Shown here piece after piece: positions 1 to 45,315 of a stretch of 45,315 nt of DNA. The number at the start of each line of letters is the position of its first letter. The stretch's first letter is position 1. The translations under genes and the position numbers were made by a program. The DNA is from Verrucomicrobiales bacterium (GTDB lineage: Bacteria; Verrucomicrobiota; Verrucomicrobiia; Verrucomicrobiales; V1-33), in contig JAGNEJ010000031.1 of NCBI GenBank assembly GCA_018003315.1, positions 1-45,315 of the forward strand. Reading direction: 5' to 3'. Under the pieces are notes generated by a model that had not been told where the DNA came from, made no database searches, and worked only from the letters and a program-made list of their open reading frames with translations.

Positions 1-118
1 AAGGGTGAGGAGCCCATGCGGGGGCGACGAATCAAAAGGTGACCATGAAATACGGGTGCCGACGCGTTTACCGAGCTTGCCACTGAAGTCATCGGTCAAG
101 GTTTTTTGAGGGATTTGT
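1..118. other. non-coding flank of IS110 remnant
   Basis: This stretch lies just past the stop of the transposase remnant and has no supported gene. In intact IS110-family elements the non-coding ends flank the transposase and, in one end, encode the bridge RNA. Nothing here can be assigned to such an RNA by eye. A T6 run sits at about 102-107. Confidence 0.3.
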
Positions 119-781
119 TCACATCTTTGCGGCGGGATTTTCTTGGGCTGGTTCCGTCTTGCCGTTCTGCTTTTGGCTGGCTTTGATCTCGGCGATCTTC
201 GCAACCAGGGGACTGCCTTTGGCAGCGAGTGCGGCTTCGTATCTGGCCTCGTCATAGGGCACGCCGTCCTGCCAACAGCGCCAGAGGATGCGCTGCCATT
301 TGAAGGCCAAAGCCCTGAGTGCGGTGTGGTGCAGCTTTCCCGCTGCGATCTGGCTTTCGTAAAAGGCTTTGGCCCAAGCGCTTTTAGGGATCGATTCGCC
401 CGCCCATTCGTGGAAGGTCTGCCGATCGAAGCGCGGGCAGGCGGTGCGGCGCACGGTGAGGTTCTTCTTCCCGCTCTGGCGGCGGATGGGCGCGATGCCG
501 GTGCGGCTTTGCAGGGCGCTGGCGCTCTCATACGCACCTCGTTCCTCGCCCATGACGGCAGCGAGGCGGGGTGCGAAAACCGGGCCGCTGCCGGGCAGGG
601 AGTCGAAGAGGGCGGCATCGGGGTGCTGCGCATAAATTTCCGCGATGGCTTTGTCGTAGCGGGCGATGTGCCGCGTCAGCACGGCGGTCTCCTCGGCCAG
701 GCGCTGGAGCTTGAGCCGGGAGGCGGCGAGCACGGCGGCATCCGCCGTGCAATGATCCAGCGGCCTTGCACTTCTGGCTTG
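119..781 (-). pseudogene. IS110-family transposase, C-terminal remnant
   Basis: The minus-strand reading frame encodes the C-terminal (Transposase_20-type) half of an IS110-family DEDD transposase. The conserved stretch around L-F-D-S-L-P-G-S-G-P, followed by A-L-Q-S-R-T-G-I-A-P and R-R-Q-S-G-K-K, is typical of the family helix-hairpin-helix region and catalytic-serine region. The N-terminal RuvC-like DEDD catalytic half is absent. The first start-like codon in frame is GTG at 733, but family-like sequence (A-R-P-L-D-H) continues upstream to about 781 with no start, so the copy is 5'-truncated. The break falls within about 40 bp of the ATG of the secreted protein gene at 818, which reads the other way. 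A perfect hairpin (9-bp arms, 730-750) lies inside the remnant. The protein cannot be active as it stands. Confidence 0.75.
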
Positions 782-808
782 TCGGCGGAAGGCGTCACGA
801 GGTATCCT
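779..808 (+). promoter_or_regulatory. possible promoter of the secreted beta-helix gene
   Basis: TTGTCG at 779-784 and TATCCT at 803-808 are separated by 18 bp and end 9 bp before the ATG at 818. The match to a sigma-70 promoter is partial. If real, the transcript would have a very short leader, and the -35 element would lie at the edge of IS110-derived DNA. Confidence 0.25.
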
Positions 809-817
809 GCCACGATC

Positions 818-3800
818 ATGAAACGGCTTCCCCCTGCGCTGCTCTTGTTTGGACTCAGTTCGTTTTTGTCAGGCCCCGTTCGGGCGGCCACGTTCACTGT
901 CACCAGCACCGCGGACGCCGGAGGCGGTTCGCTGCGCGAGGCGGTCAGCCTGGCCGATGCTGCGCCGGGGGCGGATGAAATCGTGTTCGATACGGCAGGC
1001 GTGTTTGCAACGCCGCAGGCGATCACGCTCAATTCGCCGCTTTCCTTTGCGGGGACGCTCACCATTACCGGGCCGCAGCCGGTGCAGCACCGGGTGGCGC
1101 TGCGCGGAGCAGCGGCGGGTACGCGGCTGTTCGCGCCGAATGGCAGCGCGGTGACACTGACGCTCAGCGACCTGCTGGTGGAGGATGCGCACGCAGTCGG
1201 ACCGAATGCTGGCGGCGGTGTGATGCGGGCGGGTGCGGGCACGGTGGTGACGTTGAACGCAAACCGCTGCATTTTCGACGACTGCGTGGCGGATGGCCTC
1301 GGGGGGCTGTTCCGTTTTGCCACGGCCACGATGACACTGACCGACTGCACCTTCACCGACAATGCTGCCCTGGGTGGTGCGCTGCTTTATGTGGAAACGG
1401 GCTTCGTAACGATCCGCGGAGGGGCGACTGCGCGCAACGCAAGCACCGGAGCTGGCACGCATTCGGGCGATTTGGTGGGGATCGAGCGGGGCTCGCTGAG
1501 GCTGGACGCCGTGGAAATGAGCGAAACCACGGCAGCGAACCTGGCACCGCTGGTCATTGAAGTGGGCCTCTACACCGGCAACGCGGCCACGCGTGGCATC
1601 GTGCCCGTGACGATGACGAACTGCAACTTTCACGACAACGAGGGTGCGGTGTTGAAATCCAACGGCGGGCCGATCACGGCGGCGGGCTGCACGTTCACCG
1701 ACAACGCCGGGTTGGTTCTCAGCGGCGGTCTTTTCGACGACGCCATCACGATCAGCAGTTGCACATTCACTGGCAACGATGGCCTGGCCTCCAACGACGG
1801 CACGATCACCGTGGAGGACACGGTGGCAGAGGACAATGGCATGAGCTTCGTCGCGGGTGCAGCCCTCACGCTGAGGCGGGTGACCTTGCGGCAGAATGAT
1901 GCATTGCCTTCGTCGCAAGGCACCCTGACGGCGGAGGACTGCGAATTTCACCAGAATGCTGGCACGCTGGGATACGGCACGGGGACGATCCGCGACATCA
2001 CGCTGCGGCGCTGCGCGGTCACGGCGACGACGGGCGCGGCGGTCGGCTACGAGATGCCGGGCCTCGTCACCGCCGGCACGTCGGTGTGGCTGGTGGGGCG
2101 GAACGTGCTGCTGGAAAGCTGCACGCTGGACGGTAACACCGGCACCGCGGAGGTTTTCACCACCGCCAAGCTGCTCAACTGCACCTTCTCCAGCAACAGC
2201 GGCCAGGCCGTGGTCGTCACAGGGGGCACCGATGACAGCACGCCGGACCTGACCGTGCAGAACTGCGTCTTTTCCGGAAACACGGTCACCAACGCGGGCG
2301 GATTGATCCTGCAGGCGACCGATCCGCTCCGGAGCTTCGGTGGAAATTTCATCGACGCCACGCAGCCGTTGACGTGGTTTAATGGCAATCCCGGACCCGG
2401 CGACCAAATCGGCACACCGGCCACGCCCCTCAACGCGCTGCTCGGTCCGCTAAGAGACTGGGGCGGCGGCGGCAGATCGCGGATGCCGCTGGCAGGAAGT
2501 CCGCTCATCGACGGGGGGCACCCCGCTCCGGCGGCACCGGACTACCAGGAGCCGATTCTCGATCAGACGGGCCGCCCGCGGGTGACCGGCGTGAAGGTGG
2601 ACACCGGCGCGGTGGAGGCGCTGAACCAGTTCATCGTCACCAACACGAACAGCAATGGTGCGGGATCGTTTCGTGACGCAGTGAACTCGGCCGCGGGATT
2701 GCAGAATGGCGAGGTGGTCTTCGACTCGGAGTTCTTCGCCATCCAGCAGACGATCACCCTGGCAAGTCCGGTCGGGATTTCCGCGAGCGTGAAAATCAGC
2801 GGCCCGCCGGCCGGGGTAGCCCTGAGCGGCGGCAACGCCAACCGCCTGCTCAACATCACCGGCGCGACGACGCAGTGCGTGATCGAACGCGTGCAATTTA
2901 AGCTAGGCGAGTCAGCGGCCGACGGCGGTGCGGTGAACATGGCAACCGGCGGCGGCGGTCTGTTGACCCTGCGCGAGTGTCTTTTCAGTCAAAACCACAG
3001 CGGCGGACGCGGTGGGGCGCTGGCGATCAGCGGCGGCACGGTCAAGGCGACCAACTGCCTGTGGAATAACAACACGGCTGATCTCACCGGCGGTGGCGTG
3101 GTGGTGGTGGGACCGGGCGTCGGCTACTTTACAAACTGCACGATGAGCGCCAACTCCGCCCAACGAGGAGGCGGCGGGTTGGTGGCGGACAACGGGGGGG
3201 CGACCCTCATCAACTGCACGGTGACCAGCAACACCGCCGACAGCGACACCAATGACGACGGCAACGGCGGCGGTCTGCGCGTGGTCGGAGGCGCCACCCC
3301 TCTGCGCCTCGGCAACTCCGTGGTCTCCGGGAACACCGACGCCTCCACCGGCGGCGGAGCCGTCATTCACCCGGACATCTCCGGAGCGTTTGAAACGTTG
3401 GGTCACAACTTCATCGGCAAACGCGAGGGGCAGACGGCCAATGGCACGCAAGTCACGCATGGAGTCCTGGGCGACCAAGCGGGCACCAGCGCCACGCCGC
3501 TGAATCCGGACCTCGCCGCGCTGGCGCAAAACGGCGGGCTGTTTCGCACGCAAAAACCGAATGCGGGCAGCCCCCTCATCGACACCGGGGATGCCGCGCT
3601 GCTCACCGATGCGGCATGGCCGGCGGCTCCGGTTTACGACGCGCGGGTCCAGTTCCGCACCGTGGCGGCGGCCCCGGACATCGGTGCGGTGGAGGCGTCC
3701 GATGTCGCTCTCATCCAGTTCTTCGTCGAAAGCCCCCCCGCAAGCGTGGAGGAGGGTGCGCCCGGCTCGCAGGCCCGCTACGTGCTGCGCCGCTCGCTGC

Positions 3801-5524
3801 CAGGCGTGGCGGTGGATGTTTTGTTAGTCAGGAGCCTGGTTTCCACGGCGGCGGCCACCGATTTTACCCTAACCGGTCCGGGCGTCTGGAGTTTGAGCGA
3901 CGCATCATGGACGGCGCGGTTTTCCGCTGCCGAACTGGAAAAGATCGTGTTGCTCGTGCCGCTGGACGACCCCGTGTTCGAGGGCAATGAGACCGCCATC
4001 GTCTTCGCCACGCCGACCCTGACCTACCTGGTGCAGACCGCGCCGCAGGCCGAGCGCACGACGATGATCGTCAGCAACGAACTGCTGGTCACCAACACCA
4101 ATGACAGTGGAGCCGGCAGCTTGCGCACCGTGCTGACCGGACCTGCCGCGCTGGTCGCGCCAATGATCGTTTTCGATCCGGCGGTGTTTTCCATCCCGCG
4201 GACGATCACGCTGGCGTCGCCCATCAGCGTCGGATCGGCGGTGAGCGGGCGCACGGTGCAAGGGCCGCCGGTGCCGCTGACCCTGTCGGGCGGCGGAACT
4301 TCCCGCATCATTTACACTCATCAGGGGGCGGTGCTGGCATTGCAAGACCTCAACATCGCCAATGGCAGCTCCGTTGCCGCACTGCCGGGGGACGACAGTG
4401 GACTTTCCGCCCTGACGGTTGACGGCGGATCCAGCCTCACGCTGCGGCGCTGCTGTGTGCGTAACTGCGCCAGCCTTTCCAGCGGCGGCGCGGTGTTGGT
4501 CGGATTCGGCTGTCGGCTCGATGCGGAGAACTGCACCTTCTCCCAGAACACCGCGCCGAAACACGGGGGGGCGATTTACGTCTGGCCAGACGGTCAGGCC
4601 ACGCTCACCCACTGCACGCTGGCGGAAAACCACGCCGACACCGACCTGAGCGGCGACGGCGAGGGTGGCGCGGTTTACATCGCCCCGAATGACAACAGCG
4701 GCGCCTTTTTCAGCGACGGATTCCTCTCCATCCAAGGCTGCCACGTTTCGCTCAACACCGATCAACTCGCCCACGTCGAGACGGACTACTTCCACCGCGC
4801 CCGACACATCGCCCTGCCAAATCCCTCCACCGGTGCCTTGCACAATGGCGGGGGCAATTTTTTCACCTCCCCCTTCGATCAGGGTTGGCTGCCCAATGAC
4901 GACGTGCTCGCGTCGCAAAACGGCTGGGTGGCCAATGCCGGGGGGCTGGTCCTCCCGCTGGCTTACAGCGGCGGACCAACCATGACTTACGCACTGGCCG
5001 CCAACAGCCCGGCTCGCGGCGCCTGCCACCATTTTTTCTCGCTAACCGATCAGCGCGGCATTGCCCGTGACAACATCTCCGACGCCGGAGCATTCAATCT
5101 GGCCTCGGAGAGCTACGAGTTCTGGGCCGCCTACCGTTTCCCGCCCGGGGCATCGCAGGCCGACCGCGACGACGATCCTGACAGCGATGGGGTGGCCAAT
5201 CTAATGGAGCAGGTAATGGGCACCGATCCCACTGATGGCGAGAGCGTGGACATGCTCCAACTCGATGTGTCAATGATCATCGGACCAAACTTCACCACCT
5301 ACGATGTGGCCCTGATTTTTCCGCGTTCGCCGCGCGTTGGCACAAACCACCTCCTGATCGAACGCAGCACGGATTTGCTCAATTGGCAGGTGATCGAAAC
5401 GACCGACACCGTATCCGCACAGGGCGAACGGGAAATCATCATCGCCAACATGGACTACGAACCCTTCGATCCCCGCCGCGAAGATCCGGTGGCCTTTTTC
5501 CGGCTGAAGGCCGTGGAACCGTGA
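818..5524 (+). CDS. giant secreted right-handed beta-helix protein with Calx-beta-like domain
   Basis: This is a 1568-residue secreted protein. I chose ATG 818 because it begins a clear signal peptide (K-R-L basic start, hydrophobic core, cleavage near A-R-A about residue 23), although the frame is open further upstream into IS DNA. Three passenger modules follow, each opening with a related V-T-x-T-x-x-x-G-x-G-S motif and continuing as parallel beta-helix repeats rich in N-C-T-F and G-G-A: about residues 24-600, 604-960 and 1088-1430. A Calx-beta-like domain sits between modules two and three (about 965-1085). The C-terminus has a Ca-binding D-R-D-D-D-P-D-S-D-G loop (about 1447) and a beta module ending in A-F-F-R-L that recurs in three other proteins here. 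It resembles CSLREA/Pmp-type surface proteins. The ligand or substrate is unknown; adhesion or polysaccharide binding is an inference. Confidence 0.85.
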   Translation: MKRLPPALLLFGLSSFLSGPVRAATFTVTSTADAGGGSLREAVSLADAAPGADEIVFDTAGVFATPQAITLNSPLSFAGTLTITGPQPVQHRVALRGAAAGTRLFAPNGSAVTLTLSDLLVEDAHAVGPNAGGGVMRAGAGTVVTLNANRCIFDDCVADGLGGLFRFATATMTLTDCTFTDNAALGGALLYVETGFVTIRGGATARNASTGAGTHSGDLVGIERGSLRLDAVEMSETTAANLAPLVIEVGLYTGNAATRGIVPVTMTNCNFHDNEGAVLKSNGGPITAAGCTFTDNAGLVLSGGLFDDAITISSCTFTGNDGLASNDGTITVEDTVAEDNGMSFVAGAALTLRRVTLRQNDALPSSQGTLTAEDCEFHQNAGTLGYGTGTIRDITLRRCAVTATTGAAVGYEMPGLVTAGTSVWLVGRNVLLESCTLDGNTGTAEVFTTAKLLNCTFSSNSGQAVVVTGGTDDSTPDLTVQNCVFSGNTVTNAGGLILQATDPLRSFGGNFIDATQPLTWFNGNPGPGDQIGTPATPLNALLGPLRDWGGGGRSRMPLAGSPLIDGGHPAPAAPDYQEPILDQTGRPRVTGVKVDTGAVEALNQFIVTNTNSNGAGSFRDAVNSAAGLQNGEVVFDSEFFAIQQTITLASPVGISASVKISGPPAGVALSGGNANRLLNITGATTQCVIERVQFKLGESAADGGAVNMATGGGGLLTLRECLFSQNHSGGRGGALAISGGTVKATNCLWNNNTADLTGGGVVVVGPGVGYFTNCTMSANSAQRGGGGLVADNGGATLINCTVTSNTADSDTNDDGNGGGLRVVGGATPLRLGNSVVSGNTDASTGGGAVIHPDISGAFETLGHNFIGKREGQTANGTQVTHGVLGDQAGTSATPLNPDLAALAQNGGLFRTQKPNAGSPLIDTGDAALLTDAAWPAAPVYDARVQFRTVAAAPDIGAVEASDVALIQFFVESPPASVEEGAPGSQARYVLRRSLPGVAVDVLLVRSLVSTAAATDFTLTGPGVWSLSDASWTARFSAAELEKIVLLVPLDDPVFEGNETAIVFATPTLTYLVQTAPQAERTTMIVSNELLVTNTNDSGAGSLRTVLTGPAALVAPMIVFDPAVFSIPRTITLASPISVGSAVSGRTVQGPPVPLTLSGGGTSRIIYTHQGAVLALQDLNIANGSSVAALPGDDSGLSALTVDGGSSLTLRRCCVRNCASLSSGGAVLVGFGCRLDAENCTFSQNTAPKHGGAIYVWPDGQATLTHCTLAENHADTDLSGDGEGGAVYIAPNDNSGAFFSDGFLSIQGCHVSLNTDQLAHVETDYFHRARHIALPNPSTGALHNGGGNFFTSPFDQGWLPNDDVLASQNGWVANAGGLVLPLAYSGGPTMTYALAANSPARGACHHFFSLTDQRGIARDNISDAGAFNLASESYEFWAAYRFPPGASQADRDDDPDSDGVANLMEQVMGTDPTDGESVDMLQLDVSMIIGPNFTTYDVALIFPRSPRVGTNHLLIERSTDLLNWQVIETTDTVSAQGEREIIIANMDYEPFDPRREDPVAFFRLKAVEP

Positions 5525-5594
5525 TGCCTCCATGTGAAGTGCGGGACAGATTCCCCTTGCCATGCACTCCGCCCTTTGCTCCTGATGCAGAGTC

Positions 5595-6440
5595 ATGAAA
5601 ATCGGATTCAACCTTCTGCTCTGGACCACCCACTTCGTCGAAGATCAGTTTTCCCTGCTGGGCAAACTCAAGACCACCGGTTACGACGGGGTGGAGATTC
5701 CCATTTTTGACACGAGCGATCCGGCGCACTTCAAAAAAATCGGACAGGCACTGAAGGATAACGGCTTGCAGGCCACGGCGGTGACAGTTTGTCCCGACGA
5801 GGCGCACAATCCGATTTCGCCTGATGCTGCAAATCGTCAGGGCGGGCTGGACCATTTGAAAAAGGTCATCGACTGCGGTCAAAATGCGGGCATTCAACTG
5901 CTCTGCGGACCCTACTATCAAGTGCTTGGCCAATTCTCCGGAGCCTATCCCACCCAGGCGGAACTGGAACGCGCCGCAGAGGTGCACCGTGCGCTTGCAG
6001 ACCATGCCCAGCAGGCTGGCATCACCCTGGCCATTGAAAGCCTGAACCGGTTCGAAGCCCACCTGCTGAACACCATCGCCCAGGCCAAGGCTTATGTAAA
6101 ACTGGTGAACCATCCGAATTTCGGAACCATGTTCGACACCTTCCACGCGAACATTGAGGAGAAGAATCCCCTCGGAGCCCTGCAGGACGGTTACGATGTG
6201 GTGCGCCACGTCCACATCAGCGAGAACGACCGCGGCACGCCGGGCAAGGGGCACAACCCCATTGCCGAAGTGCTGGCCTTCCTGAAGGGGAAAAACTTCG
6301 CCGGCTGGACCACGATTGAGGCTTTCGGAGGCTTTCTGCCCGATCTGGCTGCCGCCACCCGCGTCTGGCGCGACTTCTTTCCGAATGTCGAGGAAGTCTA
6401 TGAGGAAGGCTTCGGATACATCAAAAAGTGCCTCGCCTAA
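5595..6440 (+). CDS. sugar epimerase/isomerase, D-tagatose/D-psicose 3-epimerase-like TIM barrel
   Basis: This 281-residue protein belongs to the xylose isomerase-like / AP endonuclease 2 TIM-barrel family. It matches the tagatose/psicose 3-epimerase branch: I-E-S-L-N-R-F-E with metal ligand E148, M-F-D-T-F-H-A-N-I-E-E with D181, H-V-H-I-S-E-N-D-R-G with H207, and I-E-A-F with E242. These are the four metal ligands expected, so it should be active. There is no signal peptide, so it is cytoplasmic. Family enzymes epimerise keto-sugars at C3 or isomerise small keto-acids such as hydroxypyruvate, and substrate cannot be read from sequence. The next gene, 146 bp on, encodes a DUF1080/PVC dehydrogenase fusion, which hints at a role in catabolism of oxidised (3-keto) sugars. 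That link is inference. Confidence 0.85.
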   Translation: MKIGFNLLLWTTHFVEDQFSLLGKLKTTGYDGVEIPIFDTSDPAHFKKIGQALKDNGLQATAVTVCPDEAHNPISPDAANRQGGLDHLKKVIDCGQNAGIQLLCGPYYQVLGQFSGAYPTQAELERAAEVHRALADHAQQAGITLAIESLNRFEAHLLNTIAQAKAYVKLVNHPNFGTMFDTFHANIEEKNPLGALQDGYDVVRHVHISENDRGTPGKGHNPIAEVLAFLKGKNFAGWTTIEAFGGFLPDLAAATRVWRDFFPNVEEVYEEGFGYIKKCLA

Positions 6441-6491
6441 CGCGGGGAGACTGGATTTCCATTCGCGGCATGGCGCGACGGCAGGGGCTTC

Positions 6492-6521
6492 CGTTGTCGG
6501 GTAATGAAAGGTTCCCGACGG
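6492..6521 (+). terminator. weak hairpin after epimerase gene
   Basis: GTTGTCGGG and CCCGACGGC can pair over nine positions (two G-U) around a 12-nt loop, 50 bp past the epimerase stop. No U-tract follows, so termination is uncertain. Confidence 0.25.
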
Positions 6522-6586
6522 CAATGCGTGAAAGCGGTCGGCGAGAAATTTCTTGTCATGCCGTCTGGGGTTTGGTCGAGTAGGCC

Positions 6587-9500
6587 ATGCACTTTCGTTG
6601 CCTTTTCGCCTTGTGTCTGACCGGATTCTGTTGGCCTGCACCGCTTTTAGCTGAGCCTCCGGCGGCCACGGACAAGGCGGTGCCGATTTTTGACGGGAAA
6701 ACGCTCGAAGGCTGGGAGGGAAATCGGACACTGTGGCAGGTGCTCGACGGGGCGATTTCCGGCGGATCGCTTACGGAGACGGTAAAGGAGAACGACTTCC
6801 TCGCCAGCCGCAAGGAATACGGCAATTTCATCCTGAGGCTCAAGATCAAGCTGACCGGCACCGACGGGTTCATCAACAGCGGCGTGCAGATCCGTTCGCA
6901 GCGCGTTCCGAATTCCTCGGAAATGGCGGGCTACCAGTGCGACTACGGAGACCCCAACTGGTGGGGCAGCATTTACGATGAAAGCCGCCGCAACCGACTG
7001 ATGGCCCAGAGTGACATGAAACGCCTGGGGCCGGTCATCAAGCGCAGCGACTGGAACGACTATGTCATCAAAGCCGACGGCCCGCGCATCCAGACGTGGA
7101 TCAACGGAGGGCAGGGCGTGGACTATGTCGAGGCGGACGAAAACATTGTTCAGAGCGGCCGCATCGGGCTGCAGGTTCACGGCGGCGGCAAGACCTTGGT
7201 CCAGGTGAAGGACATCACCATTGAGGAACTTCCAGCCACTCCCGCAAAACCAAAACTGGTGCCGGCTCCGCCGCCCGCCAAGGTCCGCAATCTGAATGAA
7301 GGAGCGCTTTCTGCAGCGGACCAGCAGAAGCTCTTTACTCTGCCGCCGGGATTCGAATTGGAACTGGTGGCCGAAGAACAGGAGGGCATCGGCAAATTTG
7401 TCAGTGTGGCATGGGATCACCACGGGCGGCTGTGGACCATGACCGCGCTGGAATATCCGGTGGATGCCAACGAAAACCGGGCGGCCGCCGAAGCGCTCTA
7501 TGCCGGACGGGGGAAGGACAAGGTGCTGGTCTATGATTTTGCCTCCCGCGGCGGTGCGGACCAATTGCCGACCTATCAAAAGTCGCCGCAGATTTTTGCC
7601 GACGGTCTGGCGATCCCGCTCGGAATGCTGCCCTATCGCGACGGAGCGATCGTTCAGCATGGCAAAGAGGTTGTCTTCCTGCGCGACACCGACGGCGACG
7701 GCAAGGCGGACCGGCGGGAAGTGCTGCTGGAAGGCGTTGGCATCGATGACAGCCATCTGTTCCTGCATGGTTTCACCCGCGGGCCGGGCAACTGGATTTA
7801 CACCGCCCAGGGGGCCTTCAACCACTCGATGATCAAGGCCGGTGACGGCAGCGTCACGCAGTGGAATTTCTGCAAGCTGGGACGGTTTACTCCGGACGGG
7901 CGGAGATTTGAACTGGTTGCCGCAGGCCTGAATAACATTTGGGGATTTGTCATCGACCGCAGCGGACGGATGTGGGGCCAGGAGGCCAACGATCTCGGCT
8001 ATCCGGTGACGCCGCTGGCAGTGGGGGACAATTATCCCGGCATCGGCGATGAAAGGCTCAAGCCGTATGCACCGGTGCGTCCGGCTCCAGTCAGGGACTG
8101 GCAGGCTGGAGGCACTGGATTGTCAGGCCTTGCCTTGCAGGAGGACGCCGGAACCTGGCCGGAGCCGCATGGTCCATCCGCTGCGGGCAGCGGACGCACT
8201 TTCTACCTGGCAAACCCCATCACCAACCGCATTCAGATGACGCAGGCCATTGATGACGGGAGCAGTCATTTCGCCTTCACCGCTGCGAGGGATTTTGTGC
8301 GCTGCGGCGATCCATGGTTTCGCCCGGTGCATGTTGATTTTGGCCCCGACGGCTGTCTTTACATCGTTGACTGGTACAACAAAATCATCTCGCACAACGA
8401 GGTGCCGCGGACGCATCCGGAACGCGACAAAACTCGGGGCCGCATCTGGCGGGTCCGGCACACGGCACAGAAAACCGCGCCCATTCCTGACATTGCCGCC
8501 CTCACGGATGCGGATCTCAGGGCATTCCGCCCCGTCAGCCGTTGGGCGGAAAAAACGGCCTGGGCTGAAAGGGTGGATCGCGGGCAGATCGACCCGAACA
8601 CCGGATGGCCGCGGCTGGACCTGCGCTGGGAACTGGCCGGAAAATCGCTGGAGGAAATGGCCGCAATGACTCCGGCGGCGGATGGCAGTTACGACGTGGA
8701 TTTTCTGCGCTACATGATCCGTGCAGAACTCGAACGCCGCGGCGGGGAACTGGCGGCCTTTCTGGATGCCGCAGGCGGTTCCAAAAATCCGGAATTTGTG
8801 CTCCTGTCGATGCAGGCGATGGACGGCAGGGCAGCGGCAGTGAGGCTGGCAAAATTGCTGCCGCACGTAACACGGCCGCTGAATGACGAGGAGTTGCTGC
8901 GCCTCGCAGAATTTCCGGACGAACCAGGCGTTGGTGAGGCGCTGCGCGTCTTGTTCAGCAAGGCCGCAACGCTGGATGCGCTGGTTCGGCTCAAAAATCG
9001 TCTGGATTCCCGGAAACTTGCCCCGCTGCTGGAATCGGTCGTGCGCGATCTGCTGCCAGGAAAGCCTGATCTGGGCACCAGGCTCGTTGCCGGCTTTCAA
9101 TTGAAATCCCTGGAGCCGGAAGTGGCGGCAGTGGTTGAAAAATCTCCTTCCGCCGCGTCCTTGCAAACCCTGCGGCAGGTTGGTTCCACGCGGGCGGACT
9201 TGTTTCTGAAACTCGTGAGATCTCCAGATGAGGGCATTCGCGGCGAAGCACTGCTGTGTCTCGCGGCCACGCCTGACAAACTGCTGCCGCTGTGGAAAGA
9301 GCTGAATGCCACGGAACGCAGAAGCGCGGTGGACGGACTGACCGGCACAAAACCTGGCGCAGCGGCACTGGTTGCCGCCGTTCAATCCGGCGTCGTACCA
9401 GAAGAGGATCTGGACGGCCCCGTGGTGGAGAAGTTGCAGATGGTGCTGGGGGACAAGGACCCCGGATTGGCTGCCTTGCTGGAGAAGTTGGCGGATCTAT

Positions 9501-10537
9501 TTCGCCCGGTGCTGTTGCTCAACGGCGACGGCAATGCCTGGGTGGATGTGCCGGTCACGCTGCAGGGGGCGTTCACCGTGGAGACATGGATTCGTCTCGA
9601 CGACGGCATCAGCAATGCCGACGGCATTCTGGGCGCACCCGGGGTGCTCGACATCAATTTCTTTGCTTCCAAACTGCGCGTCTGGGTTGGGGGAGGGCTG
9701 AATGACGTGATCATTGCCGAAAAGCCGGTCGCGGCCGGAGCCTGGACGCATGTTGCCGTGACCCGCGATGCCCAGGGGAACTTCCGGCTCTATCTCAATG
9801 GCGAACTGGACCCGGCGAAAGGCCGGCCCGACCCGAGGAACTATGCCAACGTCTTTCCCGGACGCACGAACGTGCCGCAGGGAACCGCCGGAGCCCTGAC
9901 AGAATACCGCATCTGGAATACCTGCCGCACTGCTGATGAGATTCGGACCAATTTCGACCGGCTGCTGGAGCGGGCCGATGGTCTGGCGCTGCGTTTGTCA
10001 GGAAATCAGTGGGGCAGGCTGCACAGCCCCGCCCGAGTTGCGAAAACGACGGACTTTCCCGCGCTAATGACGCCGGAACAGTCTGCGGCGCTGGATGCAA
10101 CATTCGCCAATGTGCGCGCCCTGGCGGAAAAGCAGGGCGATCCCGCGAAGGGCCGGCTGCTGGCAGTCGTTTGCACCGCGTGCCACAAAATCGGCGACCA
10201 AGGCGGACAGATCGGCCCGAATCTCAGCGGGGTGGGAGCCATGGGGACGGAGGCGATTCTGCGCAATGTGCTCACGCCCAATGCAGCCATGGAAGCGGGC
10301 TACCGCGTGTATCAGGTGCAGTTGGAGGATGGTGCGGTGAAGGAAGGGTTTCTCGCCCGCGAGGACGACCAGGCCGTCATTCTCCGCATGCCGGGAACGG
10401 ACGATTTGCGCATTGCCAAAAAGAACATCCAGAAAGCCCGCCATCTGAAAAGAAGCCTGATGCCGGAAGGACTGATTGCCGGCTTTTCTCCGGAAATGGT
10501 CACCGATTTGATGGCCTATTTAAAGACGCTGAAATAG
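6587..10537 (+). CDS. secreted DUF1080 - PVC-type dehydrogenase - LamG - cytochrome c fusion
   Basis: This 1316-residue exported protein starts at ATG 6587 with a signal peptide cleaved near L-L-A (about residue 22). Domains in order: DUF1080 (3-keto-disaccharide hydrolase-like, about 30-217, opening with P-I-F-D-G-K-T-L-E-G-W); a PVC-type membrane-bound dehydrogenase beta-propeller (about 242-630, with D-T-D-G-D-G-K-A-D and V-D-W-Y-N-K motifs); a helical HEAT-like region (about 640-960); a LamG/concanavalin-like domain (about 981-1126); and a PVC-type C-terminal cytochrome c domain with one CxxCH (C1196-T-A-C1199-H1200). The propeller type is thought to oxidise sugars or polyols and pass electrons to the heme. 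DUF1080 enzymes cleave 3-keto-glycosides, and LamG may bind glycan. Having all four in one chain suggests a self-contained periplasmic oxidise-and-cleave enzyme; the substrate is unknown. Confidence 0.88.
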   Translation: MHFRCLFALCLTGFCWPAPLLAEPPAATDKAVPIFDGKTLEGWEGNRTLWQVLDGAISGGSLTETVKENDFLASRKEYGNFILRLKIKLTGTDGFINSGVQIRSQRVPNSSEMAGYQCDYGDPNWWGSIYDESRRNRLMAQSDMKRLGPVIKRSDWNDYVIKADGPRIQTWINGGQGVDYVEADENIVQSGRIGLQVHGGGKTLVQVKDITIEELPATPAKPKLVPAPPPAKVRNLNEGALSAADQQKLFTLPPGFELELVAEEQEGIGKFVSVAWDHHGRLWTMTALEYPVDANENRAAAEALYAGRGKDKVLVYDFASRGGADQLPTYQKSPQIFADGLAIPLGMLPYRDGAIVQHGKEVVFLRDTDGDGKADRREVLLEGVGIDDSHLFLHGFTRGPGNWIYTAQGAFNHSMIKAGDGSVTQWNFCKLGRFTPDGRRFELVAAGLNNIWGFVIDRSGRMWGQEANDLGYPVTPLAVGDNYPGIGDERLKPYAPVRPAPVRDWQAGGTGLSGLALQEDAGTWPEPHGPSAAGSGRTFYLANPITNRIQMTQAIDDGSSHFAFTAARDFVRCGDPWFRPVHVDFGPDGCLYIVDWYNKIISHNEVPRTHPERDKTRGRIWRVRHTAQKTAPIPDIAALTDADLRAFRPVSRWAEKTAWAERVDRGQIDPNTGWPRLDLRWELAGKSLEEMAAMTPAADGSYDVDFLRYMIRAELERRGGELAAFLDAAGGSKNPEFVLLSMQAMDGRAAAVRLAKLLPHVTRPLNDEELLRLAEFPDEPGVGEALRVLFSKAATLDALVRLKNRLDSRKLAPLLESVVRDLLPGKPDLGTRLVAGFQLKSLEPEVAAVVEKSPSAASLQTLRQVGSTRADLFLKLVRSPDEGIRGEALLCLAATPDKLLPLWKELNATERRSAVDGLTGTKPGAAALVAAVQSGVVPEEDLDGPVVEKLQMVLGDKDPGLAALLEKLADLFRPVLLLNGDGNAWVDVPVTLQGAFTVETWIRLDDGISNADGILGAPGVLDINFFASKLRVWVGGGLNDVIIAEKPVAAGAWTHVAVTRDAQGNFRLYLNGELDPAKGRPDPRNYANVFPGRTNVPQGTAGALTEYRIWNTCRTADEIRTNFDRLLERADGLALRLSGNQWGRLHSPARVAKTTDFPALMTPEQSAALDATFANVRALAEKQGDPAKGRLLAVVCTACHKIGDQGGQIGPNLSGVGAMGTEAILRNVLTPNAAMEAGYRVYQVQLEDGAVKEGFLAREDDQAVILRMPGTDDLRIAKKNIQKARHLKRSLMPEGLIAGFSPEMVTDLMAYLKTLK

Positions 10538-10541
10538 CCGA

Positions 10542-10560
10542 TTCCGGCGGCTAGCCGGAA
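10542..10560. terminator. hairpin between convergent genes
   Basis: TTCCGGC and GCCGGAA form a perfect 7-bp stem around a 5-nt loop, starting 4 bp after the stop of the cytochrome fusion and overlapping the last codons of the minus-strand membrane protein. It may act on both strands, but no T-tract is present on either side. Confidence 0.35.
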
Positions 10561-10940
10561 ACTCCCCACAGCACGCAGACAATGCCGATGGCGGCGCTGC
10601 CGACGGGAATGAAGAACAGGTGCCGCCAGGGCTTGCGCCAGGCGGTGAGGAAGCAGACCGTCGGCATCGAGGCAGCAGCAATGAGAAAACACGGACCCGC
10701 AATGTTAGCCGCCTGGGGAGCGAGCGGCATCACATGATGTGTCAGGGCGAAAAGGGCATTGATGAAACCCAGTCCGAAAAAGGAAATGTGGCCGAGGCGG
10801 GTCAGCCTGCGGCGATAGGACCCGTAGCCGCCCATCCATTCGTCGCGGTGGAAGAACATTCCGATGACCGCGCCCGAGAGCACGCCCAGGAAAAAGCCGG
10901 CCCATGCGGCACGCAGCAGCAATGAGGAGATTTCATTCAT
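10551..10940 (-). CDS. small four-helix membrane protein
   Basis: This 129-residue protein has four predicted hydrophobic segments (roughly residues 8-28, 50-68, 78-96 and 105-126) and no domain I recognise. I chose ATG 10940 (M-N-E-I-S-S) because it overlaps the stop of the ketoacyl synthase by 8 bp, an arrangement typical of translational coupling. A longer frame upstream to 10994 would lie fully inside that gene. A charged loop with H-R-D-E-W and the G-H-I-S-F-F-G-L-G-F and L-T-H-H segments carries several histidines near membrane edges, which could bind metal or heme, but this is speculation. Its position as last gene of an ACP-KAS-membrane trio suggests a lipid-related function. Confidence 0.7.
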   Translation of the reverse strand: MNEISSLLLRAAWAGFFLGVLSGAVIGMFFHRDEWMGGYGSYRRRLTRLGHISFFGLGFINALFALTHHVMPLAPQAANIAGPCFLIAAASMPTVCFLTAWRKPWRHLFFIPVGSAAIGIVCVLWGVSG

Positions 10941-12213
10941 GTGAGGAGGATGGCTCAGCGCGGCGGAAGATCTGACAGACGTTGGTGCCGCCAAATCCGC
11001 TGCCGTTGTTCAGGATCAGCTGCGGGGTGGCCGCGGTGGACTCTCTCAGCACTCGCAGGTTGCCGATGCACGGATCTGGATCGCGCAGCGAAGGGTGGCC
11101 GGGAAGGAAGTTTTCCGTCAGGGAAAGCACGCAAAATGCCGCCTCCATGGCTCCCGCCATCGAAAGCCCGTGGCCGGTCAGGGATTTGGTGGCGACAATG
11201 GCCGGCTGACATCGCTCGGGCGGGAACGCTTCGAGCAGCGCCGCCGCTTCCGCCGCATCGCCTGCGGGCGTGGAAGTGGCATGGACGTTGACAGCATCGA
11301 TCGTTTCCGCTGTGACTCCGGCTGATTTCAGGCACTGCTGCATGGCGCGGAGAATGCCGTTTCCGTCTGCAGGAGGCTGGGCGACGTGAAAACCATCGGA
11401 CGCCTGTGCCCATGCCAGGAATTCGGCTTGTGCTGGGGCGCCGCGGTGCTGTGCTGCGGCCTCGCTTTCCAGCACCAAGGCCGCCGCTCCGCCAGTGCCG
11501 ACAAAACCGTCGCGCTTTCTGTCGAACGGGCGGCTGGCGGCATCGGGACTGGCGGACCGCGAGAGGGCGTCCATGGCGGAAAATGGCAGCAGGCTTTCGC
11601 GGTTCAGCTCCTCCGCCCCGACCACGAGGACCCGTTCCTGCCGCCCGCTGGAAATTTCATCAAAGGCAGCGCCGAGAGCATGGCCGCTGGAGGTGCAGGC
11701 GCTGACAAACGTGCAGGCGGCTCCGCGGATTTGCAGCAGGCTGCCGAGGTGAAAATGCAGCGATCCCGGAATGGCGGTGACAATGCCCAGCGGATGGCCC
11801 CGACGCCAGTCGGTGTCCGCCATGCGGTTGAGATAGTGGCGCATCATGCGCGGAGAGCCGACGGACGCCGCAAATAAGCCGGTTGATCCATCCGTCAGAT
11901 CCGATCCTGCTAGTCCAGCATCGTTCAGGGCACCCTGCACGGCGCACCAGGCATAGACGGCATGCGGCGGCCAGCCCCGGATCATTTCCGGGAGCAGCCC
12001 AAAGCCGTCCGGCCAGGTCCAGTCCAGAGGGTTGGTGGAATCGACATCAAATCCCACAGGTGGAGCGGCGACCTTGACGGGGCAGGGGAGGTCGGCCAGC
12101 CAGCCTGGCAATGCAAATCCGTGGCGGGATTGCCGCAGGCGCTGCACGACGGATTTGCGATCAAATCCAAGGCAGGTGGCGAATCCCAACCCGGTGATCA
12201 ACACACGCCTCAT
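10933..12213 (-). CDS. beta-ketoacyl-ACP synthase, FabF/KAS II-like
   Basis: This 426-residue protein has the thiolase fold and complete C-H-H triad of elongating ketoacyl synthases: Cys173 in V-S-A-C-T-S-S-G-H-A, His311 in V-H-A-T-S-T-P-A-G-D and His348 in K-S-L-T-G-H-G, with Lys343 nearby and the glycine-rich N-G-S-G-F-G-G-T-N near the C-terminus. It condenses malonyl-ACP with an acyl chain. The N-terminal third is more divergent than housekeeping FabF. It begins four bases before the end of the acyl carrier protein gene (ATGA overlap at 12210-12213), so the two are almost surely translated together and the ACP is the likely partner. With no other synthesis gene present, it may serve a specialised acyl chain rather than bulk fatty acid synthesis. 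Confidence 0.9.
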   Translation of the reverse strand: MRRVLITGLGFATCLGFDRKSVVQRLRQSRHGFALPGWLADLPCPVKVAAPPVGFDVDSTNPLDWTWPDGFGLLPEMIRGWPPHAVYAWCAVQGALNDAGLAGSDLTDGSTGLFAASVGSPRMMRHYLNRMADTDWRRGHPLGIVTAIPGSLHFHLGSLLQIRGAACTFVSACTSSGHALGAAFDEISSGRQERVLVVGAEELNRESLLPFSAMDALSRSASPDAASRPFDRKRDGFVGTGGAAALVLESEAAAQHRGAPAQAEFLAWAQASDGFHVAQPPADGNGILRAMQQCLKSAGVTAETIDAVNVHATSTPAGDAAEAAALLEAFPPERCQPAIVATKSLTGHGLSMAGAMEAAFCVLSLTENFLPGHPSLRDPDPCIGNLRVLRESTAATPQLILNNGSGFGGTNVCQIFRRAEPSSSHE

Positions 12214-12587
12214 GCCGGACGCAGCGCGTTGAATTTTCCGTTCAGGTAGTGCCGCAGGTCACCCACGCTGTTCATGTCGGTGAGTTCCCGGGTTTCCACT
12301 GGAAAGCCGAACAGTTCTTCCAGCTTGAAGGTCGCCTCCGCCAGGGCCAGGGAATCCACACCCAATTCTTCCCGCAGACGTTCACTGTCCAGGACCCCAG
12401 CCAGAGAGCGCCGGTGCTGGCGTGGTAGATAGAATTCCAGCACGGCCAGGGCAGCGTCTGCCAAAAGTTCAGGAGACGGGGCATCCCGGAACTGAATCGT
12501 CAGCGCCAGGGCGCGTTCGGGAAAACCCTTCAATTCAGCGGCCAGGTCCGAATCAGATTTGTCGAAAATACGGCTCAGACCAGACAT
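12210..12587 (-). CDS. acyl carrier protein
   Basis: This protein of about 125 residues has a C-terminal acyl carrier domain with the phosphopantetheine attachment motif L-G-V-D-S-L-A-L-A-E (Ser79 counted from ATG 12587). An N-terminal extension of about 45 residues is longer than in a standard ACP. The frame is open to a TTG at 12620, but that codon lies in the tail of a terminator hairpin (12621-12653), so I favour ATG 12587 or ATG 12602. No Shine-Dalgarno separates them. The gene overlaps the downstream ketoacyl synthase by four bases. Confidence 0.85.
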   Translation of the reverse strand: MSGLSRIFDKSDSDLAAELKGFPERALALTIQFRDAPSPELLADAALAVLEFYLPRQHRRSLAGVLDSERLREELGVDSLALAEATFKLEELFGFPVETRELTDMNSVGDLRHYLNGKFNALRPA

Positions 12588-12620
12588 GGCGGAACATGGC
12601 ATGCGTGCCGAAAAATGCAA

Positions 12621-12653
12621 CGCCGCACCCCGGCTGGCTGCAGAGGTGCGGCG
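12621..12653 (-). terminator. Rho-independent terminator after EF-hand gene
   Basis: A perfect 9-bp stem (CGCCGCACC / GGTGCGGCG) with a 15-nt loop lies about 30 bp past the EF-hand stop. On the minus strand it is followed by TTGCATTTTT, a reasonable U-tract. It separates the EF-hand gene from the ACP operon. Confidence 0.65.
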
Positions 12654-12681
12654 CTGACGCAGTTGGTGGTTGGCGGGTCGG

Positions 12682-13041
12682 TTACTTGTCCTTTTTCTCG
12701 CCGTCCTTTTTGTGTCCCTCCCCGTCCTTCCTGTGGTGTTCGCCGTCCGGTTTCGGGGTGTGGGCCTTGAATTCGTCCAGGCTCAGTTTGCTGTCGGCAT
12801 CCTTGTCTTTGGCCTTGAAGACGGCTTCGGCTTTGGAGGCATCCTTCTTGAATCGCGGGCTGGCCTTGAATTCGTCCAGACTCAGCGACTTGTCGCCGTC
12901 CTTGTCCAGTTTGGCGAAGACTTCCTCCGGATTCCATTTCGGCTTGTCGCCCTTTGCTTCCGGCTTCTTGCCTTCATCCGCAGCGGTGACCAGAGAGACG
13001 GTGAGCAGCAGGGCGGTCAATGCATTGATGAGCAGTTTCAT
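12682..13041 (-). CDS. secreted EF-hand calcium-binding protein
   Basis: This 119-residue protein starts at ATG 13041, where a signal peptide (K-L-L start, L-L-L core, cleavage near V-T-A about residue 20) begins. Two EF-hand loops are complete: D-K-D-G-D-K-S-L-S-L-D-E and D-K-D-A-D-S-K-L-S-L-D-E, each with acidic or polar residues at positions 1, 3, 5, 7, 9 and 12. The tail is a highly charged G-E-H-H-R-K-D-G-E repeat. Such small exported EF-hand proteins are common in Verrucomicrobia and Planctomycetes; the partner is unknown. The frame remains open upstream to 13326, but that part has no signal sequence and overlaps the divergent gene. Confidence 0.85.
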   Translation of the reverse strand: MKLLINALTALLLTVSLVTAADEGKKPEAKGDKPKWNPEEVFAKLDKDGDKSLSLDEFKASPRFKKDASKAEAVFKAKDKDADSKLSLDEFKAHTPKPDGEHHRKDGEGHKKDGEKKDK

Positions 13042-13265
13042 GATGGGATGGATTGTTTTGGTTGTATGGTTTTTGGTTGCTGAACGCCAGAGGCATCCTG
13101 CCGCCGACGGTGCAGTCGCAATGACTGCACGATACCAAGCGCCGCCGGGCAACCGGACCCGTCCACGCAAACAGGAAAATTTTTGCTGTCCTGTGGGGTC
13201 CAGTGTTGGAAGTGGCGCGTCCACGACTGCGGCGGACCTTTTTGTTGAGGTTGCCGGTTTCCCTG

Positions 13266-13294
13266 TTGACTGTGGCGGCGACTTCCGATTCCAT
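13266..13294 (+). promoter_or_regulatory. possible promoter of PQQ-like gene
   Basis: TTGACT at 13266-13271 lies 17 bp from TTCCAT at 13289-13294, ending 11 bp before ATG 13306. The -10 match is poor. Confidence 0.2.
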
Positions 13295-13305
13295 CGCCCC
13301 GCATC

Positions 13306-14586
13306 ATGACACGCAGATTTTTCCATTTGTTCGTTTTCTCCGCATATCCGGCCGTTAGCGCCTTCGCCCAGCTTCCATCGAAGGATCCCGTCTGGCCGCA
13401 GTATCGCGGGCCGAACGGCGACGGCAGCACCGCCGCCAGGATTTCCCGCCCGTGGAGTTCCAACGGGCCAAAATCCGTCTGGAAAGAGGAAGCGACCAAT
13501 GGATTCAGTTCCGTGGCGGTGGCTGAAGGTCTGGCGGTCACGTTGATGACCCGCGATGTGGAAGGCGTGGCGACGGAGGTCTGCGTGGCCTGGGACGCGG
13601 CCAGCGGAAAGGAAAAATGGAGCTTCCCCATGAAAATGGCGAAATATGATGGGGGCGGGGATTCGGGGGAAAGGGACAACAAGGGCGGTGACGGTCCCCG
13701 CAGCACGCCGAGCATCAACGGAGCAAAAGTGTATGTCATGGGATCCCGCCTGAATCTTTACTGCCTTGATGGAAAGACCGGCAAGGAGGTGTGGAGCGCG
13801 GATTTGTTAGAACAGTACGGCGGTAAAAACATCCAGTGGCAGAATGCCGCATCGCCCGTGATCGAAGGGGATCTGTGCATTGTTTCGGGCGGCGGAAAAG
13901 GTCAGGCCTTTCTTGGACTCGACAAGAAAGACGGCAAGCCGGTCTGGAAATCCGGCGATGCGACTATTACGCACGCCACGCCCACGGTGGCCACGCTGCT
14001 CGGAGTTCGCCAGGTGGTTTTCTTCACCCAGAGCGGCCTGACCGGAGTGGACTGCAAGGATGGCTCCATCCTTTGGCAGCAGCCGTTCAAATACGCCGTC
14101 TCCACCGCCGCCTCGCCCGTGGTCTGGCAGGACATCGTTTATTGTTCAGCCGGTTACGGAGTGGGAGCGGGAGCGTATCGCATCAAGAAAAGCGGAAGCG
14201 CCTTCAGCAGCGAGGAAATCTGGCGCAGCGAAGGCAAGAACATGAACCACTGGAGCACCCCGGTCTGCAAGGACGGCTACCTCTACGGCATGTTCAGCTT
14301 CAAGGATTACGGAAAAGGGCCGCTCTGCTGCGTGGACATTCGCACTGGCGAGGAAAAATGGAGCAAGGAAGGATATGGGGCGGGCAATGTCATTCTCGCC
14401 GGCGGTCAGATCGTGGCCCTGAGCGACCGCGGGGAATTGGTCCTGGTGGAGGCGCAACCTTCCGCCTACAAGGAACTGGCCCGCGCCGATGTCCTGGAAG
14501 GAAAATGCTGGTCCACGCCAACGCTTTCCGGTGGACGGCTGTATGCCCGGAGCACCAAAGAGGCGATCGCCTTTGACCTGCGCTGA
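13306..14586 (+). CDS. secreted PQQ-like beta-propeller protein
   Basis: This 426-residue protein has an N-terminal signal peptide (cleavage near A-F-A, about residue 21) and then W-P-Q-Y-R-G-P-N-G-D-G, a hallmark of PQQ-binding-like propeller proteins in PVC bacteria. The body is made of repeated blades with W-x-x-x-x-x-G-x-x-x-W-S and Y-C-x-D-x-K-T-G-K-E-V-W patterns. Family members are propeller scaffolds that only sometimes bind PQQ. I see no CxxCH heme motif and no typical alcohol dehydrogenase Cys-Cys pair, so a redox role is not shown. It is divergent from the EF-hand gene and convergent with the DUF2249 gene, 18 bp away. Confidence 0.85.
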   Translation: MTRRFFHLFVFSAYPAVSAFAQLPSKDPVWPQYRGPNGDGSTAARISRPWSSNGPKSVWKEEATNGFSSVAVAEGLAVTLMTRDVEGVATEVCVAWDAASGKEKWSFPMKMAKYDGGGDSGERDNKGGDGPRSTPSINGAKVYVMGSRLNLYCLDGKTGKEVWSADLLEQYGGKNIQWQNAASPVIEGDLCIVSGGGKGQAFLGLDKKDGKPVWKSGDATITHATPTVATLLGVRQVVFFTQSGLTGVDCKDGSILWQQPFKYAVSTAASPVVWQDIVYCSAGYGVGAGAYRIKKSGSAFSSEEIWRSEGKNMNHWSTPVCKDGYLYGMFSFKDYGKGPLCCVDIRTGEEKWSKEGYGAGNVILAGGQIVALSDRGELVLVEAQPSAYKELARADVLEGKCWSTPTLSGGRLYARSTKEAIAFDLR

Positions 14587-14604
14587 GGAAACAGCCACCC
14601 TGCC

Positions 14605-15087
14605 TTACGACGGAATGATCTCCGTCACCCAGGCTCCGGATTGGCCGCTGCGAATCTGCATCGTCCAGCCCAGTTCCACCACTTGGCCACGGATGCATTC
14701 CGGAGTTTCCATGGTCGTCACCGCCAGTGCTTGGCCGGGCTGCAGGGTGACCATTCGATCCAGAATGGCCGCCTCCACTTCTGCCGTCGGCAGGCCGCAC
14801 AGGTCCGCACGCACCCATTCCAATGGAGCTGGCGCGACGGTTGATTCACGGAAAAACACCGTTTCCCAAATCCCTCCATCGATTTCACGGCACCGGTGCG
14901 CCCAGCCTTGGAGCGCCATGACGCGGAAAAGCGGGCGCGGCTCGAAAGGGGTAATCAGTCGCAGACGGCCTGCTTCGGGAAGGCGTGCTGCGGTTCCAAT
15001 GATCAGTCCGAAAGGATCCCCGCCGGACCGAATCTCCTCCCGGACGTCCAGCGTTGTCATCCCATCTTCTTCCGGAATGGCATTCAT
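14605..15087 (-). CDS. DUF2249 domain protein
   Basis: The protein is about 160 residues when started at ATG 15087. Its N-terminal part (T-T-L-D-V-R-E-E-I-R-S-G-G-D-P-F, then L-I-T-P-F-E-P-R-P-L-F-R-V and W-A-H-R-C-R-E) is a DUF2249 domain, a TusA-like fold often found beside nitrogen-oxide and hemerythrin genes. The remaining 80 residues form a beta-rich extension I do not recognise (W-V-R-A-D-L-C-G-L-P, then G-Q-V-V-E-L-G-W-T-M-Q). The frame is open to 15156, but the extra residues are low in similarity to anything and cross a small hairpin (15111-15127). Function is unknown. A sulfur-transfer cysteine typical of TusA is not evident at the usual N-terminal position. Confidence 0.7.
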   Translation of the reverse strand: MNAIPEEDGMTTLDVREEIRSGGDPFGLIIGTAARLPEAGRLRLITPFEPRPLFRVMALQGWAHRCREIDGGIWETVFFRESTVAPAPLEWVRADLCGLPTAEVEAAILDRMVTLQPGQALAVTTMETPECIRGQVVELGWTMQIRSGQSGAWVTEIIPS

Positions 15088-15447
15088 ACTTGATGCGTTT
15101 ATTGCACCGGATGCCCCCGGCGGGCATTGATGATAGTCAATTTCGCGGCGATCCATTCGGCAGCCCGTTCCTGGGCGCCACCATACCAGGTCACCGGAAA
15201 TTCAGAATCGCGTGGAATGCAAAGCTGGATGTGCGCCAGGGTTTGTCACCCTGCCCATGACATGAACTGAGGCGGATGGACTTGGAGGGGGCAGCACAAT
15301 TGGCAGGTCTGCAGCCAGGCCCTCGCCCTGTTGCTCCATCAGCGATTTGTCTCGCCGAACGGGCAAACCATGGGGGGGGGGCCTGTCTGATTTTTTTTCC
15401 GTTTTGACCTCTGGAAATCGGAAACAAGCGCGGCTAGGTAATGCGCC
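15088..15447. other. divergent intergenic region with G10 and T8 tracts
   Basis: I see no convincing gene in this 360-bp spacer. It contains a hairpin ATGCCC / GGGCAT at 15111-15127, a run of ten G at 15372-15381, a run of eight T at 15391-15398 and a TTGACC at 15404-15409 that could serve as a -35 for the following small membrane protein, though no good -10 is spaced correctly. Confidence 0.4.
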
Positions 15448-15708
15448 ATGAATCGAAATCTCTGCCGCCTGCTCAGCACCATTTGTTTTCAAGCCGGATT
15501 CGCCTCGATTGTGCTTTCAATCGGCATCTGGTGGTTTCTCAATGATGAGGCCGACATGGAAAAGCGCGCCCATGCCGAACGGTTCGGCATTTTTGTGGGT
15601 TTGTGGGCACCGACGTTTCTCATTCTGTCCAACCGATTTGACCGCTATGCCGACAAAGCCACGGAGCTTCCGGGACACCAGGCGGATGAGTCAAGGAAGG
15701 CCTCCTGA
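15448..15708 (+). CDS. small two-helix membrane protein, unknown
   Basis: This 86-residue protein has two hydrophobic segments (about residues 10-31 and 47-61) separated by a charged loop E-A-D-M-E-K-R-A-H-A-E-R, and a hydrophilic tail. I recognise no family. The ATG at 15448 is the only reasonable start. The xylanase gene starts 84 bp after its stop, so the two could share a transcript. Confidence 0.6.
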   Translation: MNRNLCRLLSTICFQAGFASIVLSIGIWWFLNDEADMEKRAHAERFGIFVGLWAPTFLILSNRFDRYADKATELPGHQADESRKAS

Positions 15709-15792
15709 GTGGCAGGATCCGGCCGTCAGGGCGGCCAGGGGCGCTGCCAGAAGATTATCCGGTGGGCAGCGATCCACCGTTTCCCCGATGCC

Positions 15793-16878
15793 ATGATCCG
15801 TTTCCTGAAATCGGTATCGCCAGCGGTTTCCATGCTGGCCATGGGGCTTGTTGTTGCCGCGGTGGCGGAGGAAGTCCCCTTGCCACCGTCCGTGAAGGAC
15901 CTGCCGCTGCGGTCCTGGGCTCAGCGGCGGGATGTGCAGTTTGGCGTGGCGATTGATGACCTTCCGCTCCGCGAGGACGCCCGCTATCGTGCGTTGGTCG
16001 CACGGGAGTTTTCGATGCTCACGCCTGCCAACGCCATGAAAATGGGTCCCCTGCAGCCGGAACGGGATCAATTTGCGTGGGGCAGGGCCGATGCCCAGGT
16101 GGAGTTTGCCGAGGCCAATGCACAACGGGTTCATGGCCATGCGCTGGTCTGGCACCAGCAGCTTCCACGGTGGCTGGAGTCCCGCCACTGGACGCGTCAG
16201 GAACTGCTTGCGGCCCTGCGCGGGCATGTTTCCGCCCTCGTTGGACGCTACAAAGGCCGGGTGCAGATGTGGGATGTGGTCAACGAAGCCTTCGAGGACG
16301 ATGGCAGCCGCCGGCAAAGTCTCTGGCAGAAGGTGATCGGTCCGGATTACATCGAGCAGACCTTCCGAATGGCCCATGCGATCGATCCCGTCGCGGTGCT
16401 GCTTTACAACGATTACAATGGCGAAGGACTGGGCAAAAAATCCGATGCGATTTACGCAATGCTGCGCGATTTCAAAACCCGCGGAGTCCCGGTGCATGGG
16501 GTGGGGCTGCAGATGCACATGACCGTTGGCAAAATTCCCCCCGCGCAGGATTTCCGGGCGAATCTCCAAAGACTTGCCGGCCTTGGACTGGAACTGCATG
16601 TCACGGAAGCCGACGTGCGCATTCCCCTGCCTGCGACAGAAGCCGATTTTGCCGAACAGGCCAGGAACTACCGGCAACTCCTGACAATCGCCCTGGAATT
16701 TCCGGCGTTCCGTTCCTGGACGCTGTGGGGGTGCAGCGACCGCCACTCATGGGTGCCTCACACGTTCAAAGGCTTCGGGGCCGCCCTGCCTTGGGATGAA
16801 CATTACCAGGCAAAACCGGCCAGGGAGGCCCTGGGCGATGCCCTGCGCGGAAATTTCAGATCCCACCCGGCACCCTGA
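15793..16878 (+). CDS. secreted endo-1,4-beta-xylanase, GH10
   Basis: This 361-residue glycoside hydrolase family 10 enzyme starts at ATG 15793, which begins a signal peptide (cleavage near V-A-A-V-A, about residue 25). The TIM barrel is complete: substrate-binding H-G-H-A-L-V-W-H-Q-Q (114-123), the acid/base Glu165 in W-D-V-V-N-E, Y-N-D-Y-N at 205-209, and the nucleophile Glu272 in H-V-T-E-A-D. The late W-T-L-W-G-C-S-D-R-H-S-W motif is also in place. The length is that of a single-domain GH10, with no carbohydrate-binding module. It cleaves internal xylan bonds and fits the polysaccharide-processing theme of the window. The frame is open upstream to 15709 without signal-like sequence. Confidence 0.93.
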   Translation: MIRFLKSVSPAVSMLAMGLVVAAVAEEVPLPPSVKDLPLRSWAQRRDVQFGVAIDDLPLREDARYRALVAREFSMLTPANAMKMGPLQPERDQFAWGRADAQVEFAEANAQRVHGHALVWHQQLPRWLESRHWTRQELLAALRGHVSALVGRYKGRVQMWDVVNEAFEDDGSRRQSLWQKVIGPDYIEQTFRMAHAIDPVAVLLYNDYNGEGLGKKSDAIYAMLRDFKTRGVPVHGVGLQMHMTVGKIPPAQDFRANLQRLAGLGLELHVTEADVRIPLPATEADFAEQARNYRQLLTIALEFPAFRSWTLWGCSDRHSWVPHTFKGFGAALPWDEHYQAKPAREALGDALRGNFRSHPAP

Positions 16879-16913
16879 CAAGGGGCACCGGACCAATCCT
16901 GCCGCCGTGCAAT

Positions 16914-16956
16914 CCGCGGAGGGGCTTTCAGAGACTCCGGCCCCTCACCTCCGCGG
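16914..16956. terminator. inverted repeat at the thrS 3' end
   Basis: CCGCGGAGG (16914-16922) and CCTCCGCGG (16948-16956) are perfect 9-bp arms, with further GGGGC / GCCCC pairing inside. The structure spans the thrS stop and lies between convergent xylanase and thrS genes. No T-tract follows, so a terminator role is likely but not certain. Confidence 0.4.
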
Positions 16957-18883
16957 TGATGGCAGTTAGGAATTCCGCCACGCCCTGCACGCCCAGGTCG
17001 CCGCGGCTGCGGTGGCGCACGGCGACGCTGTTTGCCTCCGCTTCCTTCTGGCCGATGACGAGCATGTAGGGAATCTTCTCCAGCTGGGCGGTGCGGATCT
17101 TGGCGCCGATTTTTTCCGATTCGACGTCGAGTCCGGCGCGGAGTCCTGCGGCTTTCAGCCTTTCGAAAACGCTGCGGGCGAAATCGTCGGCCTTTTCGCT
17201 GATGGTCAGGACGCGCACTTGTTCGGGGCTGAGCCAGGCAGGAAAGGCTCCGGCGAAGTGCTCAATCAACGTGCCCGTGAATCGTTCCAGGCTGCCGAAA
17301 GGCGCACGGTGGATCATGACCGGGCGGTGCTTCTGATTGTCAGGACCAATGTAGCTGAGATCGAAGCGGATCGGCAGGTTGTAGTCCACCTGCACCGTGC
17401 CCAACTGCCATTCGCGGCCGATCACATCCTTGAAAACAAAATCGATCTTCGGACCGTAAAATGCGGCTTCACCGGCTTCCTCGGTGAAGGGCTTGCCCAG
17501 AGTGGCAGCGGCGGCCCGGCAGGCGGCCTCGGCCTTGTCCCAGTTTTCTGCATTGCCGGTGTATTTGCCGGAATCGGCGTCGCGCAGACCCACTCGGACC
17601 CGGAAATCGGACATGCCCAGCGTGTCGAGCACCGTCTTTACCAGGCTGAGGCAGCCTAGCAATTCACCGGCCACCTGATCCTCCGTGCAGAAGAGGTGGG
17701 CGTCGTCCTGGGTGAAGCCGCGGACGCGCGTCATTCCGTTGAGTTCGCCGCTTTGTTCCCAGCGGTACACCGTGCCAAATTCCGCCAGCCGCACCGGCAG
17801 GTCGCGATAACTCCGCGGCTGGCTGTCGAAGATTTTGATGTGATGCGGGCAGTTCATCGGCTTGAGCAGGAAGCCGTCGAGAAGCTGGTCATCCGGAAGA
17901 ACGCGCTCCGCAGGGATGACTTCGCGTTCCGCACGTTCATTCAATCCTTCAGCCAGACGGCGGCTCACCGAGTCCAGCCGGTGCATGACTTCGGCGCAGC
18001 TGCATCCGGCATCGGCACACTTTTGGAATGCATCGTTTTCCACAATCGCCCCAAACTGGCTTTCCTTGTAATAGGGAAAGTGGCCGCTGGTTTTGTAGAG
18101 CGCCAGCTTGCCGATGTGCGGGGTGAAAACCTGGCTGTATCCCTGCTTGTGCAGTTCGCTGCTGATGAAATTCTGCAGTTCCTGACGGATGATCGCGCCC
18201 TTCGGCGTCCAGAGGATGAGACCCTGTCCGACATCTTCGTCGATGTGGAAAAGCTGCAGTTCCCGGCCCAGTTTGCGGTGGTCGCGCTTCTTCGCCTCTT
18301 CCAGTGCCGCCAGGTGCCGTTCCAGTTCCTCCTTCGAATCAAAGGCAGTGCCGTAGAGGCGCTGCAACTGCCCCTTGGATTCGTCGCCCATATAAAATGC
18401 GGCGGCCACGCTCATGAGTTTTACGTTTTTGCATTTGGACGTGTAGTTCACGTGGGGACCGGCGCAAAGGTCGAGAAACTCCCCGTTTTGATAGCAGGAG
18501 ATTTCCTCTCCGTCAGGAATCTTGTCGATGAGGTCGAGCTTGAAGCGGCTGGCATTGCCCGGACGTTCCGTCAGGCCGCCCAGCCGTCCGCTTTGCGCGA
18601 GCGCCCTGGCTTCGTCCCGTGAAATGATCCGTTTTTCAAACTTCTGGTTCTCCTTGGCGATTTTTTTCATCTCCGCCTCGATCTTCTCGAAATCATCGGG
18701 AGTCACCCGGTGCTGCATGTCGAAGTCATAGTAAAATCCGTTTTCCACCGGAGGGCCGTAGGCGAACTGTGTGTCCGGCCAGAGCCGCAGGATGGCCGTG
18801 GCCATGACATGGGCACAGGAATGGCGCAGGCGCTCGATGTCAGACATCGCGGCACGTTCATCAAGGGTCTTGCGGTCGTTCAT
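16928..18883 (-). CDS. thrS: threonyl-tRNA synthetase lacking the TGS domain
   Basis: This 651-residue enzyme charges tRNA-Thr. From ATG 18883 the editing domain begins almost at once: H21-S-C-A-H25 and C140-A-G-P-H144 form the expected hydrolytic site for mischarged Ser. The class II catalytic core follows, with Zn ligand Cys345 in P-M-N-C-P-H-H, motif 2 R-V-R-G-F-T-Q-D-D-A-H and C-terminal I-H-R-A-P-F-G-S-L-E-R-F, then the anticodon-binding domain. The roughly 60-residue N-terminal TGS domain of the E. coli enzyme is missing. An insert of about 50 residues with C-A-D-A-G-C-S-C sits before the Zn cysteine. The frame is open for another 265 codons upstream, but that is antisense to the next gene and lacks TGS features. 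Confidence 0.93.
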   Translation of the reverse strand: MNDRKTLDERAAMSDIERLRHSCAHVMATAILRLWPDTQFAYGPPVENGFYYDFDMQHRVTPDDFEKIEAEMKKIAKENQKFEKRIISRDEARALAQSGRLGGLTERPGNASRFKLDLIDKIPDGEEISCYQNGEFLDLCAGPHVNYTSKCKNVKLMSVAAAFYMGDESKGQLQRLYGTAFDSKEELERHLAALEEAKKRDHRKLGRELQLFHIDEDVGQGLILWTPKGAIIRQELQNFISSELHKQGYSQVFTPHIGKLALYKTSGHFPYYKESQFGAIVENDAFQKCADAGCSCAEVMHRLDSVSRRLAEGLNERAEREVIPAERVLPDDQLLDGFLLKPMNCPHHIKIFDSQPRSYRDLPVRLAEFGTVYRWEQSGELNGMTRVRGFTQDDAHLFCTEDQVAGELLGCLSLVKTVLDTLGMSDFRVRVGLRDADSGKYTGNAENWDKAEAACRAAAATLGKPFTEEAGEAAFYGPKIDFVFKDVIGREWQLGTVQVDYNLPIRFDLSYIGPDNQKHRPVMIHRAPFGSLERFTGTLIEHFAGAFPAWLSPEQVRVLTISEKADDFARSVFERLKAAGLRAGLDVESEKIGAKIRTAQLEKIPYMLVIGQKEAEANSVAVRHRSRGDLGVQGVAEFLTAITAEVRGRSL

Positions 18884-19186
18884 GAAAGGGGAAAAGGCGG
18901 TATGGCTGGTGGCGACGGCCTCGCGGGGCTGCGGGGTTGGTCCACGAACCCTCCTTGCCTTCAGGAGTGGTCGATTGCAACCGATTCCGCACTCCTGCCC
19001 TCTCCATCTCCTGCCGGCTTCCATCCTGAAATTCCGCCCGTTGCCATCAGAATGGTTTCCTCTACAATCGCCGCCATGGGATTGCCAATTTCTCCAGCCT
19101 CGGTTGCTGCCATCGGTCAGGGATTCCGTTCTGTACTGGCCCGCGCCGGCAAAGTGGGCACTCCCGCCAGCGGCGGAGTCAGTGTC
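18884..19186. other. divergent intergenic region, thrS leader hairpin
   Basis: No gene is supported here. Arms CAGGAGTG (18962-18969) and CACTCCTG (18990-18997) form a perfect 8-bp stem around 20 nt, upstream of thrS on its transcript. I find no T-box consensus. The rest is unremarkable. Confidence 0.4.
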
Positions 19187-20779
19187 ATGACCGACCTCGG
19201 CTCGCCGGTCGGCAGTTTTACCCTCCTGTTGACTTGTTTTTTCGGCGGCATTTCCCTGGTCAGCGGCCTGATGTGGTTTGGGCGGCACCGCAAAAAACTG
19301 GCGGCGGCCATGGCGGACGGAAAAATCTCCGGCGAGGAACTGCGGGACCTGGTGGCGCGCAATGCCTGGTCGGTCACGTTTGCTTTCAGCCTCGTGGCCA
19401 CACTGGTCTTCGGCACCGTGCTGGCCCTGCAGCGACTTTCCGGCTCCCAGGACAGCGGCATCCTGGCAAAACTCATTCCGGCCGTGGAACGAATGCAGGC
19501 CAGCCTTTTCAACCTGGAAAAGGGCGTAGGGCAAATTCAGGATGACACCCGGCAGCTCCGGCAGGACACCGGCGACATCAAGAAATCCCTGCAGCAGATG
19601 ACCGACAGTTTCGCCGCGCTGAGCAGCGGCAAAAGCGGACTCATCGCGGATCCCAAGTCCCCGGAACAATGGTATCACAACGCCCGGTATTGCGAGGAGG
19701 TCAGCGGCGACCGGCGCGGTGCGCGGAAGGCCTATCTGGAATTTTTCAATGAAAAGATGGAAGTCTTCGATCCCTGGCAGCGCTTTCTTCAGATCTTGAA
19801 GGCCGAGGAAGGCCCGGGCGGCGCCAGGGAAAGTCTTGCGGAGATCACCCGCAACAACAGCACCCTTTCAGCGCAGTTGGCGAAGCTACTGCTTCAGGAG
19901 GGGGAAGCCCGGACCAAAGGGCTGGTTGAATTTGCCGGAAATCATCCGGAATTCGGCCCCGCCCTCTATCATGCCAGCAGGGAATTCAGCGCGGAGCGGC
20001 TGGGGAATCAATCACTGGCCGACAAGCGGATGGAAAAGCAATGGGTGGAAAAATTTCTTGCAGCGCAGGCTGCGGGGCATTTTTACCGCTACTATTTGGA
20101 CAAGCGTTTGGCGGATTCCGCCGTTTCCGATGCGGAGGCGCGTCTGGCGCAGGCCAACTCCATGGCCGCGGCACTGGAGACGCCGGTGCGGCTCATGCAC
20201 ATGCAGTCCAATCAGGGCTGGATGGTCACCCTGATGCTGGCGGACTATGACGCCAAGGAACTGTTTACCCGGATGGACGACGATCCGGAATTCCATTCCA
20301 CCGGATTCCAGGGAGCACCAAATCCCCGCACCGGACTGCCGATGCCCTCGCTGAGCCTCAACCTTGGCAAAATCAAGGCCGGGCCCCATGTCCTTCATGT
20401 GCAGTATAAAGACACGAAAGACCGGATGAACGGCCCGTATGCATTGCCTTTCGAAACCACCGCAGCGATGCTGGCCAGCGTCAAGCCCATCCTCAAAACT
20501 CTAGAGCAGAGCTGGGTCCAGTTTTCCGGCGGAAACACCTTCTTCACCAGCCTGCTGAGTTACCGCCAGGCGCTGAAAGAAATCCGCTATTCCTTCGATG
20601 CGGAAACGCCCGCGCAGCAGTTGGATTTCACCCCGTGGGAAGGCACCAGCGTGCCGGACTTCGGCGACTACACCAAACCCATGTTCATTCCCAAACCGGC
20701 GGGGGCCAAATTCATCACACTGCAAATCACCTACCGCGACGGCGAAAAGAGCAACATTGTCAAAATTCCCGTTCCCTGA
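19187..20779 (+). CDS. membrane-anchored coiled-coil protein of unknown function
   Basis: This protein is about 530 residues from ATG 19187, which has a GGAG eight bases upstream; ATGs at 19076 and 19052 lack one. Two membrane segments (about 9-31 and 61-82) flank a short charged loop. A coiled coil follows (about 95-145, with repeated Q-x-x-x-D-T-x-x-L and D-I-K-K-S-L-Q-Q-M). A helical region (about 155-300) looks TPR- or SEL-like, and a beta-containing C-terminal domain (about 320-530) includes H-V-L-H-V-Q-Y and F-I-T-L-Q-I-T-Y strands and may be carbohydrate- or protein-binding. I recognise no named family. It is divergent from thrS and convergent with the glycosyltransferase. Confidence 0.7.
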   Translation: MTDLGSPVGSFTLLLTCFFGGISLVSGLMWFGRHRKKLAAAMADGKISGEELRDLVARNAWSVTFAFSLVATLVFGTVLALQRLSGSQDSGILAKLIPAVERMQASLFNLEKGVGQIQDDTRQLRQDTGDIKKSLQQMTDSFAALSSGKSGLIADPKSPEQWYHNARYCEEVSGDRRGARKAYLEFFNEKMEVFDPWQRFLQILKAEEGPGGARESLAEITRNNSTLSAQLAKLLLQEGEARTKGLVEFAGNHPEFGPALYHASREFSAERLGNQSLADKRMEKQWVEKFLAAQAAGHFYRYYLDKRLADSAVSDAEARLAQANSMAAALETPVRLMHMQSNQGWMVTLMLADYDAKELFTRMDDDPEFHSTGFQGAPNPRTGLPMPSLSLNLGKIKAGPHVLHVQYKDTKDRMNGPYALPFETTAAMLASVKPILKTLEQSWVQFSGGNTFFTSLLSYRQALKEIRYSFDAETPAQQLDFTPWEGTSVPDFGDYTKPMFIPKPAGAKFITLQITYRDGEKSNIVKIPVP

Positions 20780-20809
20780 GTCTCTTCGACATGGTCGGAT
20801 TTTTCCGGT

Positions 20810-22111
20810 TTATCCGGAGTGAGAGCCGACCGCTTTCAGAATCACCCGTTCAAATCCGGCAGCCATCGCATCCGCAGAAAATTTCTGCACCACGGAATCT
20901 CTTCCGGTTTTTGCCAAATCGGCCGCCAGCGCCGGATTGTGCAGCAGTTCCGCCAATCGGGAAGCGAGCGATTCCGAATCATTCGGCTTGCAGAGCAGGC
21001 CGCCGCCAGTGGCGCGCACCAGTTCGCCCAGTCCGGCATGATCCGGCTCCACCACCGGAACGCCACAGGCCAGGGCTTCGATCACATACAATCCGAACGC
21101 TTCTCCATACGTTGCCGGTACGCTTAAAACGCTCAAACTCTGAAGGAACGCAACTTTTTCACGCAAATTCAAATTGGGATGCCAGGTGACGGCATCGGTG
21201 AGACCGGCTTCTGCCAGGCGGCATTTTTGTTCCTCGATGAACGCATCGTCTGCATCGGTTTTTGTGCCAGCCAGCTTTAAGCGTGCAGTGGCAAATTCAC
21301 GCTGTCTTTTGAGCACGATGAACGCCTCCACCAGTTGATCGAGTCCCTTTCCTTTGATCAACCGGGCAAGAAAGCCGATGGTGGGGACGGCTGGCTGCTG
21401 CTCTGCTGGGCGATAGGCCGCGAAGTCCAGCCCATTATGCACGACGGCGACCATTTCATCGGAGATTTGGAGACGTTCCCGCATCTGCCGGGCATACCAT
21501 TCACTGGTGGCCACATAGCGGCTAACCTCGCTGGAATTTTCGGAAAAAAGGGTCCAAGCCTTTGTTTTCCATGGCTCTGGAAGCGAATCTAAAAAGGAAT
21601 CTTCTCCTTGAAGACTGCACACCACCGGAATCTGGAGTTCACGCCGAATTGCCGGTGCCAGTCCATTCAGCAATCCGTTGGAAAGCGACACCAATTCAGG
21701 CCGTTCCGTGTCTCGCATCCACCGTAACAAGCGTTTCCATTCTTTTGATTGTCTGCCCTTTGTGCCCAGCAACGATTCCACGGTCATTTCGCCCAACTCC
21801 TCCGGACGGGTCATTCCGGCGCGCTTGGCTGCGGCTTGCAGCAGCCGCGGCGCATCGAGGAGGCGATCCAGCCAGCGGGGCGAATTTCGAAACAGCCGGG
21901 ATTTCTGCTGGAGATACATGTTGATCCCGCCCGCAAACAGCGGGGCATCAGCACTTGCCGGTTCGTCGTCCGTGACCAGCGGCAGGTACAACGGCACCAT
22001 GACTGCCTCATGACCGCGGCGGCGCAGCGCCTTGATCAGATGATTGTCGCGCAGGCAGCTTCCGCAGTGGAAGTTACCAGTGCCAGGGGTCAGATGCACG
22101 ATTTTCACCAT
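20810..22111 (-). CDS. glycosyltransferase family 4
   Basis: This 433-residue GT-B enzyme has an N-terminal acceptor domain with V-H-L-T-P-G-T-G-N-F-H-C-G-S-C-L-R-D-N and a C-terminal GT1/GT4 donor domain. The second domain has the P-T-I-G-F-L-A-R-L-I-K-G-K-G start and the diagnostic E-x7-E segment G-E-A-F-G-L-Y-V-I-E-A-L-A-C-G-V-P. It transfers a sugar from a nucleotide donor to an unknown acceptor, probably in surface glycan or glycolipid synthesis at the cytoplasmic face. There is no signal or membrane segment. The early G-S-C-L-R-D-N motif is seen in a bacterial subgroup of GT4. It stands alone, with no other glycan gene beside it. Confidence 0.9.
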   Translation of the reverse strand: MVKIVHLTPGTGNFHCGSCLRDNHLIKALRRRGHEAVMVPLYLPLVTDDEPASADAPLFAGGINMYLQQKSRLFRNSPRWLDRLLDAPRLLQAAAKRAGMTRPEELGEMTVESLLGTKGRQSKEWKRLLRWMRDTERPELVSLSNGLLNGLAPAIRRELQIPVVCSLQGEDSFLDSLPEPWKTKAWTLFSENSSEVSRYVATSEWYARQMRERLQISDEMVAVVHNGLDFAAYRPAEQQPAVPTIGFLARLIKGKGLDQLVEAFIVLKRQREFATARLKLAGTKTDADDAFIEEQKCRLAEAGLTDAVTWHPNLNLREKVAFLQSLSVLSVPATYGEAFGLYVIEALACGVPVVEPDHAGLGELVRATGGGLLCKPNDSESLASRLAELLHNPALAADLAKTGRDSVVQKFSADAMAAGFERVILKAVGSHSG

Positions 22112-22652
22112 TCATCCATAGCCATCAACTAAGGGGCGCGCAACTTGACACCCACGAAAACGGGTTTCCTGCTGTCCTGGTTCAGCGTGAATGTCTGAAA
22201 GGTCGGCGCGTGTTATTAAGGCTCATCCGGGATTGATGTGGTAAAAAGTCTGCGAAGCGGGCTTATTTGAGGAGTTTGGAGGATGACTGCGAAAGGCCTT
22301 GAACAGTTTCAACCGGTTTGCCCACCCCATCAGCAACGCCCTGGCCGAAGGCTTCAACCGCGTGATCCAGTCGATCAAATCCACCGCCCGAGGGGACCGC
22401 AACTTCGCGCACGACCGCATCCGCATACTCTCCCTCCTCGAAAAACTCGACCTCTCGCTGCCGTGAAAATTCCCACAGAATTCCAGGAAGGGCCGGAGGT
22501 TAATGCCTATTGAAACGACTGCCCAGCGGGCCTCCGGGGATGCTGTTGCACAACTCGCATCCCGGGGTTTTCCGCAGTGTTCCGTTCGACTAACCTCAAC
22601 ATGCGGGGTAATCAATGGGCATCGTCAGGAAGTTGCCTGAGCGTGATGCTGT
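22112..22652. other. intergenic region with transposase debris
   Basis: Apart from the ISL3 fragment listed separately, this 541-bp spacer has no supported gene. It contains a TTGACA at about 22145, a possible ISL3-like terminal sequence beginning GGCTCATCC at 22220, and a hairpin GGGATGC (22537-22543) / GCATCCC (22557-22563). Confidence 0.4.
22287..22466 (+). pseudogene. ISL3-family transposase, C-terminal remnant
   Basis: The frame from 22287 to the TGA at 22464-22466 reads L-N-S-F-N-R-F-A-H-P-I-S-N-A-L-A-E-G-F-N-R-V-I and then Q-S-I-K-S-T-A-R-G-D-R-N-F-A-H. This is the conserved end of ISL3 (DDE_Tnp_ISL3) transposases, including the last catalytic Glu in E-G-x-N and the following I-K-x-x-A-R-G-x-R-x-F motif and K-L-D-L terminus. 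Only about 60 codons remain and a TGA at 22284-22286 closes the frame upstream, so it is a dead fragment. A GGCT-type sequence at 22220 might be the left inverted repeat; no matching right repeat was found. Confidence 0.7.
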
Positions 22653-25600
22653 TTACATCTGGGTGATCTTCACCCGCATGTAACGCTTTTGCGTTCCGGG
22701 ATCCTGCCGGGTGGCATCGATGACAACACAGTCGTAGATGCTCTGTCCCGTGGGGGAGGCTTCGGTTTCGGTGATGCTCAAGGCACCTCCAAGGTTTTGC
22801 GGCGTGGATCCCGAATCGCTGCGGGCAATGGTTGTCCAGTCCGTAAGATTCGCGGATACCTGCACCTCATACATGAGATCCGGAAAATACTGGTTACGGC
22901 GGCGAAATGTTGCTCTGAGCCGTTTCGCAACCGGATCGTAACTGACCGGCTGGTAGGGCACGTTTTTTACCAGAGGGTCCAACGCATGGGCGCACTCGGA
23001 AATGTTGAGGATGCCGTCTTTGTCGGGATCGAGCATTTCACTGCCGGGTGGAAGGCCACGGTCTCGAGCCCATTTGGCGTAGGAGGATTCGATGAACATG
23101 GTGAAGGCTCGCGTCGTGGTGGTGCTTTGGGCATTGGTGGCCATGAGATTGAAACTGTACGTGCCCGGACGAAACGGAGAGGCCCCAATGTAGTTGGTGG
23201 GGTTTCCAAGGAAGAAAACGCCCTGCGGCAGGCTTCCGCTCATGGTCCAGACTGCGTTGGGATCGTCCGCAGTGAGCGCCACGCCGGCCACGACGCCACA
23301 GGTCCAGTTGACGGTCAGGGGGCTGGTGATCGTCGGGCCAGGGGTGATCCATGAAACCTGATCCAGCCAGACCATGTTCTGTCCTCCATTGCCGCCATTG
23401 TCGCGGGTGAATTCCCAGCGCAGGGTGTGAGTGCCAGTTCCCGGAGAATAGCTGCGCTGCACCCAGTCCACTTCCCCGCTGATCCGGCCCTGTTCCACGC
23501 CGTCAATGCTGAAGACGAGCTGGTCCCGGTCAAGTTCCGTGCTGGACTTCCACCAGAACGACAAAGTTCCGGTGCCGTTGACGGTGGTTTGCAGCCAGGT
23601 GCTCAATCCGTGGCGGATCGGTCCGGAGTGCGCGGCATCCGTACCGTCATGCGTCAGGGCAATGTCGCCAAACCAGGGGTTGAATCCCCCGGTCGTCCAG
23701 TTGAAGCCAGCGGCATCCAGCGCTGCTGGAAGAGTGATGTCAGGGTAGATATGGAAGGTTGGATAGGTCGTGGAAGTTCCACCGGCGTTCGAGCAGGAAA
23801 TTTCTGGATCGTAGGCACCCTGCGCGGTGGGTGTGCCGGAGATGATTCCCAGGCCGGAGGCTCCTGAGGACACGGACAATCCCGGTGGCAAAGCGCCGCC
23901 GGTGAGCTGCCAGTTTTCCGGATTTCCCGTGGCGCTGATCTGCCAGCCAAATGGTTTCCCGATGACGCCTGCAGCGTAAAAATTGCCCGCTGGAAACTGT
24001 GGTGATTGGGTGTAGTTCACCTGGTCCACAAAGCCGGCGTTTTCGCCTGCGGTGGTGCCGGGGTCGGTCCTGTAGATCCAACTGACGGTGTGCGTCCCGT
24101 TGCCAAGGTTGATGGTGCGCTGGGCCCATGAGGTTTCACCAGTGAGAAAATTTGGATCATCGACCGAGTCAATGCGCAGGATCAACTTGTCGCCGGTTGC
24201 GGCACTGCACCGCCAGAAAAAACGCAGGGTTCCGGGCCCTTTGAAATCTGCAGTGAGAATGGAATCGGTGTTGGCGCCGATGGATCCACTGCGTGCGGCG
24301 TCAATTCCATCATTGGTGATGAGGCGCTGTCCCTGCCACAGGGCAGAGGGGGGGCTGGTGGGAGGAGAGGTGGATGTCCAGTCTTGCTGGAAGGCATCGA
24401 GGGCATCGGGCAGGGTGCTGCTTCCGTAGATGGTAAAGGTGAAGGTTTTCGCGGTGCCGCCGGCCGCATTGGCCACGGCCAGGCTTACGGTGTAAACCCC
24501 GGCCTGTGTGGGGATGCCGGTGACGGCATCGTTGCTGAGTCCCAGGCCCGGCGGCAGCGATCCGCCGGTGGAGTAATAGGAGGTGGGGGCGAAGGTGCTC
24601 AGCAGCGGAAAGTTGTAAGCCACGCCCACAGAGCCGGGCGGAGGCGGGTCGGGGGCGGTGATCTGTGCTGGATTGGGAGCGCCGGCAATGGTGCCGGTGA
24701 TGCGGTAGTTGCCCAGCGATCCGTAGCGCGACCAACCGTCAGTTTGCGGGTTGTTCTGGGCATTTCCCCTGACCATCAGATACCAGGTGCCGACCGGCAG
24801 ACTGCTCACGTTGATGGCGGCATTGCGGGAATTCGTCAGTGCACTGGATGTAAGGACGGCACCGGGGATTGCGAGGTTGCCAGAGGCATCCTGCAGTTCC
24901 GCATGAATGTCCAGCGGGCTGTCAAACGTCAGGGGTTTGATGTCCAGGGAAATGCCGCCGATGGCAATGGTCGTGAGTTTGAAGTAATCCTCGTCTGCGG
25001 ACGATCCGATGAAACCACTGTCATTCGGGGCCACGCCGCTGACTTGCAGTGTGGCCGCCGTTGCACGGGTGTTGCCCTTGTCATCATTCAGGTATGCGGA
25101 ACCACCAGCGCTTAACGAGGTGGAGATCGCCGCCAGGTCATCCTGTATTGGACCATCCCCGTTGCGCGTTTCCGCACCGGTGAATTCGCCTTTCGCCCAC
25201 TGGATGAGTCCGGCATAGTTGAAGTCGCCCATGAGCGGCGCCCAGCCATCCGAACCGTTGGGGCCGTGAAATTGAAGATCCACCGCCGGATAGTATTCCC
25301 CGGTCCCGCCTGGATAGGCGCTGGTACTCCAGTGCAGCAGTCCCAGCGTGTGCCCCAGTTCATGGGCGATGGAATTGCCCAACCGCTGGACAATGGTGAT
25401 GTCCGCCGTGGTGGCGGGAGGGTCGGCGAAGGCCCAACACACGGCGTTTGAAGGCACGCTGCCAGTGCCGGCATCGCGAAAGTTGCCGGGATGGGCAACC
25501 CCGCCGATGCCTCCGGTGATCTTGCCGCCTCCGATGTCGTAACGGGCCACAATGCAGCGCATCCGGCGTCCCACAGTTCCGGTGCCGCCTTCCGCCGGAA

Positions 25601-26375
25601 GGTTGTATTTGTTGGGGTTGGTGGTGACATTGACATCAAAGGGGGCAAAATACTCCGCCACCCGGTTGAAAGTCTTTTCGATGAGTGTGCGGTCGAAGCA
25701 GGGTGCCTGGTAGGTGATGGTGTTTCCGTTGTTCCAAGCCGCGATGGCGATGCTGCCACCGCGGAAGTCCAAAAATAGCACGGAGGCGCTGCCATCCCGG
25801 CTGTTTTTGATGGGAATGTCGGGCGTGAACGACGCTCCGCCCGCCATGGTGAAAACCGGGGCCGGCATGGCCCCGGCACCGGGTGGCAGGCACACGAGGG
25901 ATGACACAGGAGTCTGCTCCAGGGACGGGTTGCCATCCGCATCCGCCTTCACCGCCCACGCCTCCGGGTTCCCATATTCGATGAACCAACCTGACATTCG
26001 TCCGGTCTCACTGTCCTGCCCCAGGAAAAAAGTTCCCTTGCCCTGCAGGTCGCCACCAATGAACCAGCGGGAGGGAAAAACCGCATCCTCCCTGGCAAAA
26101 TTGACATGCATTTGGAACGTGCGTCCGTTGGGCATTGCAACCTCCCAGGACATACCCGCCATCATTGAGCGGAAGTTCCGAGGCAAAGCAGTGGCGGAAT
26201 CCGGCCTTGCAGCAGAAATTTCAAGCGGCGGGGGCTGGCTTGACTTTTTCAGGGGCGTTGCAGGGGCGGTGCCGGCAGGCGCATTTCCGGGCGACCGTTC
26301 CGGTTTACGGACAAGCTGCAACAGCAGGATGGTGGCTGTGCATGCAGCCAGCAGGGAAATGGCTCTTGTTTTCAT
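22653..26375 (-). CDS. large secreted metzincin-like protease with Ig-like and binding domains
   Basis: This is a 1240-residue exported protein with an N-terminal hydrophobic signal (about residues 4-22). The catalytic domain (about 190-430) has H338-E339-L-G-H342-T-L-G-L-L-H348, the zinc signature of metzincins (HExxHxxGxxH). A pre-peptidase C-terminal-like domain follows (about 438-565, S-S-A-D-E-D-Y-F-K-L). Then come putative Ig-like domains (S-L-P-P-G-L-x-L-S / G-x-P-T-x-x-G-x-Y) alternating with lectin-like modules (W-x-G-Q-x-x-I-T-N-D-G-I-D-A-A-R-S-G type), about 565-1060. The C-terminus has a D-P-D-K-D-G Ca-type loop and the shared beta module ending in K-R-Y-M-R-V-K-I. It probably degrades or binds extracellular proteins; the substrate is unknown. 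Confidence 0.85.
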   Translation of the reverse strand: MKTRAISLLAACTATILLLQLVRKPERSPGNAPAGTAPATPLKKSSQPPPLEISAARPDSATALPRNFRSMMAGMSWEVAMPNGRTFQMHVNFAREDAVFPSRWFIGGDLQGKGTFFLGQDSETGRMSGWFIEYGNPEAWAVKADADGNPSLEQTPVSSLVCLPPGAGAMPAPVFTMAGGASFTPDIPIKNSRDGSASVLFLDFRGGSIAIAAWNNGNTITYQAPCFDRTLIEKTFNRVAEYFAPFDVNVTTNPNKYNLPAEGGTGTVGRRMRCIVARYDIGGGKITGGIGGVAHPGNFRDAGTGSVPSNAVCWAFADPPATTADITIVQRLGNSIAHELGHTLGLLHWSTSAYPGGTGEYYPAVDLQFHGPNGSDGWAPLMGDFNYAGLIQWAKGEFTGAETRNGDGPIQDDLAAISTSLSAGGSAYLNDDKGNTRATAATLQVSGVAPNDSGFIGSSADEDYFKLTTIAIGGISLDIKPLTFDSPLDIHAELQDASGNLAIPGAVLTSSALTNSRNAAINVSSLPVGTWYLMVRGNAQNNPQTDGWSRYGSLGNYRITGTIAGAPNPAQITAPDPPPPGSVGVAYNFPLLSTFAPTSYYSTGGSLPPGLGLSNDAVTGIPTQAGVYTVSLAVANAAGGTAKTFTFTIYGSSTLPDALDAFQQDWTSTSPPTSPPSALWQGQRLITNDGIDAARSGSIGANTDSILTADFKGPGTLRFFWRCSAATGDKLILRIDSVDDPNFLTGETSWAQRTINLGNGTHTVSWIYRTDPGTTAGENAGFVDQVNYTQSPQFPAGNFYAAGVIGKPFGWQISATGNPENWQLTGGALPPGLSVSSGASGLGIISGTPTAQGAYDPEISCSNAGGTSTTYPTFHIYPDITLPAALDAAGFNWTTGGFNPWFGDIALTHDGTDAAHSGPIRHGLSTWLQTTVNGTGTLSFWWKSSTELDRDQLVFSIDGVEQGRISGEVDWVQRSYSPGTGTHTLRWEFTRDNGGNGGQNMVWLDQVSWITPGPTITSPLTVNWTCGVVAGVALTADDPNAVWTMSGSLPQGVFFLGNPTNYIGASPFRPGTYSFNLMATNAQSTTTTRAFTMFIESSYAKWARDRGLPPGSEMLDPDKDGILNISECAHALDPLVKNVPYQPVSYDPVAKRLRATFRRRNQYFPDLMYEVQVSANLTDWTTIARSDSGSTPQNLGGALSITETEASPTGQSIYDCVVIDATRQDPGTQKRYMRVKITQM

Positions 26376-26435
26376 GTTGTGATCTTGTCCTGCCGTTGTA
26401 CTCTCCGTGCGTTGGGGTTGGGGGAATGGAGGAGT

Positions 26436-26508
26436 AAAATGAGCCGGTCACGCTGCCACCCGGTCAACGCAAGGCACCGAAATGTGGACAGGATCGGTTG
26501 CTCATTTT
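26436..26508 (-). other. structured intergenic element between SDR and protease genes
   Basis: AAAATGAGC (26436-26444) and GCTCATTTT (26500-26508) are perfect 9-bp arms enclosing 55 nt. Inside lie a smaller ACCGA / TCGGT stem and two direct repeats CCGGTCA. It overlaps the SDR stop and is followed on the minus strand by ACTCC. It may be the SDR terminator or a folded 5' leader of the protease mRNA. Confidence 0.4.
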
Positions 26509-27275
26509 GGAGGGTTGCGTCCGATGAATGGATATTGTTCCACTTCCAGCACCTGGCCGCTGATCGGGCCGCAGGCATCGCTCAGAAAATACACGGCGGC
26601 TTCCGCGATTTCCTCCGGGTGGAAAATGCGTCCGATTGGAGCAAACATGGCCGGGAGCGTTTTGTACCAGTCATCCGGTTTGCCTGCCTTCTTCTGGACC
26701 TGCTTTTCGTTTTCGGTGAGCACCCAGCCGGGATTGATCTGGTTGACCCGAATGCCGTGAGTGCGCAGCAGGGTGTCGCCAAGATTTCTGGTCAGGGTCA
26801 TCAGGGCGCCCTTGGAGATGCTGTAGGGCAGCAGATTTTCCTCGCCACAGTAGGCGTTGACGCTGCCGATGTTGACCACGCAGCCTTTTGATTTCTGGAG
26901 ATGGGCCGCGGCCGCGCGGATGAGCAGAAAGGGAGCCCTCACGTTGATTTGCATCACCCGGTCGAAGAATGCCGCGTCCGTGTCTTCCAGGCGGCCGCGG
27001 ACCACCCAGGCAGCATTGTTCACCACGGCGTCCAGCCGCCCGAATGCCGCCAGTGCGGCATCCACCAGCCGCTGGGGAACGTCCGTGTCCGTCAGGTCCC
27101 CTGGACAAAATGCGGCGGCTCCGCCCAGTTCCGATTCCATCCTGGCACCGTTCTCTGTTTCCAGTCCGTGCAGAAGCACTTTCGCGCCTTCTGAAACACA
27201 CCGGAGGGCGATGGCGGCCCCAATGCCGGTGGTGCTTCCGGTGACAATCACACATTTTCCGTTGAGTCTGGCCAT
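26502..27275 (-). CDS. SDR-family oxidoreductase
   Basis: This 257-residue classical short-chain dehydrogenase has the cofactor motif T-G-S-T-T-G-I-G (12-19), N-N-A-A (86-89), Asn111 and the catalytic set Ser138, Tyr151, Lys155 (Y-S-I-S-K). The Arg or Asp that would set NADP versus NAD preference is not obvious after beta-2 (L-L-H-G-L-E), where the acidic residue would favour NAD(H). Substrate is unknown. It begins 54 bp after the BioF-like gene on the same strand and is probably in the same transcript. A link to that enzyme's ketone product, as in the 3-ketosphinganine reductase step, is possible but not shown. Confidence 0.9.
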   Translation of the reverse strand: MARLNGKCVIVTGSTTGIGAAIALRCVSEGAKVLLHGLETENGARMESELGGAAAFCPGDLTDTDVPQRLVDAALAAFGRLDAVVNNAAWVVRGRLEDTDAAFFDRVMQINVRAPFLLIRAAAAHLQKSKGCVVNIGSVNAYCGEENLLPYSISKGALMTLTRNLGDTLLRTHGIRVNQINPGWVLTENEKQVQKKAGKPDDWYKTLPAMFAPIGRIFHPEEIAEAAVYFLSDACGPISGQVLEVEQYPFIGRNPPK

Positions 27276-27329
27276 GCCGCAAAATTAGGAGCGTCGGCCT
27301 GCGGTGCAAACGGTTTCACCAGCGCAGTC

Positions 27330-28514
27330 TCATCCCACGGGGGTTCTGCCGGAAATGCCCGCCCGTTGAAGTGCCGCCGCGAGCGCCCCGACCTGCGACT
27401 CGGCGTGGTCTGCCGAAAATGTCACCCGGAGCCGCGCCTTGCCGCGGGCCACGGTCGGATAGCGGATGGCCGGCACGAGAAATCCCTGCTCGAGCAGTTT
27501 TGTGCTGCATTCCACGGCGGCTGCTTCATCGCCAATGATCAGCGGGAGGATGGCGCTTTCCGCCGCGTGGATCGTGCCGCCCATGGCATGAACAAAGGCC
27601 TCCACGCGCTGCCATAGCAGGTGTCTGCGGCGGTCGCCAATGCTCGTCGGAAGAATGCGCTCCACCACCGCACAGGCGGCAGCGGCGAGTGCCGGCGGCG
27701 GTGCCGTGGAATACACGAAACTGCGCGCCCGGTTTGCCAGCAGGTCAATCACATCACGCCGGGAGCAGACAAATCCGCCGCTCAGCCCGGCGGCCTTGCT
27801 GAGCGTTCCCAGGTGCAGGTCGATGCGCGCAGCCAGGGCGAGTTTGTTAGCCAGTCCGCGGCCTCCCTTGCCGAGGATGCCGAACGCGTGGGCTTCATCC
27901 ACCAGCAGCCATGCGCCGCACGCCTCCTTGAGCCTGACAATTTCCGTCAGGTCCGCCCAGTCGCCATCCATGCTGAAGACGCTCTCCGTGACAACGAGGG
28001 TGCGGCCATCGACCCCAGCCATCCTGACAGCCCAGTCCAGCAGGCGGGCCAGCTTCTCCATGTGGTTGTGGGGAAAAACCCGGATCGTCGCGCCGGAAAG
28101 TTTTGCCCCATCCACCAGGCTCGCATGGCAGAGCTTGTCGAGAATGACAATGTCCCCTGGGCGCAGCAGGGCTGTCAGGGTGCCGACCGCCGCAGCATAT
28201 CCGCTGGAAAAACAGAGAGCTGCCTCCGTGCCCTTGAGGCGGGCCAGTGCCGCCTCCAGCTCGCTGTGCGGACTGAGGGTTCCGGAAACCAGGCGGGAGG
28301 CACCGGCCCCGGCTCCATGCACGGCGACTGCCTGCTGCAGTGCCGCTTTCACCACCTCTGCATTGGCCAGACCCAGATAGTCGTTGGAGGAAAAATTGAC
28401 CACCGTCCGGCCGTTCAGACGGACTTCAGGGGCTTGCGGTCCCTGGAGCGTGCGCAGGCTGCGGCGCAGCCCGGAAGCCTCCATCGCGGCGAGTTCGGAG
28501 GAGGGATCGCGCAT
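27330..28514 (-). CDS. 8-amino-7-oxononanoate synthase-like alpha-oxoamine synthase
   Basis: This 394-residue PLP enzyme of the alpha-oxoamine synthase family starts at ATG 28514, 14 bp after the carboxypeptidase stop. The fold-type I features are present: H130 in D-K-L-C-H-A-S, D206-E-A-H209 and Schiff-base Lys240 in L-G-T-L-S-K-A-A-G. It joins an amino acid to an acyl thioester with loss of CO2. BioF (alanine plus pimeloyl-CoA/ACP) is the best fit by motif, while serine palmitoyltransferase or Kbl remain possible. No other biotin gene is nearby, and the neighbour is an SDR, so a sphingolipid-type or other route cannot be excluded. Confidence 0.85.
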   Translation of the reverse strand: MRDPSSELAAMEASGLRRSLRTLQGPQAPEVRLNGRTVVNFSSNDYLGLANAEVVKAALQQAVAVHGAGAGASRLVSGTLSPHSELEAALARLKGTEAALCFSSGYAAAVGTLTALLRPGDIVILDKLCHASLVDGAKLSGATIRVFPHNHMEKLARLLDWAVRMAGVDGRTLVVTESVFSMDGDWADLTEIVRLKEACGAWLLVDEAHAFGILGKGGRGLANKLALAARIDLHLGTLSKAAGLSGGFVCSRRDVIDLLANRARSFVYSTAPPPALAAAACAVVERILPTSIGDRRRHLLWQRVEAFVHAMGGTIHAAESAILPLIIGDEAAAVECSTKLLEQGFLVPAIRYPTVARGKARLRVTFSADHAESQVGALAAALQRAGISGRTPVG

Positions 28515-28528
28515 CGCAAAAAAGCGCT

Positions 28529-29386
28529 TCAAGCCACGCCGAGCGCCCAGTGCAGCAGCGCCTTTGATTCCTTCCAGACGGTGCTCAGCGTGGACCCCAG
28601 CATGACCACAATCACGGTCCGTCCGTGGAAAGTGCCGCAGCTCACGAGACATTTGCCCGCGGCATCGGTGAATCCGGTTTTCATTCCATGGCAATAGGGC
28701 GATTGGGTGAGCAGGTGGTTGGTGTTGGTTAGTTTGACTTTACGTCCATCCGCATGGGTAAAGGTGTCTTCGCGGGTGGCTACGGTCCGGCGGATGACCG
28801 GCTGGCAGAGCGCGGCACGGGCCAGCAGCGCCATGTCGCGGGCGGTGGAGTGCTGGTTCTCCGCAGGCAGGCCGCTCGCGTTTTGGAAAATGCTGCTTTT
28901 CATGCCCAGCAGGGCGGCGCGCCGGTTCATCAATCCGGCGAAGGCGGGCTCAGTCCCTGCATGATTTCGCGCCAGGCAGCGCGCCGCGTCGTTGGCGCTT
29001 TTCATGAGCATTCCCTTGAGCAGCTCGCGCCTGGGAAGCTGCTGGCCGGGTTTCAGGAACAGTTTGGTCGGCTCTGCCTGGGCGTCATACTCCGCGGCGG
29101 TGCACAGGCGGTCCAGATTTCCCGCCTCGCACAGCAGCAGTGCCGTGAGCAGTTTTTGCGTGCTGGCAACCTGGCGCTTTTCATCGGCATTTTTCTGGAA
29201 AAAGGGATGTCCCGTGGCGGCATCCACCACGATCACCGCCTTGGCAGAGGTGGCGGGAATGGATGCCGGCTGCTGGCTTGACTGTTTGGATCCATTGGCG
29301 GTCGTACTCCGGGGCGCAGGCTGGCCCAGGCATGGATGCACCAAGGCCGTGCCTGGCAGCAGATGAAGAAAATGGCGTCGATTCAT
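28529..29386 (-). CDS. D-alanyl-D-alanine carboxypeptidase, S11 family
   Basis: This is a 285-residue exported penicillin-binding protein of peptidase family S11. The three active-site motifs are intact: S75-T-Q-K78, S130-A-N132 and K236-T-G238. It removes the terminal D-Ala from peptidoglycan stem peptides in the periplasm. The N-terminus M-N-R-R-H-F-L-H-L-L-P-G looks like an export signal. The protein ends soon after the catalytic domain, so it lacks the C-terminal PBP5 domain and membrane-anchoring helix of E. coli DacA and may be soluble. It follows the TPR gene by 33 bp and precedes the BioF-like gene by 14 bp. Confidence 0.92.
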   Translation of the reverse strand: MNRRHFLHLLPGTALVHPCLGQPAPRSTTANGSKQSSQQPASIPATSAKAVIVVDAATGHPFFQKNADEKRQVASTQKLLTALLLCEAGNLDRLCTAAEYDAQAEPTKLFLKPGQQLPRRELLKGMLMKSANDAARCLARNHAGTEPAFAGLMNRRAALLGMKSSIFQNASGLPAENQHSTARDMALLARAALCQPVIRRTVATREDTFTHADGRKVKLTNTNHLLTQSPYCHGMKTGFTDAAGKCLVSCGTFHGRTVIVVMLGSTLSTVWKESKALLHWALGVA

Positions 29387-29419
29387 GAGTGCTTGATGGC
29401 GCAGTAGTCGGAGGCGGAA

Positions 29420-30259
29420 TTACTGCTTTTTCTTTGTTGGGGGCGTCGGCTTGGCTGCTTTTTTGTCACCGGTGGCCGGAGGCGCTGGCGGCTTTTGCCC
29501 TGTCGGCTTGGTTTCGTCGTCGGCGCTCCTGGACCCGGGCACGCCTTCTGCCAGCTGCTTTTCCACCAGATCATCCGGTTCCTCACCGAGATCGCGTGAC
29601 TTTTGATAGTGGCGTCGGGCCATTTCCAGCGCGGGCGGCTTTTGTTCCAGATAAAGCAGGGCCAGATTGAAATGGGCCTCGGCGAAATCCGGCGAGAGGT
29701 CCACCGCCTTCTGCAGTTCCTGTTCGGCGCCATTGGTCCAGCCGACATTTTTGAGCACGGTGGCCAGGGCGTTGTGGATGCGGGGGTCCACCGGGTCTTC
29801 ATGAATGGCCCGTGTCAGCGCGGAAACCGCCAGCATGTCGAATTTCATCTGGTGGTAGAGCAGGCCCAGCGCCATCCATGTGGCCGGCAGATTTGGCCGC
29901 AGCCTGACGGCTTTTTCCAGATGTTCCCTGGCTTCCGGGAATTGCTTGAGCTGCAGTTCCACGGAGCCCAGATTGGAGAGTGCCGCGGCGCTTTCGGGCT
30001 GCAGCGTGAGCACATCCTCCCACATCTCGCGGGCTTTTTTCCAGTCCCCGCGCCGCATGGCTTCGGTGGCCTGCCGGGCGAACACCGTCGCCTGCTCCAT
30101 CGCCTTGGTCAGCGGCGGCAATTCTGCCGGTTTCGCCTCCTCCTCAGCAGGGGCGGGCGGCGGGGCATCCGGTTCCTGGGCCAGGGCAGCCGAGCGCATG
30201 GCCGCCGCCATCAGGGCGACGGCACAAATGGAGGCGCAAAGTTGTCGGGGTAATGCCAT
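29420..30259 (-). CDS. secreted tetratricopeptide repeat protein
   Basis: This 279-residue protein starts at ATG 30259 with a signal peptide (cleavage near A-L-A about residue 27). A Pro/Glu-rich linker follows, then four to five TPR units (about 60-225) with the A-L-x-N-L-G-x-V-E-L and A-H-F-N-L-A-L-L-Y-L-E patterns. The tail is rich in Pro, Lys and Ala and ends K-K-K-Q. Such proteins act as periplasmic scaffolds. It is the first gene of a likely operon with the carboxypeptidase, AONS-like and SDR genes, so it may assist cell-wall enzymes. An upstream ATG at 30307 is possible but precedes the signal peptide. Confidence 0.82.
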   Translation of the reverse strand: MALPRQLCASICAVALMAAAMRSAALAQEPDAPPPAPAEEEAKPAELPPLTKAMEQATVFARQATEAMRRGDWKKAREMWEDVLTLQPESAAALSNLGSVELQLKQFPEAREHLEKAVRLRPNLPATWMALGLLYHQMKFDMLAVSALTRAIHEDPVDPRIHNALATVLKNVGWTNGAEQELQKAVDLSPDFAEAHFNLALLYLEQKPPALEMARRHYQKSRDLGEEPDDLVEKQLAEGVPGSRSADDETKPTGQKPPAPPATGDKKAAKPTPPTKKKQ

Positions 30260-30331
30260 GGAATGATGCTTACCGCAGCGCTTTCCAAAAGAAAGCGGAA
30301 GATGCAAGTGCGCGAAAGGCCCCGTGCGGCA

Positions 30332-33300
30332 TCAGCGGCTGACCGAAAGCCTGAAGAACCGGCGGGGCCGTGCGGGATCAGTGATCAGCCGGGTGTCGTG
30401 GATTTGCACCGGGCGCACTGCGCCGACGGCAGGTTCGGTGACGGTAATGTCAGGAAGCAGTGATGTCAGGGGATTGCCGGAGGTGCTGATGGCGAGATTG
30501 GTCCAAGGGCCAGAGGGCGAATCCGCCACCTGCACCCGGTAGGTGAGATCGCCGGCAAAGGCGTGCCGAACAAATTCGAAGGTTGCTTTGCCGTTGAGCA
30601 CGGTGAGTCCGGTGGCCGTTGCGGTGTCAGGAGAATGCGGGCCGGAGCCGAGCGCATATTCGAGGAGGTTCACGCGCCCGTCGCGATCCGGATCCGCCCA
30701 TTCACCGGCGATGGCTGCGGTGGCGGCATCACTGCCAAACTGGGTGGCCTGCCAGGCGGCGAACATGCCGCGAGCGTGGCCAAGGCCGGTGAGGCGGAGA
30801 TCAAATCCGGTGTCGCTGCTGTTGATGGAAGACTGGTGGAGCTGCACGGCGAGCACATTTGAGCCGTTGACCAGCGCGTCCGCGGGCACGGTAAAACTTC
30901 GCCACGCCTGTTCATTGGATCCGCTGATGGCGGTGGTGGCGAGGGTGTTGGACGCCAGCGGGCCGCTGCGCAGATTGTCGCGCAGGAGTTCCGTCCCGTT
31001 GAGCCAAACAACCACTCCGTCGTCGCGCTGAAATTCCACCTGCAGCGCGTCGAAGGCTGCCGCGTCTGCCACGGTAAACGTGTGGCGCAGCCAGGTGACA
31101 GGATGGACATTGGCGGGATTTCCGCCATTGCTGACAATCGTCATTTCACCGTCCCCACCGTAGCCCAGCCGAGCCGGACCGCTGCTCCAGGAGGCATCGT
31201 TATAGGTGCGCGCGGTCCATGACGCGGAAGGCATGATTCCGTTGTCGCGGTAACGCCATACGGAGCCGGCGGGCACGAGCACGGGGGGCGAAGTCAGCAC
31301 GCCGCCGAGTTCGAGATCGAAGCTCAGATCGCTGCTGCTGGTGCCCGCCTGGTGAACTTCCACGGCCAGAAAATTCGTGCCGGTGCGCAGCAGGCGCACG
31401 TCGCCGGGCAGTGTCAGGAACACATTCTCATTGGCTCCGCCCACGGCAGTGAGCGCCTGCGTGGAAGGAAGAATGGGGCCGGTGGCCGGAAGATTGCTGC
31501 GGACCAGTTCGCGTCCGTTGAGCCAGACGAGGGCTCCGTCATCGCGCAGCAGCCGGAGACGCAGCGCATGGTAGGCTCGGGCGTCGTTCACCTGGAAAAT
31601 GCGGCGAAACCAGGTGGTGATGCGCGCAGGATTGTTCACCAGCATGGTAGCTTCGTCATTTTCACCAAAGCCAAGCTGCGCCGCACCCGCAGGCCATGCG
31701 TTGTCATTGAAGGCCCCAGTCGTCCAAGTGGCAGGCGGAATGGCGCCGGTGTCGAGATATTTCCAGGAGGAACCCGCAGCGGTTAGGATATCCGGCGCGT
31801 CGAGGAACTCCAGCGTGCGCCGCATGATTTCCGCACGCACCGAACTTCCGGTGATGGTTTCGAATGGCAGCCCGAAATAGACGACGCGCCCTCCGCCTGC
31901 AGCGCCGTTGTATTGCAGCACCGCCGCACCGCTGCTGACTCCGGCATACGTCATTGCCGCCGCGGCTCCGCCCTGCGGTGTCAAAACGTCCGGTGTCTGG
32001 ACCGGATACACGCCGCGCGTGCCGTCGTCGAACGTCATTGCCGACATGCCTGCAAAAATCCCGGTGGGCGATGCCTGGAGCGTGTAACTGGCGGAATCGT
32101 CATTGCTGTCCGCTTCGAGATCGGCTTTCAGGTGCGTGTTGAAAAACGTGCGGTCCGCCGTGGACGGACCGCTGGCGCGGTCGAGGTCCCATGCGATCTC
32201 CGAACCGGAGACGAACAAATGTCCCCCGGCGCTGCGGAAGGCGGCTACTGCGGCCTGTTCCGAACCGCTGAAGGTTTCATCGTTCACCGATTCCTGGCCG
32301 CAGGCCCAGATGACGACGGCATAGTTCGCCAGATTTACGAGGCCGGCAGCCACGTGCTCATTTTGACAGGAATCGAACGCATACCCCGCGGCGCTCACCG
32401 CCCGGCCGTGCGGCACCACATAGTCACAGGCGTTACTGCGCCGCGGCAGCACCCGTTCCACCGCTCCGGTGCCGTCCGGCGGCGCATAACCTTGGCGCGT
32501 CAAATCCTGGCGGAGGTTGAGCGTGCGGTCAAAGCGGTCAAAGGCATTCACCAACAGCACCTGACGCACCCCCGTGGAGGCGGCCCGGCAGCCGGCGACT
32601 TCCGTTGGAAAGGACTCGCCGCCGGCATTCACCGCCGCCACGCGGAAATACCATTCCGTGTCAGGTGCCAGACCAGAAATGGCATGCGTGGTCACATTGC
32701 CAACGGTCACCGGCGAGCCAAAACCATAGCCGTTTGACGAGCGGTAAATCACATAGCCAGACGGTGCGCCGCTGCCTCCGGTGCTCACCGGTGCGGTCCA
32801 GTTCAACTCCACGGCACCGTCGGTGCCGACCCGTGCGCGAAGTCCCGTCGGGGCATCGGGAGGGAAGTTCAACGGTCCGCCGCCAAACTCATTCATGTAA
32901 CGAATCACTGCGTGCAGCGCGGCCTTGCCCACGGCATTCCGTCCTTTCGGATCGCGCATCAGTTTCGCGTCGTCCGCACTGTCGTGAAACGCAACCTCGA
33001 TGATGGTGGCGTCCATTTCGTCACCGAACAGGCTGCCGTCGATTTCCGAATAGCCTCCGGTGTAGGTGACGGTGCTGCGGTTCTGCCAGGGAACCTCCAG
33101 TGGCGGGGAGCCGAGGGAAACGAGATCCTGCGTTACCTCTGCGCCGCAGAGTTGTGCGAGGCGCACCTGATTTGGCGTGGGATCACCGGTGATGAGTGCC
33201 AGTGTGCCGCGCCCCCCGCCGGCATTGGAATGAAAACTGATGTGAATGCGGTCAAACATGCTTCCGGCTTCTGCGCGATTCATCTCGGCGGACATTTTCG

Positions 33301-34303
33301 GCGGCGCGCTCCAACTGTCGCTTTCGTCATCGCCGCCGCCGTTGTAGAGCGTGCTGGACTGGCCCTGACCGAGATTGGCCTGGATCCAGTAGCGGCAATT
33401 CTCCTCTTCACAGGGATAGGTGCTCACTCCGGTGCCGCGGTCCACGGTGCCCATACCGTTTCCAAAGCGGATGGCATCGGCAAAGGTATAGGCGCCGTCG
33501 GTGGTGGAACGCAGATTGCTCACCACGACGGAACCGGTGGCGGCATTCGATCCCGCCTCGAAATAATACTCGCCGAGATAGACCCAGCCGTTGCCGACCA
33601 TGTGATGCGGGATGCGCACCTGCGATTCTCCGCCGGTGTGGCGGATGCGATAAAGCTGCCAGGTGCGGTCGGAACCGTGCCGCACCCAGGTATAGACCGG
33701 ATAAAATCCGCGCGCGGGAAGGTCCGGCGTGTAAATCGCAGTTGCCGTTTCCGTGTTCGCCAGCGCTGCGAAGCGGTAAGGCACATCGCCCGCACTGCCA
33801 AAAAACAGCGTGGAGGTGCTGTTGGCCCAGGAACCGGTGTAGGTCACTGCCGCGTCGTCGTTGTCCAGCACCACTGCGTTGTTCTGCTGCCCCAGCGGGC
33901 GCATCGGCACCACCACGGCACCGGCATTGAAGCACCATGCCGCGAAGAAATTCATCTGATCCAGGTTGCCCATGTCCTCATTCATTTCCTGAGTCACGCC
34001 GCGCTGCAGCCGCCAGTAATTCGGATCCCAGGTCCAGCCATGTCCGCCGTTGGTGAATACGATGCGCCCGCTCAGAACGCCCGTCGGCTGGCGCGCCGCC
34101 GGCACCACCGGCCCGCGTGGCTGGAATGCCGGTGGAGACGGCTCCACCGGCATGGTTTCAGCAAAGTCCGGTGAATGCTCGGTGGGCGGTTCGATGGTTT
34201 CATCAATGAGCCGGGTCTCGGATGCCGCGGCGGCCGCGAGCAGCAGGGACGCGATGCCGCAAATGGCGGTGGCGACTGGAACCGCTGTCCTCATGGAAGT
34301 CAT
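30332..34303 (-). CDS. giant secreted N-acetylmuramoyl-L-alanine amidase-like multidomain protein
   Basis: This 1323-residue exported protein starts at ATG 34303 with a signal peptide (cleavage near A-A-S about residue 26). An Amidase_3-type catalytic domain is split: His88 in N-G-G-H-G, then a golvesin-C-like beta domain (about 144-281), then His358 in S-F-H-S-N-A and the catalytic Glu436 in E-V-A-F-H-D-S. A fibronectin III domain (about 478-565), a GATase1/DUF4350-like domain (about 568-835) and two W-K-Y beta modules follow (about 838-1000 and 1006-1170, opening A-G-S-x-W-K/R-Y). The end has D-P-D-R-D-G and the shared C-terminal module ending R-R-F-F-R-L-S-V. It probably cleaves peptidoglycan, but the substrate could differ. 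Confidence 0.8.
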   Translation of the reverse strand: MTSMRTAVPVATAICGIASLLLAAAAASETRLIDETIEPPTEHSPDFAETMPVEPSPPAFQPRGPVVPAARQPTGVLSGRIVFTNGGHGWTWDPNYWRLQRGVTQEMNEDMGNLDQMNFFAAWCFNAGAVVVPMRPLGQQNNAVVLDNDDAAVTYTGSWANSTSTLFFGSAGDVPYRFAALANTETATAIYTPDLPARGFYPVYTWVRHGSDRTWQLYRIRHTGGESQVRIPHHMVGNGWVYLGEYYFEAGSNAATGSVVVSNLRSTTDGAYTFADAIRFGNGMGTVDRGTGVSTYPCEEENCRYWIQANLGQGQSSTLYNGGGDDESDSWSAPPKMSAEMNRAEAGSMFDRIHISFHSNAGGGRGTLALITGDPTPNQVRLAQLCGAEVTQDLVSLGSPPLEVPWQNRSTVTYTGGYSEIDGSLFGDEMDATIIEVAFHDSADDAKLMRDPKGRNAVGKAALHAVIRYMNEFGGGPLNFPPDAPTGLRARVGTDGAVELNWTAPVSTGGSGAPSGYVIYRSSNGYGFGSPVTVGNVTTHAISGLAPDTEWYFRVAAVNAGGESFPTEVAGCRAASTGVRQVLLVNAFDRFDRTLNLRQDLTRQGYAPPDGTGAVERVLPRRSNACDYVVPHGRAVSAAGYAFDSCQNEHVAAGLVNLANYAVVIWACGQESVNDETFSGSEQAAVAAFRSAGGHLFVSGSEIAWDLDRASGPSTADRTFFNTHLKADLEADSNDDSASYTLQASPTGIFAGMSAMTFDDGTRGVYPVQTPDVLTPQGGAAAAMTYAGVSSGAAVLQYNGAAGGGRVVYFGLPFETITGSSVRAEIMRRTLEFLDAPDILTAAGSSWKYLDTGAIPPATWTTGAFNDNAWPAGAAQLGFGENDEATMLVNNPARITTWFRRIFQVNDARAYHALRLRLLRDDGALVWLNGRELVRSNLPATGPILPSTQALTAVGGANENVFLTLPGDVRLLRTGTNFLAVEVHQAGTSSSDLSFDLELGGVLTSPPVLVPAGSVWRYRDNGIMPSASWTARTYNDASWSSGPARLGYGGDGEMTIVSNGGNPANVHPVTWLRHTFTVADAAAFDALQVEFQRDDGVVVWLNGTELLRDNLRSGPLASNTLATTAISGSNEQAWRSFTVPADALVNGSNVLAVQLHQSSINSSDTGFDLRLTGLGHARGMFAAWQATQFGSDAATAAIAGEWADPDRDGRVNLLEYALGSGPHSPDTATATGLTVLNGKATFEFVRHAFAGDLTYRVQVADSPSGPWTNLAISTSGNPLTSLLPDITVTEPAVGAVRPVQIHDTRLITDPARPRRFFRLSVSR

Positions 34304-34416
34304 CGTGCGAAGGTGTTCGGCGGGAACCTTGGCGCAAAACCGCTTTGACGGAAATCGCTTCGCTTCCCGGATGCTCACCGCCCCATGCCCAGGCATCGGC
34401 CGGAACGCTTCCGCAA

Positions 34417-35997
34417 TTACACTCCGGCCAGCTTCCTGGTGCGTTTGCGTGGCGATTGCCCGGATTTTGCCGCCAGGGCCTCAATGGAAAGAATGCGGTT
34501 GACAGCGTTGAGGTAGGCACGGGTGCTGGCTTCCACCACATCGGTGCTGGCCCCCTTGCCGGTGATGGTTTCACCGCCGCCGAAATCCGCTTGGAGGGTG
34601 ACCTCAGCCACGGCGTCCTTTCCGGCCCCGACGGCATTGACGTGATAGGCAGTCAGGTGGCCCCGGCGCTCCAGGAGTCGGTCGATCGTTTTCATGGCGG
34701 CATCGACCGCCCCGTTTCCGGGACAAGAATCGGTGCGGATTTCCTCACCTCGCTTCAACCGGATGGTGGCGGTGGGAACGTTGACGCTGCCGGAGGTGAC
34801 GTGGAGGTAGTCAAGCTGATAGACATCCCCAGTGACCTGCTGGATGGAGTCGTCCACCAGGGCGGCGAGGTCCTCGTCATAGACGAATTTCTTGCGGTCG
34901 CCGATGTCCTTGAAGCGTTTGAAAATGCCGTCCAGTTCGGCATCGCTCAGCTTGTAGCCGAGATGCTGGAGGCGTTTGGCGACTGCGTGGCGTCCGCTGT
35001 GCTTGGTGAGGGGCAGTTCGGTGTCGCCCCAGCCGACTTCGCGCGGGTCCATGATTTCATAGGTTTCCCGCTTTTTGAGGATGCCGTCCTGATGGATTCC
35101 GCTGCTGTGAGCGAAGGCGTTTTCGCCGACGATGGCCTTGCTGCGCTGGACCATGAGCCCGCTCATGCGGCTGATGAGCTTGGAAGAGCGGACGATCTCG
35201 CGGGTGTGCATGCCGATCTGCATTTTCGGAAAGGCATCCGAGCGGGTTTTGATCGCCATGACCACCTCCTCGAGCGCCGCATTGCCGGCCCGTTCACCAA
35301 TGCCGTTGATGGTCCCTTCCACCTGGCGGGCTCCGGCGCGAACCGCCGCCAGGCTGTTGGCCACGGCGAGTCCGAGATCATTGTGGCAGTGTACGCTGAC
35401 GATGGCATCGCCGATGTTCCTGACATTTTCGAAAAGATAGGAAATGAGCCGGGCGTATTCATCCGGCACGGCGCAGCCCACAGTGTCAGGAATGTTCACG
35501 GTCCGGGCACCTGCGGCAATGGCGGTTTCCACCACTCTGGCAAGGAATTCGGGTTCGGTGCGGCTGGCGTCCTCCGGGGAGAATTCCACGTCCTTCACCA
35601 GCGCCCGGGCGCGTTTCACGCCGGCAGCGGTGAGGCGGAGGATTTCGTCCTGTGCCTTGCGCAGTTTGTGTTCGCGGTGGATTTTCGAAGTGGCGAGGAA
35701 AACGTGAATGCGTCCGCGTTCTTTGGCCGGTTTGACCGCGGCCCCGGCGGCGTCGATGTCCTTGTCCACGCAGCGGGCGAGTCCGCAGATGCGCGGCCCC
35801 TTGATCTCGGTGGCAATGCGCTGCACCGCCTCAAAGTCCCCGTCGCTGATGACCGGGAATCCGGCCTCGATGACATCCACGCCGAGGCGCTCAAGCTGCC
35901 GTGCCACTTCGAGCTTCTCGCGCAGGTTCATGGAAGCTCCCGGGCACTGTTCGCCGTCGCGGAGGGTGGTGTCGAAAATAATGAGTCTGTCTGACAT
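34417..35997 (-). CDS. leuA: 2-isopropylmalate synthase-type enzyme
   Basis: This 526-residue enzyme condenses acetyl-CoA with 2-oxoisovalerate, the first committed step of leucine synthesis. The HMGL-like TIM barrel starts [10 protein letters not shown] with metal ligand Asp14, and H203-C-H205-N-D-L-G carries the other ligands. The C-terminal about 140 residues form the LeuA allosteric dimer domain ([12 protein letters not shown], then [11 protein letters not shown]), where leucine would bind. ATG 35997 matches the expected N-terminus [12 protein letters not shown] citramalate synthase is a close alternative, but the leucine-rich leader upstream supports leuA. It heads the long minus-strand block. 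Confidence 0.93.
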
Positions 35998-36029
35998 GGA
36001 ATTGAAAGAATGAATGGTTGAAGAATTTG

Positions 36030-36066
36030 CCGCTGCGTCAAGCAAAGCCAGAGGGCTTCGCAGCGG
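36030..36066 (-). terminator. strong hairpin in the leuA leader
   Basis: CCGCTGCG (36030-36037) pairs with CGCAGCGG (36059-36066), and AAGCC (36045-36049) pairs with GGCTT (36054-36058) inside, giving 13 bp with one bulge. It ends 33 bp before the leuA ATG. The downstream minus-strand sequence is A/U-rich but has no run of U, so it is an atypical terminator or a ribosome-access control hairpin. Confidence 0.45.
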
Positions 36067-36069
36067 GAT

Positions 36070-36092
36070 GCCGCATTGCACAAGAATGCGGC
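36070..36092 (-). promoter_or_regulatory. possible antiterminator hairpin in the leuA leader
   Basis: GCCGCATT (36070-36077) and AATGCGGC (36085-36092) form a perfect 8-bp stem with a 7-nt loop. Its upstream arm overlaps CGGCGG (36089-36094), complementary to CCGCCG at 36161-36166 just before the leucine codons of the leader ORF. Pairing of this arm with the leader would exclude the hairpin, as in amino-acid attenuation. Confidence 0.4.
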
Positions 36093-36122
36093 GGAAAAAG
36101 GTGGCCAGAGGAAAGAAAAGGA

Positions 36123-36248
36123 TCAGTGGGCGGCCAGCCCTAGCACCAGCAGCAACAGACCCGCCGACAGCGAAAAGCTGCGGTGCGTGGCGGAATGGCT
36201 GTGTGCGGTGGCAATCACGGCAGCACCATGAGAGGCAAGCGAAAGCAT
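36123..36248 (-). CDS. leuL: leucine-rich leader peptide of leuA
   Basis: This 41-codon ORF ends 125 bp before leuA and reads ...F-S-L-S-A-G-L-L-L-L-V-L-G-L-A-A-H, with six leucine codons in nine positions (CTG, TTG, CTG, CTG, CTA, CTG). The E. coli leuL leader peptide carries a similar G-L-L-L-L run. The start is uncertain: ATG 36248 overlaps a TTGACA, and an in-frame GTG at 36218 would give 31 residues. The hydrophobic run could also be a membrane peptide, but its place before leuA plus the stacked hairpins favours an attenuator. Small enough to be missed by gene finders. Confidence 0.5.
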   Translation of the reverse strand: MLSLASHGAAVIATAHSHSATHRSFSLSAGLLLLVLGLAAH

Positions 36249-36281
36249 GTCAACCGGTTCTTGTCGCCTTGCCTTATCCCC

Positions 36282-36300
36282 TGCCGGACGGCATCCGGCA
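36282..36300. promoter_or_regulatory. palindrome between leuA leader and divergent gene
   Basis: TGCCGGA and TCCGGCA form a perfect 7-bp inverted repeat with a 5-bp spacer, upstream of the leader and in front of the divergent secreted protein gene. It could be an operator for a dimeric regulator or simply a hairpin. Confidence 0.3.
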
Positions 36301-36430
36301 TGACAGGCCCCGGCTCGGCGGAGGATCTGGGAATGACACAGCCGCAAATGCAGGGTTTGCTGAAAGGTGGTCCGCACCGTCCGCTGGGCGGGGCGAGGCA
36401 TCCGGTTCGTGGGCAATTGGAGACTCCCGG

Positions 36431-36459
36431 TTGACCCCGTGCGGGGAAACGGACAATAT
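36431..36459 (+). promoter_or_regulatory. possible promoter of the interrupted secreted protein
   Basis: TTGACC (36431-36436) lies 17 bp from CAATAT (36454-36459), which ends 7 bp before ATG 36467. The -35 is good and the -10 is weak. If used, the mRNA would have almost no leader. Confidence 0.3.
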
Positions 36460-36466
36460 CACCGTC

Positions 36467-39202
36467 ATGCGAATCTCCCCGGTGCTGCTGTCATTGGTTT
36501 TTTCCTCTTCCCTGGCCATCGCGGCTCCGCCAGTAGCGGTGGAGGATGCCTATTCGCTCAGTGAGGATGCTCCCCTGACAAAATCCGGGACGGACGGAAT
36601 GCGGTCCAATGACAATGCAGGCGCAGCGGCGGATCCGGTTGTCGGTCTGGTGACTTCCCCCCTGCATGGCGTCCTGACATTGTCTCCGGACGGCGGCTTC
36701 ACCTACGTGCCGACGACAAATTTCAATGGGTCGGACAGCTTTCTGTACAAGGTGTTCGGAGACCGTGCGGCCTCGGCGTTTACCATCGATGAAAATGCCT
36801 CCTCCCTGAAAATTGGCGCCACCCTGCGCATTACGTTTTAGGGAATTCCCAGCATTTCCTCGGATTCCTCCACATCCAAAGTCAAGGGCACCCTGGCTGC
36901 GGCGATTGCGCCCAATGCGGCACCATTCAGCGTGATCCGCATCACGGATCTCGATGCGCGCTTGTCCGATGCGGTGAGTCTGAAACTGGGCGTCGGCTGC
37001 ATTCCCATTCTCAATACCTGCGTGGGCGCGGTGCAGTTCGACAGCGATCCCGACGCGATTACGCTGCGGATGGACTCGGCGGGGCCGACGACCACGGTGC
37101 GGTCCAATGGCGGATTTGATGCCGATGGCAGCATTTTCAGTGTCAGTGGGGATGGTCGGATCAAGGGGACGGAACAATTGGAGCCGGTCTTTCCGCCGAC
37201 GCCGCTGCCGCTGGCCCTGCCAGCCATCCCGATGCCATTCAATGGCAAGGTCAGCGTTTCCGGCGGCGTGGCCCGGGTGGAATTGCAGGTCAACTACAAG
37301 GGCACGCTGGCAGTGGATGCGAGCACCAGTCTGTCGTTCAGCCTCAGCGGCGTCATCAAGGCGAATGCGGATGCGCCGCTGCCGGCGGTCGAAGAATCCC
37401 CGTCCGCACCGGTCAGCCTGACCATTCTGCCGGTCAACGATGCACCGGTGGCCGGGCCGGATGCCTATCTGGTCAAAGCCGGCACGACACTAGCCGTTTC
37501 CGCGAGCGGCCAGTTGACCGCGGAGGAACTGATTCCAGCCGGGTCGGTCTGGAAATACCACCACAATGGAACCGACCTTGGCTCCACCTGGAAATCCTGG
37601 AATTTCAATGATGCTGGATGGGTCGGCGGCCAGGCGGAACTGGGCTACGGAGATTCCGGAATTCTGGGCGGCAACCGCGCAGAAAAAACCAACATCAAGG
37701 GGGCAGCTGCGCGTCCCACGGCCTATTTCCGCCGGGAATTCAACGTCACCGGGATCAATGCCACCCGGAGCCTGACATTCGATCTGCTGCGGGACGACGG
37801 AGCCGCCGTTTATTTGAACGGCATCGAGGTGGGCAGACAGAATCTCGCGCCTGCCGCGGATTACGCCACCCTGGCTGCGTCCCGCATCCCCAATGCCGAT
37901 GAAACCCGCTTTTTCCCGGAGACCGTGCCTCCGGGACTGCTGTTGGAAGGAAAAAATGTAGTCGCCGTGGAAGTGCACCAGTTTTCCACTTCTGATTACT
38001 ATTCAGTGGGTCAGATTGATCCGGCGGATGTGAGTTTCGATTTCAAACTGCGGCGCGAATCCGGCCTGACCGGCCTGCTGGTGAACGATGCGGACATCGA
38101 TTCCCCTGCGATGACGGTGGCGGTCCATGCGCCGCCGGCCCATGGTACCCTGACAATCCAGCCGGATGGCGGGTTTGACTACACGCCGGACCAGGGGTTT
38201 TCCGGTGAGGATTCCTTTCTCTACCGACTCAGCGACGGCGGCACGGAAGATGCGGAGGTCCGGTTGATTTCTCCCGGAGCCACCTGGAAATACCTGGATG
38301 ACGACAACGACCCCGGCACCGCCTGGAAGGAGCCGGGATATGCCGACAGCGGCTGGGCGTCGGGGGCCGCTGAGATTGGCTATGGGGACGACAACTCGAT
38401 CGACGACCGTCCGGAAGCCACCAAGCTGAGTTATCTGCTAGGAAATCCGCCGGTGACCACGTATTTCCGAAAAAGGTTCACCCTGCCGCTGCCGAAAGCC
38501 ATGCTGAAATCGCTCAAACTTCGAGTGCTGCGGGATGACGGGGTGGCGGTGTATCTAAACGGCGTGGAAATCGCCCGTGACAACCTGCCGTCCGGCGCGG
38601 GTCATGACACCGGCGCCACGCTGCCCATTGAAGGGGAACTGGAAGCCCGGTTCAATGAGTTCACCGTCCCCGCCGTCGGTCTGGCTGCGCTGGTGGAGGG
38701 CACCAATGTGCTGGCTGTGGAACTGCACCAGAACGCGTGGGTCAGCAATGACGCGAGCTTTGACTGCGAACTCATCGCCACGGCACTGCCCGGCGGAAAA
38801 GTGACTCTGAATGTGACCGCGGATGACTTCGACCATGACTTGATGGCCGATGCCTGGGAGCGCAGCCACCAGCTTGATTTCGCGGTCGCCAATGGGGACG
38901 AGGACGATGATCGCGATGGATTTTCCAATCGCGCCGAATTTCTGGCTGACACTGACCCTCACGATGCCGCCAGCCATTTGAGGATCGCATCGGCCAGTCG
39001 GGAGGGAAATGAGGCGGTGCTACGCCTTCCGGCATCCTTGGCACGGAGGTATGTCCTGCAAACTTCGCCGGATCTGACAGCCTGGACGGATGCGGGGCTG
39101 CCGGTGACTCCTGCGGGTCCGTCACTGGAATTTCGCACGTCGCTTCCGGTGCAGGGAGCGCCGGTGTTTTATCGGGTGCGGGTGGATTTCCAGTTCCCGT
39201 GA
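36467..39202 (+). pseudogene. secreted cadherin-like/tandem-95 protein interrupted by in-frame TAG
   Basis: One continuous frame (911 sense-equivalent codons) is broken by TAG at 36839-36841 (codon 125). Before it: a signal peptide (cleavage near A-I-A, about residue 19) and a cadherin-like unit (about 23-100, with F-T-Y-V-P-T-T-N-F-N-G-S-D-S-F). After it the same frame continues with a beta domain, a second cadherin-like unit containing an inserted W-K-Y module (about 354-530), a second W-K-Y module (about 600-780), a D-R-D-G calcium-type loop and the shared C-terminal module ending V-F-Y-R-V-R-V. The stop falls within a domain (L-K-I-G-A-T-L-R-I-T-F | G-I-P-S), so the gene is broken, read through, or carries a sequence error. 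The downstream part could also start at 36932. Confidence 0.7.
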
Positions 39203-39235
39203 GGCGCTGGCAATGCCGCCACGGCGCGGCTGAAA

Positions 39236-42200
39236 TCAAGGCACCGACTGCTGGTGCACTGCGGACTGCATCAGCGGCAGGTCGATGCCGCGCTTTTTCA
39301 TTTCCGCAAAGTCTGCCTTCATCCGCTCCAGCCACGGAGTGCCGTCCACTTCCGCCTCGCCCACCAGGCCCTGTTCATAAATGTCACGGGCTTCGGCCGT
39401 CCGGTTTTCCATCATGGCCAGATGTCCCAGCAGAAGCTGGATGAGCGGCCCGGACTGCGTGGTCAGGGCGGCGGCCTCCTCGCAGAGGGGGCGGGCTTCG
39501 TCCGTTTTGTGTTCCAGGATTTTGCCCCAGGCCAGCGATGCCAGGACGGATGCCAGGTCATTGGCGGAATCCGGCGTCGGATCCACCGCGTGGAGGCGAC
39601 GCCGGATTTCCAGTTCGGCCTGCCAGTGCTGGAGGGCCGCGGAATCCTGCTGGCGGCGGGACAAATAGCCGCCCATTTCCCCCTGGCACGCCGCTTCCGT
39701 GCGCGGCGAACCGGTGCGTTTTGCATTGGTCAGGGCCAGCCGGAATGTTTCTTCCGCCTCCTGCTGACGTCCGCGCCGCTCCAGAAATTCTCCGTACTGT
39801 TTGGTGCATTCGACCGCCCGGATTTGCCAGGCGACGGCTTCAACCGCCTGGGCGATCACTGCGTTGAGAATGCTCATGCCTTTTTGGAACAGCGCGTCCG
39901 CCTCCCCGGTTTTTCCCTGCAGTTCCCGCATCAGAGCCAGGCTCTGGATGGAATCGGCCAGGTCCATGCGGGCGGCGAGGTTGGTTTTCTGGGAGTCCGC
40001 AAGCACTTGGCGGATGTCCACCGCCTGCTGCAGGCTGTGGGCGGCGATGGCGAAATTTCCCGGATTGAAGCCGGTGATGCGCACGCCCTCACTGAGCACG
40101 CCGGCATAGTCGTTGTTCAAATCCACGCGGTCCGGAAACCGGGCCGCGAGATCGCGCAGAATGGCGGTGCTGCGGTCGAAGCAGCGAACGGCGTCGCCCG
40201 GCATTCCGGCGGCTTTATAGGCAAATCCGGCATCCCGGAGCAGGCGGGCCAGCGGCAGGTTGTAGGCATCCGGGAGCTTGTCGGCGATTTCCTCGCGCAG
40301 ATGCAGCGCTTCGGAATAGCATTGGAGCGAGCGTTCAAAATGGCGGCGGTGGCGGAACACATTGCCCAGCCGTGCCAGGCTGGCGCTGAGGGGCATTTTC
40401 TCTGCAATATCGCCGGGAGCAGCCGCCTGCATTTTCCGCCGCAGCAGCAGGGATTTTTCATAGGACTGTTCGGCTTCCGCATCGCGATTCATCTCCAGAA
40501 GCACGTCCCCCATGCGGTCGCAGGTTGAGGCCAGGCTGGCGGACAGTGCGGATTCGTCAGGAAATCTGGCACGCCATTGTTCCAGCAATTGTTCATTTTC
40601 CCGGTAACTGGCGAGGGCCTCGCGCATGTTGCCTTCGGCAAGGCGGATGTCGCCGCGCAGATCCCTGGCGCCGACGAACGATTGCACGTCCTGCTGCGTT
40701 CGCAACCCGGCGGACTCGAAGCGACCGATGATCCGGTTGGCAATGTCGTTGAGCAGCACGTACTGTCCGGTTTCCTGCAGTCGTCCGCGCAGGTCGTTCA
40801 TGAGGAAAAACATGTCATCTTCCGTCACCTTGCGTGCGGTTTCGGCCTCCTGCTGGGCAGCGGTGGATTCAGCGGCGGACTTCTGGGCTTGAATCCGGGC
40901 ATTCTCCGACTCGCGGGCGGCGGCGATGGATTGGTTGCGCTGGTGCCAGCCAAAGCCCGCGGCGCCAATGGCTGCGCTGCTCAGCACGGCAAAGGCTGCA
41001 ACCAGCTTTCGGGTCCGGCGGAGGCGCTCGCGCAGCTTTGCGGCCTGTTCCGCGGTCCGGCGCGAGTCCTCCTGCCGCTGTTGCTCCTGCGCTTTCAGCC
41101 GAAGGGCTTCACGACGGGAAGCAAGGGATTCCACGCGCTGCGCCAGGGCTTCCGCGCTTTGCAGGCGCTTTTCCAGACTGCCGTGGACTGCGGTGGCGAT
41201 GTCTTCGCGGAGCAGGGCATCGCTCACGTCCTGTTCCCACCCCACGGCCAGCGCCCGGTGCGCATCCGCCACGGCCAGTTGATACAGGATGATGCCCAGG
41301 GCATACACGTCCCCCAGAATGCCGGGCGGACGTCCGGTGAGGTATTCCGGCGGCATGTAAAGCTGGGTGCCGGACTGGGAATCGCTGGAGCCGCGGAACA
41401 GCGTGCGGCTGAAGCCCCCTTGGGTCAGGCTCATCTGCTCCAGGGCCGCCGGATCTGCCAGGGTGCCAATGCCAAAATCCGCCAGCACCGGATGCGGTGT
41501 CCCGGCGGCATCCAGCCGCACCAGGATGTTGCTGGGTTTGAGGTCCTTGTGGATGACCCCCACGGCGTGGGCCGCCCCGACGGTCCGGGCCGTTTGCGCC
41601 ACCAGGCGCAGGCGCACCTCCAGGGGAATCGCCGCCAGACCGCCCTGCTTTTGCGCCCACTGGAGGAGGTTGCCTTCCGGGTAGTATTTGCTTTCAATAA
41701 AATAAGGCTTCTCCGCAGTCTGCGTCTCGTGGATGGTGGCGATGTCTTCGCGGTCTCCCAGGGCGCTTTTCAGCAGGACGAATAATTTCTCCTCCCGGCG
41801 GAACGAACGCAGGCGGTCGGCATCGAAACAGAACTTGAACACGCGCTCCTCCCTGGTCCGGAGATGGCGCGCCAGCCAGGCTTCGCCAAATCCTCCCTCG
41901 CCCAGCCGCTTTTCCAGATGCCAGCCGGCGCGGCCCGGAACCTCCTGGCCGACCGAGGGCCGCCAGCCCAGGGTTTCGGCCTCGCCGGCATCCAGGTGAC
42001 GCCAGGCATCATCCGTGTCTTTGGGCGGCTGCAGGGGAGCAAGGCCAGCGGCTCCGATTTCACAAACCTGCAGCGGTTCCTCCAGTGATTCCCCATCGCC
42101 ACGGAAACGATAGCGTCCGTGCGCCAGAAATGCCACAGGCGGGAGAGGCTCGTCCGGGGCCTCCCTCCGCTCGGGAGGTTCCGGGTGTTCCCGCAAAAAT

Positions 42201-43594
42201 TGACGGGCTTCGCTGAACACCCCGCGAGTGACCAGAATCTGTCCAGGCTGTGCCATTTCCATGAGCCGCGCCGCAAGGTCCACGGCGGGGCCGAAGGGTT
42301 TTTCACGCCCGGTTGCGGCATCCTTCAACGAACGAACCTCACCCACATGCAGCCCAACGCGCAACAGGGGCAGCCCCAGGCGGGAAAGCTGCCACTGGCA
42401 GCGCAGGGCGGCGCGAACCGCCTCGCTGGGAGTGGGAAATTCGGCATGGATGCGCATCCCGGCGGTCTCCAGTAACCGCCCGCCGCCGCCGGGCAGGCAT
42501 TGCTGGAAGCAGGCGGTGATTTTTGTCAGGACCGTCCGGAGATCCGCCGCATCCACCGTCCGGGTTCGGCCGGACAGGCCGGGGATTTCCGCAAACAGCA
42601 GCGTAGCGGTGCGTCCGCCCTCTGGAGTGGAAAGCGCAGCCGGTCCCCCCGCGGCATCGAGGAAGGCGGACTTCAACTCCCTGACGGACTGAAATCTCCT
42701 CGCTGGTTCGCGCTGCATGGCGCGCCGCACCACTTCGTCCAGCCGCGGGTCCAGCGGACGCAGATCGCTGGGCGAGGCAAAGGCTCCTGACGGACGCTGG
42801 CCGGTCAGCAGTTCGTAAAGGACAACGCCCAGGGTGTAAATGTCCGTGCGTTCATCCGCTTCGCCCCGTTCCTGTTCGGGTGCCATGTAAACCGGCGTTC
42901 CGGCTGCCAGTTCGGAGGCCGGCTGGGCGCCGTCGGTCATTTTTGCCAGCCCGAAATCCGCGACTTTGATCCACCCTTCGGGGTCCACCAGGATGTTGGA
43001 TGGTTTGAGGTCGCGGTGCACAATGCCCGCCTGGTGCGCTGCGGTGATGGCATCGCACAGGTGGCTGAAAATTTCCACCGTGCGGAAAAGGTCCGGCGGC
43101 CCGGATCCCCGCAGGGCTTGCGCCAGGTCGGTGCCTTCCACCAGTTCCATGACGAAATACGCCAGACCGGAACTGGTGGTGCCGAAATCATGCACCGTGA
43201 CCACGTTGCGGTGTTTCAGCCGGGCTAGGGCGCGAGCCTCGCGTTGAAATCGCATGGTTAGGTCCTCGTCGAGCGAGACGCTCGGAGGCAGCACCTTGAT
43301 CGCCACCTTTCGCTCCAGGGAGGGGTCCCAGGCCTCGTAAACCGCACCCATGCCGCCCGCCCCGATCAACGGCCCCAGATCATATCCCGGAAACTCTCCG
43401 GCACATTCCTCCGGAGACGGTGGCATCAGACCACCCGCTCCCTGCGGCGGAGCAGTGTCCGCCAAGTTCAGCAGTTTCATCGGATCAAGCCTCCGCTGAC
43501 CGCCAGTGACTGTGCGCTTGGCGGAGGCAACCGTCGAAACCTCGTCCCTTTCAGTGGACGCGGCAGGACGCAATGGGGAATCGGACGTGCTCAT
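39236..43594 (-). CDS. dual Ser/Thr kinase with degenerate cyclase domain and TPR region
   Basis: This is a 1452-residue single-pass membrane protein. Kinase 1 (about 70-325) has G78-A-G-G-M-G, V-A-I-K, H193-R-D195, D-F-G and A-P-E. A class III nucleotide-cyclase-like domain follows (about 328-475): F334-A-E336-I replaces the usual F-A-D-I, and G-M380-R-I replaces the second metal Asp, so catalysis is unlikely. Kinase 2 (about 563-820) has G565-E-G-G-F-G570, V-F-K, H682-K-D684 and D-F-G, with P-P-E for A-P-E. A basic coiled coil leads to a TM helix (about 864-886). The last 560 residues are coiled coil and TPR-like repeats, predicted outside the cytoplasm. It probably senses an external cue and phosphorylates unknown targets. 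Confidence 0.88.
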   Translation of the reverse strand: MSTSDSPLRPAASTERDEVSTVASAKRTVTGGQRRLDPMKLLNLADTAPPQGAGGLMPPSPEECAGEFPGYDLGPLIGAGGMGAVYEAWDPSLERKVAIKVLPPSVSLDEDLTMRFQREARALARLKHRNVVTVHDFGTTSSGLAYFVMELVEGTDLAQALRGSGPPDLFRTVEIFSHLCDAITAAHQAGIVHRDLKPSNILVDPEGWIKVADFGLAKMTDGAQPASELAAGTPVYMAPEQERGEADERTDIYTLGVVLYELLTGQRPSGAFASPSDLRPLDPRLDEVVRRAMQREPARRFQSVRELKSAFLDAAGGPAALSTPEGGRTATLLFAEIPGLSGRTRTVDAADLRTVLTKITACFQQCLPGGGGRLLETAGMRIHAEFPTPSEAVRAALRCQWQLSRLGLPLLRVGLHVGEVRSLKDAATGREKPFGPAVDLAARLMEMAQPGQILVTRGVFSEARQFLREHPEPPERREAPDEPLPPVAFLAHGRYRFRGDGESLEEPLQVCEIGAAGLAPLQPPKDTDDAWRHLDAGEAETLGWRPSVGQEVPGRAGWHLEKRLGEGGFGEAWLARHLRTREERVFKFCFDADRLRSFRREEKLFVLLKSALGDREDIATIHETQTAEKPYFIESKYYPEGNLLQWAQKQGGLAAIPLEVRLRLVAQTARTVGAAHAVGVIHKDLKPSNILVRLDAAGTPHPVLADFGIGTLADPAALEQMSLTQGGFSRTLFRGSSDSQSGTQLYMPPEYLTGRPPGILGDVYALGIILYQLAVADAHRALAVGWEQDVSDALLREDIATAVHGSLEKRLQSAEALAQRVESLASRREALRLKAQEQQRQEDSRRTAEQAAKLRERLRRTRKLVAAFAVLSSAAIGAAGFGWHQRNQSIAAARESENARIQAQKSAAESTAAQQEAETARKVTEDDMFFLMNDLRGRLQETGQYVLLNDIANRIIGRFESAGLRTQQDVQSFVGARDLRGDIRLAEGNMREALASYRENEQLLEQWRARFPDESALSASLASTCDRMGDVLLEMNRDAEAEQSYEKSLLLRRKMQAAAPGDIAEKMPLSASLARLGNVFRHRRHFERSLQCYSEALHLREEIADKLPDAYNLPLARLLRDAGFAYKAAGMPGDAVRCFDRSTAILRDLAARFPDRVDLNNDYAGVLSEGVRITGFNPGNFAIAAHSLQQAVDIRQVLADSQKTNLAARMDLADSIQSLALMRELQGKTGEADALFQKGMSILNAVIAQAVEAVAWQIRAVECTKQYGEFLERRGRQQEAEETFRLALTNAKRTGSPRTEAACQGEMGGYLSRRQQDSAALQHWQAELEIRRRLHAVDPTPDSANDLASVLASLAWGKILEHKTDEARPLCEEAAALTTQSGPLIQLLLGHLAMMENRTAEARDIYEQGLVGEAEVDGTPWLERMKADFAEMKKRGIDLPLMQSAVHQQSVP

Positions 43595-43810
43595 CAGGCA
43601 ATTTCAGCCCGCGGCCATTCTTCCGCGGCAGGGGCAACCAGTAAGCGGAAGTGCCGGGGAAATCCACCGCGGAAGAATCCGCCATTGGCCGGAGGCTGGG
43701 GGAGCAATCATTGCTTGAAGTTACAATCTGGAAGGAGCATTGTAGTCGCTGGCCTGCCTGCACAAAGTCAGGTTCCACTCGACGGTCAACCTGAACGGAT
43801 CCTCGATCCC

Positions 43811-44281
43811 ATGAATTCCCTCGACGCTTGGCACTGGTGGATGATTCTAGGCATCATCCTGATCATTTGTGAGATGTACACCGTCTCCTTTTTTCTCGCC
43901 AGCTTCGGCGTGGCGGCATTGGGAAGTGCCCTCGCCGCTGCCTTGGGAGCTTCGGTGACCTGGCAGTTGGGCGTGTTTGCCTTGGCCAGTGCCGCCGTTC
44001 TCGTGCTGCTCCGCCCGGTATTTGCCAGGGGCCTGTACCGCCGCAGCGAAAACCGCCCCACCAACGTGGACGCCCTTGCCGGTGTTGCCGGCACGGTGGT
44101 CGAGGACATTCCGGCAGCCGGTCTGGCAGGGCGGGTTCGGATTTTTGGTGAAGAATGGCGGGCGGTTTCCTCCAATGGTCAGGTGCTCCTAACCGGATGC
44201 CTGGTCGAAGTGGTCGCGGTGGATGGAGCCACCCTGAATGTTCGGCAGAAAGCCAGCCAACCCCAGCCACTCCCGGCCTGA
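43811..44281 (+). CDS. NfeD-family membrane protein, short form
   Basis: This 156-residue protein begins at ATG 43811, which directly precedes the first membrane helix (W-H-W-W-M-I-L-G-I-I-L-I-I-C-E). Two or three N-terminal hydrophobic segments (about 8-72) are followed by a cytoplasmic OB-fold of the NfeD C-terminal type (G-V-A-G-T-V-V-E-D-I, then G-R-V-R-I-F-G-E-E-W-R-A-V-S). Such proteins usually partner a stomatin/SPFH protein in membrane quality control, but no SPFH gene is visible in this window. The frame is open upstream from a TTG at 43685. A tiny membrane peptide gene follows 8 bp on. Confidence 0.85.
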   Translation: MNSLDAWHWWMILGIILIICEMYTVSFFLASFGVAALGSALAAALGASVTWQLGVFALASAAVLVLLRPVFARGLYRRSENRPTNVDALAGVAGTVVEDIPAAGLAGRVRIFGEEWRAVSSNGQVLLTGCLVEVVAVDGATLNVRQKASQPQPLPA

Positions 44282-44289
44282 ACACCGCC

Positions 44290-44382
44290 ATGCCCCTCAT
44301 CCTTCTGGTCGCAGCCATCCTCGCGATCTTGCTCCTGACAGGAGTCACCATCCTTGCCTTTCGCAGCAAGAACAAGAAGTGA
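44290..44382 (+). CDS. 30-residue single-span membrane peptide
   Basis: ATG 44290 to TGA 44380-44382 encodes an almost wholly hydrophobic helix (I-L-L-V-A-A-I-L-A-I-L-L-L-T-G-V-T-I-L-A-F) with a basic tail R-S-K-N-K-K. It starts 8 bp after the NfeD stop on the same strand, as an operon partner would. No Shine-Dalgarno is visible. It could be a stabilising subunit of the NfeD complex; that is inference from position. Confidence 0.45.
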   Translation: MPLILLVAAILAILLLTGVTILAFRSKNKK

Positions 44383-44609
44383 GGCACGGCGGGCCATGCG
44401 GAACGTGCATTTTGCTGTTTTTCGCCCTTGACCCGTTGAGTCGTCCCTCTACGATCCACGACTTGTTTCGCGACGAACGCGGTGCTCGCACAGCGGTGCC
44501 AAGCCCAGATCCCCAGAGGCACCCGGGCGGAATCGCGGACGTTATTCTCCTCCTGACTATCAATTCGACCTTGCAGCTTCGAGAGCCGATACTTTTTTCA
44601 GAATTCCGC

Positions 44610-44637
44610 TTGTGAAAAATTTCACAAACCCTATAAA
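44610..44637 (+). promoter_or_regulatory. promoter of act operon with overlapping CRP/FNR-type palindrome
   Basis: A -35 TTGTGA (44610-44615), 16-bp spacer and -10 TATAAA (44632-44637) lie 11 bp before ATG 44649. The palindrome TGTGA-N6-TCACA (44611-44626), with 7-bp perfect arms and a 2-bp centre, covers the -35 and half of the spacer. This equals the CRP consensus and would be expected to repress when bound, unless the real start differs. Confidence 0.6.
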
Positions 44638-44648
44638 GCCGCATTGCC

Positions 44649-45305
44649 ATGGCCAATTTTTTTCCGCGCTGGACGAATACCCTGCCTCTCCAAATCATCG
44701 CTGCCCTGCTGGTCCTGAGCGGAGGCGTTTCCCTTGGGGTCTGGTATTATTTCACTCCGAAATACACCCGGGTGGGATACCAGCCGAACCAGCCGGTGCC
44801 GTTTTCGCATAAAATCCATGTGACGCAGCTGGGGATGGATTGCCGCTACTGCCACAGTTTCGTGGAGCAGAGCGAGCATGCCAACGTGCCGACTTCCGCG
44901 ACCTGCTGGAACTGCCACATGCACGTGAAGCCGAATTCCCCGAACCTGGCCAAGCTCAAGGAAAGTGTCGAGACCGGCAAGCCGATGGAATGGATCAAGG
45001 TGCACAAGGTGCCGGATTATGCGTATTTCAATCACAGCGTGCATGTGTCGAGCGGCATTTCGTGCGTCAGTTGCCACGGAGACGTGGGGGAGATGCCGGT
45101 GGTGTTTCACGACCAGCCGCAGAGCATGAGCTGGTGCCTGGACTGCCACCGCAACCCCGAAAACAGCCTGCGTCCTCTGGACAAGATTACGGATTTGAAG
45201 TGGAAGCCGGAGAACGACGGCAAGACGCAGGCTGAAATGGGCGAAAAGCTGAAGAAAAACTGGCACATTGAAGCGCCTGAAAACTGCGCCGCCTGTCACC
45301 GTTAG
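44649..45305 (+). CDS. actA: pentaheme cytochrome c, alternative complex III subunit ActA
   Basis: This 218-residue protein has one N-terminal membrane helix (about 14-35) and five CxxCH heme sites: C65-R-Y-C-H, C86-W-N-C-H, C139-V-S-C-H, C163-L-D-C-H and C213-A-A-C-H. Many extra histidines (H54, H57, H129, H132, H154) could be distal ligands. Size, single anchor and heme pattern match ActA, the pentaheme subunit of the quinol:acceptor alternative complex III, which passes electrons from menaquinol to a terminal oxidase. ActB (molybdopterin-like/Fe-S) would be expected next, but the window ends 10 bp after the stop. The ATG has no Shine-Dalgarno and a very short predicted leader. Confidence 0.88.
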   Translation: MANFFPRWTNTLPLQIIAALLVLSGGVSLGVWYYFTPKYTRVGYQPNQPVPFSHKIHVTQLGMDCRYCHSFVEQSEHANVPTSATCWNCHMHVKPNSPNLAKLKESVETGKPMEWIKVHKVPDYAYFNHSVHVSSGISCVSCHGDVGEMPVVFHDQPQSMSWCLDCHRNPENSLRPLDKITDLKWKPENDGKTQAEMGEKLKKNWHIEAPENCAACHR

Positions 45306-45315
45306 GATTCTCCCG

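Follow-up and report, generated by a model that had tools for sequence, protein, structure and literature searches.

The window analysed here is a stretch of 45,315 nucleotides from a Verrucomicrobiales bacterium and belongs to a 5.1 Mb draft genome. Its reverse strand carries an unbroken open reading frame (39236..43594) that starts with ATG and encodes a receptor-type protein of 1452 residues, in which a Ser/Thr kinase (K1), a class III nucleotidyl cyclase fold (CYC), a second Ser/Thr kinase (K2), a transmembrane (TM) segment and TPR repeats follow one another in a single chain. Pfam reports two Pkinase stretches and the TPRs. K1 spans residues 67-316 (42647..43396, reverse strand like all coordinates below), CYC residues 325-517 (42044..42622), and K2, the second Pkinase stretch, residues 556-815 (41150..41929). 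The linker between CYC and K2 (residues 518-555; 41930..42043) contains P520, P524 and a GWRP motif that alignments show to be conserved in the protein family described below. Hydropathy predicts the TM segment at residues ~863-882 (40949..41008), inside a single long helix of the structure model (residues 824-898), and the presumably periplasmic C-terminal region (residues 899-1452; 39239..40900) matches Pfam TPR_2, TPR_12 and TPR_1. Its upstream neighbours are a divergently oriented gene for an NfeD-domain protein and one for a multihaem cytochrome, and downstream lies a convergent gene for a cadherin/Ig-like surface protein; the neighbouring genes give no indication of an operon, and no defence genes were recognised among those scanned.

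Both kinases retain the beta-3 Lys, HRD-type Asp and DFG Asp expected of active Ser/Thr kinases, as a first-pass annotation of this DNA had read: VAIK (K100), HRD (D195) and DFG (D213) in K1, and VFKFC (K587), HKD (D684) and DFG (D706) in K2, whose activation segment is long and conserved in the family alignment. K1 resembles PknB of M. tuberculosis (VIA-align Z 32, 39% identity), and the match of the window protein to the PknB PASTA kinase model NF033483 is limited to the kinase part and stays below cut-off (320.9 vs 450 bits). A pattern scan found nearly all kinase motifs, with few misses, in the other K1-bearing relatives.

The middle domain is less easily recognised. Pfam Guanylate_cyc scores 19.4 bits on the window protein, slightly under its cut-off of 21.9, and 26.5 bits when neighbouring pieces are included. 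Folded alone with 63 relatives in AlphaFold2, CYC gives a model with a mean pLDDT of 90.9, for which all matches listed by Foldseek are class III cyclases and the closest solved folds are Ma1120 (VIA-align Z 21.3) and Rv1900c, or LipJ (Z 20.7). Unlike the window protein, Ma1120 and Rv1900c have a metal site and no kinase. The earlier proposal of a cyclase domain at residues 328-475, which depended on such a fold lying there, holds for the fold but not for the end of the domain, which runs to about residue 517.

In place of the two metal-binding Asp residues of class III cyclase enzymes, CYC has E336 (codon GAA, 42587..42589) and M380 (codon ATG, 42455..42457), at positions that are Asp in 76 of 78 relatives with nothing fused in front of CYC ("uncapped" relatives). 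Both substitutions had been noted at first pass, and the family alignment and the codons bear them out. The adenine-contacting Lys is also replaced (E376), and the transition-state Arg is retained (R443). Judged on these residues, CYC is very probably not an enzyme, which upholds, at that strength, the first-pass picture of a dead cyclase between two intact kinases. Across the wider family, the transition-state Asn is frequently missing, even in proteins that have the metal Asps; its absence is not necessarily fatal to activity, since Ma1120 is active with Ala at that position (PMC4215837). The same precedent, that not all canonical residues are needed, is what could be said for CYC as an active cyclase with unusual residues, but with both metal Asps replaced, one of them by Met, such activity is barely conceivable.

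A single scan of 84,980 species genomes returned 266 loci encoding CYC-K2 relatives, and the 78 loci that were kept come from Planctomycetota, Verrucomicrobiota, Acidobacteriota, Hydrogenedentes, Sumerlaeota, Gemmatimonadota and one Pseudomarimonas. I define the protein family here by a class III cyclase fold adjoining an HKD-type K2 with VFKFC, SGTQLY and PPEYL. The window protein has this arrangement, its K2 falls inside the family clade, and K2 is followed by a TM segment and a repeat tail (hydropathy peak, TPR matches). In an initial alignment its residues 316-880 share 35-44% identity over about 560 residues with proteins from other families of the order, so CYC and K2 form one unit. The usual architecture is an N-terminal CYC, K2, a TM segment and WD40 or TPR repeats, without K1. 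These kinases of Planctomycetota, Verrucomicrobiota and Acidobacteriota thus share with the window protein the CYC-K2 junction, the K2-specific motifs and the order of TM and repeats, whereas in most of them K1 is absent and the two metal Asps are retained. The distribution is patchy: CYC-K2 proteins occur in 19 of 149 genomes of one acidobacterial class and 14 of 347 of one planctomycete class. Within the taxonomic family of the window genome, only the window genome has one (1/13), and no orthologue of the window protein was found in the 12 other genomes. The CYC-K2 family is widespread, and the libraries searched give it neither a name nor a function.

The order K1-CYC-K2 recurs in 21 of the 105 family proteins with a readable CYC. 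Its carriers span several phyla and include the window, another Verrucomicrobiia genome (L056/L089), many Acidobacteriota, Sumerlaeota and an unclassified bacterium. L056/L089 aligns to the window protein over residues 57-1279, the span over which a relative with identical domain order matches at E 6e-200, so the architecture is not a chance arrangement. At first pass this order was not known as a described one; undescribed it appears to be, as I found nothing on it, or on the word "pseudocyclase", in open-licence papers, but with 21 of 105 proteins in several phyla it is not confined to the window protein. Other domains are fused at the same end. An OmpR-type winged helix caps L204 (Pfam Trans_reg_C) and, read by eye, L210, L215, L218 and L222, and a DUF4062-like domain, also read by eye, caps one L123 paralogue. 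CYC is present in 21 of 22 proteins with both kinases, the exception being L217 (K1-K2), and L220/L221 have a winged helix joined to K2 with no CYC.

I considered whether K1 is a duplicate of K2 and rejected this, the two forming separate clades; the K1s of the family resemble PknB. A single K1 clade is also rejected (AU p 0.0005), and K1 was therefore acquired more than once. In the tree, the window protein's K1 groups among kinases from its own order, and the AU test does not reject the K1 of L056 as its sister (p 0.67). It is possible that these two proteins share one K1 fusion within this order.

Loss of the metal site goes mainly with a domain fused in front of CYC. Of the 78 uncapped CYCs, 76 have both metal Asps, whereas at least one is lost in 18 of the 27 CYCs capped by K1, an OmpR-type winged helix or a DUF4062-like domain (vs 2/78). 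On the K2 tree, a quick tree with many open forks, making loss dependent on fusion improves the model (LR 34.4, tree-aware p 3e-8), and 2000 simulations under independence never reached the observed association. The K1 cap alone gives loss in 13/21 vs 2/78 (tree-aware p 5e-7; p 2e-6 with the window protein excluded), and loss of both metal sites is likewise associated with fusion (p 2e-5). Inside a single clade of 41 proteins, loss is seen in 16 of 24 capped and 1 of 17 uncapped members (Fisher p 9e-5); an independent-pairs test on well-supported branches had five pairs only. The fusion/loss hypothesis, like the winged-helix and DUF4062 labels, was set after the data were seen. Badly decayed CYCs align poorly, and printing each decayed row together with a motif scan revealed no displaced site. 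A dead cyclase is not a prerequisite for K1, because 8 of the 21 K1-bearing relatives retain both metal Asps. The pattern nevertheless amounts to a natural experiment repeated over several phyla, in which the active site is kept when CYC is N-terminal and often lost when it is capped, and I regard this link as a more interesting result than the window protein itself.

What remains of CYC after this loss is selective. In decayed copies, conservation falls from 97 to 10% at position 336, from 97 to 20% at 380, from 99 to 30% at 443 (the transition-state Arg) and from 86 to 0% at 498, leaving D336, D380, R443 and K498 at 0-30%. Positions 452, 464, 493 and 524, in contrast, stand at 99-100% on both sides of this comparison, and positions 460, 489, 495, 512 and 514 remain at 90-97%; the residues so retained (90-100%) include Q452, F460, R464, G493, Y495, E512, G514 and P524. 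The window protein has most of these non-catalytic residues, plus R443. Since decay strikes the active site and spares other conserved positions, CYC probably serves the two live kinases as a structural coupler rather than as a cyclase. The retention fits a structural part kept for its contacts and freed from catalysis.

The same positions bear on whether CYC is instead a vestige under relaxed selection, decaying without a role after the N-terminal domain took over input. Active-site decay does accompany N-terminal fusion, and L217 and L220/L221 show that the domain can be lost altogether. A neutral remnant, however, should also lose Q452, R464, G493, P524 and the other residues that decayed copies hold at 90-100%, and CYC is still there in all but one of the K1-K2 proteins; I therefore consider a vestige unlikely.

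The first-pass annotation had suggested a nucleotide sensor or a dimerisation switch. The switch is compatible with the conserved positions, but the sensor fares poorly, since neither the metal Asps nor the base-contacting Lys remain and decayed relatives lose catalytic positions while retaining others. A sensor would bind ATP or GTP without turnover and so gate the kinases. The intact fold and R443 would agree with this, as would the uncapped relatives, whose metal Asps are kept in 76/78 while other catalytic residues vary, a pattern that fits ligand binding over turnover there. In the window protein, where the metal and base contacts are replaced, binding of a metal-nucleotide in the known mode is improbable, so that CYC is probably not a metal-nucleotide sensor, and a nucleotide-sensing role of any kind seems very unlikely. 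Uncapped family members may be either enzymes or sensors.

In animal adenylyl cyclases a C2 domain pairs with C1, and CYC could similarly be the non-catalytic half of a heterodimeric cyclase whose intact partner is encoded elsewhere in the cell. The genome does contain two other class III cyclase regions, and R443 is retained. However, this Arg is all that is left of the C2-type residues (Lys, Asp/Thr, Asn, Arg), and most decayed relatives have lost even that, making a heterodimer highly improbable.

A structural coupler thus remains the preferred reading. On balance I favour a membrane-anchored Ser/Thr receptor kinase in which K1 is fused ahead of a decayed CYC that couples K1 to K2. A PknB-like K1 would have been fused in front of the CYC of a CYC-kinase family receptor, and CYC, rigid and probably self-associating, would act as a coupler that fixes K1 relative to K2 and probably brings two receptor chains together. 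A signal received by the TPR part, presumably in the periplasm, would travel along the long TM helix to K2, after which the two kinases might activate one another or work in series on targets in the cytoplasm. A model of K1-CYC-K2 has a mean pLDDT of 87.6 per domain, with the relative placement of the domains unsure (pTM 0.62). For single-TM planctomycete kinases of like kind, a cytoplasmic kinase and periplasmic TPR or WD40 repeats are the topology predicted in a survey (PMC11032199); these and PknB-type kinases resemble the window protein in the cytoplasmic kinase, single TM segment and WD40/TPR tail, and the word "cyclase" is absent from the survey's main text.

For the family as a whole I offer a bolder and rather doubtful suggestion: CYC may be a metal- or nucleotide-gated dimerisation switch for K2 and no second-messenger enzyme, with a second kinase or a DNA-binding domain, once fused ahead of it, tending to replace the gate and leave CYC as a fixed scaffold. 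On this view K1 would control K2 within the chain of the window protein, a two-kinase receptor that had been rewired. Decay that goes mainly with fusion suggests that CYC changed from an enzyme-like part to a scaffold, and the pattern makes it testable whether a class III cyclase domain may work purely as a regulatory scaffold.

Other identities were considered. The TOMM system kinase/cyclase fusion protein (TIGR03903) resembles the window protein in having a cyclase-like domain behind a kinase, but the window protein scores 190.7 against a cut-off of 705.75 bits, the best stretch being a kinase. TIGR03903 proteins have one kinase and are located in TOMM peptide clusters. The cyclase part of mod_pep_cyc (TIGR04510, putative peptide modification system cyclase) is related to the family CYC (227.8 bits with the CYC of L116), but the window protein reaches 47.7 bits against a cut-off of 400 and matches only the first 206 of 814 positions. 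A peptide-modification kinase/cyclase fusion is rejected on both curated cut-offs. An anti-phage system (PD-T4-6 / MADS6) is set aside as well, the PADLOC matches covering the kinase domains. A crude and weak motif scan of 58 ORFs directly upstream of relatives found no partner ECF sigma factor. Finally, animal receptor guanylyl cyclases also combine a kinase and a cyclase in one receptor, the kinase being the dead partner; the window protein likewise has one inactive domain, but with the roles reversed, the cyclase being the one that is very probably dead.

Metal sites are degenerate in both of two adjoining paralogues that pair the class III cyclase fold with the family-specific kinase (CYC-K2) at locus L123 (5413-15188), reading E/A and E/C, and one of the two apparently carries an N-terminal DUF4062-like domain. 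In five other relatives (L204, L210, L215, L218 and L222), an OmpR-type winged-helix DNA-binding domain lies ahead of CYC-K2, confirmed as Pfam Trans_reg_C in L204 alone, and these proteins are possibly membrane transcription regulator-kinases. The L217 protein (1434-5639, minus strand) has no cyclase domain between K1 and K2; its two kinase domains stand in direct series and are followed by WD40 repeats.

Beside the kinase gene's own cyclase domain, I identified two class III cyclase matches elsewhere in the same genome, of which only that on contig C40 (687-1184; 103 bits) is strong, unlike that on C71 (24439-24840). At the edge of the window lies a QrcA-like multihaem cytochrome gene (44649-45305, plus strand), which scores 80.4 bits against QrcA, below the cut-off of 180. 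A large surface protein gene with cadherin/Ig-like domains (36932-39202, plus strand) is convergent with the kinase gene.
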